From Cryobacterium sp. PAMC25264 (GTDB taxonomy: Bacteria; Actinomycetota; Actinomycetes; Actinomycetales; Microbacteriaceae), in NCBI RefSeq assembly GCF_019443325.1, contig NZ_CP080383.1, positions 1,054,001 through 1,118,000 of the forward strand: 64,000 bases of DNA, read 5' to 3'. Positions 1 through 64,000 of this stretch are shown here, piece after piece. The notes beneath the pieces were generated by a model that did no database searches, had not been told where the DNA came from, and saw only the letters and a program-made list of their open reading frames with translations. The first letter of the stretch is position 1; each line of letters starts with the position of its first letter. The position numbers and the translations under genes were made by a program.

Positions 1-823
1 CGAGGTCTCGCAGGCCGCGGCAGACGCCGAGGGCGGTCATGTCGTTGATGGCCACCACGCCGGTCGGAGGGTTGGCGGCGGCAAAGATCTCGTGCGCAGC
101 GCGGCGTCCCACATCGGCCGCTTCGACATCACCGAAGGGCGCCTCGTCAGCGCCGGCCCAAAGGGTCATATCCGCCACGGCGAGGCCGGCGGCCTCGATG
201 GCCGAGCAGAACCCCTCATACCGCCCGGTGCGGTTGACGGAACGGAGCGAGCCGGAGACGAAGGTGAGATTCTGGTGGCCGAGACTCGTGAGGTGGGACG
301 CGGCCAGGTGGCCGCCCACCACGTTGTTGATGCTGATGCTCACCACGGTGGACGGGTCGTCGGCCTGGGTGGGCCGGTCGAACGTGACCAGGCGGAGCCC
401 CTGCTCGATGATGTGGGCCAGGTGTTTCAACGACGGCAGTGAGGTGCACAGCACGATCTCCCGCACGCCGTCGTCCCACAGCTCCTCGACATAGCGGCGT
501 TCCCGGTCAGGGTCGCGCTCGCTGTTGCAGAGCAGCACGTTGTAGCCCTCGGCGAGAGCGGCATGCTCGAGTTCCCGGGCGAATGCGCCCCAGAACGGAT
601 TGCCCACCGACGGCACGATGAGACCGACGGTGCGGGTTCGGCCCGTTCGCAACTCGCGTGCCGCCCGGTTCGGCCGGTAGCCGAGCTGGCTGATCGCCTC
701 GGTGATGCGGTCCCGCGTGGCGGGCAGCATGCGACCTGAGCGACCGTTCAGCAGGTTGGACACCGTGCTCGCCGAGACGCCGGCCGCCCGTGCAACCTGC
801 TGGATCGTAACCTTCTCCATCAT
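1..823 (-). CDS. LacI family transcriptional regulator (3' end beyond window)
   Basis: The first 274 codons of a LacI/GalR-type repressor; the C-terminus lies left of the window. The N-terminal helix-turn-helix reads VTIQQVARAAGVSASTVSN, followed by the hinge (GYRPNRAARELRTGRT) and a periplasmic-binding-like ligand domain that begins TVGLIVPSVGNPFWG. Two adjacent ATG codons (823 and 820) can start it; 823 is used. The gene diverges from the lyase/ABC-transporter operon that starts at 1123, and the intergenic region holds two inverted copies of a 15-bp LacI-like operator. It is therefore the likely local repressor of that operon, responding to a uronate or oligosaccharide. Family assignment is secure; the effector is inferred from context. 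Confidence 0.93.
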   Translation of the reverse strand, partial: MMEKVTIQQVARAAGVSASTVSNLLNGRSGRMLPATRDRITEAISQLGYRPNRAARELRTGRTRTVGLIVPSVGNPFWGAFARELEHAALAEGYNVLLCNSERDPDRERRYVEELWDDGVREIVLCTSLPSLKHLAHIIEQGLRLVTFDRPTQADDPSTVVSISINNVVGGHLAASHLTSLGHQNLTFVSGSLRSVNRTGRYEGFCSAIEAAGLAVADMTLWAGADEAPFGDVEAADVGRRAAHEIFAAANPPTGVVAINDMTALGVCRGLRDL

Positions 824-868
824 TGTCCGTTCACGTGGCGTCGGTCGAAGTGTTGGGTGATTCCAGCA

Positions 869-1014
869 GTGTAACGATCTACCGGCAGGTTGGCAATGTG
901 CGGCCCGTGCGTTATCGCCCTCGACCGATTGGTCCCGGTCTGGCAGGGGCAGGGAGTGCTTGACGAAACGAAAAGCGGCGGTTATGGTCGGTAAATCGTT
1001 GCACCAGTTTGACA
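869..1014. promoter_or_regulatory. Two inverted LacI-type operators and a -35 box in the divergent promoter region
   Basis: GTGTAACGATCTACC (869-883) recurs inverted at 990-1004 as GTGCAACGATTTACC on the minus strand, 13 of 15 bases identical. Each is a degenerate palindrome around a central CG, as LacI-family operators are. A consensus -35 hexamer TTGACA (1009-1014) follows directly after the second copy; no good -10 is visible at 17-18 bp. The pair, 121 bp apart centre to centre, suits repression by looping. Confidence 0.7.
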
Positions 1015-1122
1015 GGCCAGAGCCACGAGCTTGGCCCCGAAACTGTACGACGACGACGAAGACGTCTGAGTTTGCGGCAGCGTCGCCACCAACTACTCAC
1101 TCCCCGTGAAGGGAAAATGCTC

Positions 1123-2477
1123 ATGAACTTTCGGACAGCACGAACGACTTCCACGAGACAGGCTGTGACAGCCAACGGCACCAGCCGGCGCCACCTGGCC
1201 CTGCGGTACACCGCCCTCGGCACTGCAACCGTTCTGACCCTGGCCCTCTCGGCCTGTTCGGCCGACGAGGGATCGGCGAGCGAAGACTCCGACGCGGTCA
1301 GCGGCGACATCACGCTGCTCACGCCCATCTATGAAGGGGCAGCCGGCCAACGCCTGCTCGAGGACGAACTCCTTCCTCAGTTCTACGAGCAGTACCCCGA
1401 TGTGAACGTCACCGTCGACTACACCAACTTCGCCCGGCTGAATGAAAAGCTCACCACCGGGGTCGTCTCCGGGCTGGTACCCGACGTCATGATGATGGGC
1501 GTCGGCTGGGTCGAGGCCTTCGCCGACAAGGGTGTGTTGGCCAACCTGTCCGAGTCCGGCATCAGCGTCTCCGACCTCGAGAAGTCGACCACCCCGGAGA
1601 TCGTTCAGGCCGGCGTTTGGGACGGCGATGTCTACGGCGTGCCAATCATGCTCGACGCCCGCTTCGGCGTCGCCCGGATGGACCTGTTGCGCGAAGCCGG
1701 CTACGACGCCCCGCCCAGTACCTGGGCCGAACTTGTGGAGATGGCCGAGGCCCTCACGGTGCGCTCGGACAGCGGCTCCCTCGAACGGGCCGGCTTCGAC
1801 ATGCTGTCACTGGACGCCCGCCAGATGTACGAGACCATGCTCTTCTCGTCGGGCGGCACGCTCTTCAACGACGACAACACCGAGCCGGCGTTCAACTCCG
1901 CCGCGGGAGTGGAAGCGCTGGAGTCCGTGGTCGACCTCATCCACACCAGCAAGGTGGAGGACACCGGGTTCTCCTCGACCAAGGAGACCGTCAACCCGCT
2001 GATCAACGGCCGGGCCGCGATGGGCATCGCGCACAACAACCTCTGGACCCAGACCCTGGAGGCCGCCCCGGAGCTGCTGCCCGAGCTTGAACCCTTCCTG
2101 ATCCCCGGCGACGCGCCGGGCATGTTCGTCGGGGCACCCTGGCCACGATGTCGAAGGGCTCCGAGCACCCGGCGGCAGCCCAGGCCCTGCTCGAATTCCT
2201 GGCCAGCCCCGGACCGGCACTGGCCGCGAACGAACAGCGCGGCAACATCCCGGCCCTGACCGAACTGCTCGACAGCGAGTACGCGCAGGGCAACCGTCTG
2301 GTGCAGTTCTCGATGGAGAACCTCGACGTGGCCAAGCGCGAGGGCGGACCGAGCGAATGGCTCGGCCTGCGCGGCGAGATCGCGCCGGCCATCGAATCCG
2401 CGCTGCTGGCGCAGAAAACTCCGAAGCAGGCCCTGGACGACCTCGCCGACCTGTTCACCTCAAAGATGGGCGGTTGA
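1123..2477 (+). pseudogene. CUT1 ABC transporter sugar substrate-binding lipoprotein, frame broken by one missing base
   Basis: Family 1 extracellular solute-binding protein, about 450 residues, the lipid-anchored receptor of the importer formed with the next two genes. The signal peptide ends in a lipobox (LALSAC, Cys about residue 45), so the mature protein is tethered outside the membrane. ATG 1123 lies 9 bp after AAGGG; ATG 1117 is the alternative. The frame is lost at the G-run 2131-2134: one extra G restores VGGTLATMSKGSEHPAA and leads without gap into the downstream frame, which ends at 2477. Both halves look fully conserved, so a sequencing deletion is more likely than a dead gene. 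Only 2 bp separate it from the next permease. Confidence 0.88.
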
Positions 2478-2479
2478 CC

Positions 2480-3436
2480 ATGAGCGCACCCACGCGCCCC
2501 GCCCCAGCGACCCGACTCGTTCCCCCGCCCCGGGTCCTGACGAACACAACACGGCGGCCCGAGCGGTCACGGTCCCAGCGCAAGCTGAGCCGGGCCGGCT
2601 GGCTGATGGTGACGCCCGCCGTCGCCCACATCGGGCTCTGGACCGCACTGCCGGTGCTGGCGACCTTCGCCCTGAGCCTGACCGACTACAACATCTTTGA
2701 CGCACCACGCTGGATCGGGATCGACAACTACATCCAGATCTGGAACGACCCCACGTTCCGCCTGGCCACCTGGAACACCGTCGTCTATACCTTCTGGACG
2801 GTGCCTGTGTCGATGGCGATCGCCATGGTCATCGCCGTGGCGCTCAACCAGAACCTCTGGCTGCGCACCTGGTACCGCACCGCGTTCTTCCTACCGCAGG
2901 TCACCGCCACCGTCGCCATCGCCATGGTCTGGCTGTGGATCTACAACCCGCAGCAGGGACTCCTCAACGCGGCGCTGTCCGTCATCGGCATTCCCGGCCA
3001 GGCCTGGCTGGCCAACCCGGACTGGTCGCTCTGGGCGGTGATCCTGGTCGGGGCCTGGCAGGGCATCGGCATCAAGATGCTCATCTATATAGCCGCCCTG
3101 CAGAACGTGGACAACAGCCTCTACGAAGCGGCATCCGTGGACGGAGCCTCCGTGGTGCGCAAGTTCTTCGCCATCACCCTTCCGATGCTCAAGCCGGCCA
3201 CGTTCTTCGTGCTCGTTATCTCGATCATCGGAGCCTTCCAGGTGTTCGACCAGATCTACGTCCTCACCGACGGCGGCCCGGCGAACGCGACGACCATGAT
3301 GACCTACGAGGTCTACCGGTCCGCCTTCCAGAACTTCCAGATGGGCCTCGCCTCGGCGCAGTCCGTGTGCCTGTTCGCCTTCCTGCTCGTGATGACCCTG
3401 ATCAGCCGACGTGCGACCCGAGGTGATGACGAATGA
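2480..3436 (+). CDS. Carbohydrate ABC transporter permease (MalF/UgpA type)
   Basis: 318-residue inner-membrane permease of a CUT1 sugar importer. After a basic, Pro-rich N-terminus come six hydrophobic segments and the cytoplasmic EAA loop (EAASVDGASVVRKFFAITLP) that docks to the ATPase. ATG 2480, 2 bp after the binding-protein stop, is preferred over upstream in-frame starts that would run into the binding-protein gene. It overlaps the next permease by ATGA. No ATPase gene lies in the operon, so a shared MsiK-type ATPase encoded elsewhere is likely, as is common for actinobacterial CUT1 systems. Context points to uronate-containing oligosaccharides as substrate (inference). Confidence 0.93.
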   Translation: MSAPTRPAPATRLVPPPRVLTNTTRRPERSRSQRKLSRAGWLMVTPAVAHIGLWTALPVLATFALSLTDYNIFDAPRWIGIDNYIQIWNDPTFRLATWNTVVYTFWTVPVSMAIAMVIAVALNQNLWLRTWYRTAFFLPQVTATVAIAMVWLWIYNPQQGLLNAALSVIGIPGQAWLANPDWSLWAVILVGAWQGIGIKMLIYIAALQNVDNSLYEAASVDGASVVRKFFAITLPMLKPATFFVLVISIIGAFQVFDQIYVLTDGGPANATTMMTYEVYRSAFQNFQMGLASAQSVCLFAFLLVMTLISRRATRGDDE

Positions 3437-4359
3437 CCACCACACGGATGCAGCCGGGCACGACGCCGGCAGCGGCCCCGAGGCCGCGCACCAAACGGCG
3501 ACGGCCGTGGAAGGGCAAGCTGCTGCTCAACGTGATCCTCAGCCTCGGCGCCTTCACCATGATCATCCCGTTCCTCTGGATGATCGCCACCTCGTTGAAG
3601 TCACCCGCCGAACTGGCCCAGTTCCCGCCGACACTGCTGCCGCAGGTCTGGCAGTGGAGCAACTACAGCGAGGCCCTGCAGGCCGCCCCGTTCCACCTGT
3701 ACTTCCGCAACAGCTTCCTGATCTCGGCCGGCCACACCATCATCACCCTGGTGCTGGGCTCGATGGCCGGGTACGCGCTGGCCCGCGTCCCGTTCCGCGG
3801 GCGGGAGTGGGTGTTCATGGGCTTCGTCGCGATGCTGATGATCCCCACATACACCAAGATCGTGCCGCAGTTCCTGCTGGTGAAGTTCATGCCCCTCTTC
3901 GGCGGCAACGACATCTTCGGCCAGGGCGGCACGGGCTGGCTGAACACCTGGTGGGCGCTCATCATCCCCGGCGGCCTCAGCGCCACGGCGATCTTCCTGT
4001 TCCGGCAGTTCTACCTCTCTCTGCCACGCGAACTCGAAGAGGCCGCCCGGCTCGACGGCCTGAACGAGTTCCGCATCTACGCCCAGATCTATACGCCGCT
4101 GATCAAGCCGGCCCTGGCCACCGTGGCCCTGCTCACGTTCCAGGAGAGCTGGAACAACTTCCTCTGGCCGCTGCTGGTCACCACCAGGGACGACCTCCGG
4201 GTGATCCAGGTCGGGTTGGCGGTCTTCCAACAGCTCGACAGCACCTCGTGGCACTACCTCATGGCCGGTACCACTCTGGCCACCGTGCCCATGGTCGTGC
4301 TGTTCCTCTTCTGCCAGAAGTACTTCATCCAGGGATTCACCCATGCCGGCATCAAATAA
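3433..4359 (+). CDS. Carbohydrate ABC transporter permease (MalG/UgpE type)
   Basis: 308-residue second permease subunit, pairing with the preceding gene. Six membrane segments are visible; the EAA loop reads EEAARLDGLNEFRIYAQIYT followed by PLIKPAL. The start codon overlaps the upstream stop (ATGA at 3433-3436), so the two permeases are translationally coupled. The C-terminus ends in the usual QKYFIQGFTHAGIK-like tail of this family. It acts in the cytoplasmic membrane in import of the ligand captured by the lipoprotein at 1123-2477. A 46-bp gap with a good ribosome-binding site separates it from the next gene, so the transporter and catabolic halves may be tuned separately. Confidence 0.94.
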   Translation: MTTTRMQPGTTPAAAPRPRTKRRRPWKGKLLLNVILSLGAFTMIIPFLWMIATSLKSPAELAQFPPTLLPQVWQWSNYSEALQAAPFHLYFRNSFLISAGHTIITLVLGSMAGYALARVPFRGREWVFMGFVAMLMIPTYTKIVPQFLLVKFMPLFGGNDIFGQGGTGWLNTWWALIIPGGLSATAIFLFRQFYLSLPRELEEAARLDGLNEFRIYAQIYTPLIKPALATVALLTFQESWNNFLWPLLVTTRDDLRVIQVGLAVFQQLDSTSWHYLMAGTTLATVPMVVLFLFCQKYFIQGFTHAGIK

Positions 4360-4405
4360 TCCGGCATCCGGAACAACACCACTACACCCCACCAAAGGAC
4401 TCAAC

Positions 4406-5215
4406 ATGCCGAACGACACCGCACTCCTGACCCCCACTCCGCTCGGCGGCCTGCAGCTCGACCTCACCGGCCGACGCGCCCTGGTGACCGGCGGCGGCAG
4501 CGGCATCGGCGCCGCCATCGCCCGTGCCCTCGGCGCTCGGGGCGCCGATGTCGCCGTGCACTACGCGAACAGCAAGGACGGCGCTGAGGCCGTCGCCGGC
4601 GAGCTGATCGGAGCGGGGCGGCGCGCCATCGCCATAGGCGGCGACCTCACCGACCCGGCCCAGGCATCCGCCGTGGTGGCCGCCGCGGCCGCGCACCTGG
4701 GCGGTATCGACATCGTGGTGAACAACGCCGGCCACCTCGTTGGACGATCCACCGTGGCCGAGATGTCCGACGAACACTGGGCGAGCGTGCTCTCGGTGAA
4801 CGTCTCGAGCAGCTTCTACGTCACCCGCGCCGCCGTGCCGTATCTAGCCGAATCGGCCGCGGGCCGTGTGGTGCTGATGTCGTCGTTGGCCGGGGAGAAC
4901 GGCGGCGGCGCCGGGTCGGTGGCCTACGCCACCGCCAAGGCCGCCGTCGTGGGGTTCGCCCGCGGCCTGGCCAAGGAACTCGCCGCCGACGCGATCACCG
5001 TCAACGCCCTTGCCCCCGGTTTCATCGAGGACACGGCCTTCCACAACACCTTCACCCCGACGGCCGCGCAGCAGAACATCGTCGCCGGCCTGCCGCTGCG
5101 ACGCCCGGGGACGGTCGACGATGTCGCCGGCGCCGTGCTTTACCTGGCCTCGGACCTCTCGTCGTTCGTCACCGGTCAAGTGATCGACATCAACGGCGGG
5201 GCGAACTTCCGGTGA
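4406..5215 (+). CDS. SDR family NAD(P)-dependent oxidoreductase, probable uronate reductase/dehydrogenase
   Basis: 269-residue classical short-chain dehydrogenase/reductase. The Rossmann cofactor motif is VTGGGSGIGAAIARALG, then NNAG, the catalytic Ser in VLMSSLAG and the YATAK Tyr-Lys pair, with a C-terminal DINGGANFR. ATG 4406 is chosen because AAAGGA lies 6 bp upstream; an earlier in-frame ATG at 4343 lacks a site and overlaps the permease. It sits directly before two lyase genes and upstream of KDG kinase and KDPG aldolase, so a role converting 4-deoxy-5-hexoseulose uronate (or a related keto-uronate) to KDG is plausible. That substrate is inferred; SDR sequence alone does not give it. 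Confidence 0.88.
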   Translation: MPNDTALLTPTPLGGLQLDLTGRRALVTGGGSGIGAAIARALGARGADVAVHYANSKDGAEAVAGELIGAGRRAIAIGGDLTDPAQASAVVAAAAAHLGGIDIVVNNAGHLVGRSTVAEMSDEHWASVLSVNVSSSFYVTRAAVPYLAESAAGRVVLMSSLAGENGGGAGSVAYATAKAAVVGFARGLAKELAADAITVNALAPGFIEDTAFHNTFTPTAAQQNIVAGLPLRRPGTVDDVAGAVLYLASDLSSFVTGQVIDINGGANFR

Positions 5216-7110
5216 CCGGCGTGCAGCACGCCAGGGGCGGGTGGTGGCACGACTACGTCTGCCCCACGCACGGCACCGAACTGGAACCCCGCTCCGGCGA
5301 CGCCTACCCGTGCCGGTACGGCTGCCGGCTCACCGGCGAACCGTTCGCCTCGGCCTGGACCGTCTACACGCATCAGGCCGGGGCCCGCCGGGCCCGGCTG
5401 CTCGCTCACCGGCACACCAGCGCCCGGGCTCGCGGAGTCGTCGACACCGCTGACCGGAACGAGGCCGTGCACATCGTGACGGAGTTCGCCGAGGTCTACG
5501 CCGACATCGCCGCGGCCGGCTGGAGCACCCAGAGCGAACCGTGGATGCTGCGCGGCAAGCTCTTCGCCCAGGCCCTGACCGAGGCGATCTGGGCGGTGCA
5601 ACTGGCGGATGCCGTGGCCGAACTGGCCACCGACGATGTGGCCAGGCCTGCCCTCGGCGCCCCGGTGGTGAGCCTGCTGACCGGGCTACTGGCCACGATC
5701 ACGTCGGCCCGGCAGACCCTGGTGGTGGACAAGAACGACCCGACCAGCAACTACGTGGCCTGGATCGACGCCGCCGGAACCACCCTGAACCGGGCTCTGC
5801 TGGCCCTCGGTCATGTCGATGACGGCCAAGACTGGGTCGCCCGCACCGTCCAACACGCCAGGCTCGCCATCGGCGCCGACGGCTGGGAGTGGGAGGGATC
5901 CACCTACTATCACCTGTTCGTGCTGCGGGCCTACCTGCTTGCGCTCCGCGGCACCGAGCCGGCCGCGCTTCACGCCGACGCCTTCGAACGGCTCGCCGAC
6001 ATGGTGAGGGTGCTGGCCGACCTGGCCGCACCGGACGGTACCCTGCCGATGCTGCACGACGGACCGTACGACCGGGTGCCCGCCCACCTCGAGGTGCTCG
6101 AGGTATGCGTGCTGGCCCGCCAGCTCTGGGCAGATTCCCCGCTCGACGCGGTAGAAGCGGCGGCCCGCCGGTCGCTCGGGGACGCCCACGACGGACTCGA
6201 AGACCTGCTCACCGGCTGGTTCGGCGGCCCGGCGCTGCCCGCGCCCACCCGCGGGGCGACACCGGCCGGGCCGCGGCCATCCGCGCTCTTCGCGAACGCC
6301 GGCTACGCGGTGCTCCGCGACCCGGGTGACACCTGGCAGGCCGTACTCGACGCCGGTCCGCACGGTGGTTCGCACGGACACCTCGACAAGCTCGGCCTCT
6401 ACTTCTACGGCACCGGGGTGGCCTGGCAGCCCGCACCGGGGGTGCCGCCGTACGCCAGCACTCTGCGCCGCGGCTACTACGCCCGCACCCTGGCGCACCC
6501 CACCGTGCGGGTCGACGATCTCGACCAGCTACCCACGACGGGCCAGTTGGAAGACTTCTCGGCAACCCGCGTCGTGGCCAGCGCCGGCGACGCCATCGCC
6601 GGGGTCTTCCTGCGGCGCGAGCTCGTGATGACCGACGACTACCTACTCGACATCGTGCACGCGGTCGTGGACGACCCCACCGGCGACACCGACACCCCCC
6701 GCGACACCAACGCCACCGGCGGGCGCCGGATCACCCTCGCCCTCCGGCCGGCGGTGCCCCTCACGGTCACGGCTGAGGGCGGCGCCTGGCGCACCACCTG
6801 GGCGGCCAGCCGACACGGCGACCCGACGCAGGCGGAGCCCGGCGCCGCCGAGCTGCACGGCTTCCACCGGGCCACGGCGCCGGCGGTGTTGCTGGCCGCA
6901 CCCGGCCGGGGGCCCTCCGATGACCCGGCCCGCACCCTCACCATCGCCGACTGGACCGTCACGGGACACGAGGCCTGGTTCGTCTCGGTCTACGCGCCCG
7001 GCACCGCCGTCGTGCGCGACGTGGTTCTGCACTTTGGCGCGGCCGGCCTCACCATTGTCACGGTCCTCCTCGCCGACGAACGCTCCACCGACCACCGGGT
7101 GACCCGATGA
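5212..7110 (+). CDS. Heparinase II/III family polysaccharide lyase (first of two)
   Basis: 632-residue protein with an alpha/alpha-barrel N-terminal half and a heparinase II/III-like C-terminal beta domain, recognised from GPHGGSHGHLDKLGLYFY near residue 385, where the His residues belong to the catalytic or metal-binding centre. The N-terminus has a compact Cys/His cluster (CPTHG...CRYGC), perhaps a metal site. GTG 5212 overlaps the SDR stop (GTGA). There is no signal peptide, so it should act in the cytoplasm on imported oligosaccharides, releasing unsaturated uronate by beta-elimination. The family covers alginate, heparin and other uronate lyases; the polymer cannot be told from sequence. 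It overlaps the second lyase by ATGA. Confidence 0.88.
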   Translation: MTGVQHARGGWWHDYVCPTHGTELEPRSGDAYPCRYGCRLTGEPFASAWTVYTHQAGARRARLLAHRHTSARARGVVDTADRNEAVHIVTEFAEVYADIAAAGWSTQSEPWMLRGKLFAQALTEAIWAVQLADAVAELATDDVARPALGAPVVSLLTGLLATITSARQTLVVDKNDPTSNYVAWIDAAGTTLNRALLALGHVDDGQDWVARTVQHARLAIGADGWEWEGSTYYHLFVLRAYLLALRGTEPAALHADAFERLADMVRVLADLAAPDGTLPMLHDGPYDRVPAHLEVLEVCVLARQLWADSPLDAVEAAARRSLGDAHDGLEDLLTGWFGGPALPAPTRGATPAGPRPSALFANAGYAVLRDPGDTWQAVLDAGPHGGSHGHLDKLGLYFYGTGVAWQPAPGVPPYASTLRRGYYARTLAHPTVRVDDLDQLPTTGQLEDFSATRVVASAGDAIAGVFLRRELVMTDDYLLDIVHAVVDDPTGDTDTPRDTNATGGRRITLALRPAVPLTVTAEGGAWRTTWAASRHGDPTQAEPGAAELHGFHRATAPAVLLAAPGRGPSDDPARTLTIADWTVTGHEAWFVSVYAPGTAVVRDVVLHFGAAGLTIVTVLLADERSTDHRVTR

Positions 7111-9125
7111 GCGCCGCACCGACCACCGTCGTGAGCCGGCCGCTGCTGCTCGCCGGGCACGAAGACCGGTTGCGCGCCGAGATCCTCACGGTGAAGGCCG
7201 CACAGTTCCGCCGGCTGCTCGACGAGTGCGAACGGTACCGGGCCCTGCCGCTTGCGCCGGCGCATCCGGATGCGTCGATCACCTACCTCGGTGCCGCCGC
7301 TGCCAACCTGGCGCTGGCCTACCGGCTGACCGGTCAGGAGCACTACCTCACCGAGCTGCGACGCTGGCTCGACGTGGCCGTGGGCTACCCGCACTGGGGT
7401 AAGGCGCACCTGCCCGACCACGACCTCGACGCGGGCTGGCTGCTGCACGGCCTCGGCCTGGCGTATTCCTGGGCGGGCGACGCCCTGCCGGAACCCGAAC
7501 GGGCCCGGCTGCGGGACAAGCTCATCCTGCAGGGCAGCCGGCTGCACGAGTTCGCGGTTGCCTCCGAGGGCGGCTGGTGGACCTCGTCGTACTGGCAGAA
7601 CCACAACTGGATCTGCTTCGCCGGCCTGGCCACGGCCGCATATGCCGTCGTGGCCGAGCATCCGGACGCTCGGGCCTGGTCCGACCTGGCCAAGGCCAAC
7701 TTCGACACCGTGCTCGATATGCTGCCCGACGACGGCTCGAACAACGAAGGTGTCGTGTACTGGCGCTACGGTGTGCCGTGGCTGGTGAGCTACCTCGATG
7801 TGCTGCGCTCCGCGGAGGGAACCGACTGGTTCGCCCGCAGCGCGTACCTGAGGGGAACCTTCTGGTACCGGCTCTACCAGGCCGCGCCGGACCTCGAACG
7901 CATCGTCAACCACGGCGACTGCCACGACCGGCGCAGCGGCCACTCCGTCGCCCTGTATTACAAGCTGGCCGCCGAATACGGCATCGGGCAGGCCCAGTGG
8001 TTGGCGCGCCAGGTGGCCGACGGATTCTTCTGGCGGGAGGCCTACGAGAGCGGCGTCCGGCCCGGTGTGTGCGCCGAGGCCTACCAGGAACTGCTCTGGT
8101 TCGACCCGACCGTGGCCGAGGCCGACCCGCAGAGCCTGCCGACCAGCCGGTTCTTCCCCGACCTTGGACTCGTCGTGGGGCGCACCTCCTGGCAGCCGGA
8201 TGCGACGCTCGTTTCCGTGAAGGCGGCCCCCGGCGGAGGTCACACGGCCTGGACCGCCTCGGCGAAGCTCGACCGCGAACACGGCTGGACCACCCTCAAC
8301 GCCGGCCACCAACACCCGGACGCCGGCAGTTTCGTGATCCTCGGGCACGGCTCCTATCTCGCCATCGACGAGGGCTACTCGAGCCGCAAACGCACCGCGC
8401 ACCACAACGGGGTGCTCGTGGACGGTCACGGCTTCGTCAACGAAGACCGCTACCACGTGTTCGAGAACCTGGACCGGCAGCACACCGCCGAGGTCCTGAC
8501 CACCACCCTCGACGGCGGCTGGGTGCACTCCGTGAGCGAGATCGGCGCGATGTACGACCCCGCCCTCGGCGTGCAGCGGCTGCGCCGGCATCTGGTGATG
8601 TCACCGGCGGGAACTGTCTTCACCGTCGACGAGTGCGTGGCGCGCGACCCGAGCGCCTTCACGTGGTTACTGCAGACCGACAACCCGCCCGCGGCGCACG
8701 GCGACGGCCGCTATCTCGCCCAGGCGGGCAGCGGATGCCTGCTCGTCACGCTGCTGGAACCGGTCGACGTCCACACCGACGTCATCACGAGCACGGTGCA
8801 GGCCAACCCGACCTCGTCGACGCCCGCGTTGGCGATCATTACCGAGCAGCACACCCTGCGCCGCACGACCGGACCCGTCACGGCCACGGTCTTCGTCACC
8901 ATTCTCGAGCCGCGCGCCTGGAACGAAACCGAGGCCGGGGTCGCGACCGCGAACATCCACGGCCGGACGGTGCACCTGGCCCTCGGCCGGGCCGGGCGCC
9001 AGGAACACGTCGCCCTGCACCTCGACGGGCAGGCCATCGACCTGGCCGCCGCTGCCGGCGCGGCTGAGGTGCGCGGGGCGGGATTCGCCGCCCGAACCGG
9101 CCCCGACGAGATGGGCACCCCATGA
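7107..9125 (+). CDS. Heparinase II/III family lyase with N-terminal alpha-barrel (second of two)
   Basis: 672-residue lyase-like protein. The first half is an all-helical barrel (YLGAAAANLALAYRLTGQEHY, then SYWQNHNWICFAGLATAAYA and DDGSNNEGVVYWRYGV), the second half a heparinase II/III beta domain with TLNAGHQHPDAGSFVILGHG. The Asn-His pair in QNHNW and the NHGDCHDR stretch are candidate catalytic residues. No signal peptide is seen, so it is probably cytoplasmic. The start overlaps the preceding lyase (ATGA 7107-7110) and its stop overlaps the DUF624 gene. Two different lyases in one operon suggest sequential or linkage-specific cleavage of one imported oligosaccharide. Confidence 0.88.
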   Translation: MSAAPTTVVSRPLLLAGHEDRLRAEILTVKAAQFRRLLDECERYRALPLAPAHPDASITYLGAAAANLALAYRLTGQEHYLTELRRWLDVAVGYPHWGKAHLPDHDLDAGWLLHGLGLAYSWAGDALPEPERARLRDKLILQGSRLHEFAVASEGGWWTSSYWQNHNWICFAGLATAAYAVVAEHPDARAWSDLAKANFDTVLDMLPDDGSNNEGVVYWRYGVPWLVSYLDVLRSAEGTDWFARSAYLRGTFWYRLYQAAPDLERIVNHGDCHDRRSGHSVALYYKLAAEYGIGQAQWLARQVADGFFWREAYESGVRPGVCAEAYQELLWFDPTVAEADPQSLPTSRFFPDLGLVVGRTSWQPDATLVSVKAAPGGGHTAWTASAKLDREHGWTTLNAGHQHPDAGSFVILGHGSYLAIDEGYSSRKRTAHHNGVLVDGHGFVNEDRYHVFENLDRQHTAEVLTTTLDGGWVHSVSEIGAMYDPALGVQRLRRHLVMSPAGTVFTVDECVARDPSAFTWLLQTDNPPAAHGDGRYLAQAGSGCLLVTLLEPVDVHTDVITSTVQANPTSSTPALAIITEQHTLRRTTGPVTATVFVTILEPRAWNETEAGVATANIHGRTVHLALGRAGRQEHVALHLDGQAIDLAAAAGAAEVRGAGFAARTGPDEMGTP

Positions 9126-9787
9126 CCGCCGCAACCCGACTGCCACGTAACCGGCCTGCCCCGCCCGCCGCCCGCGGCTGGGAGCAGCGGCTGCTGGCCG
9201 CCATGGCCTACCCGGCGAACCTCGCGCTCGTGGGAGTGGCCGCGCTCATCCTGGCCCTGCCGGTGGTGACCATCCTGCCCGCGTCGGTGGCGGCGGCGCG
9301 CGCCCTGCGCCTCTGGCTGCAGGACGGAGAGACCGCGGTGTTCACCGCCACCTTCCGTGAGTTCGGCGCCACCTGGCGGCGCACCCTGCCGCTGGGCGTC
9401 GCCAGCGTCGCCGTGGTGCTGCTTCTCCTGGTCGACAGCGTCTTCCTCGGCCAGCAGCTCAGCGCGGCCGGCGCAGGGGCGAGCCCGGTGGCGCTGGTCC
9501 TGGCCGCAGCCACGGTGCCCGTCGCCCTGGCCGTGACCCTGCTGTTGCTGGCCCTGCCGGTGGCCGCGGCCCGAAGCCGCGATGGCACCCGGCGCCAGTG
9601 GCTGCTGGAAGCGGGATACCTGATCGCCCGCCGGCCCGTGCAGGCGCTGCTCATGCTCGCGATCGTCGTGGCCTTCGTCCTCACCTGCTATCTACTGCCC
9701 ACCCTGGTGCCGTTCTTCGGCCTCTCCCTGCCCGTCTACCTCGCCCTCGTCATGCTGGGCCGGGACACGGGCGGCACACCCTCATGA
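9122..9787 (+). CDS. DUF624 (YesL-like) integral membrane protein
   Basis: 221-residue protein with about five hydrophobic segments and the N-terminal AYPANLALVGVAALILALPVVTILPAS pattern of the DUF624/YesL family (here split in two: a first helix near residues 30-60, then more near 98-115, 123-150 and 175-210). YesL-like proteins are recurrent companions of CUT1 ABC importers in polysaccharide-use operons, but their role is unknown; assistance to the permease or a regulatory function has been suggested. It overlaps the lyase upstream and the aldolase downstream by ATGA, so it is translated with them. Confidence 0.8.
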   Translation: MTAATRLPRNRPAPPAARGWEQRLLAAMAYPANLALVGVAALILALPVVTILPASVAAARALRLWLQDGETAVFTATFREFGATWRRTLPLGVASVAVVLLLLVDSVFLGQQLSAAGAGASPVALVLAAATVPVALAVTLLLLALPVAAARSRDGTRRQWLLEAGYLIARRPVQALLMLAIVVAFVLTCYLLPTLVPFFGLSLPVYLALVMLGRDTGGTPS

Positions 9788-10484
9788 CCGGAGCACCCGT
9801 GAAACTGACCTCCACCGCGCCCGCAGTATCAGTCGAGCGGCGCACCCCCTCGGACCTGCTTCGGCAGAACCCGCTGATCGCCGTGCTGCGCGCGGCGCGC
9901 GCCACCGACTATGACCGCGTCGTGGAGGTGCTTGCCGACGCCGGGTGCGCTCCATCGAGCTAACCCTCAGCACGCCGGGCACCTTCGAACACCTGCCCGC
10001 CCTGCACGCGAGCCTGGGCGAACGGGTCGAGATCGGCATCGGCACCATCGTGTCCGCCGACCAGGCCCGCCGTGCCATCGATGCCGGAGCCGACTACCTG
10101 GTCACCCCAGTCGTCGACCTCGAGGTCATCAACGTGGCCGTTGGCGCCGGAACCCCGATCTACGCGGGCGGTCTCACCCCGACCGAGCTCTATTTGGCCT
10201 GGGCCGCCGGCGTCACCGCAGTCAAGATCTTCCCGGCCCAGACCGTGGGCAGCGCCTACGCCGCGCACCTGCGGGGCCCATTCCCCGACCTGCAATTCCT
10301 GCCGTCGGGCGGGGTGGGACTGGCCGACGTGCCCGCCTGGCTGCGAGCCGGGGCCGTCGCCGTGAGCCTCGGCGGCCCGCTGCTCGGTGACGCCCTCGAC
10401 GGCGGGTCCCTTGTCGCGTTGGCCGACCGGGCCCGGCGTACCGTGGACGTCGTGCGGGAGACCCGCGACGGCGGTCGGTCATGA
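9784..10484 (+). pseudogene. kdgA: 2-dehydro-3-deoxy-phosphogluconate (KDPG) aldolase, frame broken by one missing base
   Basis: KDPG/KHG aldolase of about 233 residues that splits 2-keto-3-deoxy-6-phosphogluconate into pyruvate and glyceraldehyde-3-phosphate. The N-terminal part (LIAVLRAARATDYDRVVEVL) runs in one frame; the rest, beginning RSIELTLSTPGTFE and including the Schiff-base Lys in AVKIFPAQTVG and the phosphate-binding PSGGVGL, runs in the next. Adding one G to the run 9943-9945 gives ADAGVRSIELTL and joins them perfectly, so the break is a single-base loss in a G-run. The start overlaps the DUF624 stop (ATGA) and the stop overlaps the kinase start. Confidence 0.88.
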
Positions 10485-11454
10485 GCGGCGTTCGCGCCGG
10501 CGGTGTGGTCACCCTCGGCGAGACCATGGCGCTGATGAGTTCGGACACCTGGGGACCGCTGCAGCACAGTCGCGCCATGACCATGGGCATCGGCGGATCG
10601 GAGAGCAATGTCGCCATAGCCCTCCGCCGTCTTGGTGTGGACGTGACCTGGATCGGCCGGGTCGGCGAGGACTCGCTCGGCGACCTGGTGGCTCGCGAGA
10701 TCGGCGCGGAGGGCGTGTCGGTGCGCGCGATCCGGGACCCGGACGCGCAGACGGCGTGATGATCAAGGAACGGCGCACCAGCCGGCAGACCCGGGTCTGG
10801 TACTACCGCAGCGGCAGCGCCGGATCCCGGCTCTGCCCGGCTGACATCGACCCGGTCACCATCCGGTCGGCGGCGCTGCTGCACGTGACCGGGATCACCC
10901 CGGCCCTGTCGGCGTCCGCCGCCGACGCCACCTTCACCGCGGTGACCCTGGCCAGGGACGCCGGTGTGCCGGTGTCGTTCGACCTGAACTACCGCAGCAA
11001 ACTCTGGTCGGCCGCCGACGCTCGTGAGGTCTACCGCCGGCTCATCCCACTCGCCGACCTGGTCTTCGCCGGCGATGGCGAGGCCGAGATCGCGCTCGGT
11101 GACGGCACATCCGCCCTGGGCGGGAGCGGGATGACCCTGGCGCACCGTCTGGTCGGCGCCGGCGCCGGGCAATCGATTGTCAAGCTCGGCGAGCACGGTG
11201 CCGTCGCCGTGGTCGACGGGGTGGAATACCGGCGATCGGCCATCGCGGTCGACCCGCTGGATACCGTCGGAGCCGGTGACGGCTTCGTGGCAGGTTTCCT
11301 GGCCGAGTACCTGTCTGGGGTGAGCGTGGCAGACTGCCTCACCACCGCCGTGACCGTGGGCGCGTACGCCTGCCTGGTGCCCGGAGACTGGGAGGGCATG
11401 CCCCGCCGTAGCGAACTGGCCACCCTGGCCGCGACCGAACCGGTCTCACGGTGA
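10481..11454 (+). pseudogene. kdgK: 2-dehydro-3-deoxygluconokinase (PfkB family), frame broken by one missing base
   Basis: Sugar kinase of about 324 residues that phosphorylates KDG to KDPG, feeding the aldolase encoded just upstream. It shows GGSESNVAIALRRLG (substrate side) and the PfkB signature DTVGAGDGFVAGF with the catalytic Asp; FDLNYRSKLW is typical of KDG and related ketohexose kinases. The first 92 codons end at a TGA (10757-10759), but one extra G at 10753-10754 gives DAQTGVMIKERRTS and restores a continuous product to 11454. The start overlaps the aldolase (ATGA) and the stop overlaps the DUF4862 gene (GTGA). Probably intact in the organism. Confidence 0.87.
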
Positions 11455-12436
11455 GCGACAGCGCCGGGCCCGGCGCCGGACTCATCGTCGGCGCCTACGC
11501 CAGTTCACCCACCGCGCACCGGTGGGCCCGGCGGTCGAGAGCAGCTATCTCGGCGGGCTGGCCGAGATCGCCGGCATCCGCGGCCTCGAGCTGCCGTGGC
11601 TGGGTAGCCTGCACCCCCACGACGAGCCGGGGCTGCTGGCGGCCCTGCCGGCCCGATGGCAGGTGGTGCTCACCTCGGTCGGCTACACCGTCGCCGCGGT
11701 GGCCCGGGACCCCCGACACGGCTTGGCCTCTGAGGATGCCGAGGGCCGACGCGCCGCGGTGGCGAATGTGGCCGCCATGCTCGCCGGTGCACGCCGTCTC
11801 AACGACTCCGCCGGCAACGCCGTGGTCATTGCCATTGAGCTGCAGGCCGGCCCCGGGCCGCACCCGACGTCGTCGGCGGGCGCGGACGCCCTGGCCGCCT
11901 CGCTAGCCGAGATCGGCGCGTGGGAGTGGGAGGGCGCCGCGGTGCTACTCGAGCACTGTGACGCCCGAGTGCCCGGCCAGTCGCACGCCAAGGGGTTCCT
12001 GCCGCTCGGCGACGAGATCGCCGCCATCCGGATGTCGGGTGTCGATGCGGGCGTGGTCGTGAACTGGGGACGGTCGGCGATCGAACTGCGCTCATCCTCC
12101 CGGGTCCTCGAACACGTGCAAGCGGCACGGGACGCCGGAGTGTTGCGCGGGCTGATGTTTTCCGGCGTCGCCGATCGGCCGAGCGCCTACGGCGAGGCCT
12201 GGGCGGATGCCCATCTGCCCTTCTCTCCGTATCCCGGGGCGGCCGACCCCGCGGCGTATACCGAACCGGCGTCGCTGCTCACCGTGCCGCTGGCCCACAG
12301 CGCCCTCACGGAGGCCGGCGGGCTGCTCTACTCCGGGATCAAGTTCGCGTGGCGGCCCGCCGACGCGTCGGTCGGGGGCCGGGTGGAGATGATCCGGCGC
12401 AGCGTCGGACTGCTCACCGCGGCTCCGGCATCCTGA
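11451..12436 (+). pseudogene. DUF4862 family protein (TIM-barrel-like), frame broken by one missing base
   Basis: About 328 residues in total. The start (GTG 11451, overlapping the kinase stop) encodes GLIVGAYASSPTAHRW; after 11526 the frame is lost and the neighbour frame continues PAVESSYLGGLAEIAGIRGL to the end. Inserting one base in TGGGCCCGG (for example TGGGACCCG) gives the family motif HRWDPAVES. I recognise DUF4862, a xylose-isomerase-like barrel often found next to sugar-catabolic operons, with EHCDAR and INWGRS-like (VVNWGRSAIE) conserved parts. Its reaction is unknown; in this operon it could be an isomerase or epimerase acting on the imported sugar. Last gene of the operon. Confidence 0.75.
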
Positions 12437-12473
12437 TTCCGCAGTCTCTGGCTGCGCGGCCCGAGCGACGGCT

Positions 12474-12531
12474 GTTTGTCAGGACAAAGGCCGGACAAAA
12501 GGACGCAATGTCCAATTCCGTCCTTCCAAAC
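12474..12531. terminator. Imperfect inverted repeat after the catabolic operon
   Basis: GTTTGTCAGGAC (12474-12485) pairs imperfectly with GTCCTTCCAAAC (12520-12531) around a 34-base loop that itself holds GGAC-GCAAT-GTCC. It lies between two convergent genes (operon end 12436, phosphatase stop 12564). There is no U-tract, so a terminator role is only a guess. Confidence 0.3.
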
Positions 12532-12563
12532 GCACTATTTCCCGACTCCGAGGTGCTTCTGGC

Positions 12564-13226
12564 TCAGGACGCGTCGAGCGCCTCGCCGGTGGGGTCGACC
12601 GCATCCGCGTCGACCAGCGGCATGCCGCCCAGCGGCACGCCGGCCCACGACAGCAGCGTCCAGCCCTCGTCCGGGGAGCCGGACAGCTCGACAACGCCGG
12701 TGTTATCCAGGTCGTGCAGCCCGGCGAACATCGGCGGCACGTTGGTGGACCGGGCGGCGGCCCAGACCCGGATCGCCGCACCGTGGCTGAACACGGCCGC
12801 CGTAGCCCCGCTCGCCGCGGCCACGGCGATGTCGGCGTCGAACCGGGCGAAGAAGGCATGGCCATCCGTGCCGCCCGGCATGCCCACATCGAGGTTGCCG
12901 GCGCCCCAGGCGAACACTGTCTCCATATAGGTGCGGATGGAAGCGTGGTCGCTGCGCCGTTCGAGGGTGCCGGCCTCGATCTCGTGCAGGCCATCGGCCA
13001 CCTGGATGTCGAGGCCACGGTCGACGGCGAGCGGCCGGGCCGTGAGCTGGGTGCGGTGCAGCGTGGACGCGAAAATGGTGTCGATCGAGTCGAACCGGAG
13101 GGCGTCGGGAATGACAGCGGCCTGACGCTCACCGAGCTCGGTGAGTCCCGGGCCCGGGTGAGCGGTGTCGAGCTGCCCGAGCACATTGGCGGGAGTCTGG
13201 CCGTGACGGATCAGGAGAAGTCGCAT
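12564..13226 (-). CDS. Histidine phosphatase family protein (phosphoglycerate mutase-like)
   Basis: 220-residue member of the histidine phosphatase superfamily. The N-terminal catalytic motif is LLLIRHGQTPANV (phosphohistidine RHG), followed by GLTELGERQA, STLHRTQLTA, the HEIEAGTLE acidic element and the second catalytic His in VFSHGAAIRVW. ATG 13226 is used because the RHG motif must lie a few residues from the start; a longer upstream reading frame is not coding-like. A TATGCT box ends 9 bp before the ATG, so the leader would be very short. Substrate unknown: such proteins hydrolyse sugar phosphates or act as broad phosphatases. It converges with the lyase operon. Confidence 0.9.
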   Translation of the reverse strand: MRLLLIRHGQTPANVLGQLDTAHPGPGLTELGERQAAVIPDALRFDSIDTIFASTLHRTQLTARPLAVDRGLDIQVADGLHEIEAGTLERRSDHASIRTYMETVFAWGAGNLDVGMPGGTDGHAFFARFDADIAVAAASGATAAVFSHGAAIRVWAAARSTNVPPMFAGLHDLDNTGVVELSGSPDEGWTLLSWAGVPLGGMPLVDADAVDPTGEALDAS

Positions 13227-13338
13227 GGTCCATCCAGCATAGGCACCGTGTCTCCGCAGGAACAGTCGGTGGACCCGAGCGTCTGCTGAGTGCCCTCCTC
13301 CCGGCGGATGGCCCGTTCCCGTTGCGCTGCGGTGCCGC

Positions 13339-13468
13339 CGAGTTGCCGCACAAGTCCCTCTCCGGGCTCCCGAGGGGGCACTATGCGGCACATCGCCGAG
13401 TCAGTTTCACGCGACGTGCCGGATAGGACCTTTTCCGGGCTCGTGAGGGGGCCATCTGCGGCACGTCG
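13339..13468. repeat. Pair of 57-bp palindromes (units C1 and C2)
   Basis: Two units of exactly 57 bp, 13339-13395 and 13412-13468, separated by 16 bp (73-bp period). Each is a 24-bp arm, 9-bp loop, 24-bp arm. The outer arms read CGAGTTGCCGCA / TGCGGCACATCG in C1 and CGACGTGCCGG / TGCGGCACGTCG in C2; the inner stems are pyrimidine-rich on the left and GAGGGGGC on the right. They share their architecture with the units at 15317-15530, 43621-43750 and 47613-47669. Confidence 0.85.
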
Positions 13469-13500
13469 GCGAATTCGGGCGAGCCCACGCCAACTTGCGG

Positions 13501-13516
13501 ATACCCCATGGGGTAT
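13501..13516. promoter_or_regulatory. CsoR/CstR-type operator before the CoA-disulfide reductase gene
   Basis: A perfect 16-bp palindrome, ATACCCCATGGGGTAT, of the G-tract type bound by CsoR/CstR repressors. It is 14 bp before the start codon and overlaps a possible -10 (TATAGC, 13514-13519), so binding would block transcription. The same 16 bp, with identical flanks over 21 bp (12-20 bp shown by GGATACCCC and GGGGTATAGC), occurs at 46627-46642, and a variant at 57756-57771. No CsoR/CstR gene lies in the window. Confidence 0.8.
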
Positions 13517-13530
13517 AGCAAGATGGAGTC

Positions 13531-15206
13531 ATGACTCAGAATCGGTACATCATCGTCGGGGGCGTCGCCGGGGGAATGTCGGCAGCCACCCGCCTTCGTC
13601 GGCTCGATGAGAACGCCCGGATCACGGTGTTCGAACGCGGCGGCCACGTGTCGTTCGCCAACTGCGGGCTGCCGTACTACCTCGGCGGTGTCATCGAAGA
13701 GCGCTCCAGTCTGCTGTTGCAGACGCCGGACTCGCTCGGCGCCCGGTTCAACCTCGACGTGCGCGTGCGCACCGAGGTGATCGGCATCGACAGCGCGGCC
13801 AAGACGGTGCGGGTGCGCGACCTCGGCACGGGGGAGGAGTCGACCGAACCGTATGACGCCTTGGTGCTCTCGCCCGGCGCCTCACCCGTGCGCCCGCCGC
13901 TTCCCGGCGGCGAGCGGATGCTCACCCTGCGTGACATCGATGACGTCGATGCGGCCATGTCCGCCCTCGAGGTGGCGCCCCAGAGCGCCCTCGTGATCGG
14001 CGCCGGCTTCATCGGCCTCGAGATGGTGGAGAACCTCGTAAACCTTGGCCTCGAGGTCACCCTTGTCGAGCTCGGCGACCAGGTATTGCCGCCGCTTGAC
14101 CCCGAGATGGCCGGTCCCGTCGCCGACCGGCTCCGGGCCGCCGGCGTCAGTGTGCGCCTGGGTACCCAGGTCGCCGAAATCGGCAAGGACACCGCCACCC
14201 TCAGCGACGGCAGCGTCGTCGCCGCCGACTTCGTGCTCGCCGCCATCGGGGTGCGGCCCGACACCGCCCTCGCCAAGGCCGCCGGCCTCACGATCGGGCA
14301 ACGCGGCGGCATCGCGGTGGACGACCAGCTGCGCACGAGCGCCCCCGACATCTACGCCATCGGCGACGCCGTCGAGAAGACCGACGCGATCTCCGGCGAG
14401 CAGCGTCTGGTGGCCCTCGCCGGCCTGGCCAACCGCCACGGCCGCCTGGTCGCCGACGTCATCACCGGAAAGACCATCCGGTGCGCCCGGCCCTCGGCAC
14501 CGCCGTGGTGGGCATGATGGGCCTCACCATTGCCGCCACCGGGTGGAACGAGAAGCTGTTGCGCGCGCGCGGCCGCGCCATCCGGGTGTTCCACACGCAT
14601 CCCGCCTCCCACACCGGCTACTACCCTGGCGCAGAGTCGATGGCGCTCAAGCTCGTCGTCGACGCCGAGACCGACGCCATCCTCGGTGCCCAGGGTGTGG
14701 GCGGGGACGGCGTGGACAAGCGCATCGATGTGATCGCGACGGCCATGGCCGGCGGCATCACCGCATCCGAACTCGCCGACCTCGAACTTGCCTACGCGCC
14801 GCAGTTCTCCTCGGCCAAAGACCCGGTGAACATGCTCGGTTATGTGGCGCTCAACGCCGCAGAGGGACTCACCCCGTCGGTGCAGTGGCACGAACTCGAG
14901 GCCGCCCGCGCGGCCGGCGCCACGCTGGTGGATGTGCGCACGGCGGGGGAGTATGCCGAGGCTGCGATTCCCGGCTCGGTCAACATCCCGCTCGACGACA
15001 TCCGCGCCCGCCAGGCCGAGCTGCCCGAGGGTCGCCTGATCGTGCACTGCAAGGTGGGCCAGCGCGGCCACACCGCCGTGCGGCTGCTCGCTCAGCTGGG
15101 CCGCGACGCCGTCAACCTCGACGGCGGCTACCTCACCTGGGCCGCCGGCACGGATGCGGCTCGTACCGACCTCGAACGCGCCGATGCAGCTCTGCAGTCC
15201 GTCTGA
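13531..15206 (+). pseudogene. CoA-disulfide reductase-like FAD oxidoreductase with rhodanese domain, frame broken by one missing base
   Basis: Pyridine-nucleotide-disulfide oxidoreductase of the CoADR/NADH-oxidase group, about 558 residues, with a C-terminal rhodanese domain. FAD motif YIIVGGVAGGMSAATRLRR; single redox Cys about residue 45 in SFANCGLPYY; NAD motif VIGAGFIGLEMVENL; rhodanese loop HCKVGQRGHTA with the active Cys. Such fusions reduce CoA persulfide or disulfide and handle sulfane sulfur. The frame breaks at 14478: one more C in ACCATCC gives TIPVRPALGTAVVG and joins both halves. A CsoR/CstR-type palindrome overlaps the promoter, fitting persulfide-induced expression. A longer paralogue lies at 55192-57711. 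Confidence 0.88.
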
Positions 15207-15316
15207 GTCGCCGCTCCGGCCCACCAAAAGAGTCGGCCGGCACCCTGGTCCGCGACCAGCCTGAGCCGTCATCCTGCCCGCTGAGCCACCGTCCCGCACA
15301 GCGCCGGCAGAATCAA

Positions 15317-15530
15317 CCACGTGCCGCAAAGTTCTCCTTCAGCGTGTTGGAAGGGCCTTGTGCGGCAACTCGGAGAGCGTCCCTCTCCGATGGTGGCGGG
15401 TGACTTGCCAGTTGCGGCCCCTTCAATGCATCTCATTGGGCACCGACTGGCAACTCACAGCGTTGTGTTGCGCTGAGTTGCCAGTTGAGGCCCATTCCGG
15501 ATGAGTGAAGGGGCCTGAACTGGCAACTCA
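15317..15530. repeat. Cluster of three 57-bp palindromes (units C3, A1, A2)
   Basis: The 342 bp between two convergent genes hold three 57-bp units and nothing else recognisable: C3 (15317-15373, outer arm GTGCCGCA), A1 (15401-15457) and A2 (15474-15530), the latter two starting 73 bp apart. A1 and A2 have outer arms TGACTTGCCAGTT / TGAGTTGCCAGTT and end in ACTGGCAACTCA. In A2 the arms match at 22 of 24 positions around a 9-bp loop; the right inner arm of A1 is degenerate. No T-tract follows the stems. Confidence 0.85.
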
Positions 15531-15548
15531 CTGACCGGGTGGCGGCGG

Positions 15549-16505
15549 TCAGCCGGCGGGGGACCAGCGCACCGGCACCGGCAGCTTGGCCGGCTCGTCG
15601 TCGCCGGGAGCGCCGATCTGCTCGATCAGGCGCTGCATGGCCAGGCGGCCCAACTCCTCGCCGTCGACCTCGATCGACGGGGCTCCGCGCAGTCCGAGCG
15701 CCGCCACGACGCCCTCATCGGCGCTCACGACCACGTCGCCGGGCACGGAGAGGCCGCGGGCGTTGAGCCCGAAGATCAGGCCGAGCGAGATCGAGGCGGC
15801 GTAGGAGATCACGGCGGTGGCCCCCGACGCGACGACAGCCTCTGTGGCCTCAACTCCGGAGGCGACGGTGGCCGGGTACGGGCCGAGCACGGTGAGAGCG
15901 CAGCGACCGGCCGCCGCATCCCGTACCGCCGTGATGCGCTGGGCGTTCTGCCAGGAGCGGTCGGGGCCGCCGACGAAGGCGATCGAGGTGTGGCCCCGAT
16001 CGATAAAGCCGCGGGCCAGCTCGCCGAATGCCGTGGCGGTGTCGGCGGAGACCGACGGCAGGCCGTCGATCTCGCGGTCGATCAGCACGCTCGGGATTCC
16101 TGTCGCGGCGGCGGTGACCACGTCGTCGTCGCCGCGCGGGGCGGCGATGAGGAAACCGTCGACCTGGCGGGACAGGGTCTCGAGGGCTGCGATGTCGGTG
16201 GGGGAGTCCAGTCCGTGCACCGCGATGGTCAGGTGCAGGCCGGAGGCCGCAGCCTGCTCCTGCGCCCCGCGAATGATCGGGGTGAAGAAGCTGTTCTCCA
16301 GGGTCGGCACCACGATGGCCACGAGGCCGGTGCGGCCGCCGGCCAGCGCCTGGGCGGTGCGGTTGGGCACAAAACCCAGTTCGCGCGCCGCGTCGAGCAC
16401 CCGTGCCACCGTCGCCGGCGACACCAGCGAGGGCTTGCTCAGCGCACGGGAGGCCGTGGCCTTGGAGACTCCCGCGTGCTGCGCGACGTGGTCCAGAGTT
16501 GCCAC
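15549..16505 (-). CDS. LacI family transcriptional regulator
   Basis: 318-residue LacI/GalR repressor. The GTG start at 16505 puts the helix-turn-helix (TLDHVAQHAGVSKATASRAL) at the very N-terminus as in the family; AAAGG lies about 10 bp upstream. The hinge LGFVPNRTAQALAGGRT and ligand domain (VAIVVPTLENSFFTPII) follow, with a C-terminal PSIEVDGEELGRLAMQRL. It is divergent from the Pot-type ABC operon at 16661-21664. The 155-bp gap contains a 34-bp palindrome with LacI-like half sites plus a second inverted repeat near its own start, so it very likely controls both itself and the importer. The effector may be a nucleoside or base (inference from the deaminase gene). Confidence 0.93.
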   Translation of the reverse strand: MATLDHVAQHAGVSKATASRALSKPSLVSPATVARVLDAARELGFVPNRTAQALAGGRTGLVAIVVPTLENSFFTPIIRGAQEQAAASGLHLTIAVHGLDSPTDIAALETLSRQVDGFLIAAPRGDDDVVTAAATGIPSVLIDREIDGLPSVSADTATAFGELARGFIDRGHTSIAFVGGPDRSWQNAQRITAVRDAAAGRCALTVLGPYPATVASGVEATEAVVASGATAVISYAASISLGLIFGLNARGLSVPGDVVVSADEGVVAALGLRGAPSIEVDGEELGRLAMQRLIEQIGAPGDDEPAKLPVPVRWSPAG

Positions 16506-16545
16506 TGACGACCGACCTTTCTGGGGGTGGGCGACCGCGCAAGGT

Positions 16546-16632
16546 TTACGTGGTCGTAACATTGGCGGCCCAAATGGGGGTGCCGACTGCCTTAGGTTGG
16601 AATGAAACCGGTTGCACAACCGGTTTCATTCC
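16546..16632. promoter_or_regulatory. LacI-type operators between the regulator and the Pot-type operon
   Basis: At 16599-16632 lies a 34-bp palindrome: arm GGAATGAAACCGGTTG, centre CA, then the exact reverse complement. Each half contains an ACCGGT core, so it reads as two half-overlapping LacI-type operators (GAAACCGGTTG and CAACCGGTTTC). A second inverted repeat, TTACG-TGGT-CGTAA, lies at 16546-16559, nearer the regulator start. The long palindrome ends 28 bp before the permease ATG. Confidence 0.75.
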
Positions 16633-16660
16633 CCCCAAGTATGCCGAAGGTTATCTCTGT

Positions 16661-17482
16661 ATGTCTCGAAAACCAGCACTTCTGCTGATACCGGGCCTGG
16701 TGTTTATTGTGTTCGGTTTTGCGATCCCGTCGGCAATCATGCTGCTCGCGCCGCCGTCCACCGACACCCTTGACGTTTTCGCCCGATTGGGGCGGATGCT
16801 GACCGACCCGTATGACCTCGCGATCATCTGGCGCACGGTGCGCATCGGGCTCATCGTCACGGTCGCCTGCGTCGTGCTCGGTTTCCCCATCGCCTACCTC
16901 CTGGCCAGATCCACCTCCCGGTTCGCCGGCATGTGGCTGGCCCTCGCGATCTTCCCGCTGCTGCTCAGCAACGTCGTGCGCACCTTCGGCTGGCTCGTGA
17001 TCCTCGGCAGCCAGGGCGCCTTCGGGCAGCTTCTCGTGGTGCTCGGCATCACCGACCAGCCGCCGCAGCTGCTCTACACCGAGCTGGCCATCGTGCTCGG
17101 CCTCATCCAGCTGTTCCTGCCGCTGGCCGTCATCTCCTGCTACTCGGCGGTGGCCCAGGTCGACGCCGGCCTCGACCACGCCGCCCGCGGCCTCGGTGCC
17201 ACCAAGTCCCAGACTCTCTGGCAGATCGTCATCCCGCTGTCCCGCCCGGGCATTCTCATCGCCGGCACCCTGGTCTTCGCCGGCGCGACCACGGCGTACA
17301 CCACGCCCTACCTGCTGGGCGGGTCCAGCCAGCGGATGCTCTCCACCCAGCTGTTCTCCTATGCCAGCGTCAGCGTCGACTGGGCCGCGGCATCCGCAAC
17401 GGCCCTCATCATGACCGTGCTGGTCTTCCTGGTCTCCGGCCTGTCGTCGCTGGTGTCCCGCAAGGCGGGGGTGACCGCATGA
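16661..17482 (+). CDS. ABC transporter permease, PotB type
   Basis: 273-residue permease of the spermidine/putrescine-type (MOI) importer family. A first helix (LLLIPGLVFIVFGFAIPSA) is followed by a short extracytoplasmic loop and five more membrane segments; the ATPase-docking loop contains HAARGLGATKSQTLWQIVIP. ATG 16661 has AAGG about 10 bp upstream; upstream extensions would read through the operator. It overlaps potC-like 17479 by ATGA. Members of this family carry polyamines, thiamine, phosphonates and other small cations or zwitterions. Here the operon ends with a deaminase and is under a LacI-type repressor, so the usual polyamine label may not apply. Confidence 0.9.
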   Translation: MSRKPALLLIPGLVFIVFGFAIPSAIMLLAPPSTDTLDVFARLGRMLTDPYDLAIIWRTVRIGLIVTVACVVLGFPIAYLLARSTSRFAGMWLALAIFPLLLSNVVRTFGWLVILGSQGAFGQLLVVLGITDQPPQLLYTELAIVLGLIQLFLPLAVISCYSAVAQVDAGLDHAARGLGATKSQTLWQIVIPLSRPGILIAGTLVFAGATTAYTTPYLLGGSSQRMLSTQLFSYASVSVDWAAASATALIMTVLVFLVSGLSSLVSRKAGVTA

Positions 17483-18272
17483 GAGGTCGTCCGATCCTCG
17501 GCTCCCTGGCGGTGCTCGGCTACGTCATCATGATCGTGCCGATCCTGTTCGTCGTCTCCACGGCGTTCACCGCCGGCGACGCCTTGACCTTCCCGCCGCA
17601 GGGGCTCTCGCTGCGCTGGTTCGGCGAAGCCCTGGCCTACCAGCCCTTCCTCGGTGCGCTGCTGTCGAGCCTGCAGCTGGCCGTGGTCTCCACGGCGCTC
17701 GCACTGCTGCTGGGCGTGCCCGTCACCCTCGCCATCCAGCGCGGCAAGATCCCGGGCAAGTCCCTCGTCGAAGGGCTCTTCCTCTCCCCGCTCGTCGTCC
17801 CCGAACTCGTCGTCGGGCTGGCGCTGTACCAGCAGATCATGATCGGCCTGCACCAGACCTCGTTCGTGGCTTTGCTCGTGGGACACACCGTGCTCCTGCT
17901 CCCGTATGCGGTGCGGGTCACCGGCGCCTCCCTCGCCCTCGCCGATCCGGCGATCGAGGAGGCCGCCAGGGGCTGGGCGCCTCACCGCTGCGCACCTTCT
18001 TCTCGGTGACGCTGCCGCTGTTGCGACCGGGCATCTTCTCGGCCGGCCTGCTCAGCTTCGTCACCTCGTTCAACAACGTGCCGCTCTCGCTGCTGCTGCA
18101 GAGCCGTACGTTCCGCACCCTGCCCGTCACGATGCTCGACTACGTACAGCAGTCCTACGACCCGATGATCGCGGCCATGTCCACCCTCATCCTCGCCGGC
18201 ACCGTCGTCATCGCGATCGTGGCCGAGAAAACACTCGGATTCGCCAAGATCTTCGGAGGTATCAACAAATGA
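17479..18272 (+). pseudogene. ABC transporter permease, PotC type, frame broken by one missing base
   Basis: Second permease subunit, about 265 residues. It begins with a membrane helix (ILGSLAVLGYVIMIVPILFV) and has the EAA-type loop DPAIEEAARGLGASPLRTFF once a single C is restored at 17973 (GGCTGGG should read GGCCTGGG). Downstream the other frame gives SVTLPLLRPGIFSAGLLSF to the end at 18272. The start overlaps PotB-like (ATGA) and the stop overlaps the ATPase (ATGA 18269-18272). All conserved parts are present, so the break is probably a sequence error. Confidence 0.86.
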
Positions 18273-19282
18273 CCAGTGCAGCCGAATTCACCGGGGTCAC
18301 CCAGTCCTACGGCGACACCGTCGCCGTCGAGAACCTCAACCTGCAGATCGAACAGGGCAAGCTCACCACGCTGCTCGGCCCCAGCGGCTGCGGCAAGACC
18401 ACCACCCTGCGGATGCTCGCCGGGTACATCACCCCGAGCGCCGGCACCATCACGATCAACGGCGCCGACGCCACCCGGCTGCCCCCGGAGAAGCGCAACC
18501 TCGGCATGGTCTTCCAGTCTTACGCGCTCTTCCCGCACCTCACGGTGGCGGAGAACGTGGGCTTCGGGCTCAAGCTGCGCAAGGTCCCCGCGGCCCAGCG
18601 CCGCGAGCAGGTACTGGCCAACCTCGACCTCGTGGGCCTCGCCCATCTGGCCGACCGCAAGCCCAAGGCCCTCTCCGGTGGTCAGCAGCAGCGGGTGGCC
18701 CTGGCCCGGGCCATCGCCATCAGCCCGTCGCTGCTGCTGCTCGACGAGCCGCTGTCCAACCTCGACGCCCGGCTCCGGGTGCAGATGCGCAGCGAGATCC
18801 GCCGCATCCAGTCGGAGACCGGGCTCACCGTCGTGCTCGTCACGCACGACCAGGAGGAAGCCCTGGAAATGAGCGACGTCATGGTCGTGATGCGCGCGGG
18901 CAAGGTCATGCAGACCGGAGCCCCGGCCACAGTGTTCTCCGCGCCGGCCAACCGGTTCGTGGCCGACTTCCTCGGCTACGAGAACTTCCTGCCCCAGCCC
19001 GACGGCACCCTGCTCACCGTGCGGCCCGAGCACCTGCGCGTGGGGCGCCCCGACGCCGCGCCGGTGGGCGGGCTCAACCTGTCGGCCCGCGTGGTCGACT
19101 CCGTCTACCGCGGCGTCGACAACATCGTCACGCTGCGGGCGACCGATGCCGCGGGCGGCGACGTCCACCTCATCTCCACCACCCGCCGTGACACCCTCAC
19201 GAGCGACCGGGACGGGGTGCGCCCCGGCGACCTCGTGCTGGCCCAGGCCCGCGACCACGAAATCGTGCACCTGGCTGCCTGA
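18269..19282 (+). CDS. ABC transporter ATP-binding protein, PotA type
   Basis: 337-residue importer ATPase. Walker A GPSGCGKTTTLR, Q-loop VFQSYALFPHLTV, signature LSGGQQQRVALARAI, Walker B LLLLDEPLSNLDA, switch His in VTHDQEEAL, then a C-terminal TOBE-type regulatory domain (about residues 245-337, TVRPEHLRVG). GGAGGT lies 8 bp before ATG 18269, and the start overlaps the permease stop. It energises import through the two permeases upstream. The gene is intact although its immediate upstream neighbour reads as frameshifted. Confidence 0.95.
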   Translation: MTSAAEFTGVTQSYGDTVAVENLNLQIEQGKLTTLLGPSGCGKTTTLRMLAGYITPSAGTITINGADATRLPPEKRNLGMVFQSYALFPHLTVAENVGFGLKLRKVPAAQRREQVLANLDLVGLAHLADRKPKALSGGQQQRVALARAIAISPSLLLLDEPLSNLDARLRVQMRSEIRRIQSETGLTVVLVTHDQEEALEMSDVMVVMRAGKVMQTGAPATVFSAPANRFVADFLGYENFLPQPDGTLLTVRPEHLRVGRPDAAPVGGLNLSARVVDSVYRGVDNIVTLRATDAAGGDVHLISTTRRDTLTSDRDGVRPGDLVLAQARDHEIVHLAA

Positions 19283-19353
19283 CCCGGCCGGTCCCACCCC
19301 TCTCACCTCATCCCCGCACCACAGCTCCCCGTCACCCACCCAAAGGAATCCCC

Positions 19354-20451
19354 ATGTCCCACGCATCCCCTCGCCGGCGCACCGCGGTTCTCGGTCTCGC
19401 CTTCGTCGCCACGGCCGCCGTGCTGGCCGGTTGCTCCGCCACGCCCGCTCCCACCGCTACCCTCGAGCCGGGCGAGACCGCCAGCGGCACCATCGTGGTG
19501 AGCACCTTCCCGTTCGGCGTCGAAGAGTTCCAGAAGGCCGTCGTCGACCCGTTCGAAGCGGCCACCGGCATCACCGTCGAGCTCGACACGGGCAGCAACG
19601 CCGACAGGCTCTCCAAGCTCGAACTGAACGGCGACTCGTCGGGTATCGACGTGATGCTGATCTCCGACTACTACGCCGCGCTCGGCCAGTCCAAGGACCT
19701 CTTCGCCGAGGTCGATGAAGACGAGGTGCCCAACCTCGCCGAGATCAGCGACTTCGCCAAGGAAGACCAGTACGACGGTCCGGCCTACAGCTACCAGCTG
19801 AACGGCACGCAGTACCGCACCGACCAGATGACCGCCGAACAGGCCGCCGACTGGAAGACCTTCGGCGAGCCCGAGTACACGGGCAAGATCGCCATGCCCG
19901 ACATCTCCGTCACTGCCGGTCAGCTCACGGTCTCCGGCATCGCGGATGTCTTCGGCTCCGACCCCTACGACGTCGACGAGGCCTTCAGCACCCTGGCGTC
20001 CTGGAACGACAACGTGCTGCAGTACTACACGTCCTCGACCGAGGTCTCCAGCCTGCTCAGCCAGGGTGAGATCGCCGCCGCGCCGGCACTGAGCGGCTTC
20101 GCCACCAGCCTCGTCGCCTCCGGTGCGCCCATCGCCTGGACCGCACCCACCGAGGGCACCTTCATGGCCACCAACCGGGCCATGATTCCCGTCGGAGCCC
20201 CGAACACCCCCGCGGCCAACGCGTTCATCGATTACCTCCTGTCGGTCGAAGCGCAGACGTCCTCGGCGGCCATCGTGGGCGACCTGCCCGTGAACCCTGG
20301 CGCCACGGTCCCCGAAGAACTCACCGAGATCGCCGGAGAGGCCGCGACCGACCCGATCGGCGCCGGCTACAGCACCCTCGACATCGACACCATCGTGAAG
20401 AACCGCACCGACTGGGTCGACCGGTTCGCCCGCGAGGTCTCGTCGAAGTAG
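19354..20451 (+). CDS. ABC transporter extracellular substrate-binding lipoprotein, PotD type
   Basis: 365-residue periplasmic-binding-type lipoprotein. Twin-basic N-terminus (SPRRRTAVLG), hydrophobic signal helix and lipobox VLAGC with the lipidated Cys about residue 27. The mature part starts with a low-complexity TPAPTATLEP linker, then TIVVSTFPFGVEEFQKAV, and ends WVDRFAREVSSK. AAAGGA is 6 bp before ATG 19354. It is the receptor for the Pot-type permeases upstream. A strong GC-rich hairpin follows the stop and separates it from the deaminase gene. The ligand cannot be read from sequence. Confidence 0.9.
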   Translation: MSHASPRRRTAVLGLAFVATAAVLAGCSATPAPTATLEPGETASGTIVVSTFPFGVEEFQKAVVDPFEAATGITVELDTGSNADRLSKLELNGDSSGIDVMLISDYYAALGQSKDLFAEVDEDEVPNLAEISDFAKEDQYDGPAYSYQLNGTQYRTDQMTAEQAADWKTFGEPEYTGKIAMPDISVTAGQLTVSGIADVFGSDPYDVDEAFSTLASWNDNVLQYYTSSTEVSSLLSQGEIAAAPALSGFATSLVASGAPIAWTAPTEGTFMATNRAMIPVGAPNTPAANAFIDYLLSVEAQTSSAAIVGDLPVNPGATVPEELTEIAGEAATDPIGAGYSTLDIDTIVKNRTDWVDRFAREVSSK

Positions 20452-20473
20452 CCCGAGCGCGGCATCCCTAGCC

Positions 20474-20510
20474 GCGGCGACCGCCCGATTCCCCCTCGGG
20501 CGGTCGCCGC
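20474..20510 (+). terminator. Strong hairpin between the binding-protein and deaminase genes
   Basis: A perfect 15-bp stem, GCGGCGACCGCCCGA (20474-20488) with its complement at 20496-20510, around a 7-base loop. No clear U-tract follows. It may be a partial terminator or an mRNA stabiliser that makes the binding protein more abundant than the deaminase. Confidence 0.55.
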
Positions 20511-20539
20511 CTCACCCCTTTCGTATCCAGCCAACACCC

Positions 20540-21664
20540 GTGAAAGCCATGACGCTCATCGACACCCCCTCCACTGCCAGTTACCTAGACCGCATGCCCA
20601 AGACCGACCTGCACTGCCACCTCATCGGCACCGTGCGGGCGTCCACCTTCGGCGAGCTGGCCCGCCGGGAGAAGCTCGAGCTTCCCGACAGCGCCGAGGC
20701 GATCTTCCGCGACATCAACTCCCTCCCGCCGGACCCGGCGCTGTACGCTGACACCCGTATCCCGGTGCCGATGGGCCGCAGCGCCGATGAACCCGACACC
20801 TCTTACTCGCTGTTCAAGGCGTCCGAATGGGTCGTGTCGGTGCTACGGAGCGCCGAGGACCTCACCCGCATCACCTACGAGGCCTTCGAGAGCGCCCACC
20901 AGAGCGGCACCCGGCACCTCGAGTTGTTCTTCGACCACCTACCGCCGCACCTGGACTCGCTCGGCTACCGCGGCGCGGTCGAGGCCTACGCCGACGGCAT
21001 CCGGATGGCCGAACGCGACTTCGGCATGACCGGCCGCATGATCGCCGGCATCGACCGCAGCAAGAGCGGCGAGCACGCCGTGCACCTGGTGCAGCAGATC
21101 GTCGACAACCCGCACGAGTACGTCGTGGGCATCGGCCTGGACAACCTCGAGACGGCCGGCCCGCCCGAGCGGTTCGTCGACGCCTACCGGTTGGCCGGTG
21201 CCGCGGGCCTGAAGCGCACCGCACACTCCTCCGAGCATGCGCCCATCGCCGCCAACACCATCACCTGCCTCGACGAGCTGGGCTGCGACCGCATCGACCA
21301 CGGCTACTTCGTGCTCGAAGACGACGCCGTGGTGGAACGGGTGCGCGCCGACCAGACGCCGTTCATCGTGGCCTTCACCACCTCGCGCCGGTCCTGGCGG
21401 CCGTGGCGTCAGGCATCCATCAAGGCCATGGTGGATGCGGGCCTCAACGTGATCCTCTCCTCCGACGACCCGGGCATGTTCCCCACCACGCTCGCCGCGG
21501 AGTACCGGATCGCCTCGACCGCGCTGCAGCTGGACAACACGACGCTGCGCGCGATGTCGCTGGCCGGCGTGGAGGCGTCCTGGTTGAGCGAGCCCGAGAA
21601 GATGCTTCTGCGGGAGAGCTTCGTGCGCGACTTCGACGCCCTCGACCAGGAACACACCCACTAG
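20540..21664 (+). CDS. Adenosine deaminase superfamily amidohydrolase
   Basis: 374-residue metal-dependent deaminase of the ADA/AMP-deaminase superfamily. The metal-binding motif is KTDLHCHLIGTV (HxH), the metal/catalytic region is TAHSSEHAP, where ADA normally has HAGE, and the Asp pair is SSDDPGMF. DHGYFVLED replaces the usual RIGHG-like stretch. Zinc ligands and the catalytic Glu are kept, but the changes around HAGE argue for a substrate other than adenosine. GTG 20540 is the longest start; ATG 20549 (9 bases on) is equally possible. Last gene after the Pot-type importer, so it probably deaminates the imported compound. Confidence 0.82.
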   Translation: MKAMTLIDTPSTASYLDRMPKTDLHCHLIGTVRASTFGELARREKLELPDSAEAIFRDINSLPPDPALYADTRIPVPMGRSADEPDTSYSLFKASEWVVSVLRSAEDLTRITYEAFESAHQSGTRHLELFFDHLPPHLDSLGYRGAVEAYADGIRMAERDFGMTGRMIAGIDRSKSGEHAVHLVQQIVDNPHEYVVGIGLDNLETAGPPERFVDAYRLAGAAGLKRTAHSSEHAPIAANTITCLDELGCDRIDHGYFVLEDDAVVERVRADQTPFIVAFTTSRRSWRPWRQASIKAMVDAGLNVILSSDDPGMFPTTLAAEYRIASTALQLDNTTLRAMSLAGVEASWLSEPEKMLLRESFVRDFDALDQEHTH

Positions 21665-21666
21665 CC

Positions 21667-21729
21667 TCGCGAGCTGTGACTTAAGCCCCGAAATCATCCC
21701 GATTTCGGGGCTTTGCTCACAGTTCGCGG
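21667..21729. repeat. 63-bp palindrome (unit B1)
   Basis: Outer arms TCGCGAGCTGTGA (21667-21679) and TCACAGTTCGCGG (21717-21729) enclose an inner stem AAGCCCCGAAATC / GATTTCGGGGCTT. Same length and plan as the units at 55128-55190 and 59858-59920. It could act as a terminator for the deaminase gene, though there is no long U-tract. Confidence 0.8.
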
Positions 21730-21753
21730 GATGAAGGGTGCGGCCGCGACACC

Positions 21754-21759
21754 TAAAAT
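21754..21759 (+). promoter_or_regulatory. -10 box of a leaderless transcript
   Basis: TAAAAT ends 6 bp before GTG 21766, so transcription should start at or next to the start codon. There is no ribosome-binding site, which fits a leaderless mRNA. Confidence 0.6.
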
Positions 21760-21765
21760 GAAAGG

Positions 21766-22347
21766 GTGACGGATGCGACGAGGCACGGCCGTGCGCCGAT
21801 CTCGCGCATCGTCGATGAGGGGTTGCTCATCGCGCTGTCGGCCGTGCGAATGGCGGTGAAAAACGACATCATCGTGGCCGGAATCGCCGAGCATGCCGAC
21901 TACGACCTGGACAGGTTCGCCGACACCACCCGCCGCGAACTGCTCGCCCTCGCCCGGGAGAACCAGGATTCCGCCGAACGGGTGCGTCGCCAGCGTAAAC
22001 ACCTCACCTCGATGACCTGGAGGGTCGACCTCAGCCAGGACCAGCTCACCGACATCCGCCAGCTCAAGCTGCGCCGACGGGTACACAAGCGACTGGCGGC
22101 GGCTCTCACGGCCGTGGCCGACGACGAGGAGCACGTGTCGCGGATCGTACGCGACGCGCAGAACCTCGCCAGCGACGAGATCCAGGACGCCATGCGCACC
22201 CGGCTGATGCGCCTCTCGATCGATCCGCGGGACCCGGACTACCAGCGGCACCGCGCCGAACGCACCGAAATGTTTCTGCTCGTGGACCTCGCTCTGCTGA
22301 AGCTCCGGGCCGACGAAGCCGCGGGAAACGGGCCCAGCGACTACTAG
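21766..22347 (+). CDS. Conserved hypothetical protein, helical and charged
   Basis: 193-residue soluble protein that I do not recognise. It is rich in Arg, Asp and Leu and is predicted largely helical: a first helix (EGLLIALSAVRMAVKNDIIV), a basic middle part (RVRRQRKHL... LKLRRRVHKRLAAAL) and a C-terminal helix (MFLLVDLALLKLRADE). No signal peptide or membrane span. GTG 21766 is supported by the TAAAAT box 6 bp upstream. It lies just before jetABC on the same strand, 120 bp away, but has its own promoter, so a functional link to the Wadjet genes is uncertain. Confidence 0.7.
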   Translation: MTDATRHGRAPISRIVDEGLLIALSAVRMAVKNDIIVAGIAEHADYDLDRFADTTRRELLALARENQDSAERVRRQRKHLTSMTWRVDLSQDQLTDIRQLKLRRRVHKRLAAALTAVADDEEHVSRIVRDAQNLASDEIQDAMRTRLMRLSIDPRDPDYQRHRAERTEMFLLVDLALLKLRADEAAGNGPSDY

Positions 22348-22467
22348 TCCGCCCGGGCCCGGCGGGACCGTACTGCACAGCCTGCACCCGGCCGCCCGGA
22401 GCGCGACGTTCGGGCGACTACGGTTGAGGAGGCCCTGAGCGGGTCGTCGAGAAAGGAACGTGCGCGA

Positions 22468-23982
22468 GTGAGTGACATTGCGGGTGAATTGGCCAGGGTG
22501 CGCGAAGCCTTCGACCGGCCCACCCTGCGCCTGCTCGACCGCAAGTGGGCGCCGTTCGTGCTCGCGGTGTTCAAGGCCTCGTTCAGCCGCGACCGCCGCA
22601 GCGTGCAGGCCGACCGTCTGCACACCCAGGTGGACGCTTACCTGGCCGACCTCCGCTCCATCGGCAGTGAGGTGCCCGGTAAGAACGGCCGCGCGCTCTG
22701 CGTGCAATGGATGAACGACCAATGGCTCTACCGGGAGACCGGCGAGGACGACGAAGAGCAGTACTCGCTTACCTCGCACGCCCTCGAGGCCCTGCTCCTG
22801 GTCGACGGGCTCTCCCGCGACCGGGCGCTGATCAGCGAATCCCGCCTCACCACCATCGTCGACACCGTGCGCCACCGCGCCACCCAGGCCAACCCCGACC
22901 GTGACGAACGCATCCGCCGGCTCGATCTGGAGATCGCTGAGAAGGCCGCCGAACGGGACCGCTTGGCCGCCGGCGGCGAGATCGCCGCGGCATCGAACGA
23001 CCAGATGCACGAGGGCTACGCCAACCTCATCGACCTGATCACCCAGCTGCCCAGCGACTTCAAGCGTGTCGAGGAATCCGTCGCCGGCATGCACCGGCAG
23101 ATCGTCAACGACTTCCGCGCGGAGGAACGCCCGATCAGCGAGGTCCTCGACGAGTACCTGTCCAAGACGGATGCGCTGATGTCGTCGACCGCTGAGGGAC
23201 GCGCGTTCGAGGGCGCCTTCGTGCTGCTGCGCAACGACGACCTGCTCTCCGAACTCAAGAACGACCTCGAGTCGATCCTGCTGCACCCGTTCGCGCTCGA
23301 ACTGAGCGCCGCGGACCGGCGCAGCTTCATGGGAACCGTGAGCCTCATCCGCAAGGGCGTCGACGACGTGCTCACGCAGCGCAACGGCCTGACCACGACG
23401 CTGCGCGAGCACATCGTGAACCACGACGTGGTCAAGGACCGCGAACTGGAGCGCCTACTGCGCGAGATCAACAAGGAACTCGCCGTGTGGATGCAGACCG
23501 CCGGCCCTCGGTCGACGGTGACGGCCGAACTCATGCCGGGCACCCTCGAACTCGAGCACCTACGCGAACGCTTCTACGACCCCGGCGCGCACAAGGCGCC
23601 GCCGCCCCTCGAGGACGTGTCGGCGTTCGCTCCCGAACCGCCGAGCCTGGACGCCATGCGCACCCAGGGCGGCCCGCTGCTCGAGGAACTGCGCGACGCC
23701 ATGGTGACCGCGTTCACCGACCGGGGTGCGGCTTCCGTGGGTGAGGCCTTCAACAGCCTGGAGCCGGAAATGCGCCGGCCGGTCGAGATCCTGGGGCTGA
23801 TGCAGATCGCCACCCAGGTCGACGCCGTGCGGCACACCGATGCCGCGGATGCGCTGACCGAGGACTTCGAAACCGTGCGTCCCGACGGCACCCGGCGCAC
23901 CTTCCGAGTTCCCCGGATCACGCTCACCGACGACGCCACCGCGGCCCTGGCCGCCCTGAACTATGGACCTGATCATGACTGA
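22468..23982 (+). CDS. jetA: JetA (DUF3375), MksF/kleisin-like subunit of Wadjet
   Basis: 504-residue DUF3375 protein. It begins [20 protein letters not shown] and [16 protein letters not shown], with a winged-helix-like N-terminal part, a long coiled-coil middle (about residues 140-340, rich in Glu/Arg/Leu) and a C-terminal winged-helix part ending in [15 protein letters not shown]. In Wadjet (JetABCD, also MksFEBG) JetA is the kleisin bridging the SMC-like JetC heads and binding JetB; the complex extrudes DNA loops and restricts plasmids. GTG 22468 has GAAAGGA 10 bp upstream. It overlaps jetB by 20 bp. Confidence 0.9.
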
Positions 23983-24826
23983 CGACGTGACCGACGTGAC
24001 CGAGCCGACCAAGCAGGACGACATGGCAGAGCCGACGGGGGACCGCACCATGCACTCCCCGGCCGATGAGGACGGATCCGAGAGCTTCTCGCTCTTCGAG
24101 GGCGACGAGGGCGGCCTCGCGGTGGAGCAGCGCCGCACTCTCGTGCTGCTGCTCAAGCATCGCTACATCTCCGCTGCGCTGCAGCCCGCCGAATGGCGCA
24201 CCCTGCTCGCCTCCCAGTCCCTGCTCAAGTCGCGGCTGAACGACCTGTTCCTCGACCTGCACGTGGACCTGCACTACGAGGTGGCCTTCAAACGCCAGGC
24301 CGTGGGGGAGGGCGGCGACAGGTTCCCGACTCTGCTGCACGACGTGGCGTACACCCGCGAGGAGACCATCCTGCTGGTGCTGCTGCGCCAGCGTTTCCGC
24401 AGCGAACGTGCCAGCGGCGTCGATATCGTCATCGTCGACCGGGAGAACCTGGTCGACAACGTGGCGCACTTCCGGCCCGAGCACGCCACGGACCGGTTCG
24501 GCGACACCCGCCGGGCCGCCGCTGCCGTGGACAGCCTGGCCAAGGCCCGGGTGCTGCTGAAGACCAGCGACCCCGACCGCTTCCGCATCTCGGCCGTGAT
24601 CGAGGTGCTTCTGCCCATCGAACGGCTCGGCGAACTGTGGGAATGGTTGGTCGAACAGAACGGCCGGGAACTGCCCGCCGCCGGCACGGCTCACGCCGAC
24701 GAGCTCGAAACGGACACCATCCAGGCCTTCGAGCCCGCCGCATCCGCTTCCTCCGCTGCATCCGGCGAACCTGCCGAACCCACCGAATCCGCCGCTGCCG
24801 ACCCCGACCTGGAGGCCGTCTCATGA
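23963..24826 (+). CDS. jetB: JetB (DUF4194), MksE-like subunit of Wadjet
   Basis: 287-residue DUF4194 protein, the small winged-helix KITE subunit that binds the kleisin. The core (about residues 45-230) contains [38 protein letters not shown] and [20 protein letters not shown]. The first 40 residues are acidic and disordered, and the C-terminus is an Ala/Ser/Glu/Pro tail ([17 protein letters not shown]). ATG 23963 overlaps jetA; ATG 23975 would cut the overlap to 8 bp and is a fair alternative. The stop overlaps jetC by ATGA, so jetABC is one translational unit. Confidence 0.88.
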
Positions 24827-27800
24827 CCGATTCCCCGCTCTTCCACATGGACGGCGCCACCGAGGGAACCACCCAGTGGCGCGCCGAGTCCTTCCAGATG
24901 GTCAACTGGGGTGGCTTCCAGGGCCACCACACCATCGACTTCGCCGCATCGGCCACCCTGGTGTCCGGCGCCTCCGGAACCGGAAAGTCCAGCTTGCTCG
25001 ACGCCTACCTGGCCTTGATGATGCCTTCGGACACCCCCTTCAACGGCGCCTCCAACGACGCCGGTTCCGGCCGGGCCCGCAGCGTCGACCAGCGCAACCT
25101 GATGACGTACCTGCGCGGCAAGACCGACTCAACGCGGGAGGCCGACACCGGCCAAATGCACGACCAGGTTCTCCGCGGCGCCGACGAAGCCACCTGGGGC
25201 GCCGTGGCGATGACCTTCATCGACGACAACAAGCGCCGCTTCACCGTGCTGCGGGCCTACTTCGTGCCGCGCGGCGCCACGAAGTTCGCCGACGTCACCA
25301 TGAAGATGGCCACCCGCGATGGCCGGCTCGACCTGCGCGACCTCGCCGACGTCACCGAGGCCCGCTTCGACAAGCGCGCCCTGAAGAACCGGTTCAGCGA
25401 CCTCGACGTGTTCGACACCTACGCCGCGTTCTCGCAGACCCTCTATACCCGGCTCGGCATCGGCGCGAACGGCGAGGGTGGCAAGGCCCTGCGCCTGCTC
25501 GCCCGCATCCAGGCCGGCCAGCAAGTGAAGACCGTCGACGGCCTCTACAAGTCGATGGTGCTCGAAGAGCCCGCCACCTACGCCGCGGCGGACAAGGCCG
25601 TCGACCACTTCGAAGACCTGGAGCGTTCCTACGGCGCCATGGTCACCGAGGCGCAGAAAGCCAAGGTGCTCGAGCGCCTGCCCGAGCTGCACCGGGACTA
25701 TGAGTCCGCCACCGAGAAGGCCGACCTGATCGACCGGTTCGGGGTCCACCGTGAGGGCGACACCCCGTTCGTGCTCTGGCAGCTGCTCACCGAGCACGGC
25801 CTGCTCGACGCCGCCGCCGACACCAACCGCGCCCGCCGGCGCGAGAACCAGGCTGCCTTCAGCGCCGCCCGGGACGCCGAAACCGAGCTGAAGGGCCGGG
25901 TTGCCGACCTGCAACACCAGCAGCGCGACAACGGCGGCGACGTCCTCGCCGGCCTGCAGAACGAACTCGACGTGCTCACTGCCCGTCGCGACGACGTGGC
26001 CGCTGAACGGGCCCGGTTCGACGACCGGATCAGCCTGGTCGACACGACCATCGATTCGGCCGACGATTTCGTCGCCGCCCAGCTGCGCGCCGAGGAGTTC
26101 GTGGCCGGCTTCGGCGCGACCGAGCAGGAACTCGACCTCGAGAGGGTGGGCCTGCAGCGCACCGCGTACCCGATCGAAGAGAAGATCCGCACCCTCAAGC
26201 AGGAGCACGGCTTTCTCACCGGCCGCGCCAGCCTGGTGCCGCAGCACCTGCACAACGCCCGCCTGATGATCGCCGAGGCCGCGGGCATCCCGGCAGACGA
26301 ACTGCCGTTCGTGGCCGAGCTCATCGACATCGCGCCCGGGGAAGACGCCTGGCGCCAGGCCGCCGAGGTCACCCTCTCATCGGTCGTGCGGGTGCTGCTC
26401 GTCGACGAGACCCGACTGCGCGCGCTCGGTGAGGCCATCGACCCGCTGCACATCCCGGTGCGCATCCACTTCGAGGGCGTCGCCCTGCACCCGCACCAGG
26501 AGGTGCGACCCGACCCCCGGTACGTCTCCGGCAAACTCGTCTTCAAGGACTCGCCGTTCAGCCGCTGGGTGCAGGACCGCGTGCAGGCTCCCGCCATCGA
26601 CGCGCTCTGCGTGGCCGGACCGGCCGAGCTGGCCGGGGACGGTTCCCGGGTCACCCAGAGCGGGCAGATCCGCAATGGCAAGCGCGGCGCGCACGGCTGG
26701 AACAAGGACCAGCGCTCCATCATCGGCTTCTCCAGCGGGGTGCGCCTGTCCGAGATCACCGACGAACTGGCCGCGCTCAAGGAGCGCGCCGACGACCTGG
26801 CCCAGCAGGCCTCCGGCATGGCGGGCCGCATCATGGCGCTCCGCCGGTTGAAGGATGCCCATCAGCACCTGATCGACACCGCCTGGGCGGCCATCGACGT
26901 GGCCGGGGCCCAGGCCCGGATCGGTGCCAAGGAAGCCGAGCGAGAACGCCTGCTCGCCGGCAGCGACGTCTTGCGCGGGCTGCAGGATGAGGAGGCGCGC
27001 CTGTCGAGCGAGCTTGAGGACACCCAGAAGCGCAAGCACCAGACCGAGCGGGCAGCCGCCGAACTGGGTGACGAGCACGCCGCGATCGTGGACCGCCAGG
27101 ACCTCGTCAACGTGCGGCTCGAGCGCATCCAGGCCGACGAGACCGTCACCCTGACCGATGAGCACTCCGCCCACCTGGACGCGCAGTTCGCGTTCGGCGT
27201 CGACAGCGCCGATCTCGCCAGCTTCGCCGGCGGGGTGAAGCGCTTACGCGAGCGTCTCACCGAGCAGTCGAGCCAGGACCGCGAGACCGCCCGCAACGCC
27301 AGGGACACCCTGATCGGGATCTTCGAAACCTTCCAGAGCCGGTGGCCCGACCCGAACATCGGCGTGGGGATGGAGTCGTACTCCAGCTACAACGACATCC
27401 TCGACGCCGTGTACACACTGGGCCTCTACGAGCGCCGGCAAGAGTGGAAGCGTCGCCTCTCCGCGTGGAGCGGCCAGGACCTGGTGCCGCTCGTCGGTGC
27501 GTTCACCACGTCGATCGAGGAGATCGAGGACCGCCTGCGGCCCATCAACGAGATCCTCACGACCCTGCCGTTCGGCGCCGGTCGGGACCGGCTGCAGATC
27601 TCACTGCGCCGTCTGCACCGCGACGACGCCACGGCGTTCCGCAAGGAACTCAAGCTGCTCTCGTCCGGGTCGACCGAGGAATTCACCGACGAACAGACCG
27701 AGAGCCGGTTCACCCGGCTGCAGGCGTTCATGAACCTGATCCGCCGGCCAGACGACCTCGACGGCGCAGGTGCGGGGCGCGCGGGGGCCGTGCGGCCATG

Positions 27801-28289
27801 AAGGGCGAGTCCGACCGTGACCTGCTGTTGGACGTGCGCCGGCACGTGGAGATCACCGCGGTGCGCACCACGCCGGACGGCGTCGAGGTGAGCACGTACT
27901 CCTCCCTCGGCGGCAAGAGCGGTGGCGAATCGCAGGAACTCGTGGCCTTCGTGGTCGGAGCAGCCCTGCGGTTCCAGCTCGGCGACGAGAGCCGCACCCG
28001 GCCGAGGTTCGCGCCCGTGTTCCTCGACGAGGGGTTCGTGAAGTCCGACTCCGAGTTCGCCGGCCGGGCCGTCGCAGCGTGGAAGGGCCTCGGGTTCCAG
28101 CTGATCGTGGGCTCTCCGCTGGATAAGGTCACCGCGCTCGAGCCGTACATGGACCTGGTGCTCTCCATGACCAAGAACAGCGCCACCGGCTTCTCCTACA
28201 TCACCCCGCTGATGTCGCCCGAGTCGATGTCGCCCGAGCCGGCCGAGGCCCAGGCGCAGTCGCGGGAGGCGGAACCGGCGCTCGGCTGA
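24823..28289 (+). pseudogene. jetC: JetC SMC-like ATPase (MksB-like) of Wadjet, frame broken by one missing base near the 3' end
   Basis: SMC/MukB-like ATPase of about 1155 residues. N-terminal head with Walker A LVSGASGTGKSSLLDAY; long coiled-coil arms (about residues 310-480 and 640-800); hinge-like middle around PADELPFVAELIDIAPGEDAW; C-terminal head with signature GGKSGGESQELVAF and Walker B FAPVFLDEGFVK. The frame is lost between about 27740 and 27797 (G-runs 27774-27777 and 27783-27787 are the likely sites). The second frame resumes with DLLLDVRRHVEITAV and contains the whole C-terminal head, so without correction the protein could not form an ATPase site. No JetD (DUF3322/DUF2220) gene follows. 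Confidence 0.88.
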
Positions 28290-28322
28290 GGCGCCGCTCT
28301 GGTCGGGCGGGGGAATCCGGCT

Positions 28323-28328
28323 TACGCT
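28323..28328 (+). promoter_or_regulatory. -10 box of a leaderless transcript
   Basis: TACGCT ends 6 bp before ATG 28335 and no ribosome-binding site is present, so the hydrolase gene has its own promoter right behind jetC and is probably translated from a leaderless mRNA. Confidence 0.6.
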
Positions 28329-28334
28329 GGCCCG

Positions 28335-29183
28335 ATGGTGTCCGTGCACGATCTGCGACTGCCCGATGGGCATGTGATCAGGGTGCACGACACCATCGAT
28401 AGCCCCGGCCGCGACGGGGCCCGGCCCCGCCTCACGGTGCTGTGGCTGCACGGTTCGCCGCAGACCGGAGCGCTGCTCGCTCCGCTGCTGACGGCTGCCG
28501 CCCCGCGGGACATCCGCCTGGTCTCATACGGCCGGCCCAGCTACGGCGGGTCGACGCCCAGGCCCGGCCGCTCGGTCGCCTCCGCGGCGACGGATGTGGC
28601 GGCCATCGCCGACGCCCTCGGCCTCGACCGGTTCGCGGTGATGGGAGCCTCGGGCGGCGGCCCGCACGCCCTGGCCTGCGCGGCACTGCTGCCCGACCGC
28701 GTGATCGCCGCCGCCTGCCTGGCCTCCCTCGCGCCCCTCGACACCGAGGACCTGGACTTCTTCGCCGGGATGGCGTCTGACGGCGCTCTGCGGTCGGCGC
28801 TGGCCGGTCGCGCCTCCCGAGAGCACTATGAAGCCACGGCGAAGTTCGACCCGGCCAGCTTCGTGGAACGTGACTACGCCACGCTGGCCGGGGCCTGGGC
28901 CTCATTGGGCCACGATGTGGGGGAGGCGTCGGCGGCGGGCCCGGATGGCGTCATCGACGACGACCTGGCGTTCGTGAGGCCGTGGGGATTCGATCCGGCC
29001 GCTGTGGCGGTGCCCGTGCTGATCGTGCAGGGCGGCCGTGACCGGGTGGTTCCGCCCGCCCACGGAGCGTGGCTGGCCCGCACCTGCACCCAGGCCGAAT
29101 TCTGGGAGTACCCGGACGACGGCCACATCTCGATCCTCGACGAGTGCCCTGCCGTTCTGGACTGGCTGCTGGGCCACTCCTGA
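28335..29183 (+). CDS. Alpha/beta hydrolase
   Basis: 282-residue alpha/beta-hydrolase fold protein. Oxyanion-hole motif VLWLHGSPQTG, nucleophile elbow AVMGASGGGPHAL with the catalytic Ser, acid residue near QGGRDRVVPPAHGAW and catalytic His in PDDGHISIL. No signal peptide, so cytoplasmic. The TACGCT box 6 bp upstream decides the start. It is 45 bp behind jetC, which leaves no space for a jetD gene. Substrate unknown; esterase or small-molecule hydrolase. Confidence 0.9.
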   Translation: MVSVHDLRLPDGHVIRVHDTIDSPGRDGARPRLTVLWLHGSPQTGALLAPLLTAAAPRDIRLVSYGRPSYGGSTPRPGRSVASAATDVAAIADALGLDRFAVMGASGGGPHALACAALLPDRVIAAACLASLAPLDTEDLDFFAGMASDGALRSALAGRASREHYEATAKFDPASFVERDYATLAGAWASLGHDVGEASAAGPDGVIDDDLAFVRPWGFDPAAVAVPVLIVQGGRDRVVPPAHGAWLARTCTQAEFWEYPDDGHISILDECPAVLDWLLGHS

Positions 29184-29210
29184 CCTCCTGGGTGCCAAGA
29201 TGGGACCACT

Positions 29211-29582
29211 ATGGAGATGCGACTGGAATTGGTGCCGTTGCCGGCGAGTGACGTTGACCGCAGCCTGGCGTTCTACGTCGACCAGGTGGGGTTCCACCTC
29301 GATCACGATGTGTCACCCGGCAACGGGATGCGCGTGGTGCAGCTGACACCGCCGGGGTCGGCTTGCTCCATCGTGATCGGGGTGGGCATCAGTGCCCCGG
29401 ATGCCGCTCCGGTGCTGAACCTGCACCTGGTCGTCAACGATGTCGACGCCGTTCGTGCCACGCTGCGTCGAAACGGCGTGGACGTGTCGGACGTCAGCGA
29501 CCTCGGCGGCATCCGCTACGCCTACTTCAGCGACCCGCACGGCAACAGTTGGGCGTTGCAGCAGATCTCGGCCAGGACGTAG
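29211..29582 (+). CDS. VOC family (glyoxalase-like) protein
   Basis: 123-residue vicinal-oxygen-chelate protein with two beta-alpha-beta-beta-beta modules: VPLPASDVDRSLAFYVDQVG at the start and LHLVVNDVDAVRATLRRNGV in the second half, ending in GIRYAYFSDPHGNSWALQQI. Glu in the final NSWALQQ region and the early His are possible metal ligands. ATG 29211 or ATG 29217 may start it; the second gives the family-typical MRLELVPLP. Function cannot be narrowed: the family includes glyoxalases, dioxygenases and antibiotic-binding proteins. Confidence 0.85.
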   Translation: MEMRLELVPLPASDVDRSLAFYVDQVGFHLDHDVSPGNGMRVVQLTPPGSACSIVIGVGISAPDAAPVLNLHLVVNDVDAVRATLRRNGVDVSDVSDLGGIRYAYFSDPHGNSWALQQISART

Positions 29583-29688
29583 ACGACTCTCGGCGTGGCG
29601 GTTCCGGTCACGCGGGTGTTCAATCGACACCGGCGGCACGGCCGTGCCGCCCATCCGCCCCGCACCGCCAGCATCCGAAAGGACGCCC

Positions 29689-30657
29689 ATGAGAGCCCTT
29701 GTGCAGGATCGGTACGGCTCGTCCGACGTTCTCCGCTTGGACCGGATCGATCGGCCGACGCCCGGCGACGACGACGTGCTCATCGAGGTGCGGGCCGCCA
29801 GCGTCAACATCGGCGACTGGCATCTGATGACGGGTCTGCCCGAGATGGTGCGCCTGGCCACGGGATTTCGGAGGCCCAGGCGACGCGTCCGGGGCACAGA
29901 TGTCGCCGGAACTGTCGCGGCAGTCGGGGTCAACGTCACCCGGTTCCAGCCCGGTGACGAGGTCTTCGGGGTGTGCGACGGGTCTCTGGCCGAATACGCC
30001 GTGGCCCGTGAGGGCACACTGGCACACCGGCCGGCCGGGGTGACCGTCGAGCAGGCGGCCGCGGTGCCGGTCTCCGCTGTCACGGCGCTGCAGGGTCTGG
30101 CGTCGGTTCGTGACGCCGGCCCGGGGGTGCGGGTACTGGTGATCGGCGCATCCGGGGCTGTCGGCGGCTACGCTGTGCAGCTCGCGCACGCCTGGTCCGC
30201 CCAGGTGACGGGCGTCTGCAGCGCCGCCAAGGCCGATTTTGTGCGCTCGTTGGGGGCGGATGTGGTCGTGGACTACGCTCGCATGGACATCACCAGATCT
30301 GGCGAGCGGTACGACCTCGTGCTCGACACCGGGGGCAACCGGTCGGTCATCGCCCTGCGTCGTTTGCTCGCGCCGAGCGGCACACTCGTCATCGTGGGAG
30401 GTGAGGGCGGCGGCCGGCTGACCGGTGGCTTCGAACGCTCCCTCCGGGCCTTGCTGCTCTCGCCGTTTGTTTCCCAGAAACTCACCGGCCTCGCCGCGAC
30501 GGTGCGGCACCGCGACCTGCACACCCTGGCGGGTCTCATCGAGAGCAGGGCGGTCACCCCGGTCATCGACACCGTCTATCCGCTCGCGGACGCCGCCACA
30601 GCCCTGGCCAGGCTCACGGACGGCAGTGTGCGAGGCAAGTTGGTGGTGACGCCCTAG
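29689..30657 (+). CDS. NAD(P)-dependent alcohol dehydrogenase / quinone reductase-like (MDR, zinc-free)
   Basis: 322-residue medium-chain dehydrogenase/reductase. GroES-like N-terminal domain (about 1-120) with VRAASVNIGDWHLMTG and DVAGTVAAVGVNVTRFQPGDEVFG, then a Rossmann domain with VLVIGASGAVGGYAVQLA and GADVVVDY. The catalytic-zinc Cys/His set of true alcohol dehydrogenases is missing, which fits a quinone-oxidoreductase/enoyl-reductase role. GAAAGGA 5 bp before ATG 29689 decides the start. Its stop codon shares CTAG with the convergent, truncated alkD gene. Confidence 0.9.
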   Translation: MRALVQDRYGSSDVLRLDRIDRPTPGDDDVLIEVRAASVNIGDWHLMTGLPEMVRLATGFRRPRRRVRGTDVAGTVAAVGVNVTRFQPGDEVFGVCDGSLAEYAVAREGTLAHRPAGVTVEQAAAVPVSAVTALQGLASVRDAGPGVRVLVIGASGAVGGYAVQLAHAWSAQVTGVCSAAKADFVRSLGADVVVDYARMDITRSGERYDLVLDTGGNRSVIALRRLLAPSGTLVIVGGEGGGRLTGGFERSLRALLLSPFVSQKLTGLAATVRHRDLHTLAGLIESRAVTPVIDTVYPLADAATALARLTDGSVRGKLVVTP

Positions 30658-31139
30658 CCTGTCGAGGAGGCGAGCCGAGCCGCCCGGCGCAGGCCGTCGC
30701 TGGGATCCTGAGCCCAGCGGTCGAGCACCACGTCGGCCCGCCCACGCGTCGGCTCGGTGAGCGCGGTCACCAGGGGGCGCACGACATCGATCGCCAGCGG
30801 ATCCACCAGGGCGCTCAGCTGAGCCTGTCGCAGGAACCCCTCGATGCGGGTGAGGTCGGAGGCGCGCAGCATCCGCACATGGGTTTGCAGGAGCACGACG
30901 GCCGCGAGGCGTCGCTCGAACACAGGCAGGGCCCAGAGCTCGCTGCTCAGGGCCGTGATGTCGTCGTGGTCGAGAGCGGGGTAGCGCCGGCCGGCGTCGC
31001 GCACCGTGCCGCGGACCGCGCCGACGGATGCGCCGTAGAAGGCCAGAGTCCCGCCCAAGCGGGACCGGTCGGCCTCCGCGCGTTCCCAGGAGCTCTCGCG
31101 TTGCAGAGTGGCGTCCACGAACTCGCCCGCTGCACTCAT
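30654..31139 (-). CDS. DNA alkylation repair protein (AlkD-like), C-terminally truncated
   Basis: 161 residues of an AlkD-type HEAT-repeat DNA glycosylase (usual length about 220-240). Repeats are visible in DDITALSSELWALPVFERRLA and VVLLQTHVRMLRASDLTRIE, and the family's W-x-LRRAA element survives in DRWAQDPSDGLRRAARLA, right after which the frame stops. Some 60-70 residues with the last repeats are missing and the sequence beyond the stop is the intact dehydrogenase gene, so this is a real truncation, not a frameshift. ATG 31139 has AGGGAG upstream. Activity is doubtful. Confidence 0.72.
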   Translation of the reverse strand: MSAAGEFVDATLQRESSWERAEADRSRLGGTLAFYGASVGAVRGTVRDAGRRYPALDHDDITALSSELWALPVFERRLAAVVLLQTHVRMLRASDLTRIEGFLRQAQLSALVDPLAIDVVRPLVTALTEPTRGRADVVLDRWAQDPSDGLRRAARLASSTG

Positions 31140-31206
31140 GGTTCTATTCTCCCTGGCCGTTCGCCCGGACTGTCGCGCAGCGCGGTGATCTGGAAGGCTG
31201 GAGCGC

Positions 31207-31788
31207 ATGACCGAAGACGCTGACGCCGGAGACCTGCGCCGTTATCTCCAGGAGGCCAGGGAGGCCCTGGTCTTCAAGCTCGACGGGCTCAGCCCCTACG
31301 ACATGCGCCGGCCCCTGGTGCCGACCGGCACCAACCTGCTGGGCCTGGTGAAGCACATGGCCGGCGTGGAGGCCGGGTACCTCGGCTCGACCTTCGGCCG
31401 GCCGTTCCCCGAGCCGATGCCGTGGATGGAGGACGGCGCCGAGGACAACGCCGACATGTGGGCCACCCTCGACGAAACGCGGGACGGCCTGGTGGATCTG
31501 TACCGGCGGGTGTGGGCGCACTCCGACGCCACCATCGCCGACGTGCCGCTGAACGGAACCGGCCGGGTGGCGTGGTGGCCGGCCGAGCGCAACACGGTGA
31601 CGCTGCATCGCATCCTGGTGCATCTGATCAGCGAGACTCACCGGCACGCCGGTCATGCCGACATCGTGCGTGAGCTGATCGACGGGGCGGCCGGGCTGCG
31701 GTCCCTCAATGACAACCTGCCGTCGGGCAGCCCGGCGTGGTGGGCGGATTATCGGGCCGGTCTGGAGCAGACCGCCCGTCAGGCTTGA
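31207..31788 (+). CDS. DinB family (DUF664) protein
   Basis: 193-residue four-helix-bundle protein of the DinB/YfiT metal-binding superfamily. The conserved GTNLLGLVKHMAGVEAGYLG carries the first metal-ligand His, and ILVHLISETHRHAGHADIV carries the other two (HxxxH). ATG 31207 has GGAG 5-8 bp upstream. Members include mycothiol- and bacillithiol-dependent transferases and maleylpyruvate isomerases; in an actinobacterium mycothiol is the likely cosubstrate. It is divergent from the alkD remnant. Substrate unknown. Confidence 0.88.
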   Translation: MTEDADAGDLRRYLQEAREALVFKLDGLSPYDMRRPLVPTGTNLLGLVKHMAGVEAGYLGSTFGRPFPEPMPWMEDGAEDNADMWATLDETRDGLVDLYRRVWAHSDATIADVPLNGTGRVAWWPAERNTVTLHRILVHLISETHRHAGHADIVRELIDGAAGLRSLNDNLPSGSPAWWADYRAGLEQTARQA

Positions 31789-31944
31789 CGCCCCGGCTGT
31801 GACCTGCGTCGCCCGCGGCCTAAAGTGGACTGCGCCCCGAAACGTCGCCCCTCAACGCACACGCCCGGACTCTCCCCAGGGAACACTCCGGTAGACCGCA
31901 CCGCCAGCCCGCACCGCCAGCCCACACCGAAGGACGAAAGCACC

Positions 31945-32940
31945 GTGTCGAGAATCCCTGCCCGCTGGGCCCGCTCCGGCGCTGCTGCCGCCCTCGCCCT
32001 GCTCACCGTCACCGGTCTCGCCGCCTGCACCGGGCAGCCGATCGCGTCCGCGGGGGCGGCCGGTACCGCCGCCGGCGCATCCGACCGCACCTATGCCCTC
32101 GTCGTGCACTCCGTCCCGGGCGACGCGTTCTGGGATGTCGTGAAGTCCGGCGCCGAGGCAGCCGGCTCGCTCTACGGGGCCACGATCACCTATCAGGGCG
32201 ACCCCGATGTGCAGAAGCAGAGCCAACTGATCGAAACGGCCATCGCTGCCCAGGTCGACGGCATCATCGTGTCGATGGCCAACCCGGACGGCCTGCGGGG
32301 CGCCCTCGCGGACGCCGCCGCAGCCGACATCCCGGTGATCACCATCAACTCCGGCGCCGAGGAGTCCGCGTCGGTCGGCGCTCTCACCCACGTCGGGCAG
32401 AGCGAATACCTGGCCGGGCAGGGGGCGGGCACCAAACTCACCGAGGCCGGCGCCGGCAAGGTCATCTGCGTCATCCACGAGGCCGGCAACGCCGGACTCG
32501 AGGACCGGTGCCGCGGAGCCGCGGATACCCTCGACGGCAGCATGAGCAACCTCCAGGTCGACATCGCCAACGTGGCGGATGCCCAGAACACCATCAAGAG
32601 CGCCCTGCTGGCCGATCCCAGCATCGACGGTGTGCTCACCCTCAACTCCGCGGTGGGAGTCGCCGCGGCGCAGGCCGTGTCCGAGGCCGGCAGCGACGCC
32701 CAGATCGGCACGTTCGATGTCTCCGCCGATGTCACCGGGCTGATCAGCGACGGCAGCATCCTCTTCGCCGTCGATCAGCAGCCCTACCTGCAGGGGTACC
32801 TGCCGGTGAGCTTCTTCGAACTGTTCTACACGAACGGCAACGTGGTCGGCGGCAACCTGCCGGTCTACTCCGGGCCGGGCTTCGTGACCCAGGAGAACGC
32901 CGACCAGGTGGCCGAGTTCGCCGGCAACGGCACGCGATGA
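31945..32940 (+). CDS. Ribose-type ABC transporter substrate-binding lipoprotein
   Basis: 331-residue periplasmic-binding protein of the RbsB/LacI fold. GTG 31945 gives a signal peptide with lipobox GLAAC (Cys about residue 30), a GTAAGAS linker and then [37 protein letters not shown] and [16 protein letters not shown]. It delivers a sugar or polyol to the permease and ATPase encoded next (ATGA overlap at 32937). AAGGA and GAAAG lie 5-10 bp before the start. TAAAGT at 31821-31826 may be the -10 of the operon promoter, giving a leader of about 110 bases. Confidence 0.92.
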
Positions 32941-33980
32941 CGCAGCTGGCCGCGCCACCCCGCCGGGACGAGAGGGTCGCCGCGACGCACCCCGTGGTGC
33001 GCCTGCTGCGCCGCCCCGAGATGGGCGCGCTGGTCGCCGCCGCGGCGATCTTCGGCTACTTCTCCCTGGCCACGACGTCGTTCCTCACCCCGGCCGGCGC
33101 TGCTACCTGGCTCTACTCGGCGTCGCTGTTCGGCATCATGGCCGTCGCCGTGGCGATGCTCATGATCGGCGGCGAGTTCGACCTGTCCGCCGGTGCCATG
33201 ACCGGCACCACAGGACTGCTCGTGGGTGCCTTCACCACCCAGTGGGGGATGAATCTCTGGCTGGCCATGGTGCTCGCCCTGCTGATCGCCCTCGCGGTGG
33301 GCGCCTTCAACGGGTTCCTCGTTGTTCGCACCGGCATCCCGAGCTTCATCGTTACGCTCGGCACCTTCTTCATCCTGCAGGGCATCAACCTCGCCGGCAC
33401 CAAGCTTGTGACCGGCCAGGTCGCCATCCAGGGTATGAGCGCGGTGCCCGGCTTCGACGCCGGCAAGGCGATCTTCGGGTCGACGATCCCGGTGGCCGGG
33501 CTGAACCTCAAGGTGTCGGTCTTCTGGTGGCTCGGCCTCACCCTCGTCGCCAGCTGGATCCTGCTCCGCACCCGCTACGGCAACTGGATCTTCGCCATCG
33601 GTGGGGCGTTGCAGAGCGCCGTGCAGACCGGCGTTCCCGTGCGGCGCACCCGGATCGGCCTGTTCATGGGCACGGCCGCGGCCGGCTGGCTCGTCGGCAT
33701 GCTCTCGCTCTTCGACGTGGCGACCGTGCAGGCCACCACGGGCATCGGCCAGGAGTTCGTGTACATCATCTGCGCCGTCGTGGGCGGCTGCCGGCTCACG
33801 GGCGGCTACGGGTCCGCCGTCGGTGCGGCGCTGGGCGCGCTCATCTACGGCATGATCCTGCAGGGCATCGTCTTCGCCCAGTGGGACAACAACTGGCTCA
33901 AGGCCTTCCTGGGCGGGATGCTTCTGCTCGCCGTGCTGGTCAACCTCTCGGTCCGCCGCCAGGCCGGGGTGCGCGAATGA
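32937..33980 (+). CDS. Ribose-type ABC transporter permease (RbsC/FrcC-like)
   Basis: 347-residue permease of the BPD_transp_2 family with about ten membrane helices. Conserved parts: [40 protein letters not shown] and [20 protein letters not shown], the last near the cytoplasmic docking loop. It overlaps the binding-protein stop and the ATPase start (ATGA at both ends), so the three genes form one translational unit for a CUT2-type importer. GCRLTGG is typical of the sub-group that works with a single-domain ATPase. Confidence 0.93.
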
Positions 33981-34762
33981 GCGCCGCGGAGACGGCCATC
34001 CTGCAGGTGCGCGGGGTGGGCAAGGTTTACGGCTCGGTCATCGCGCTCAGCGACATCTCCACCTCGGTGGCGGCGGGCGAGGTGCTCTGTGTCCTGGGCG
34101 ACAACGGCGCAGGCAAGTCGACGCTGCTCAAGATCCTCGCCGGAGTACACCCGCATTCCTCGGGCGAACTTCTCCTCGACGGAACCACTGTGCGCTTTGC
34201 CGGCCCGCGGCAGGCCCTCGACGCCGGGATCGCCACCGTCTACCAGGACCTGGCGATCGTGCCTCTAATGCCGGTCTGGCGCAATTTCTTCCTCGGTGCT
34301 GAGCTGAGCGCCGGCGTGGGGCCGTTCTCCCGGCTCAGGGTCGCCGAGATGCGGGCGATCACCCTGGAGCAACTGGGCCGGATGGGCATCGACCTGCGTG
34401 ACGTCGACCAACCCATCGGCACCCTCTCCGGGGGCGAGCGGCAGTCGGTGGCGATCGCCCGAGCCATTCACTTCGGCGCCAGGGTCGTCATCCTCGACGA
34501 ACCCACCTCCGCGCTCGGCGTCAAGCAGGCCGGGGTCGTGCTGCGCTACGTCGCACGGGCCCGCGACAACGGTCTCGGAGTCGTGTTCGTCACCCACAAC
34601 CCCCACCACGCCTACCCGGTCGGCGACCGGTTCCTGGTGCTCAACCGCGGCGCGAGCCTGGGCGAATTCGACAAGGCCGGCATCACCATCGAAGAACTCA
34701 CCCGGTTGATGGCCGGCGGCGCCGAGCTGGATTCACTGGCCCGGGAGATCGAGCGCGGCTGA
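33977..34762 (+). CDS. Ribose-type ABC transporter ATP-binding protein with one nucleotide-binding domain
   Basis: 261-residue ATPase: Walker [16 protein letters not shown]-loop [13 protein letters not shown], signature [15 protein letters not shown], Walker [14 protein letters not shown], switch His in [11 protein letters not shown]. RbsA-type ATPases usually have two fused domains; this one has only one and must dimerise, as in the FrcA-like sub-group. It is the last gene of the operon. No catabolic or regulatory gene flanks it, so the sugar cannot be inferred. Confidence 0.93.
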
Positions 34763-34975
34763 TCCCGGTTCCGGCCGGCGCCCATCCGGTGTCATCCGTT
34801 TCGGAGGATTCCACGGCCCGGCTATCGGCCCAGGCGACATAGGTTGCTACCGTCTGGGGCGACAGGCCGGATGACGTGCGTTTGCGGGGCGAGAGAGTTG
34901 AACCCGACAGCGCGACTCCGACATCGGAAGGAATCGACGACAGCGGGGCGATGCCCGGGAATTGGAGTGCTACCC

Positions 34976-35293
34976 ATGGCTAGAGGAACAACCCCGGTGC
35001 TCGATGCGGCGACCGAGATCAACGCGGTGTCGCTGGCCCGCACCGAGCTCGACCCACGCACCCTGATGATCGCCAGGATCGCCGCCCTCGCGGCGGTCGA
35101 CGCGCCCGTCGCCTCGTACCTCCTCCACGTGGGACCGGCCGCGGAGGTAGGACTGACGGTCGATGACGTCCAGGATGTTCTCGTCGCCGTGGCTCCCATC
35201 GTGGGCACGCCGCGACTGATGTCCTCGGCGCGCAAGATCGCGGAAGCCCTCGACCTGGACATCGAGCTGGGAAGCGAAGACGACACTCAGTAG
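34976..35293 (+). CDS. Carboxymuconolactone decarboxylase family protein
   Basis: 105-residue helical protein of the CMD/AhpD-like superfamily: RTLMIARIAALAAVDAPVAS, then GLTVDDVQDVLVAVAPIVGT and a C-terminal LMSSARKIAEALDLDI. The CxxC of AhpD is absent, so it is not a canonical peroxidase partner; members of this short sub-group are common in actinobacteria and their function is unknown. TGGAG lies 8 bp before ATG 34976; the longer upstream frame lacks coding character. It is followed 32 bp on by a lipoprotein gene. Confidence 0.83.
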   Translation: MARGTTPVLDAATEINAVSLARTELDPRTLMIARIAALAAVDAPVASYLLHVGPAAEVGLTVDDVQDVLVAVAPIVGTPRLMSSARKIAEALDLDIELGSEDDTQ

Positions 35294-35325
35294 TCAGTGA
35301 CCGACAACCGAGTGAGGAGCACCCC

Positions 35326-35940
35326 GTGACCAAGCCCATCGTGTTCGTGGTGCTGCTGGTGCTTCTCACCGGCTGCACTGCCGGCGGCGATTCCGCGTCG
35401 CCGAGCCCGACGGCGACAGGTTCGCCGACTGCCGCGGCCGGGTCCACGGCCTCCCCGCCGACCGCCTCCCCGCCGACCGCGGCCCAGGTGACCTGGGCGG
35501 GCACGGTCTGCGGCGACATCACCACGCTCAAGACGGATGTCCAGGGCCTGGCCGCCGCCGCGGCTACCGGTGGGGATTCGGTGGGAACGGCCATCTCGAA
35601 GCAGATGGACACAGTCTCGGCATCGGCCACGGACCTGGTCGACACCGTGAAGTCGCCGCCGGAGAATCTGGGCGACGATCCGGAACTGCTCGCCGTGCAG
35701 GACTCGATCGACAACGTCGACCAGTCTCTGAAGACCTTGGAGGCGAGCGCCAGCCAGGTGCAGGGCACGACGGGGGCAGCCCTGGTAGACGCGTTGGCCA
35801 CAGTGGTCGGCGACACCGGAGACGCGCTCAACAGTGTCGCCGGCACCGTGCAGACCGTCACCACGGCCATCAACGACACGTCGAGCACCCTCGGCCAGGC
35901 ATTCCGGGCGGCCCCGGAGTGCGCCGATCTCACCTCCTAG
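35326..35940 (+). CDS. Putative lipoprotein with Ser/Thr/Pro-rich linker and helical domain
   Basis: 204-residue exported protein. The signal helix IVFVVLLVLLTGC ends in a lipobox (Cys about 17). A low-complexity linker of Ala, Ser, Thr and Pro (residues about 22-55, including two SPPTA repeats) follows, then a domain with one Cys near each end (TVCGDITTLK, PECADLTS) that could form a disulfide and helices rich in Ala, Thr and Asp. GAGGAG lies 6 bp before GTG 35326. No family is recognised; the layout suggests a surface-tethered helical bundle of unknown role. Confidence 0.75.
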   Translation: MTKPIVFVVLLVLLTGCTAGGDSASPSPTATGSPTAAAGSTASPPTASPPTAAQVTWAGTVCGDITTLKTDVQGLAAAAATGGDSVGTAISKQMDTVSASATDLVDTVKSPPENLGDDPELLAVQDSIDNVDQSLKTLEASASQVQGTTGAALVDALATVVGDTGDALNSVAGTVQTVTTAINDTSSTLGQAFRAAPECADLTS

Positions 35941-36057
35941 CCCGGCCGCCGGTCGCGACCCATCCGCTGGTCGCACCCCATTCGTTGGTCGTGACCAATA
36001 CGTTGATCGAGCTTGTCGAGATCCCGTGAGTCGAACGTGTTGGCGACGACGCTCACC

Positions 36058-36150
36058 GGGTCTCGACGGGCTCGACCGACGAGGTGGGCGCGAGCGCAGA
36101 TCCTCTCACGGGGTCTCGACGGGCTCGACCGACGAGGTGGGCGCGAGCGC
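36058..36150. repeat. Two perfect 40-bp direct repeats with 53-bp period
   Basis: The 40 bases at 36058-36097 recur exactly at 36111-36150; each begins GGGTCTCGACGGGCTCGACC and ends GCGCGAGCGC. Degenerate copies of the GTCTCGACGGGCTCGAC core continue before (36007-36022) and after (36163-36205). This kind of TCGAC-rich intergenic repeat is common in Microbacteriaceae chromosomes. It fills most of the 400-bp gap between the lipoprotein and the ClpC-like gene. Confidence 0.85.
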
Positions 36151-36279
36151 GGACCGTCTCACTCGACCTCGAGAAGCTCGACCGCCGTCGAGGGGCTCGA
36201 CCGTCGCGGTCGGCGATTTCGGACGGACTCAGGGGAGTCCCAGCTTCGGATGGGAATGAAAAATGACCCCAGGCGTTGA

Positions 36280-36300
36280 CTTGAGTCGAGGGCGCTCAAC
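36280..36300 (+). promoter_or_regulatory. HAIR element (HspR operator)
   Basis: CTTGAGT-N7-GCTCAAC matches the HspR consensus CTTGAGT-N7-ACTCAAG at 12 of 14 positions. It overlaps a -35-like TTGACT (36276-36281) and lies 40 bp before the TTG start of the Clp ATPase, so heat-shock control by HspR is likely. The HspR gene is not in the window. Confidence 0.8.
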
Positions 36301-36340
36301 TTTCGGGATCCCTCCTCGTTTTGACTTCCAGGAGGTTGTT

Positions 36341-38911
36341 TTGCCTACATACTTCGGCCCGGCCGGATCCGAGAACGGTTCCTTCGACGAATTCCTGGCC
36401 CGCTACCTGCAGGGCCAGCGCTCCGCGCAGTCCGGTAGGCCCATTGAGATCACCCGACTGCTCAGCCGGCGCACCCACGAACTTCTCGTGCAGGCCGCGC
36501 AGTTCGCCGTCGACCACGGCCACGCCCACGTCGACGCCCTGCACCTGCTGCGCGTCATGGTGGAGCAGGAGCCCGCCGCGTCGGCGATCCGCCGCGCCGG
36601 CGGCGACCCCGCGGCCATCGCGGCCGGCGCCGAAGAGCGCCTGCCCGAGTCCAGCGACCAGCAGGCCACCTCGGCGCCCGCGCTCACTCCATCGGCCCAG
36701 CGCGCCCTGCTCGACGCCCACCAGGTCGCCCGCGCCTTCGGCTCCACCTACATCGACCCCGAGCACCTGTTCTTCGCCTTCGTGGTGAACCAGGATGCCC
36801 CGGCCGCCCAGGTGCTGGCCGCCGCCGGCGTCACCGCCGAGTCCCTGCAGGCCGGAGCCCAACAGGCCGAGGCCGACGAGGCCCAGGCCGCAGCCGGCAA
36901 CCCGGTCGGTGACGGCACCTCCGACACCCCGATGCTCGACACCTACGGCGTCGACCTGACCGAGCGCGCCCGCTCCGGCAAGCTCGACCCGGTGATCGGC
37001 CGCAGCGACGAGATCGAGCAGACCGTCGAGATCCTCTCCCGGCGCACCAAGAACAACCCGGTGCTGATCGGCGAGGCCGGGGTGGGCAAGACCGCGGTGG
37101 TCGAGGGCCTGGCGCAGGCCATCGTCGACGGCCTCGTGCCCGAGCAGTTGCGCGGCAAGCGGGTCATCGCGCTCGACCTGCCCGCCATGCTGGCCGGAAC
37201 CCGCTACCGCGGCGACTTCGAGGAACGTCTCACCAAGACCATGGACGAGATCAGCCTTCATAGCGACGAGATCATCGTCTTCCTCGACGAGCTGCACACC
37301 GTCGTGGGCGCCGGCGGCTCCGGCGAGGGCGGCATGGACGCCGGCAACATCCTCAAGCCCCGCCTGGCGCGCGGTGAGCTGCACGTCGTTGGTGCCACCA
37401 CTCTGAACGAGTACCGCAAGGTCGAGAAGGACCCGGCCCTCGAACGACGCTTCCAGCCCGTGCGGGTGGGGGAGCCCGGCATCGAGGATGCCGTGCAGAT
37501 CCTTGCCGGCCTGCAGGAGCGTTACGCCGAGCACCACTCGGTGCGCTACACGGATGCCGCCATCCGCGCCGCCGTGGAGATGAGCGCCCGGTACATCCCG
37601 GACCGGTTCCTGCCGGACAAGGCCATCGATCTGATCGACCAGGCCGGCGCCCGGGCTCGCCTGGCCCTCGGCTCCCGCGTGGATGTCGACGGGCTGCGCG
37701 AGAAGCAGGCGGCACTCGAGTCGGCGAAGGTCGACGCGGTCGCTGCCGAGCAGTACGAGGAGGCTTCCCGCTTGCGCGACGAGGCCGAGACGATCGCGGC
37801 GACCATCGACGCGGCCGTCGTCAGCCAGGGTGGCGAGGACTCCGGTCCGTCGGCCGTGGTGGACGAGGCCGAGATCGCGGCGATCATCGCCCGGGCCACC
37901 GGCATTCCGGCCAGCCGCCTCACTGCGGGTGACCGGGAGCGCCTGGCCCGGCTCGAGGATGACCTGCACGAGCGGGTCATCGGGCAGGACGACGCCGTGA
38001 CCGTGATCGCCAAGGCCGTTCGGCGCAACCGCACCGGCATGGGCGATGCGAACCGTCCGGTCGGCAGCTTCCTCTTCCTCGGCCCGACCGGGGTGGGCAA
38101 GACCGAACTGGCCAAGTCACTGGCCGAGTCGCTCTTCGGCGACGAGAAGGCCATGCTGCGCTTCGATATGAGCGAGTTCAGCGAGCGTCACACCGTGAGT
38201 CGTCTGGTCGGCGCCCCTCCCGGCTACGTCGGTTACGACGAGGCCGGTCAGCTCACCGAACACGTCCGGCGCAACCCCTACTCGGTGGTGCTACTCGACG
38301 AGATCGAGAAGGCGCACCCCGACGTGTTCAACCTGCTCCTGCAGGTGCTCGACGACGGCCGGCTCACCGATGGTCAGGGTCGCACGGTGGACTTCCGCAA
38401 CACCGTGGTGATCATGACGTCGAACATCGGCTCCGAGGTACTGGCTAGCCGCAGCGGCGCGCTCGGCTTCACCGCCGATCTGGACGGTGCCGGCAACGGC
38501 TTCGGTTCGGAGAAGGCGTTGCGTGACCGGGTGATGGCCAAGCTTCGTGAGGCCATGCGGCCTGAGTTCCTCAACCGGATCGACGAGGTCGTGCTGTTCC
38601 GCAAGCTCGAACAGACCCAGCTGCGCCGCATCGTGCGGCTCCTGCTCAGCCAGACCGAGAGCCGGGTGCAGGCCCAGGGCCACACCCTCACGGTGACCGA
38701 CGAGGCGATCGACTGGATCGCCGAGCACGGTTACGAGCCCGAATACGGCGCCCGTCCACTCCGCCGGGTGATCCAGCGCGAGGTCGACGACCGGATCGCC
38801 GACCTGCTGGTGGCCTCGGCCCTCGGGGACGGCGGCATCGTCGCGGTGAGCGTGAAGGACAGCGCCCTCACGGTGGCGGCCGAGCCGGCCCGGATGCCGC
38901 TGGCCGCCTAA
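36341..38911 (+). CDS. ATP-dependent Clp protease ATP-binding subunit, ClpC-like AAA+ unfoldase
   Basis: 856-residue two-ring AAA+ chaperone. The N-terminal domain has two Clp repeats ([20 protein letters not shown] and [20 protein letters not shown]); the first AAA domain has Walker [14 protein letters not shown] and Walker [12 protein letters not shown]; a short middle region (about residues 445-490) is ClpC-like, not the long ClpB type; the second AAA domain has [15 protein letters not shown] and [16 protein letters not shown] 36341 is chosen because AGGAGG lies 5 bp upstream and the product then starts [17 protein letters not shown], as in relatives. An HspR-type HAIR element sits in the promoter. 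It unfolds or disaggregates proteins, possibly with ClpP. Confidence 0.92.
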
Positions 38912-38925
38912 ACGGCGACACACAG

Positions 38926-38965
38926 GAGCCCCAGCCGGAACCCAGATGGGATCCGGCTGGGGCTC
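38926..38965. terminator. Bidirectional hairpin between convergent genes
   Basis: A perfect 14-bp stem, GAGCCCCAGCCGGA (38926-38939) with TCCGGCTGGGGCTC (38952-38965), and a 12-base loop lies between the ClpC-like stop (38911) and the glutamine synthetase stop (38987). Its place between convergent ends supports a shared terminator; it lacks strong U-tracts. Confidence 0.7.
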
Positions 38966-38986
38966 TGTCGTGCGCTCCGTCGAGGG

Positions 38987-41164
38987 CTACAGGATGAAGA
39001 GCATCTCCTGGTAGGTCGGCAGCGGCCACAGGTCGTCCGCGACGAGGTCCTCGAGCGCGTCCGCGGCCGTGCGCACGGCGGCCATGGCCGGCAGCAGCGC
39101 ATCCCGGGCGTGCTCGGCCTCGGCCAGCGCCTCATGTCCGGTCTCGGCATCCAGCGCGGCCTTCAGGCCGGCCAGGGCCTTCCGCAGCTCGCCGACCGGG
39201 CCGGTCACGGCGAGGAGCGGCGCGGTGTCGGCGTCCACTCCCGCGGCCGAGAGCGCCCCGACGTTGACGGCCAGCTCGGTCTGGTACCGCACGGCCGCGG
39301 GGAGGATCTGCGTGGTGCCCATTTCCAGGGTGAGGCGGGCTTCCACACCGATCGTGAGTGCGTACTGCTCCAGGCCGATCTCGTACCGGCTGTGCATCTC
39401 CCGGTGGTTGAAGACCTTGTACTTCTCGAACAGATCCATGGCCGGCTCGGTGATGAGCTCGGGCAGGGCGTCGAGCGTGGTGCGCAGGTTCGCAAGTCCC
39501 CGCTTCTCGGCCTCGATCGGCCAGGCATCCGAGTAGCCGTCACCGTTGAACACGACGGCGCCGTGATCGGTGATGATCTGCGTGAGCAGCGACTGCACGG
39601 CCTCGTCGAAGTCGGTGCCCGCGGCCACGGCCGCCTCGAGGTCGGTGGCGATGTAGTCCAGCGACTCGGCCATGATCGTGTTGATGGTGACCATCGGGCC
39701 GCTCACGGTCTGCATCGAGCCCGGAGCGCGGAACTCGAACCGGTTACCGGTGAACGCGAACGGGCTGGTGCGGTTGCGGTCGCCGGGATCGGTCGGCAGC
39801 ACCGGGAGGGTGTCGACGCCGATGATCATGCTGCCCTTGCCCTTGGAGGAGGTGGCGGCGCCGTTCTTGATCTGTTCGAAGACATCCGCCAGCTGGTCGC
39901 CGAGGAAGATCGAGATGATCGCCGGCGGGGCCTCGTTGGCGCCGAGCCGGTGGTCGTTGGTGGCTGAGGCTACGGAAACCCGCAGGAGGCCCGCGTACTT
40001 GTGCACGGCCCGGATGACCGCAGCGCAAAAGACCAGGAACTGGGCGTTGTCGTGCGGGGTGTCGCCGGGAACGAGCAGGCTGCCCAGCTGGTTGTTGCCG
40101 AGCGAGAAGTTGACGTGCTTGCCCGACCCGTTGACGCCCTGGAACGGCTTCTCGTGGAACAGGCACTCCATGCCGTGCTTCTTGGCGATGGCCTTGAACG
40201 TCGTCATCAGCAGCTGCTGGTGGTCGGCCGCGATGTTACCGCGTTCGAACATCGGGGCGATCTCGAACTGGCCGGGCGCTACCTCGTTGTGCCGGGTCTT
40301 GGCGGGGATGCCGAGCTTGAACAGCTCCCGCTCGGTGTCCATCATGAAGCCGAGCACCCGCTCGGGGATGGCGCCGAAGTAGTGGTCGTCGAACTCCTGG
40401 CCCTTGGGCGGCTTGGCGCCGAACAGGGTGCGACCGGAGTTCAGCAGGTCGGGACGGGCCAGGAAGAAGTGCCGGTCCACCAGGAAGTACTCCTGCTCAG
40501 GACCGCAGAACGAGACGACCTTCGCTGGCTTGTCGTGGCCGAACAGTCGCAGGATGCGTTCGGCGTGCTCGCCCATCGCCTGCTGCGATCGCAGCAGCGG
40601 GGTCTTGTGGTCGAGGGCCTCTCCGGTCATCGAGACGAACACCGTGGGGATGCACAGGGTGTTGCCGTTCGGGTTCTCCAGCACGTAGGCGGGGCTGGTG
40701 ACATCCCAGCCGGTGTAGCCGCGGGCTTCGAAGGTGTTGCGGAGGCCCCCGTTAGGGAAGCTGGATGCATCGGGTTCGCCCTGCACCAGAGTCTTGCCCG
40801 CGAACTCCGCCAGGGCCGTGCCGTCGCCGACCGGTTCGAGGAAGCTGTCGTGCTTCTCGGCCGTGAGGCCGGTCAACGGGTAGAACACGTGCGCGTAGTG
40901 CGACGCGCCCTTCTCCATCGCCCAGTCCTTCATGGCGCTGGCGACGGCATCCGCCACCAGGGGGTCGAGCATGGCGCCGTGTTCGATCGTGGCCATGACC
41001 GACTTGTAGATCAGTTTCGGTAGCCGCTTCTGCATGACGACGCTGCTGAACACGTTCTCGCCGAAGATCTGGCCGGGCGTTTCGGTGTCGGTGAAGCTGA
41101 CGGCCGGAGGCACATAGGCCTCGACGTCCCTGATCGCCTGCAGGCGCATGGCATTTCCACTCAT
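38987..41164 (-). CDS. glnN: Glutamine synthetase type III
   Basis: 725-residue GSIII, catalysing ATP-dependent ligation of ammonia and glutamate. The length and the motifs are typical for type III and not for the GlnA types: [36 protein letters not shown], the ATP/metal region [13 protein letters not shown] and [27 protein letters not shown] lies 6-7 bp before ATG 41164. The gene stands alone and converges on the ClpC-like gene. GSIII is often an extra enzyme expressed under nitrogen limitation; no nitrogen-regulator site is recognised here. Confidence 0.96.
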
Positions 41165-41355
41165 TTACTACCCCTTTGATTCGGGCTCTTTCCGCGACTA
41201 GTTACGGAATCCGGTTCTCCAAATGTAGGGAGCTTCTATGCCGGTCACATTTCGGCCGCATGACGGACTCGGTCTCGACCGTCTCCCGATCGGGGGACGA
41301 AACCCACTCGCACCGCCAGCGGCTAAACTGGTCGTTTGATTTGAGGGGTGTTTGA

Positions 41356-43599
41356 GTGGTCGATCAGGAGCTTGCGCGCGAACAGGACTATGTCGCCACG
41401 CTGTACGCGCGCCTCGACGCGTTGCAGCGCGAGGCCGAGGACCAGCTGAAGGCCGTGCGGATGCTCGACGTCGGGGGCAACCACCAGTCCAGGTCTGAGC
41501 GCGACACCTTCGCCCGCACCTACGAAGACCGCATCGTGCAGCTGCGCGAGGTGGACGACCGGCTCGCGTTTGGCCGCCTGGAGACCGCCCCGGAGGACGA
41601 CGACGGCATCCCCGTGTACCGATACATCGGCCGGGTGGGCCTGCGGGACGAGAACCTGCAGCCGATCCTGCTCGACTGGCGGGTGCCGCAGGCCAGCGCC
41701 TTCTACCAAGCCACCGCCGCCACTCCGCTGGGCGCCCGGTCCCGCCGGCACCTGCTCTCCAGCGGCCGCAGCATTATCCGCATCGAAGACGAGATCCTGG
41801 ATGCAGCGCTGCTCGAGGGCGATACCGCCGGTCTCCACCAGGGCGAAGGGGCGCTCCTCTCGGCGCTCACGGCCCAGCGCACCGGCCACATGAATGACAT
41901 CGTCTCGACGATCCAGGCCGAGCAAGACCGCATCATCCGCTCGGGGCTGAACGGCGTGCTCGTCGTCCAGGGCGGGCCCGGCACCGGAAAGACCGCCGTG
42001 GCCCTGCACCGCGCCGCCTATCTGCTCTACACGCACCGCGACCGGCTGCAGAACGCCGGAGTGCTCATCGTGGGCCCATCCACCTCGTTCCTGCAGTACA
42101 TCGAGGCGGTGCTGCCGTCGCTCGGCGAGACCGGTGTGGTGCTCGCCTCGGTGGGCCAGCTGTTCCCCGGGGTCGAGGCCAGCCACGAGGATGCGCCGGC
42201 CGTCGCCGCGCTCAAGGGCCAGACGTTCATGGCCGACCTCATCGCGCGCGCCGTGAAGAGCCGGCAGAAGGTGCCGGCCGGCACCCAGAAGCTCCTCGTG
42301 AACGGCGACACGCTGCTACTCAAGCCCCAGCTGATCGAGTCCGCCATCCACCGGGCCCGCGTGGGCGGCAAGCCGCACAACGAGGCCCGTGTGGTCTTCG
42401 TCAAACACGCCCTCAACTCGCTGGCCCGGGAATGGCTCGAGCAGCTGCAGAAGCAGGGTCGGTCGATGGACGACACCGATCTGCCCATGCTGCGCGAAGA
42501 CCTGCGCCTGGCCGACGACGTGCGGGTGGCGCTGAACACGGCCTGGCTTCCGCTGACCCCGCAAAAGCTGGTGCAGGACCTCTACGCCCGGCCGCAGTGG
42601 CTTGAGGAGCTGACCCCGCGCTGGCGGGCGGCCCAGCGCGCCCTGCTCTACCGCACCCGGGACGCCGAGTTCACGATCGCCGACATCCCGCTGCTCGACG
42701 AGGCGGCCGAGCACCTCGGCGAGTACAGCGCCGTCGACGCCGCTCAGAAGCGCGAGGCCAAGGAACAGCGCAAGCGCGACATCGAGAACGCCGAGCTGGC
42801 CATCAAGAACATGGACGTCAAGGGACTCGTGAACGCGAAGGCCCTCGCCGACAACTTCGCCGAGCTCGGCGACCGGGCCACGACGGCCGAGCGCGCCGCG
42901 CTGGACCGCAGCTGGACCTACGGGCATGTGATCGTCGACGAGGCGCAGGAACTCTCGCCGATGCAGTGGCGGCTGCTCATGCGCCGCGGCCCGCGCCGCT
43001 CGTTCACCATCGTCGGCGACATCGCCCAGGCCGCCGCCGCGGCGGCGGCCGACAGCTGGAGGGAGGCCCTCGCGCCCGTGCTGGAGGCCTCCTTCGAGGC
43101 CGACCGGTGGCGACTGGAGGAACTCACGGTGAACTACCGCACGCCCAGCCAGATCGCCGAGGCTGCCGAGAAGATGGCGGTGGCGCACGGTTTGCCGATC
43201 ACCGCATCCCGCACGGTGCGGGCCAGCGACTGGCCCGTCGAGGTGCTCACGGATGCGCTCGACGCCGTGCGCCGCGAACGCGCGCTGGGCGTGGGCGGCA
43301 CCGTCGCGGTCATCGTGGTGGAGGAGCACTTCGAGGCCCTCGCCGCGGAGCTGGAGGCGGAGTTCGGCGACATCGTCGGCCGGGGAGCGCTCGGCTTGCT
43401 GCGCGACGTGGCGCTGCTCACGCCGCAGGACTCCAAGGGGCTGGAGTTCGACGCCGTGGTGGTGGTCGACCCTGCGGGTGTGGTGGCCGCATCCGAACGC
43501 GGCGCAGGGGCCCTCTATGTGGCGATGACCCGAGCCACCCAGCGGTTGTACCTGGTGAGCGACGGCCCGCTGCCGGCCGGACTCGCCGACCTAGCCTGA
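41356..43599 (+). CDS. helR: HelD/HelR-like RNA polymerase recycling motor ATPase (UvrD/Rep superfamily)
   Basis: 747-residue superfamily 1 helicase-like protein. A coiled N-terminus (ELAREQDYVATLYARLDALQ) that can insert into RNA polymerase is followed by Walker A VQGGPGTGKTAVALHRAA, Walker B-like VIVDEAQELSPMQWRLL, motif III IVGDIAQAAAAAA and C-terminal LLTPQDSKGLEFD and LYVAMTRATQRLYL. HelR-type proteins release stalled or rifamycin-bound RNA polymerase from DNA. GTG 41356 has GAGGGG 6 bp upstream; TAAACT near 41324 may be the -10. I found no rifamycin-associated element upstream. It is followed by a pair of 57-bp palindromes. Confidence 0.88.
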   Translation: MVDQELAREQDYVATLYARLDALQREAEDQLKAVRMLDVGGNHQSRSERDTFARTYEDRIVQLREVDDRLAFGRLETAPEDDDGIPVYRYIGRVGLRDENLQPILLDWRVPQASAFYQATAATPLGARSRRHLLSSGRSIIRIEDEILDAALLEGDTAGLHQGEGALLSALTAQRTGHMNDIVSTIQAEQDRIIRSGLNGVLVVQGGPGTGKTAVALHRAAYLLYTHRDRLQNAGVLIVGPSTSFLQYIEAVLPSLGETGVVLASVGQLFPGVEASHEDAPAVAALKGQTFMADLIARAVKSRQKVPAGTQKLLVNGDTLLLKPQLIESAIHRARVGGKPHNEARVVFVKHALNSLAREWLEQLQKQGRSMDDTDLPMLREDLRLADDVRVALNTAWLPLTPQKLVQDLYARPQWLEELTPRWRAAQRALLYRTRDAEFTIADIPLLDEAAEHLGEYSAVDAAQKREAKEQRKRDIENAELAIKNMDVKGLVNAKALADNFAELGDRATTAERAALDRSWTYGHVIVDEAQELSPMQWRLLMRRGPRRSFTIVGDIAQAAAAAAADSWREALAPVLEASFEADRWRLEELTVNYRTPSQIAEAAEKMAVAHGLPITASRTVRASDWPVEVLTDALDAVRRERALGVGGTVAVIVVEEHFEALAAELEAEFGDIVGRGALGLLRDVALLTPQDSKGLEFDAVVVVDPAGVVAASERGAGALYVAMTRATQRLYLVSDGPLPAGLADLA

Positions 43600-43620
43600 C
43601 CCACGCGACCGCGAACGTTC

Positions 43621-43750
43621 TGACTTGCCACTTGGGGCCCCTTCAGCGCGCACGAAGGGGCTTGAACTGGCAAGTCACCCGTGCAGACCCTGCTGACTTG
43701 CCACTTGGAGCCCACTCGACACGCACGAAGGGGCTTGAACTGGCAAGTCA
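43621..43750. repeat. Pair of 57-bp palindromes (units A3 and A4)
   Basis: Units 43621-43677 and 43694-43750, 73 bp apart, each 24-9-24. Both run from TGACTTGCCACTTG to AACTGGCAAGTCA with GAAGGGGC on the right inner arm; A3 pairs this with GCCCCTTC. The 16-bp spacer differs from that of the 15.4-kb pair while the distance is the same. The pair fills the gap between convergent helR and tetR. Confidence 0.9.
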
Positions 43751-43788
43751 CCCGTGCGGGTGTTGTGTGCGGGGCCGGCTCGTCAGGC

Positions 43789-44421
43789 TCAATGGGGTCG
43801 GAGCGCTTGGATGGTGGCGAGGAGCGCCTCGGGGTCGAAGGCGGCCGGCGCGCGGATCGCCTGGATTGAGGCGCCCTGGATGAGCGCGACGATGGTGGCG
43901 GCAAGGTCGTCGCCCGTCGCCCGACCCTGCATGCCACCCCCGCCGCTGCCCGACGCCGATCCGTGGATGCCGTCCTGGCCGCTGCCCGTGGCGGCGACCT
44001 CGCGGCAGACCGGCAGGAAGGCCTCCAGGTACCGGCCGAACGAACCCTCGATGCGGCTGCGGAAGAGGTCGTCGCGGCGGGAGAAGTAGAACGCGAAGAG
44101 CAACTCCACGCCGGCGTGGTACTCGGCGAGGCGTTCGAGCTCGCCCCGCACCATCCGTTCGAGGCGGTCCCACGGCGCCAGGGCGGCCAGGCCGGGAGCG
44201 GTCAGGGCGTCGAGCGTGCCGTCCAGCAGCACGTCGAGCAGCGCCAGGAGCAGGCCGTCCTTCGACTGGAAATGGAAGAAGACCAAGCCGGGGGAGATGC
44301 CCGCGGCCGTGGCGACCCGCCGGGCCGTGACCGCATCGAGGCCGTCGGCCAAGGCGATCCCGTACGTGGTCGCGAGAATCTCGTCGACGCGTTCCTGCTC
44401 GGGCCGCTTGGGTCCACCCAT
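43789..44421 (-). CDS. TetR family transcriptional regulator
   Basis: 210-residue TetR repressor. The N-terminal helix-turn-helix is VTARRVATAAGISPGLVFFHFQSKDGLL; the C-terminal ligand domain contains AEYHAGVELLFAFYFSRRDD and ends in ASIQAIRAPAAFDPEALL. A Gly/Ser-rich insertion (residues about 150-165, SASGSGGGGM) is unusual for the family and may be a flexible loop. The start is 3 bp behind the doxX stop, so it is cotranscribed with the membrane protein and probably represses the pair through the palindrome at 44993-45010. Confidence 0.92.
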   Translation of the reverse strand: MGGPKRPEQERVDEILATTYGIALADGLDAVTARRVATAAGISPGLVFFHFQSKDGLLLALLDVLLDGTLDALTAPGLAALAPWDRLERMVRGELERLAEYHAGVELLFAFYFSRRDDLFRSRIEGSFGRYLEAFLPVCREVAATGSGQDGIHGSASGSGGGGMQGRATGDDLAATIVALIQGASIQAIRAPAAFDPEALLATIQALRPH

Positions 44422-44424
44422 CGG

Positions 44425-44943
44425 TCAGCCGATCGTCCCTGAGCGCGGCGCGGCGCCCTGCTCGGCACGCTGCTCGGCACGTTTCTGGGCGAGATAGCCG
44501 CGCCAGGCCCGCCAGGCGCCCGTGGACCACAGGGCCCAGAGCACCAGCACCGGCTGGAAGAGCAGTCGGATGGTGCGCTGGAGATCGGTGTCCAGCCCGA
44601 ACGAGTCGGTGTGGGTGACCAGCTGGGAGATGTTGCCGGGGAAGATCGCGACGAAGAACGCGGCGACGATCCAGCCGACGTAGACCCGGTACCGGCCCAC
44701 GGCGACCAGGGCACCGCCAAGAACGATCTCGACGACACCGGATGCGAGGACGACGAAGTCGCCGTCCAGCGGCAACCAGGTGGGCACCTGGGCGAGGAAG
44801 GCCTCCCGGTTCACGGTGAGGTGGCTGATCCCGGCCAGGAGGAGGAAGACGCCGAGCATGATCCGGAAGGTCGCCCGGAGAACCCGGGACCAGGTCGGTA
44901 GCTGAGTGTGTGGGTGGGTCTTGGGTGCGGTACGGCTGCTCAT
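44425..44943 (-). CDS. DoxX family membrane protein
   Basis: 172-residue protein with four hydrophobic segments; the family pattern is RIMLGVFLLLAGISHLTVNR in helix 1 and FVVLASGVVEIVLGGALVAV in helix 2, followed by two more helices and a charged C-terminal tail (AQKRAEQRAEQGA). DoxX-like proteins are linked to thiol and redox stress in actinobacteria, but the exact reaction is not established. First gene of a two-gene operon with the TetR regulator. ATG 44943 follows a leader of about 40 bases. Confidence 0.88.
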   Translation of the reverse strand: MSSRTAPKTHPHTQLPTWSRVLRATFRIMLGVFLLLAGISHLTVNREAFLAQVPTWLPLDGDFVVLASGVVEIVLGGALVAVGRYRVYVGWIVAAFFVAIFPGNISQLVTHTDSFGLDTDLQRTIRLLFQPVLVLWALWSTGAWRAWRGYLAQKRAEQRAEQGAAPRSGTIG

Positions 44944-44992
44944 GGGGCGGCTTTCATGGGGGGACGGGTCGAACTCGAAGTGTCCAGCCTAT

Positions 44993-45010
44993 ATTGATCA
45001 CCCGGTCAAT
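44993..45010. promoter_or_regulatory. Palindromic operator before doxX-tetR
   Basis: ATTGATCACCCGGTCAAT, with ATTGA/TCAAT arms and 12 of 18 positions symmetric, lies 50 bp before the doxX start. Size and symmetry suit a TetR-family operator for the regulator encoded in the same operon. On the minus strand TAGGCT next to it may be the -10. Confidence 0.55.
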
Positions 45011-45041
45011 GAGCACTCGATCAAGAGGGCTTGAATCGCGC

Positions 45042-45356
45042 TCAGCCTGCGGCGGCCACGAGGCTTGCCACTTCGGCATCCGTTCGTGCGTCGAAGACGC
45101 CCCACATGATGTGGGTCGGCCCACTGCCGTCGCTGCCGGCCACGGCCGGACGGCTGATCCAGCGGTTGGCCGCCGCTGCGGCGCCGAGGGCAGCCAGTGA
45201 GGGGGCGATGGTGGACTTTCGTAGGGTGCCGGCGACGACACTGCCGTCGCCACCCAGTCGCCAGCCGCGGCTCGCGGCCAGCACCTGGCCCACCTCGTCG
45301 TTGGTGAGCCAGCGCGAAAAGCTCCGACCGGGCGGGTCGATCTTGGTCAGCTTCAT
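45042..45356 (-). CDS. Hypothetical protein, 104 residues
   Basis: Small soluble protein without a recognised domain: KLTKIDPPGRSFSRWLTNDE at the N-terminus, a Gly-rich GWRLGGDGSVVAGT turn and an Ala-rich end with ARTDAEVASLVAAAG. No Cys, no signal peptide, no membrane span. It is 21 bp behind the sugar kinase on the same strand and probably in its transcript, though no ribosome-binding site is clear. The GC pattern is coding-like; function unknown. Confidence 0.55.
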   Translation of the reverse strand: MKLTKIDPPGRSFSRWLTNDEVGQVLAASRGWRLGGDGSVVAGTLRKSTIAPSLAALGAAAAANRWISRPAVAGSDGSGPTHIMWGVFDARTDAEVASLVAAAG

Positions 45357-45377
45357 GAGAACCAGCCTAACTTCGGC

Positions 45378-46340
45378 TCAGGCCGGAATCAGGGCGAGTT
45401 CGGCCTCCAGTCGTTCCATGTCGACGCGGTGGCAGAGCTCGGTGGCCGGCGTCATGGCGGTGGCGCTGCCGGCGGCCACCGCGGCGCGGAACGCCGCCCG
45501 AGTGTCCAGGCCCTGGGCGATGCGCAGGACGAAGGCTCCGAGGAAGCTGTCCCCGGCTCCCACGGTGCTCTGCACCACGACCCGGGGGACCGGCAGGCGC
45601 AGGACCTCACCGGAGGAGGCGAGTACCGCTCCGGCACCGCCGAGGGTGAGCGCGACATGCTCGGCCGCGCCGCGATCCACCAGCGTGCTCGCCGCGTCGA
45701 TCTGGCTCTGCTCGCTGTCGAGCGATTGCCCGAGCAGTTCCCCGAGCTCACGGGCGCTGGGCTTGACCAGGAAGACGCCCTCGGTGAGGGCTTCTGCCAG
45801 GGCGTCGCCCGACGCATCCACTATGCACCGCGCCTCGTGCTCGCGGGCCAGGCGTGCCACCCGGGCGTAGAAATCGTCGGGCACCCCCGGTGGCAAGCTT
45901 CCGCTTGCCACGACATAGCCGTGCTGGGGGATGGACTCTGCCACCCGGGCGAGGCAGGCGCGCCATTCGCGCTCGGTGAGTTCGGGGCCCTGCAGCACGA
46001 AGCGGAACTGCTTGCCCGTTGCCGTCTCGTCGACCGTGAAGCTCTCACGAGTGCTGCCGGCGATAGGAACGACCAGGGTGGGGATGCCCTCTGCCTCGAT
46101 CAGCCTGCGGTAGGCGTCACCGGTGGGTCCGCCGGCGGCGTAGATCGCGAGGGTCTGCCCGCCGAGCCTCTGGATGACGCGGGAGACGTTGATGCCCCCG
46201 CCACCTGGATCCAGCCGGGAGCGCCCGCAGCGCAGCTTGTGCTCACCGACCACCTTCGGCGTCGAGGTACTGACGTCGAGGGCTGGATTGACGGTGAGTG
46301 TGAGTATCGGCTGCAGCGCTGTCGGTCTGGAGGCATCCAT
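45378..46340 (-). CDS. PfkB-family hexose kinase (1-phosphofructokinase/6-phosphofructokinase II type)
   Basis: 320-residue ribokinase-like sugar kinase. LTLTVNPALDVSTSTP at the start, GGGGINVSRVIQRLGG as substrate loop and STVGAGDSFLGAFV with the catalytic Asp are typical of the FruK/PfkB/LacC sub-group that phosphorylates hexose phosphates or tagatose phosphate. TACGCT ends exactly 6 bp before ATG 46340, so the mRNA is probably leaderless and the start is fixed. There is no PTS gene beside it, so a PfkB-like glycolytic role or use of a minor sugar phosphate is more likely than fructose-PTS work. Confidence 0.88.
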   Translation of the reverse strand: MDASRPTALQPILTLTVNPALDVSTSTPKVVGEHKLRCGRSRLDPGGGGINVSRVIQRLGGQTLAIYAAGGPTGDAYRRLIEAEGIPTLVVPIAGSTRESFTVDETATGKQFRFVLQGPELTEREWRACLARVAESIPQHGYVVASGSLPPGVPDDFYARVARLAREHEARCIVDASGDALAEALTEGVFLVKPSARELGELLGQSLDSEQSQIDAASTLVDRGAAEHVALTLGGAGAVLASSGEVLRLPVPRVVVQSTVGAGDSFLGAFVLRIAQGLDTRAAFRAAVAAGSATAMTPATELCHRVDMERLEAELALIPA

Positions 46341-46398
46341 GGACCCAGCGTAGGACTCCCGGACGCTCCGCCGGGGGATGCGGGTCTGGGCGGTGGTG

Positions 46399-46569
46399 TC
46401 AGCGGCCGGAGAACAGCCGCGAGAAGAAGCCGCCGCCCGGTGTGGGCTCGTTCTTGTGCCCGGCGCACCGGTCGGCGCGGGGCACGCCGCGCATGACCTG
46501 GTCGACGTGCTGGCCGCAGCCGGCCCAGGTTGTCTTTCCGCAGGTTCGGCAGGTCACGGCTCGGCACAT
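46399..46569 (-). CDS. Small Cys/His-rich protein under a CsoR/CstR-type operator
   Basis: 56-residue protein beginning MCRAVTCRTCGKTTWAGCGQ, with Cys at 2, 7, 10, 18 and 35 and His at 21 and 38; CxxC plus later Cys/His could bind zinc or carry sulfane sulfur. The C-terminus is GGGFFSRLFSGR. AAGGAG lies 5 bp before ATG 46569, which decides the start; a longer frame into the operator is not needed. The promoter region holds the same ATACCCC palindrome as the CoA-disulfide reductase gene, so it probably belongs to the persulfide response. I recall short relatives in many actinobacteria, unnamed. Confidence 0.75.
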   Translation of the reverse strand: MCRAVTCRTCGKTTWAGCGQHVDQVMRGVPRADRCAGHKNEPTPGGGFFSRLFSGR

Positions 46570-46626
46570 GGGGTCTCCTTGGATCAGGTTGAGGGTGGCT
46601 GGATTAGCTTCCCTGAAGTCCTCAGG

Positions 46627-46642
46627 ATACCCCATGGGGTAT
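46627..46642. promoter_or_regulatory. CsoR/CstR-type operator before the small Cys-rich gene
   Basis: ATACCCCATGGGGTAT, identical to 13501-13516 and with matching flanks (GG before, AGC after). It lies 58 bp upstream of the 46569 start on the minus strand; the gene to the right starts 227 bp away and has its own promoter box, so the minus-strand gene is the likely target. Confidence 0.75.
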
Positions 46643-46862
46643 AGCTGAGTCTGACCGGATGCTGGGTGTGACGGATCGGCGGTGTGGCCTCACGGCGGGG
46701 TATCGGTGTCGCTGCGTGTGCAGTGTTTCGCTGCGTGTGAAAACTGGTGCATTTTCACCTGCCGCGAGCACTATCGCGAGCCGCGACACCGAACCTGCGC
46801 CGCGAGAGTCAACCTGCGCCGAGGGAGCGAGCCTGGGCCGGCTGGCCGGTGCGGCGTAAGGT
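46643..46862 (+). promoter_or_regulatory. Intergenic region with short repeats and the leaderless nnrE promoter
   Basis: No gene is seen here. CGCTGCGTGTG occurs twice (46710-46720 and 46729-46739), followed by a 7-bp hairpin GTGAAAA/TTTTCAC (46737-46758). TAAGGT at 46857-46862 ends 6 bp before GTG 46869, the mark of a leaderless promoter. Confidence 0.5.
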
Positions 46863-46868
46863 GGCCGC

Positions 46869-47573
46869 GTGCCGAACAATCCACCGCAGACGTACACGGC
46901 CGCCCAGGTGCGCGAGGCCGAGGTCCCGTTCCTCGAGCGCGGCGTGCCGCTGATGCAGCGGGCGGCCCAGGCCCTGGCGCACGAGGCGGGCGTCCTCCTG
47001 GAGGCGCGGCGCGGGGGAGTGGCGGGCGCCCGGGTGCTGGTTCTGGCCGGATCGGGAAACAACGGTGCGGATGCGCTCTACGCCGCGGAACGTCTGGCGC
47101 ACCGGGGCGCGCTCCTGTGCGTCCTGCCGACGAGCGAGCACCTGCACCGGGAGGCGCTCGAAGCGGCTCTCGCGCAGGGCGCCGACCTGCGGCCCACCGA
47201 CGAGCCCGCCGAGGTCATCGCCGGACTCGCTGCTGCAGCCGACCTGATCCTCGATGGCATCCTGGGCACCGGTACCAGCGTCGCGCCCGCGTTGCGGGGT
47301 ACGGCCCGGAGCGTCGTCGCGGCGATTCTTCCGGTGCGCTCCGGAGAACAACCGCCTCTGGTCGTCGCCGTGGACCTGCCCAGCGGTATCGGCGTCGACG
47401 ATGGGAGCGTGCCCGACCCCACGGTTCTGCCGGCCGATCTCACGGTGACCTTCGGCGGGTGCAAGGCGGGGCTGCTCACCCACCCCGCGTCCGGCTACGC
47501 GGGCCGGGTCGTCGTGGCCGACATCGGTATCGGAGCCGAGCTGGAACGCATCCGCCGCCGGGACCTCGCCTGA
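46869..47573 (+). CDS. nnrE: NAD(P)H-hydrate epimerase (YjeF N-terminal domain)
   Basis: 234-residue Rossmann-like epimerase that interconverts R and S forms of damaged NAD(P)H hydrate. Motifs: YTAAQVREAEVPFLERGVPL at the N-terminus, LAGSGNNGADALYAAERLA, DLILDGILGTGTS and VDLPSGIGVDDG, with VTFGGCKAGLL near the end. Only the epimerase domain is present; the dehydratase (NnrD) half found in fused proteins is missing and not nearby. GTG 46869 is supported by TAAGGT 6 bp upstream and absence of a ribosome-binding site. Confidence 0.9.
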   Translation: MPNNPPQTYTAAQVREAEVPFLERGVPLMQRAAQALAHEAGVLLEARRGGVAGARVLVLAGSGNNGADALYAAERLAHRGALLCVLPTSEHLHREALEAALAQGADLRPTDEPAEVIAGLAAAADLILDGILGTGTSVAPALRGTARSVVAAILPVRSGEQPPLVVAVDLPSGIGVDDGSVPDPTVLPADLTVTFGGCKAGLLTHPASGYAGRVVVADIGIGAELERIRRRDLA

Positions 47574-47612
47574 GTCGCTCGCGATGGCCCTGTCGCTCCT
47601 GGCGCACCGCAT

Positions 47613-47669
47613 CGACATGCAGCGAAGTGCCCCTTCCGGTGAGCTGAAGGGGCGCTTTGCGGCATGTCG
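47613..47669. repeat. Single 57-bp palindrome (unit C4)
   Basis: Arms CGACATGCAGCGAAGTGCCC... (47613-47636) and its near complement (47646-47669, ending TTTGCGGCATGTCG) around a 9-bp loop; inner stem GCCCCTTC / GAAGGGGC. It lies in the 349-bp gap between convergent nnrE and the gene ending at 47923. I see nothing else in that gap. Confidence 0.85.
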
Positions 47670-47922
47670 GCGTGGAGGGCGGTGCCCGAAGAACAGGTGC
47701 CGGACGGAGGGAGGTGCAGGATGGAGGAACGGGCGCGGAAGGATGCCGAGGAAGCAGACGCATGGGTCGCCTGCCGGCTCCTGGACGGGCTGTGGGCTCG
47801 GCAGCAGATCAGGTCCGTCCGCGGCGAGCCGGCGGGCGGCTCCCTCGGAGCTGAGCGCGCTGAGCCCGGAAGGCCGTGTCACACAGCCGTCCTTCCCTCG
47901 CCCTTCCTCGGCTAGGGGGAAA

Positions 47923-48840
47923 CTACACCCGCGGCTGCTCCGGTGGCAGCGCGCCGACGGCCGCGACCGCGCGGGCCCGCAGCGCGTTGCTGCGCTCGGC
48001 CAGGTCGCGCTGGCGGCGCACGTATTCGGCCTTGCCCGCCGGTGTCTCGATGGCGACCGGGGCATACCCCCACTCGGAGAGGTCATACGGCGAGGCCTGC
48101 ATGTCGAGGCGGCGGATGTCGCGCGCCAGCTCGAAGCTGTCCAGCAGCAGCTCCCCGGGAATCAGCGGCCCCAGCTTGATCACCCACTTGTAGACATCCA
48201 TGCCCGCATGCAGGCAGCCGGGCTGCTCGAGGCGCGGCTGGTTCTCGCGGGTTGGCTGGAGCGCGTTGTGCGTGAGCGCCGCCGGGGTGAAGAAGCGGAA
48301 CGCGTCGAAATGACTGCAAGAGATGTTGTGGGCGTCGACGACGTCATCCGTGTCGCCCTGGCCCAGTCGCAGCGGTGCCACATGACGGTGTTCGTCCTGC
48401 CGGTAGACCATCGCCCACTCGTGCAGTCCGAAGCAGCTGAAGTTGGCCGGTCGCGCAGCCGTCTTGTCGAGCAGGGTCACGATGAACCGGATGCTGCGCG
48501 CATTCCTGTCGCGGAAGGTCGCGTCGTCCACGAGAACGTCGTTCCCCTCAGTGCGGTACCACTTCCACCCGGCTCTTTCGGTGCCGGCCGCGCCGCGTAG
48601 GCGCGCCCCGGAGCCCGGATGCCAGCGGCGCAGCAGCCCGGGGCGGAACGGGTAATAGGTGAAGAGGAAGTCGTCGACCGGATGGGTGCGACCACCGGCC
48701 GCGCGTTCCCTTCGCTCGAGGGAGAGGGCGTCTGCACGGTCCTGGTGCCGTGCCTCGCGGGCCTGCCAGTCCACGGTGTCGAACACTGCGGTGTCGAACA
48801 CTGCAGTGTCGAACACTGTCGACGCTGGATATTCGGGCAT
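47923..48840 (-). CDS. Conserved actinobacterial protein, often labelled 3-methyladenine DNA glycosylase
   Basis: 305 residues. Conserved blocks are HPVDDFLFTYYPFRPGLLRR, WHPGSGARLRG, FSCFGLHEWAMVYRQDEHRH and CLHAGMDVYKWVIKLGPLIP. From memory, such proteins are commonly annotated as 3-methyladenine DNA glycosylases in actinobacteria, but I see no helix-hairpin-helix or AAG-type catalytic site, so I would not trust that function. ATG 48840 is preferred over ATG 48876 because TACTCT ends 6 bp before it (leaderless type). Near the N-terminus VFDTA is repeated three times by a 15-bp tandem repeat. Confidence 0.7.
   Translation of the reverse strand: MPEYPASTVFDTAVFDTAVFDTVDWQAREARHQDRADALSLERRERAAGGRTHPVDDFLFTYYPFRPGLLRRWHPGSGARLRGAAGTERAGWKWYRTEGNDVLVDDATFRDRNARSIRFIVTLLDKTAARPANFSCFGLHEWAMVYRQDEHRHVAPLRLGQGDTDDVVDAHNISCSHFDAFRFFTPAALTHNALQPTRENQPRLEQPGCLHAGMDVYKWVIKLGPLIPGELLLDSFELARDIRRLDMQASPYDLSEWGYAPVAIETPAGKAEYVRRQRDLAERSNALRARAVAAVGALPPEQPRV
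48776..48820. repeat. 15-bp tandem repeat (three copies) inside a coding region
   Basis: GTGTCGAACACTGCG, GTGTCGAACACTGCA and GTGTCGAACACTGTC follow one another at 48776, 48791 and 48806. On the minus strand they encode TVFDTAVFDTAVFDT at residues about 7-21 of the protein at 47923-48840. The unit length is a multiple of three, so copy-number change keeps the frame. Confidence 0.9.
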
Positions 48841-48906
48841 CCCTCGAGAGTACCCGGCGACCCGACGCCCTGCCATCGTCCGGCACGGTCTAGGCTGAAC
48901 ACGGAG

Positions 48907-48921
48907 CGGAATACTATTCCG
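48907..48921. promoter_or_regulatory. IclR/KdgR-like operator before kduD
   Basis: CGGAAT-ACT-ATTCCG is a perfect 15-bp inverted repeat 36 bp before the kduD start. It shares the GGAAY-NNN-RTTCC core with the longer palindrome before kduI (50632-50658), which suggests one IclR-type regulator for both. Confidence 0.65.
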
Positions 48922-48956
48922 TCGAGCAGAACATGCCGATGCAGAGGAGTTTCACC

Positions 48957-49718
48957 ATGCCCACCACCGCCTTCGATCTCACCGGACGCCTCGCGGTTGT
49001 GACGGGGGCCAGCAGCGGCATCGGCCTGGCGATGGCCGAGGGGCTGGCGACCGCTGGCGCCGACATCATCGGGGTCAGCGGGCACTTACCCGACACCGGC
49101 AGCGAGGTCGCTCGCCGGGTGGAGGGCCTGGGCCGCCGGTTCACGCCGTTTCGGACGGACTTCGCCGACCGGGCCGCGGTCACCGCCCTGGGCGCGGAGC
49201 TGGCCGCGAGTCGACCGGACATCCTGGTCAACAACGCCGGCACCATTCGTCGGGCCCCGGCCCTCGAGCACTCGGACGACTTCTGGGACGAGGTGATCGC
49301 GGTGAACCTGTCGTCGCAGTTCGTGCTCAGCCGGGCGGTCGGCGCCGGGATGGTGGCCCGCGGCCGCGGCAAGATCATTTTCACTGCGTCCCTGCTCAGT
49401 TTTCAGGGCGGGGTGAATGTGCCCGGCTACACGGCCGCCAAGTCCGGCATCGTCGGCCTGGTCAAGGCCCTGTCGAACGAGTGGGCCGGGTCGGGCGTGA
49501 ACGTGAACGCGATCGCGCCGGGGTATATCGCGACCGCGAACACCCGGGCACTCCGCGACGACGCGGTCCGCTCGGCCGCGATCCTGGGGCGCATTCCGGC
49601 GGGCCGGTGGGGCGAGGCGTCCGACCTGGCCGGCGCAGCGGTCTTCCTGGCCAGCAGCGCCTCCGACTACGTGAACGGCATCACGCTGCCCGTCGACGGC
49701 GGCTGGCTCGGCCGGTAG
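48957..49718 (+). CDS. kduD: 2-dehydro-3-deoxy-D-gluconate 5-dehydrogenase (KduD)
   Basis: 253-residue SDR enzyme that reduces 2,5-diketo-3-deoxygluconate to KDG. FDLTGRLAVVTGASSGIGLA (cofactor), DILVNNAGTIRRAPALEHSD, the catalytic Ser/Tyr/Lys in TASLLSFQGG and YTAAKSGIVGL, and the C-terminal VDGGWLGR are characteristic of KduD rather than generic SDRs. AGAGGAG lies 7 bp before ATG 48957. It converges with kduI, 46 bp apart at the stops, and both carry an IclR-like operator. The KDG formed would be used by kdgK/kdgA at 9.8-11.5 kb. Confidence 0.92.
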   Translation: MPTTAFDLTGRLAVVTGASSGIGLAMAEGLATAGADIIGVSGHLPDTGSEVARRVEGLGRRFTPFRTDFADRAAVTALGAELAASRPDILVNNAGTIRRAPALEHSDDFWDEVIAVNLSSQFVLSRAVGAGMVARGRGKIIFTASLLSFQGGVNVPGYTAAKSGIVGLVKALSNEWAGSGVNVNAIAPGYIATANTRALRDDAVRSAAILGRIPAGRWGEASDLAGAAVFLASSASDYVNGITLPVDGGWLGR

Positions 49719-49764
49719 TCGCACGCCGACAACGCGGCGGCACGCCGGCCTGCGGCGAGGGGCC

Positions 49765-50595
49765 TCAGCGCAGCTCGGCCGCCTGCGCGTGGTCCATGTC
49801 GTCGAACGGCTGGTTCTCGCCCGCCATGGCCCAGACGAAGGAGTAGCTGCCGGTGCCGAAGCCGCTGTGCAGCGACCAGCTGGGCGAGATCACGGCCTCC
49901 TGGTTCGCCACGATCAGGTGGCGGGTCTCGGTGGGCTCGCCGAGCAGGTGCACGACGCGGTGTTCGGGTGCCAGGTCGAAATAGAGGTAGCACTCGGTGC
50001 GGCGGTCGTGGGTATGCGCGGGCATGGTGTTCCACATGCTGCCCGAGCCGAGCTCGGTGACGCCCATCACCACCTGGCAGCTGCGCACGCCGTCCTGGTG
50101 GATGTACTGGTTGATGGTGCGCTCGTTGGAGGTCTCCTGGGCGCCGAGTCGGCGCACGTTGCCGTGGCCGTGCGGCACCAGGGTGGTGGGGTAGCTCCGG
50201 TGCGCCGTCGCCGAGAAGAGGTAGAAAGCGGCGGGTGCGGCCGCAGTAGCGCTGGCGAAGATGACCTCGACCGCACCGCGACCCACGTACAGGCAGGATC
50301 CGGTGTCCATGGCCTGGTCGACACCGTCGACGGTGATGGTGCCCGGACCGCCCACGTTCACGATGCCGGCCTCGCGGTTGTCGAAGAAGTTCTCGGTGCG
50401 CAGCACGTCGAAACTGGGCAGGCGGATGCTGCCGATCACCGGCCGTGCGCCGCCGAGTACCACGCGGTCCTCGTGGCTGTACGTGGCGCGGAATTCGTCG
50501 TCGGCGAAGAGGTCGTTAACGAGATAGTTCTCGCGGAGCGCCTGCGTGTCGAATGAGCGGATCTGGGCCGGGTTGGTGGAGTGCCGAACCTGCAT
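49765..50595 (-). CDS. kduI: 5-dehydro-4-deoxy-D-glucuronate isomerase (KduI)
   Basis: 276-residue cupin-type zinc isomerase that turns 4-deoxy-5-threo-hexosulose uronate into 2,5-diketo-3-deoxygluconate. Zinc ligands are visible in MWNTMPAHTHDRRTECYLYF (two His, Glu) and the later His in SWSLHSGFGTG; EDRVVLGGARPVIGSIRL is a family block. Length is the usual one. A 27-bp palindrome of the IclR/KdgR type lies 36 bp before the ATG. It provides the step before KduD in breakdown of unsaturated uronates. Confidence 0.95.
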   Translation of the reverse strand: MQVRHSTNPAQIRSFDTQALRENYLVNDLFADDEFRATYSHEDRVVLGGARPVIGSIRLPSFDVLRTENFFDNREAGIVNVGGPGTITVDGVDQAMDTGSCLYVGRGAVEVIFASATAAAPAAFYLFSATAHRSYPTTLVPHGHGNVRRLGAQETSNERTINQYIHQDGVRSCQVVMGVTELGSGSMWNTMPAHTHDRRTECYLYFDLAPEHRVVHLLGEPTETRHLIVANQEAVISPSWSLHSGFGTGSYSFVWAMAGENQPFDDMDHAQAAELR

Positions 50596-50631
50596 GAGCG
50601 GTCTTCTCTCTGACGCGCCCTCAGGCGTGCC

Positions 50632-50658
50632 GTCTAGTGGAACAAGGTTCCACTAGAC
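50632..50658. promoter_or_regulatory. 27-bp IclR/KdgR-like palindrome before kduI
   Basis: Arm GTCTAGTGGAAC, centre AAG, arm GTTCCACTAGAC: a perfect 12-3-12 inverted repeat. Its core TGGAAC-NNN-GTTCCA fits the operators of IclR-family regulators such as KdgR. It lies between the kduI start (50595) and the end of the next gene (50677). Confidence 0.8.
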
Positions 50659-50676
50659 AGCGTAGCCCTGCGTGGA

Positions 50677-51711
50677 TTAGAGCGCGGGCACCCGTTCGCT
50701 CTCGATCGGGGCGTCTGGGGCGGTGCCGTCGCCGAACGGGCGGCCGCCCAGGGCTTCGCGTCCGTGCGGGGTGAGCCAGACCGACGCATCCGGACCCTTC
50801 GGCACGATGCCGGTGGGGTTGATGTCGCTGTGCGTCACGTAGTAGTGCTTCTTGATCTGGTCGAAGTCGATGGTGTCCCCGAAGCCCGGCGTCTGGAACA
50901 GATCGCGGGCGTACGCCCACAGCACCGGCATCTCGCTGAGCTTGTTGCGGTTGCACTTGAAGTGGCCGTGGTAGACCGCGTCGAAGCGGGCCAGGGTGGT
51001 GAAGAGCCGCACGTCGGCCTCGGTGATGGTGTCGCCGACCAGGTAGCGCTGGCCGGCCAGGCGCTCTTCGAGCCAGTCGAGCCGGGCAAAGAGGGTGTCG
51101 TAGGCCCGCTCGTAGGACTTCTGGCTGCCGGCGAAGCCGCACTTGCACACGCCGTTGTTGACGTCGTGGAAGATCCACTCGGCGACCTCGTCGATCTCAC
51201 CGCGCAGCGCTTCAGGGTAGAGATCGGGGGCGCCGGGTCGGTGATGCTCCACCCACTCGGTCTCGAAGTCGAGGGTGATCTGAGGGTAGTTGTTCGTGAC
51301 GACCTTGCCGGAGGGCACATCCACGATCACCGGCACGGTGATGCCCCGCGGGTAGTCGGGGAACCGGGCGAAGTAGGCCTCCTGGATGCGTTCGATGCCC
51401 AGGACGGGGTCGACGCCATTCGGGTCGAGGTCGAAGGTCCAGCTGTTCTTGTCGTGGGTGGGACCGGGCAGGCCCAGGGAGATGACGCCCTCGAGCCCGA
51501 GGAGCCGGCGCACGATCGCGGTGCGGTTCGCCCACGGGCAGGCGCGAGCCGCCACGAGGCGGTAGCGGCCGGCCTCGACCGGCCAACCGTCGCGGCCGTC
51601 ACGCGTGATGCGGTCCTCGATGTAGTTCGTGTCACGGTTGAAGTCCTTGCCGGGCTCCACGTAGCTGGGAGTCAGGGCGCTGTCGGCGGCGCTGGGGGTC
51701 ACATTGCTCAT
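50677..51711 (-). CDS. Glutathione S-transferase family protein, glutathionyl-hydroquinone reductase (Ecm4/YqjG)-like
   Basis: 344-residue xi-class GST-like enzyme. Thioredoxin-like N-terminal domain with the catalytic Cys about residue 58 in RACPWANRTAIVRRLLGLEG, then VVTNNYPQITLDFETEW and an all-helical C-terminal domain with YLVGDTITEADVRLFTTLAR and DFDQIKKHYYVTHSDINPTG. In glutathione users it reduces glutathionyl-hydroquinones; an actinobacterium probably uses mycothiol instead (inference). TAGCGT ends 6 bp before ATG 51711, so the transcript is probably leaderless. Confidence 0.92.
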   Translation of the reverse strand: MSNVTPSAADSALTPSYVEPGKDFNRDTNYIEDRITRDGRDGWPVEAGRYRLVAARACPWANRTAIVRRLLGLEGVISLGLPGPTHDKNSWTFDLDPNGVDPVLGIERIQEAYFARFPDYPRGITVPVIVDVPSGKVVTNNYPQITLDFETEWVEHHRPGAPDLYPEALRGEIDEVAEWIFHDVNNGVCKCGFAGSQKSYERAYDTLFARLDWLEERLAGQRYLVGDTITEADVRLFTTLARFDAVYHGHFKCNRNKLSEMPVLWAYARDLFQTPGFGDTIDFDQIKKHYYVTHSDINPTGIVPKGPDASVWLTPHGREALGGRPFGDGTAPDAPIESERVPAL

Positions 51712-51786
51712 GCGTCCACGCTACGGGAAAAACCCGTGCGTACGCATGGAATCAGCCGGTTCCGTGCCTGGGTGGCACGGCATCGG

Positions 51787-52083
51787 TCACTCGTGCAGGT
51801 GATGCACCGGCCAGCCCGCGGTGCCGGCGAGCAGCTCGAGCAGTCGTTGGGCGGCAGCCAGTGCCTCGGCGTCACCGCGGGAGTCGTACACGTCGACGGC
51901 CAGCGGCGGCGCCTCGCCGAACTTGGGGATCTCGACCTCGACCCGGCCGCCGTGCGGAAGTGCGACGAAGGCGTGAGCGGTGTGGGCGCCCACCACCTCG
52001 GCATCCAACGTCGCGGCGATCACGGCCAACGCCTCCGGCTTGGTGAGGTGCACATCGGCGACGATGGTGGCGAAATGGTCCAT
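51787..52083 (-). CDS. Conserved hypothetical protein, 98 residues
   Basis: Small acidic protein, HFATIVADVHLTKPEALAVI at the N-terminus, FVALPHGGRVEVEIPKFGEA in the middle and a helical LAAAQRLLELLAGTAGW near the C-terminus. No signal peptide, Cys or known motif. AAGGA lies 5-6 bp before ATG 52083. It stands between the GST-like gene (same strand) and a divergent ABC ATPase gene 72 bp away. Function unknown; the sequence behaves as coding by its GC pattern. Confidence 0.65.
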   Translation of the reverse strand: MDHFATIVADVHLTKPEALAVIAATLDAEVVGAHTAHAFVALPHGGRVEVEIPKFGEAPPLAVDVYDSRGDAEALAAAQRLLELLAGTAGWPVHHLHE

Positions 52084-52155
52084 GGGTGTCCTTCGATGGC
52101 AGGGGCAGGGCGCGGGTGAGCGCCAGCGTAGCCGAGATGCGGAAGGATGAGCCCC

Positions 52156-52788
52156 ATGAGCACACTCGAAGCCCGCGCCGTCGCCGCGTCAATCGACTCC
52201 GAGGTGCTCCTGGCTCCGGTATCGCTGACCGTGAGTGCCGGGCAGGCGGTGATCGTGCGGGGGCCAAACGGGTCAGGCAAGACGACTCTGCTGCGCATCC
52301 TGAGTGGTGCGCTCCGGCCCACCTCCGGTGATGCGACCATCGACGGGATGCACATCGACGACCGGACGACCGCCGTGCGCCGGGCGATCTCGGCCCGCGT
52401 CGGGCTACCCGCCTTCGCACGGGAACTGACGGCACACGAGCACCTGCGCTTCATCGCCACCACCTGGGGTCGTTCCGGCTCGACCGCGACAGACGACGCG
52501 AATGAGGTGATGGCGGCACTGGGCATCGACCACCTCACGCAGCGATTCGTGCACGAACTGTCGTCGGGCCAGCTGCAGCTGCTTTCGCTCGCCACAGCGC
52601 TGGTGCGTCCGTTCTCCGTGCTGGTGCTGGACGAGCCAGAGCAACGCCTGGACGAGCACCGACTGGCCGTGGTCGCCGCCGTGCTCTGCGCGAGAATCGA
52701 TGCCGGCGCGGCCGTGGTGATCGCCAGCCACAGCGCCGACCTGGTGGCGGCCTTGCCGGGATCGACAGTCACGCTCGGCGACCGGTGA
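52156..52788 (+). CDS. ABC transporter ATP-binding protein
   Basis: 210-residue stand-alone ATPase: Walker A VRGPNGSGKTTLLRILSG, a degenerate Q-loop region (GLPAFARELTAHEHLRF), signature ELSSGQLQLLSLATAL in place of LSGGQ, Walker B LVLDEPEQRLDEH and switch His in IASHSADLV. ATG 52156 lies 8-9 bp after GGAAGG; ATG 52147 is too close to it. The stop overlaps the GTG of a large membrane protein, so the two genes probably form an exporter or membrane-remodelling ABC system. The unusual signature suggests a divergent sub-family. Confidence 0.85.
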   Translation: MSTLEARAVAASIDSEVLLAPVSLTVSAGQAVIVRGPNGSGKTTLLRILSGALRPTSGDATIDGMHIDDRTTAVRRAISARVGLPAFARELTAHEHLRFIATTWGRSGSTATDDANEVMAALGIDHLTQRFVHELSSGQLQLLSLATALVRPFSVLVLDEPEQRLDEHRLAVVAAVLCARIDAGAAVVIASHSADLVAALPGSTVTLGDR

Positions 52789-54358
52789 CGCGCCGGGTGC
52801 AGTCCTCCGTCGAGCGATCAGCGGCGGGGCACGCGCGTGATCGGCGAATAGTCGCGCAGGGCCGCGCCGTGCTCTCCATGCGAGGCGGCCCCGGTCGGCT
52901 GACGAGGTCGGGTACTCCCTGTATCTCGGTGTTCTCACGGTGCTCCTGGTGGCCGTTCCCCTGCTGCGCGCGATGGTGCTCGGCGTCGCGGATGCAGAGA
53001 ATCTCGCCGTGCTGGTGTCGCCAGAGGCTTCTTCCCGGCTGGCCGCCGGCGCGGTGGCGCTGGCCGGCGTCGCCCTGCTGGTGGGCCCCGTTCGCGGCCC
53101 CGTGCTGCCGGGCCCTTTCGTGGTGGAATTCCTGGTCGGGACCGCCCTGGCCCGTCGGGTCACGCTGCTGCGCCCGTTCCTGGTCAGCGCGGCCGTTCTG
53201 GCCGGTCTGGCCGTCCTCGCCGCAGGGGTGGTGAGCGCGGCGCTGATTGTCGGTGGACTCCTCCCGGCCACCGTCGACGCCCTCGCCGACGCCGGCCTCA
53301 TCGTGCTCGGCTGCGCCGCATCCGCGATCTTCCTGTGCGTGGTGTGGTTGGCGGGCCAGAGCCTCCCACGGCGCTGGACGTTGCCCGTCGGCGCCGCGCT
53401 GCTGGCTGCCGGCGCGGTCGGGGTAGCACTTCTTCGGCTCGGACCGGAACCGGCGGACCTCGCCGGGATGTCCGTACCGGTGGTCCTGGCGACCCTCGCG
53501 CCGGTGCTGCTCTGCCTGCCGCTGATTCCCCGGTTTCTGGATCGCCTCCAGGCCGCCGACCTGATGCGCCAGGCACGGCGTTGGCAGTCCATCGGCACGC
53601 TCCTGCAGGCCGGCGATGTCGCGGGAGCCGCCGGTGCCCTGCGCACGCCGCCGACCAGGGGGCGGCGTGACCGGATCGCCCTGAGTGGGCCTCTGCCGGT
53701 CGCGGTCGTGCAACGTGACCTCGGCGCCGCGCGGCGGTTCCCGCTGCGGATGCTGGCCGGATCCCTTGCCATCGCCGCCGCCGGTTGGCTGCAGGGCGGG
53801 GTGTGGGCCGCCCCGCCCGGGGGTGCGTGGCCGCTGGCCGTGGCCGCCGCCCTGGCCGCGTACCTCGGTGTCGGCGTGTGGTGTGACGGACTCCGCAGTG
53901 CCGCCGAGAACGCCGGTCCGTCGTCGATCTACGGGCGTAGCGGGCTGACGATGATCGGCTGTCACGCCATCGTGCCGGCCCTGGCACTGTTCGTGCTCGG
54001 AACCCTGGGAATCGCGGCCGCCGGCCTGACTGTGGCTGACGGTGCGGCCCTGAGCGGGGCGGCCCTGCCCTGGTGGGCGCTGGTCGCCGTGTTCATCACT
54101 CTCCTGCGGGTCTTCGACAGCCTCAGAGGCCCCCTGCCGATCGGCCTGCTCCTTCCGGTGCCCACGCCCGTCGGCGACGTTTCCATCCTGAACGTGATCG
54201 CCTGGCAGGCGGATGCCGTGATCCTCCTTGTGGCCGGTGCCGCCGGGTTGACCGTGCTGGCGACCCAGACCGGAGGGACATCCGTGGCCTGGCTCGTCGT
54301 CGCCTGCGGCCTGGCGGCGGGGCTGGCGGTGCGGCGGCTCCGGTCGCTCACCGCCTGA
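52785..54358 (+). pseudogene. Polytopic membrane protein (putative ABC permease partner), frame broken by one missing base
   Basis: About 525 residues. GTG 52785 overlaps the ATPase stop and begins TRRVQSSVERSAAGHARDRR; after the C-run 52889-52892 the frame is lost, and one extra C gives RGGPRSADEVGYSLYLGVLT, leading into a long hydrophobic protein in the other frame. Eleven or so membrane segments can be seen, for example LVAVPLLRAMVLGVADA, AVLAGLAVLAAGVVSAALIV and GAALPWWALVAVFITLL. A cytoplasmic stretch (RLQAADLMRQARRWQSIGTL) lies in the middle. No family is recognised; with the ATPase before it, a permease role is likely. Confidence 0.72.
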
Positions 54359-54692
54359 ACCGGCCGGGCCGGGCGGGGCTTCGCCCGTCGAGACGCGCCA
54401 GGCGGGCTGATCGTCCAGAAACTCGCGGGAGAAGGGGTCGCCTTCGCCACCGGCGCGATCGACAACGCGGCGTTCGAGGGGTGCTGCCGCTCCCGGCGTC
54501 GGCACTCACATCGGCGTCTCCGGTGACCGGGCGCCGGTCGAGTGATCCGGCTGGTCGGGCCGGAGTACAGGGCCGCGCCCGGCGCACCTCGCGCATCCGC
54601 CGCGACCGGTCGATAATCGCACAAGGTACTCAGAGGAACCTTTCACACACCGATGGTGCGGGTACCGAGGCCCGTTCAACGAGGAGGAAATC
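54359..54692. other. 334-bp intergenic region with no recognised feature
   Basis: Apart from a ribosome-binding site (GAGGAGG, 54677-54685 area) for the next gene I see no gene, repeat or clear promoter. Open frames on both strands here are continuations of shadow frames. Confidence 0.5.
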
Positions 54693-55124
54693 ATGACCAC
54701 GCGACTGAACCCCTATCTGGGCTTCCGGGACAATGCAAAGGAAGCCATGGAGTTCTACCAGTCGGTCTTCGGGGGCGAACTGACACGAAGCACGTTCGCC
54801 GAATTCCACGCCAGCGAGGATCCCACTGAGCAGGACAAGACCATGCACGCGGTGCTGACCACCCCGTCCGGACTGTCGCTCATGGCGGCCGACACCCCGA
54901 ATGCAATGGAGTACACGCCCGGCAACAACTACTCGGTGTCGCTGAGCGGCGAGAGCACTGACGCCACCGAACTGCGCGGCTTCTGGGACAAGCTCGTCGA
55001 CGACGGAACGGTGACGATGCCGTTGGAGGTGGCGCCCTGGGGCGACAGCTTTGGGATGTGCGTCGACAAGTTCGGCGTGGCCTGGATGGTCAACATCGCG
55101 GGAGCCCCTGCGAACCCCGTCTAG
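54693..55124 (+). CDS. VOC family protein (PhnB-like)
   Basis: 143-residue PhnB/YjdN-type vicinal-oxygen-chelate protein: LNPYLGFRDNAKEAMEFYQS, FGGELTRSTFAEFHASED, HAVLTTPSGLSLMAADTP and the C-terminal PWGDSFGMCVDKFGVAWMVN. These proteins resemble the 3-demethylubiquinone methyltransferase-like VOC group but their reactions are mostly unknown. GAGGAGG lies about 6 bp before ATG 54693, giving a strong translation start. It converges with the persulfide enzyme gene at 55192 and a 63-bp palindrome fills the space between the stops. Confidence 0.9.
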   Translation: MTTRLNPYLGFRDNAKEAMEFYQSVFGGELTRSTFAEFHASEDPTEQDKTMHAVLTTPSGLSLMAADTPNAMEYTPGNNYSVSLSGESTDATELRGFWDKLVDDGTVTMPLEVAPWGDSFGMCVDKFGVAWMVNIAGAPANPV

Positions 55125-55127
55125 GTA

Positions 55128-55190
55128 CCGCGAACCGTGAGGAAAGCCCCGAAAATCGGGGATTTTCGGGGCTCAGCTCACAGTTCGCGG
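55128..55190. repeat. 63-bp palindrome (unit B2), possible bidirectional terminator
   Basis: Outer arms CCGCGAACCGTGA (55128-55140) and TCACAGTTCGCGG (55178-55190); inner perfect 13-bp stem AGCCCCGAAAATC / GATTTTCGGGGCT (55145-55173). It fills the gap between two convergent stops (55124 and 55192). Related to 21667-21729 and 59858-59920. Confidence 0.88.
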
Positions 55191-55191
55191 G

Positions 55192-57711
55192 TCAGATGAA
55201 CAGGGTCGTGGTGGACTCGGCTGCCTCTCCGAGGAACGTCGCCACGCCCCCGAGTTCGACTCCGGGCATCAGGTCGGTATCGGCGATGCCCAGCAGGTCC
55301 ATCGTCATGGTGCAGGCGATCAACCGCGCGCCGCCGGCCTGTGCGGATGCGATCAGGTCGGGCAGCGGCGCCACTGCGTTGTCTCTCATGACTTTCTTGA
55401 TCATGGCGGCGCCTGCCCCCAGCATGTTCATCTGCGAGAGCGGCAGGCTGCCCGCGCCGGAGGGCATCATGGTGGCGAACAGCTTGTCCATCATTTTCCG
55501 GTCACGCCTGGGGGCATTGGCGCGACGCAGCGAGTTCAGGCCCCAGAAGGTGAAGAACATCGATACATCCTCGCCCATGGCCAGGGCGCCGTTGGCGATG
55601 ATGAAGGCCGCGAGCACCTTGTCGAGGTCGCCGGAGAACACCACGAATGATGTCTTGCCCGGCCCGGCCGGTATCGCTGAGGGTCCGGGGGTGGGAGCAG
55701 GGGCAGAGATGCCGCCCTTGCGCATCGTGGCGACATAACCGGGGCCTTCGGGCTCGATGGCCACGAGCTGGTGGCCGTTGCGCCTCGCCCAGGCCGGGGC
55801 ATCGCTGGCGAATCCGGGGTCGGAGACGTGCACGACCACCTCGTCGCCGGGGGTGAGGGCTTTCATCCTTTCGGAGAGTTTCATGATCGGGCCCGGGCAG
55901 GCCAGACCCGAGCAGTCCAGGTCGACCCGCACGCCGGTGCCGTGTGCCAGAACCGAGCTCGCCGCTGCAGCAGCCTGGAACGGGGCAGCCTCGGCGTAGG
56001 CCGTCATCGGCTGTGGTGGCTCGTCGCTCTCCGGCGCCACCTCGTGCCAGGAACGGAACGTGTCCGAGCCGCCCGACAGGGTGGCGACATCCGTGAACCC
56101 GCGCTGCACGAGCGCGCGGTGAGCGAGATAACTGCGAAACCCGACCGCACAGTAGAGCCGAAACGGAGCCGCGTGGTCCCAGCTCGCAGTGGCCTCGCGG
56201 ACGGTGCCCAGCGGCACATTCTCGGCGCCCGGCAGGTGCCAGATCGAGAACTCCTCCGGGGTGCGCACGTCGATCAGACGCGCGCCCGCCGTGGCGTCGG
56301 GGTAGTCCTGGGCGTACCAGAGGGTGAGGTCGCCGCGCAGCACGTTGCTTGCAACGAAGCCGGCCATGTTCACCGGGTCCTTCGCGGAGCCGAACGGCGG
56401 TGCGTAGGCAAGCTCGAGCTCCTCGAGGTCGTACACACTCTGGCCGGCACGGAGTGCTGTCGCGAGTACGTCGAGGCGCTTGTCCACGCCGTCGAAACCG
56501 GCGGCCTGCGCACCGAGGATGCGCCCGGTGTCGGGGGAGAAGAGCACCTTGAGTTGCATCATCGCGGTGCCGGGGTAGTACCCGGCGTGCCCGGACGGGT
56601 GCACATGCACGGCGCGATACGGCAGCTTGGCGGCCAGGAGCTGACGTTCGGTGGCCCCGGTGCCGCCGGCGACCATGTCGAAGACCTTCACGATCGAGGT
56701 GCCTTGGGTGGAGTGATACTCGGTGTCGCGCCCGCAGATGTTCTCGGCGGCCACCCGTGCCTGCCGGTTGGCGGGTCCGGCCAGTGGGGCGAGCCACCGA
56801 CCGGGCAGCACAGTGTGCGGGGTCTCGACGGAATCGCCGGCCGCCCAGATGTGCGGGTCGGAGGTGCGCATATGGGTATCGACAGTGATTCCGCCGCGGT
56901 CGCCGATCTGCAGTCCGGCGGCCACGGCGAGGGCAGTGTTCGGGCGGACTCCGGCAGAGAGGATGACCAGATCAGCGGTCAGTACGGTGGAGTCCGTCAG
57001 CTCCACACTGAGGGTTCCGTCGGGCCGGGCGGTGAACGCGGCGGCCGCCGTGGACAGGTGCAGGGTGACGCCCCTGCTGCGCAGGTGATGCTCGACCGGC
57101 ACCGAGAGCTCATGGTCCAGCGGCGGCAGAATCTGGTCGCTCATCTCGACGACATCCACGAGCGCACCACGGTGCTTGAGGTTCTCGGCCATTTCCAGGC
57201 CGATGTAGCCCGCGCCGATCACGACGGTGCGAACCGGGCCGCGCGCGCCGGCTGCGGCCTGGGCGAGCGCGGCATCGAACTGGCCCTTGATGGCATCCAT
57301 GTCGCCGATCCGGCGGAGCACGTGTACCCCGGCCAGATTGATACCCGGCAGCGGGGGTCGAAGCGCCTCGGCGCCCGGGCACAGGGCGAGAGCATCGTAG
57401 CTCTCGGTGTATTCCCGGCCGGAATCGACCTCGCGGATCGTGATGCGGCGCGCGGCGCGGTCGATGCCTGTGACCTCGTGGCCGATGCGCACGTCGATGT
57501 CGAGGGATTCGCGCAGGCTCTCGGGAGTCTGCAACAGCAGGCGGCTGCGATCAGCGATCACTTCGCCCACGTGGTAGGGCAGTCCGCAGTTGGCGAAGGA
57601 CACGTGGTGGCCGCGCTCGAGGACGATGATGTCGGCGAACTCGTCCAGTCGACGGGCGCGGGCTGCGACGGACGCGCCGGCAGCGACGCCTCCAACGACA
57701 ACGATCTTCAT
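55192..57711 (-). CDS. Four-domain persulfide enzyme: CoA-disulfide reductase, rhodanese, TusA and DsrE domains
   Basis: 839 residues. Domain order: CoADR-like FAD/NAD oxidoreductase (about 1-450; FAD motif VVVGGVAAGASVAARARR, redox Cys about 42 in SFANCGLPYH, NAD motif VIGAGYIGLEMAENL); rhodanese (about 465-560; LYCAVGFRSYLA); TusA (about 590-660; CSGLACPGPIMKL with the conserved Cys-Pro); DsrE-like (about 680-839; FVVFSGDLDKVLAAFIIANG, then RLIACTMTMDLLGI). Such fusions relay sulfane sulfur and reduce persulfides. ATG 57711 has GGAAGG 6 bp upstream. A CsoR/CstR-type palindrome lies 45 bp before the start. Shorter paralogue at 13531. Confidence 0.94.
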   Translation of the reverse strand: MKIVVVGGVAAGASVAARARRLDEFADIIVLERGHHVSFANCGLPYHVGEVIADRSRLLLQTPESLRESLDIDVRIGHEVTGIDRAARRITIREVDSGREYTESYDALALCPGAEALRPPLPGINLAGVHVLRRIGDMDAIKGQFDAALAQAAAGARGPVRTVVIGAGYIGLEMAENLKHRGALVDVVEMSDQILPPLDHELSVPVEHHLRSRGVTLHLSTAAAAFTARPDGTLSVELTDSTVLTADLVILSAGVRPNTALAVAAGLQIGDRGGITVDTHMRTSDPHIWAAGDSVETPHTVLPGRWLAPLAGPANRQARVAAENICGRDTEYHSTQGTSIVKVFDMVAGGTGATERQLLAAKLPYRAVHVHPSGHAGYYPGTAMMQLKVLFSPDTGRILGAQAAGFDGVDKRLDVLATALRAGQSVYDLEELELAYAPPFGSAKDPVNMAGFVASNVLRGDLTLWYAQDYPDATAGARLIDVRTPEEFSIWHLPGAENVPLGTVREATASWDHAAPFRLYCAVGFRSYLAHRALVQRGFTDVATLSGGSDTFRSWHEVAPESDEPPQPMTAYAEAAPFQAAAAASSVLAHGTGVRVDLDCSGLACPGPIMKLSERMKALTPGDEVVVHVSDPGFASDAPAWARRNGHQLVAIEPEGPGYVATMRKGGISAPAPTPGPSAIPAGPGKTSFVVFSGDLDKVLAAFIIANGALAMGEDVSMFFTFWGLNSLRRANAPRRDRKMMDKLFATMMPSGAGSLPLSQMNMLGAGAAMIKKVMRDNAVAPLPDLIASAQAGGARLIACTMTMDLLGIADTDLMPGVELGGVATFLGEAAESTTTLFI

Positions 57712-57755
57712 GTGATGCCTTCCGTGGACCCGATGGCATCTTCGCCGGCGGGTGG

Positions 57756-57771
57756 ATACCCCTATGGGTAT
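57756..57771. promoter_or_regulatory. CsoR/CstR-type operator before the four-domain persulfide enzyme
   Basis: ATACCCCTATGGGTAT: ATACCC/GGGTAT arms around a 4-base centre, a variant of the palindromes at 13501 and 46627. It is 45 bp upstream of the 57711 start and 96 bp before the divergent APC permease gene, which it might also affect. Confidence 0.78.
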
Positions 57772-57866
57772 ATGAGGGGCTGTTTTTGACAGTACACCTA
57801 GCCCTGCCGGTCTCCGGGGGATAAACCGGGACTTTGGACCCGGTATCGAGGGCGAGGTGAGAGGTC

Positions 57867-59852
57867 GTGGAACGAGCCGACCCATCCGGCATCCCGGCAC
57901 GGGTGACCCGCCCGCTCACCGCGCCGCCGCCATCCGGACGCTTCGGCGCCTGGCTGATGCGCGACCGCGTGCAGCCGGTGGGACCGGAATCCTCCGACCT
58001 GGGCGTCTCGACGCACGCATGGTGGAAGGTGATGTGCCTGACCGGCGTGGACTACTTCTCGACCCTGTCGTACCTGCCCAGCATCGCCGTCGTCGCCGCC
58101 GGGGCGCTCTCGCCGCTGGCCACCGTGCTCATCGTGCTCCTGACCCTGCTGGGGATGCTTCCGATGTATCGCCGGGTGGCCGTGGAGAGCCCGAACGGGC
58201 AGGGCTCCGTGGCCATGCTCGAACGACTCCTGCCGTTCTGGCGCGGCAAGGTGTTCGTGTTGGTGCTGCTCGGCTTCGTCGCGACCTCCTGGATCATCAC
58301 GATCACGCTCTCGTCGGCGGATGCGACGGTGCACCTCCTGGAGAACCCGGCCGCGCCCGACTTCCTGGACGGCCAAGCGGTACCCGTCACCGTGCTCTTC
58401 CTGCTCGTGCTCGGCGGGGTGTTCCTGCTCGGCTTCCGAGAGGCGGTCTCCGTCGCGATCCCGCTCGTGGCCCTGTTCCTACTGCTCAACGGCATCGTCA
58501 TCGTGGTCGGGTTGTTCGAGGTTGTCACCCAACCGGATGCGCTGACCGGGTGGCTGTCCGCCGTCGCCTCCGTCGGGGCGGGTCCGGGCGACATCCTGGT
58601 GCCGGTGCTGCTGGCCTTCCCGCTGCTGGTGCTCGGGCTGTCCGGGTTCGAGACCGGGGTGAGCATGATGCCGCTGGTGGCCTCGGCCGGACGGACGGCC
58701 GAGGAACGCCTGGCATCCCGGGTGCACAACACCCGCAAGCTGCTCACCTTCGCCGCGGGCATCATGAGCGTCTACCTGATCGCCAGCAGCGTCGTCACCA
58801 CGGTGCTGATCCCGGAGAGCGCCTTCGACGACGGCGCACCGGCGAACGGACGGGCGCTGTCGTACCTGGCGCACGAGTATCTCGGCAATGGGTTCGGCAA
58901 TCTCTACGACATCAGCAGCATCTTCATCCTCTGGTTCGCCGGCGCATCCGCCATGGCCGGCCTGATCAACATCGTGCCGCGGTACCTGCCCGGTTACGGG
59001 ATGGCGCCGGAGTGGAGCCGAGCGGTGCGGCCGGTCGTGCTCGTGTACACGGCGGTGAGCATCCTGATCACCATCGGGTTCAGGGCGAGCGTCGACGCCC
59101 AGGCCGGAGCGTATGCCACGGGCATCCTGGTGATGATGGTCTCGGGTGCCGTGGCCGTGACGATCTCGGCGGGGCGGAGGCGCCGGCGCCGGGCTGCCCT
59201 CGGGTTCGGGGTGTTGTCGGGAGTGCTGCTCTATGCCCTCGGCGCGAACATCATCGAGAAGCCCGACGGCATCATGATCTCGGCGCTGTTCATCGCCGGG
59301 ATCATCCTGGTGTCGCTGGTGTCCCGGGTGTCCCGCACGACGGAACTGCGGGTGGAGAGCGTCGAATTCGACGAGCAGGCCCGGCAGTTCATCGCCGACT
59401 CCCTGGCCTTCGACGGCGCACTCGATGTGGTGGCCAACAAGCGCAAGACCGGGGACCAGGCCGAGTACGCCGAAAAGGAATCCGAGCAGCGCGGCATGAA
59501 CCCGGTTCCGGGCGCGGCCGACGTGCTCTTCCTCGAGATCGAGGTGATCGATCCGTCGGGGTTCAGCGATGTGCTGCACGTGCGCGGGGTGGAGGTGGGC
59601 GACTATCGAGTGTTGCGTGCGCACAGTCCGGCGGCGCCCAACGCGATCGCTGCGATCCTGCTCGCCCTCCGGGATGCCACCGGGGTGCGTCCGCAGGCCT
59701 ACTTCGAATGGTCGGAAGGTAACCCGGTGGGGCATCTGCTGCGCTATCTGCTGCTGGGTCAGGGTGACACGGCGCCGGTGGTGCGCGAGATTCTGCGGGA
59801 GATCGAGCCCAACGCCTCCCGCCGCCCCGCCATCCACGTCGGCGGGGGCTGA
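57867..59852 (+). CDS. APC family amino acid permease with C-terminal cytoplasmic domain
   Basis: 661-residue secondary transporter. After about 50 cytoplasmic residues the first helices contain the APC-type GVDYFSTLSYLPSIAVVAAG; about twelve membrane segments run to residue 490 (for example FPLLVLGLSGFETGVSMMPL, IFILWFAGASAMAGLINIVP). The last 170 residues form a soluble domain with ADVLFLEIEVIDPSGFSDVL. Substrate unknown; related large permeases carry amino acids or are potassium-independent APC members. GTG 57867 follows GAGGTG/GAGAGG. It is divergent from the persulfide enzyme gene, and the 155-bp gap contains the CsoR/CstR-type site. Confidence 0.87.
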   Translation: MERADPSGIPARVTRPLTAPPPSGRFGAWLMRDRVQPVGPESSDLGVSTHAWWKVMCLTGVDYFSTLSYLPSIAVVAAGALSPLATVLIVLLTLLGMLPMYRRVAVESPNGQGSVAMLERLLPFWRGKVFVLVLLGFVATSWIITITLSSADATVHLLENPAAPDFLDGQAVPVTVLFLLVLGGVFLLGFREAVSVAIPLVALFLLLNGIVIVVGLFEVVTQPDALTGWLSAVASVGAGPGDILVPVLLAFPLLVLGLSGFETGVSMMPLVASAGRTAEERLASRVHNTRKLLTFAAGIMSVYLIASSVVTTVLIPESAFDDGAPANGRALSYLAHEYLGNGFGNLYDISSIFILWFAGASAMAGLINIVPRYLPGYGMAPEWSRAVRPVVLVYTAVSILITIGFRASVDAQAGAYATGILVMMVSGAVAVTISAGRRRRRRAALGFGVLSGVLLYALGANIIEKPDGIMISALFIAGIILVSLVSRVSRTTELRVESVEFDEQARQFIADSLAFDGALDVVANKRKTGDQAEYAEKESEQRGMNPVPGAADVLFLEIEVIDPSGFSDVLHVRGVEVGDYRVLRAHSPAAPNAIAAILLALRDATGVRPQAYFEWSEGNPVGHLLRYLLLGQGDTAPVVREILREIEPNASRRPAIHVGGG

Positions 59853-59857
59853 CCCCT

Positions 59858-59920
59858 CCGCGAACTGTGAGAAAAGCCCCAGATTTCGCCCATTTTGGGG
59901 GCTTAAGTCACAGTTCGCGG
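59858..59920. repeat. 63-bp palindrome (unit B3)
   Basis: Outer arms CCGCGAACTGTGA (59858-59870) and TCACAGTTCGCGG (59908-59920) are perfectly complementary; the inner stem AAAGCCCCAGATTT / TTTTGGGGGCTT is imperfect. It starts 6 bp after the APC permease stop and ends 10 bp before the TAGGTT box of the next gene. Confidence 0.88.
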
Positions 59921-59929
59921 GAGGGGGAT

Positions 59930-59935
59930 TAGGTT
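59930..59935 (+). promoter_or_regulatory. -10 box of a leaderless transcript
   Basis: TAGGTT ends 6 bp before ATG 59942; only G residues and one C lie between. It gives the polymerase-domain gene its own promoter behind the 63-bp palindrome. Confidence 0.55.
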
Positions 59936-59941
59936 GGGGGC

Positions 59942-60970
59942 ATGGCGAGCGAATCGACGGAGCTGACTGTCGCCGGGCCCCACGGCGACCGGGTCCTGCG
60001 CATCTCGAGCCCGAGCCGGGTGCTCTGGCCCGAGCTGGGCATCACCAAGCTGGACCTGGCCCGGTACCTGGTGGAAGTGGGGGAGGCGTTCGTGGCCGCG
60101 AACGGCGACCGGCCGGTGTCACTGCAACGCTTCCCGGGCGGTATCGACGGTGAACAATTCTTCTCGAAGAACCCGCCAAGGGGAGCGCCCGACTTCATGC
60201 GTGCGGTGCCGGTGGTCTACCCGAGCGGGCGCACGCATCCGCAACTCGTGATCGACGAACCGGCCGGCGCCGTCTGGGCCGCGCAGATGAACACCGTGGT
60301 GTTCCATCCCTGGCCCTCCCGGGCGGAGAACACCGACAATCCCGACCAGCTGCGCATCGACCTCGATCCGCAGCCCGGCACCGATTTCGACGACGCCATT
60401 CCGGTGGCGCAGGAGCTGCGCACGGTGCTCGCCGAGGCCGGCCTCACAGCCTTCGTGAAGACCTCGGGCAACCGCGGCCTGCACGTGTTCGCCCCCATCG
60501 AACCCGTCGAGGAATTCCAGGTCGTGCGGCACGCCGTGATCGCCGCCGCCCGCGAGGTGGAGCGACGGTTGCCGACGACCGTGACCACGAATTGGTGGAA
60601 GGAAGAGCGCGGAGCCCGGATCTTCGTCGACTTCAACCAGGCCAACCGCGACCGCACCATGGCCGGCGCCTACAGCCCCCGGGCGCTCGCCCATGCGCCC
60701 GTCTCCTGCCCGATCGGCTGGGATGAGCTCGAGGGCGTCGACCCCACGACGTTGACCGTCGCGACCGTGCCGGCCCGGCTGCACGCCACCGGCGACCCGT
60801 GGGCGAGCATGAACGCGGAGCCCGGCCGCATCGACACCCTGCTCGACTGGTGGCGACGCGACCTCGACGCCGGCCTCGGCGAGCTGCCGTTCCCACCCGA
60901 CTATCCCAAGATGCCGGGGGAGCCGCCCCGCGTGCAGCCCAGCCGCGCCCGACACGACCCCGACGACTAG
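59942..60970 (+). CDS. Stand-alone LigD-type polymerase/primase domain protein
   Basis: 342-residue archaeo-eukaryotic-primase-fold polymerase of the bacterial NHEJ family. It has SRVLWPELGITKLDLARYLV, FFSKNPPRGAPDF, the catalytic Asp pair in QLRIDLDPQPGTDFDD, FVKTSGNRGLHVFAPI and ARIFVDFNQANRDRTMAGAY. Neither the ligase nor the nuclease domain of LigD is attached, and no ku gene is near, so it is one of the split Pol-domain proteins used in gap filling or NHEJ with partners elsewhere. The leaderless-type TAGGTT box 6 bp upstream fixes the start. Confidence 0.93.
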   Translation: MASESTELTVAGPHGDRVLRISSPSRVLWPELGITKLDLARYLVEVGEAFVAANGDRPVSLQRFPGGIDGEQFFSKNPPRGAPDFMRAVPVVYPSGRTHPQLVIDEPAGAVWAAQMNTVVFHPWPSRAENTDNPDQLRIDLDPQPGTDFDDAIPVAQELRTVLAEAGLTAFVKTSGNRGLHVFAPIEPVEEFQVVRHAVIAAAREVERRLPTTVTTNWWKEERGARIFVDFNQANRDRTMAGAYSPRALAHAPVSCPIGWDELEGVDPTTLTVATVPARLHATGDPWASMNAEPGRIDTLLDWWRRDLDAGLGELPFPPDYPKMPGEPPRVQPSRARHDPDD

Positions 60971-61021
60971 TCCGTCGTCCGGGGGATGCCCTCCGCTCTG
61001 TGGGTGGCTAACGTGGCAGTC

Positions 61022-62035
61022 ATGAGCGCACCCAGCACCAGCCAGCATCCCGCCCCTGCCGCCACCCCGCTGGTGGAGCGGGTGCCGTGGACGGCTGTCG
61101 TGGTCTACGTCGTGATGGCCTGCGCTCTGGCCTGGCTCGTGATCCTCCCGCTCTGGCTCGACGGCAGCGGCCTGGCCAACCCGCTCGCGGCCCTGCTCCT
61201 GCCCGTCATGATGTTCACGCCCGCTGTTGCGGCCCTGTTCGTGGTGTTCATGGTGCAGCGCCCGCGCCCCGCAGCCATCCCCGAATACCTCGGGCTGTGG
61301 CCGCTGCGCCCCGTCAAGCGCACCATCTGGATGACGGTCTTCGGCATCTTCGGCAGCGTGCTCCTGGTCATCGCGGGGGTCTTCCTGGCCGCGGCTCTCG
61401 GCCTCGTTCAGTTGGACCTGGTCGCCTTCTCCGGCTTCGCACAGATTCTGGACGCCGCCAACCCCACCTCGTCGCCGATCCCCGTGGGCATGGTCGTGCT
61501 GATCCAGCTGCTCACGATCCCGGTCGCGGCGATCTTCAACGGCTTCTTCGCCCTGGGCGAAGAACTCGGCTGGCGCGGATGGCTGCTGCCGAGCCTGCGT
61601 CCCCTCGGCACCTGGCCGGCCCTGCTGGTCAGCGGTGCGGTGTGGGGTTTCTGGCACAGTCCCGTGATCCTGCTCGGCTACAACTTCGCGCAACCCAACC
61701 TGCTGGGCGTGGTCCTGATGATCAGTGGATGCGTGTTCTACGGCATCCTGATCGGCTGGCTCCGACTCCGCACCGCGTCGGTCTGGCCCTCGGTCTTCGC
61801 CCACGGTGCCTTCAACGCCGCGGCCGGCTTCCTGATCCTGGTGGCCGCCGCCGGCACCTCCGCCGACCCGGCCGCGCTCGGTCCGCTGGGCTGGGTGGCC
61901 TGGATCGTGATGGCCGTGGTGATCGGCGTGCTGGTGCTGACCGGTCAGTTCCGGATCCAGCCCCGGCTGGAGCGCCGGCCGCGCATCGACCCTGCCGCGG
62001 CGGTCGTGCCCGGGTCGGGCCCCGCCGGGGTTTAG
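61022..62035 (+). CDS. CPBP family intramembrane metalloprotease
   Basis: 337 residues with about eight membrane helices. The glutamic/metal-binding motifs of CPBP (Abi) proteases are ALGEELGWRGWLLPSL, GFWHSPVILLGYNF and FAHGAFNAAAGF. ATG 61022 is chosen over an earlier ATG at 60986 because TAACGT ends 7 bp before it. Members process membrane proteins or bacteriocin-type peptides; the target is unknown. Its stop overlaps the DHFR stop by 4 bp (convergent). Confidence 0.92.
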   Translation: MSAPSTSQHPAPAATPLVERVPWTAVVVYVVMACALAWLVILPLWLDGSGLANPLAALLLPVMMFTPAVAALFVVFMVQRPRPAAIPEYLGLWPLRPVKRTIWMTVFGIFGSVLLVIAGVFLAAALGLVQLDLVAFSGFAQILDAANPTSSPIPVGMVVLIQLLTIPVAAIFNGFFALGEELGWRGWLLPSLRPLGTWPALLVSGAVWGFWHSPVILLGYNFAQPNLLGVVLMISGCVFYGILIGWLRLRTASVWPSVFAHGAFNAAAGFLILVAAAGTSADPAALGPLGWVAWIVMAVVIGVLVLTGQFRIQPRLERRPRIDPAAAVVPGSGPAGV

Positions 62036-62553
62036 AGGGCGCTCGGCGTGTAGCTCAGAAATCGGTAGCGCAGGCCGGTGCGCGAGGTGAGCCACTCGGA
62101 CGCGTCGACCCGCACGAACCCGGCGTCCACGGTCGGGGCGATGGTGTCACCGCTGGCCTCGAGATCAACCTCGGTGACCTCGAGCCGGGCGGCCAGCGGC
62201 ATCGCCTGCCGGTAGATGTCGCCGCCGCCGATGACCCAGACCGGGTCGGGGGCCGCGGCGGACAGCGCCTCGGTGAGGGAGTGCACGACGGTGGCGCCCT
62301 CGGCTTGCCAGTGCAGCTGCCGGGTGATGACGATGTTGTGCCGGCCGGCCAGGGGGCGGAAGCGTTCGGGCAGGGAGTCCCAGGTGCGGCGGCCCATGAT
62401 GACGGCGCCGCCGAGGGTGATCTGCTTGAAGTGCGCCAGGTCCTCCGGCAGGTGCCAGGGGATGCTGCCGGCGTCGCCGATGATGCCGTCCTGGGCCTGT
62501 GCCCAGATCAGACCGATCCGGGCGGCGGCCGTCTCCTCGGACGGCACTGACAT
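62032..62553 (-). CDS. folA: Dihydrofolate reductase
   Basis: 173-residue DHFR, NADPH-dependent reduction of dihydrofolate to tetrahydrofolate. [37 protein letters not shown] with the active-site acid, [12 protein letters not shown] and [14 protein letters not shown] are canonical. ATG 62553, 13 bp behind the thyA stop, is preferred over a TTG at 62577 that would overlap thyA. Cotranscribed with thyA, which regenerates dihydrofolate for it, the standard pairing. The stop overlaps that of the CPBP gene. Confidence 0.96.
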
Positions 62554-62566
62554 GGGCGACCCGCTC

Positions 62567-63406
62567 TCAGACGGCAACTGGCGCCTTGATGGCGGGGTGG
62601 TGCTGATAGTCCACGATCTCGAGGTCCTCGAACTCGTAGTCGAAGATGCTCTCCCGTTCGGTGGTGATCCTCAACGTCGGCGCCGGGTGGGGCGTACGGC
62701 TGAGTTGCTCGGTGACCTGCTCGATGTGGTTGGAGTAGATGTGGCAGTCCCCGCCGGTCCAGATGAAGTCGCCCACCTCGAGACCGGTCTGGGCGGCCAC
62801 GAGGTGCGTGAGCAACGCGTAGCTGGCGATGTTGAACGGCACGCCGAGGAACAGGTCAGCGCTGCGCTGGTAGAGCTGGCAGGAGAGCTTGCCGTCGGCG
62901 ACGTAGAACTGGAACAGGGCGTGGCACGGCGCCAGCGCCATGTCGGGGATGTCGGCGACGTTCCAGGCCGACACGATGATGCGCCGGGAATCCGGGTTGG
63001 TCTTGAGGGTCTCGATGACCTGGGCGATCTGGTCGATGTGGCCGCCGTCCGGCGTCGGCCAGGAGCGCCACTGCACGCCGTAGACCGGTCCGAGTTCACC
63101 CTGCTCGTCAGCCCACTCGTTCCAGATGCGCACGCCATGCTCCTTCAACCAGCCCACATTGCTTTCGCCGCGGAGGAACCAGAGCAGTTCGTACGCGAGC
63201 GACGGGAAGTGCACCCGTTTGGTGGTGATCAGCGGGAAGCCCTGGCTGAGGTCGAAGCGCAACTGTGCGCCGAACACACTCAGGGTTCCGGTTCCGGTGC
63301 GGTCGGCCTTGTTCGCTCCGGTTTCGAGCACCAGGCGCAGCAGGTCCTCGTATGGGGTGGCGATCGCGGTGGCGTCGCTCAGGCTGGGTTCCGGCTGAGT
63401 GTTCAT
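62567..63406 (-). CDS. thyA: Thymidylate synthase
   Basis: 279-residue ThyA, converting dUMP and methylene-tetrahydrofolate to dTMP and dihydrofolate. [20 protein letters not shown] at the N-terminus, catalytic Cys about 161 in [30 protein letters not shown] and the C-terminal KAPVAV. TAGATT ends 7 bp before ATG 63406, so the thyA-folA transcript is probably leaderless. Full-length and without deviations. Confidence 0.98.
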
Positions 63407-63505
63407 TGGCTCAAATCTACCCGGTGCACGCCGTCTCCGGAGTATTGTTTCGCGGTGCCGAAACCCGCCACGGCGCGGCTTTCAGCCGGTGTGGCAAACG
63501 GATGC

Positions 63506-63607
63506 TTGATTTCTGTGTACGTTCACAGTAATGTCTGTCCGAGTCGGGGATGAGCTGGTCAACTGCTTTTTCCCCACGCCTGGGAACGTGCACAGACGCA
63601 CGTTCCC
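63506..63607 (+). promoter_or_regulatory. Promoter with LacI-type operator before the secreted glycosidase gene
   Basis: TTGATT (63506-63511), 17-bp spacer, TAATGT (63529-63534). Inside the spacer lies TGTGTACGTTCACA (63514-63527), one mismatch from the perfect palindrome TGTGAACGTTCACA typical of LacI-family operators. Further down GGGAACGTGC (63582-63591) and its exact complement (63598-63607) form a 10-bp hairpin in the leader. Confidence 0.75.
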
Positions 63608-63615
63608 GCCTACAT

Positions 63616-63644
63616 CAATGAAGTTGGCACAACAATGAAGTTGG
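63616..63644 (+). repeat. 12-bp direct repeat at the start region of the glycosidase gene
   Basis: CAATGAAGTTGG occurs at 63616-63627 and again at 63633-63644, 17 bp apart. The second copy carries the ATG at 63635. The duplication offers two similar start contexts and may be a small replication slip. Confidence 0.7.
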
Positions 63645-64000
63645 AGCGCATGGATCTCACCCTCACCCCTCCCCGGGCCAAGCTGCACGCCGCACGCCGC
63701 CCGATCATCGCATCGGTTGCCGCCCTGGCAATTGCGGCGGCACCGCTGTTGGCACTGGCCCCGGCGGCTCCGTCGGCCGCCGCGACGGGCACCTCGGTCA
63801 ACCTGGACCTGACCGGCCAGTGGCAATTCTCGCTGGGCGACGATCTCGCCTGGGCCGACCCGGCCTTCGACGATTCCGCCTGGTCGGCCGTGACGGTGCC
63901 CGCGGTGGGCGGCGGCCGCGAGTTCGACGACTACGACGGCTTCGCCTGGTACCGGCTCACCTTCGACCTGCCCACCGAGGCGGCGGGCACCAATCTGGTG
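63635..64000 (+). CDS. Secreted protein with GH2-like jelly-roll domain (glycoside hydrolase, 3' end beyond window)
   Basis: The first 122 codons. ATG 63635 or ATG 63650 may start it. The N-terminus has a basic stretch (ARRPIIASVAALAIAAAPLL) and a long signal helix ending LAPAAPSAAA with likely cleavage after AAA. The mature part, NLDLTGQWQFSLGDDLAWAD then FDDSAWSAVTVPAV and DGFAWYRLTFDLP, is the galactose-binding-like domain that opens GH2 and related glycosidases. Secreted, acting on extracellular polysaccharide. A LacI-type operator overlaps the promoter. The catalytic domain is outside the window, so the enzyme class is a guess. Confidence 0.75.
   Translation, partial: MKLERMDLTLTPPRAKLHAARRPIIASVAALAIAAAPLLALAPAAPSAAATGTSVNLDLTGQWQFSLGDDLAWADPAFDDSAWSAVTVPAVGGGREFDDYDGFAWYRLTFDLPTEAAGTNLV

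Follow-up and report, generated by a model that had tools for sequence, protein, structure and literature searches.

The stretch of DNA analysed here (64,000 nucleotides of Cryobacterium sp. PAMC25264, hereafter the window) contains ten palindromes that are built as two 24-bp arms around a 9-bp centre (24-9-24), have at least 17 paired arm positions, begin with YGA and end with TCR, as opposed to none in each of 30 first-order Markov shuffles judged by the same criteria. These units belong to two related families whose half-sites share a common register, family A having the half-site CGAACTGTGASTTAAGCMCC and family B the half-site YGASTTGCCASTTGAGGCCC plus a TGCCGCA subfamily. A sequence-only reading of the window had listed eight B units, each said to be exactly 57 bp long. 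This holds for seven of them, with 17-22 of 24 arm positions paired, the exception being a degenerate 24-8-24 unit at 15317..15372 with 56 bp and 14/24 pairs. The exact 73-bp period claimed for three pairs is indeed found, at 13339..13395 (57 bp, 17/24 pairs) with 13412..13468, at 15401..15457 with its partner 15474..15530 (22/24 pairs) across a 16-bp spacer, and at 43621..43677 with 43694..43750; the distance from the degenerate unit to 15401 is 84. The first member of the third pair starts 21 bp past the end of a UvrD-type helicase gene, and this pair looks like a tandem copy because 43613-43684 and 43686-43757 are 88% identical. The remaining B unit, at 47613..47669, stands alone and has TGCMGC-type arms.

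The three other 57-bp palindromes among the ten belong to the sister family A, which the sequence-only reading had overlooked. One of these, with CGAACTGTGASTTAAGCMCC half-sites, lies 5 bp past its upstream gene (21670..21726), another takes up the gap where two genes converge, leaving 6 bp on one side and 4 bp on the other (55131..55187), and the third lies between a gene end and a LigD-primase gene (59861..59917). No Rfam family reaches its gathering score within the window. Two further features of the window may be recorded here. A CoA-disulfide-reductase-like gene at 13531-15206 is read in two overlapping frames, 13531-14517 for the redox part and 14481-15206 for the dimerisation and rhodanese parts, and is thus split by a frame change. 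A different palindromic repeat with TCTCGACAAGCTCGACC-like cores lies at 36001-36081 (also at L034:15559-15652 and in L098, L118, L132 and L133); it recurs in the genome and its relatives, and occupies two gene ends at which a relative has an A palindrome.

Constant geometry along the genome

The genome is a single 4.06-Mb contig, and for one of its proteins the nearest named matches are from Cryobacterium (C. lactosi, 96%). Of this contig 864 kb (the window and 40 further stretches) were scanned with a one-arm profile. In this sample the distance between facing B half-sites is 9 bp 24 times and 8 bp 4 times, and A palindromes are 57 bp long in 20 of 21, the last having 56 bp, so that the earlier proposal of a genome-wide REP-like palindrome of constant length and spacing is borne out. 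Successive B palindromes are separated by 16 bp in 12 cases, with seven other gaps scattered (28 twice, 30, 49 twice, 79 and 91). Nearly all half-sites belong to dyads (42/46 for A, 54/62 for B), and of the 25 B arrays that have at least three half-sites, within the parts of the genome that were fetched, 14 are exactly 24-9-24-16-24-9-24, or 130 bp. When the outer 10 bp alone are fixed, exactly 57 bp are found in 94/101 A-type units from the genome and its relatives, part of these loci having been fetched with a 57-position model. Whole-genome match counts reach at least 150 for A and for B, so that copy numbers are lower bounds; scaled up from the 21 found in the 864-kb sample, family A would have around a hundred units in the genome. 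At position 4 of the B arm, C and G are equally frequent. That the rarer spacings keep helical phase (84 = 73+11) was considered and set aside, there being two or three such cases only. The centre of one A palindrome has received a transposase-like insertion (L045:9759-11259) with a 433-aa ORF and an 8-bp duplication, GTTTTTGG, which from its ends and duplication we take to be of ISL3 type.

The letters of the 9-bp centre are free and its length is fixed, in keeping with the earlier remark that the loops are not conserved. The arms, for their part, vary independently within families. Among 35 A units of the genome the two arms show no correlation above chance at any variable position (lowest p 0.13 over 24 positions), and arm pairing is 84.8% versus 85.5±0.8 with the partners shuffled; likewise, 41 units of the main B subfamily, B1, give no correlation beyond chance (lowest p 0.05 over 24 positions). 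Family B taken as a whole does covary, a signal largely gone within B1, and the small B2 set (13 units) has correlated arms at two positions, 12 (p 0.02) and 16 (p 0.04). Arms also covary between different families, which is partly a selection effect, the units having been picked for pairing. Mismatches read in transcript orientation in tandem contexts number 35 G.T versus 25 A.C, with no clear wobble preference. Free centre letters, a fixed centre length and independent arms together fit two half-sites read in duplex DNA, and the 24-9-24 pattern suits two such 24-bp half-sites better than it does a hairpin. An RNA or single-stranded DNA hairpin was accordingly dropped as the conserved trait, the arms being independent within A and B1. 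The structured processing or termination signal entertained by the sequence-only reading is for the same reason unlikely as a conserved trait, since covariation between the arms is not seen within families. That reading had also held that arms without compensatory changes would speak against its proposal; such changes are absent in A and do not exceed chance in the main B subfamily, but this counts against the hairpin and not against the element, which stands.

By our own simple gene calling, 49/60 A palindromes have a gene 3' end no more than 30 bp away, and 16 of the 60 contain the called gene end, which falls on a TGA or TAA of the palindrome. Their gene context is convergent in 31 cases, tandem in 26 and divergent in 2. 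The earlier statement that the units lie at gene ends holds in the weaker form "often at gene ends"; for B, 19/108 are within the same distance. Target-site duplications of k = 3 to 10 are not above shuffled expectation for 57 A and 103 B units, and a 2-bp CG match beside A is part of its conserved flank. At the helicase gene end (window 43600-43750, compared with L095-L100 and L132) the number and subfamily of B-type palindromes differ among close relatives, with none recognised in L132 and a remnant in L095; the content thus turns over as the place is kept. A palindromes precede LigD in relatives too. Upstream of the LigD primase (L220-L231) an A palindrome directly precedes LigD in 7/9 plus-strand loci, is shortened in L230 and is missing from L231. 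Three different genes are found across the palindrome from LigD, a pattern that recombination at the palindrome, serving as a joint, might have left.

For 22 A sites the matching gene end was sought in three relatives by a script that took 57-bp forms only, the rest being judged by eye. The 57-bp A palindrome is present at 13/19 located gene ends in the sister species G023, at 10/16 in G007 (plus one of 55 bp) and at 1/15 in G011 (plus two altered forms). In G023 the A arms have, nearly without exception, shifted to CGAGCCGTGA where the source genome has CGAACTGTGA. At position 6, 40/40 G023 arms have C and 59/70 arms of the source genome have T; at position 4, 35/40 have G and 62/70 have A, respectively, the two genomes having GC contents of 68.5 and 68.0%. 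Such a concerted letter shift at many kept sites calls for a trans-acting factor.

More broadly, the A model finds matches in 18/149 relatives, every one in Cryobacterium. Both A and B are abundant (at least 9 matches each, strands counted) in the same 12/57 Cryobacterium genomes, which are the 12 closest by two proteins, the rest having 0 to 7. A structure model built from 30 units and searched across 199 genomes of the family at E ≤ 0.001 matches 111 of them, in 59/85 genera. Thirty loci fetched from it, one per genome with the source included, begin with YGA and end with TCR, differ in their letters and have mostly near-perfect arms, an arm matching that carries no weight in the other genomes, where ranking by the structure model favours matched arms; of 29 whose position relative to genes could be determined, 20 have a gene 3' end at a distance of 30 bp or less. 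In de novo counts of YGA...TCR palindromes, exactly 57 bp is the commonest length in the source genome (35, next 7), G023 (11, next 5) and C. glucosi, G033 (10, next 3), and in the named loci of other genera there are 7 at 57 bp, two of them inside genes (next 3). No such peak is seen in named Cryobacterium loci outside the clade (3 at 57, 5 at 59, 4 at 83 bp). Outside the clade the sequence thus changes while the geometry stays, except in those named Cryobacterium loci. Two C. glucosi families found arm by arm, g1 and g2, have 57 bp in 5/5 and 4/4 units; other lengths exist, with 56 bp in 5/5 units of G063 and 58 bp in 6/7 of G215. Loci L400 and L382 are the same copy.

A nuclease family bracketed by palindromes

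When the gene families next to 30 palindromes, one per genome, were compared, two recurred at three loci each, one resembling a membrane transporter and the other a nuclease family with palindromes on both sides in all three of its loci. A three-sequence profile of the latter retrieved 46 close homologs (E < 1e-40), one seed among them, and 25 weaker ones in 15 genomes. The close homologs are bracketed on both sides in 30 cases, on one side in 6 and on neither in 10, as against 4/237 random genes; the 15 genomes were mostly chosen for having many palindromes, and so the rate holds for genomes of that kind. The two brackets of each bracketed gene are alike in sequence and private to that gene. 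In the source genome an A-bracketed paralog of 302 aa lies at C1:2485264-2486172 (the start codons of these genes are our own assignment), its closest database relatives likewise having 302 aa; a second, at C1:137959-138711, is bracketed by B-pairs, and a third, at C1:2213120, has no palindrome brackets.

The upstream palindrome precedes the gene by 53-141 bp (median 67, n=29) and the downstream one follows it at distances between -26 and 86 bp (median 9, n=25), so that the typical cassette, of ~1.1 kb, consists of a palindrome, ~67 bp, the gene, ~9 bp and a palindrome of like sequence, with no space for a second gene inside. The same private sequences are found dispersed: for 11/15 dispersed families the bracket in their own genome matches at 17/20 positions or more and better than that of any other genome. 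No matching bracket was found in the own genome for the other four, those of G291 and G178 and g1 and g2 of C. glucosi, whose one nuclease gene has a palindrome on one side. In G023, where the A arms have shifted, position 6 of the nuclease bracket is C in 3/4 arms and T in none, and the bracket thus largely follows the shift of its species. One 57-bp family of C. glucosi, TGAGGTGTCGCATATCGACG (L289, L293 and L297), is a possible orphan, a matching nuclease not having been found in that genome.

Across the order the nuclease protein is present in 194/297 genomes and 61/94 genera (E ≤ 1e-30). Among further order-level genes, 24/28 have a 20-mer with at least 17 matches common to the left and right flank, versus 1/55 mismatched pairs; YGA forms occur on both sides in 9/30, and many are without the YGA form and vary in length. 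The weaker paralogs have this palindrome type in 0/24 fetched (of 25 found), and share flank sequence between left and right in 18/24, versus 5/47 mismatched pairs. The palindromes beside them are of another build, mostly 58-72 bp. With common flank sequence of their own, these paralogs are not a clean negative control, and their flanks suggest that they probably form a second class. The loci concerned are the L466-L489 flanks (such as L472, L477, L480, L484 and L487) and L026:13013; besides the other-build palindromes beside weaker DUF559 paralogs, the genome has dispersed 40-bp palindromes whose core is like that at L467, L468 and L470.

Family members carry the domains DUF559 and/or REase_MTES_1575 (27 and 31 of 42 in the larger set) and are labelled 'hypothetical', 'DUF559 domain-containing' or 'endonuclease domain-containing' in databases; NCBIfam offers no usable name for the family. 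The predicted structure of the protein joins an AbiEi-type DNA-binding protein to a Vsr/I-Bth0305I-type nuclease, with the AbiEi-type fold (winged helix-turn-helix and C-terminal domain) modelled across the N-terminal two thirds, followed by a Vsr-like catalytic domain of the I-Bth0305I type. These structural assignments rest on VIA-align; Foldseek by itself gave no match below E 0.001, and the nuclease part has further matches to mitoribosomal and FASTKD4 chains, which are related to it in fold. Residues E200, D233, H250 and D260 are invariant in 37/37 homologs. The sequence-only reading had advised looking for a RAYT with matching ends. None was detected: PF01797, the RAYT/Y1 transposase profile, has no match at E ≤ 0.001 in the source genome and matches in 5/14 control genomes, and the gene that does have matching ends encodes a nuclease of DUF559/Vsr type, to which a DNA-binding part of AbiEi type is joined.

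Readings of the system and its known counterparts

The palindromes are probably the cognate DNA sites of this family of ~300-aa AbiEi-type/Vsr-type (DUF559) fusion proteins, most of whose genes sit in self-bracketed cassettes, with the same private sequence dispersed in the genome. What we observed directly is the palindromes and their geometry, their position on both sides of nuclease genes, the agreement between dispersed and bracketing sequences, and the joint shift in the sister species; on these grounds we propose a REPIN-like system whose engine would be a nuclease unrelated to RAYTs. The protein would bind its own palindromes, one monomer reading one 24-bp half-site in duplex DNA, two occupying a 57-bp palindrome and four a 130-bp pair. 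The upstream palindrome may autoregulate the nuclease gene, and the nuclease activity may spread or keep the palindromes, by analogy with what RAYTs are thought to do for REPINs; use of some copies as terminators or insulators would perhaps be secondary. Counting against this explanation are the 10/46 unbracketed close homologs, the third paralog of the source genome included, and the 4/15 families without a matching bracket. Against mobility in particular count the lack of a target-site duplication and the inheritance in place of most A sites compared in G007 and G023.

By a modest preference, we favour the fuller proposal that REP-like palindromes are here made and maintained in a second way, of independent evolutionary origin. 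Here a self-bracketing AbiEi-Vsr nuclease would read two (or four) fixed-spaced duplex half-sites and drive copying or repair-mediated spread. Private nuclease/palindrome pairs would exist across a bacterial order, their specificities drifting and many fixed sites being rewritten together, with the palindromes of the weaker paralogs as a second class. The chief rival, which we consider less likely than not, accepts the tie between protein and site and sees in the protein a domesticated AbiEi-like repressor or insulator whose nuclease part is vestigial or unused, the palindromes being a gene-end regulon of terminator roadblocks or topological insulators with no spread of their own. The position of A at and even across gene ends, the largely in-place inheritance of the sites and the operator-like distance of the upstream copy from the start codon all agree with such a regulator, as does the precedent of AbiEi, which is described as binding two 23-bp inverted repeats and autoregulating through them. 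On the other hand, residues E200, D233, H250 and D260 are invariant, a repressor has no need of a downstream bracket a median of 9 bp past the stop codon, and several private families per genome, together with differing palindromes at the same gene end in relatives, look like the turnover of elements.

Plain bidirectional intrinsic terminators, that is, intergenic hairpins whose common sequence is incidental, would account for the gene-end position, the convergent bias of A and the AAGCCCC...GGGGCTT core. They are nevertheless improbable, as stem pairing is not conserved in A or B1, G.T is not clearly preferred among the mismatches, the length is exact despite the free centre, and the sequence matches that of the palindromes around one gene. 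Slightly less credible still are MITEs of an ordinary DDE transposon ending in these repeats. The half-sites do resemble 24-bp terminal inverted repeats and are multi-copy, but there is no target duplication, the gene bracketed by the palindromes is a nuclease, and the sole clear long-range facing pair of half-sites in 864 kb, 1.5 kb apart, is the transposase-like insertion noted above, which has its own ends and duplication; no autonomous DDE element ending in these half-sites was noticed in that sample. Classical REPs or REPINs moved by a RAYT (an HUH tyrosine transposase) are very hard to credit, for although these too are dispersed extragenic inverted doublets of conserved spacing, with a private repeat described for each enzyme gene (PMC3116915), no Y1_Tnp was found in the genome, the enzyme fold is unrelated, A has no hairpin covariation, and the repeat ends in alignments A1-A3 are YGA...TCR and not the GTAG (or CGTC) tag as defined in PMC3733652.

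The interpretation offered by the sequence-only reading is thus partly supported. Its description of the element as undescribed agrees with the open-access literature, in which we found no account of these palindromes or of a tie between DUF559/Vsr-like proteins and REP-like repeats, a description elsewhere being possible. REP-like palindromes are widespread bacterial repeats for which, to our knowledge, the RAYT transposase is the only engine known. An uncharacterised and RAYT-unrelated nuclease family, DUF559, is here tied to such palindromes across many genera, which gives a candidate function to pursue for DUF559 proteins. The natural specificity pairs of protein and ~20-bp half-site could allow a recognition code for long DNA sites to be learned, and a trans-acting factor with many fixed sites that change letters together makes site-protein co-evolution directly testable.

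Among known systems, the BIMEs and REPs of enterobacteria likewise present alternating inverted palindromic units at gene ends, but differ in length, half-site, enzyme and recognition. The DNA uptake sequence dialects of Neisseria likewise involve inverted repeats at gene ends that change sequence together from one species to another; theirs are short single boxes, unlike the sites described here, and have no bracketing nuclease. With I-Bth0305I, an EDxHD homing endonuclease, the present family shares the predicted Vsr-like catalytic domain, but its gene does not interrupt its site; where brackets exist it lies between two whole sites, and many sites persist in the genome. The operators of the AbiEi antitoxin and of Rv2827c (type IV toxin-antitoxin) are alike in the predicted N-terminal fold and in inverted ~23-bp repeats before the own gene, singly or as two pairs; the fused nuclease domain, a cassette with no room for a toxin gene, and sites that are also downstream and dispersed set the present family apart. 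The REPIN-RAYT system (REPtron) works in a like way: inverted repeats of a single sequence are dispersed in large number outside genes, the same sequence brackets a gene, and a genome has several private, co-evolving repeat/enzyme pairs. It differs in its enzyme, an HUH tyrosine transposase in place of a predicted AbiEi-Vsr fusion nuclease, and in its sites, which here are 24-bp half-sites at fixed 9- and 16-bp spacing, untagged by GTAG and with arms that do not covary within A and B1. Because the defining features of REPIN-RAYT are thus lacking, and because the system differs from homing endonucleases and AbiE modules as well, we file it, as far as the open-access literature goes, as a kind of its own.
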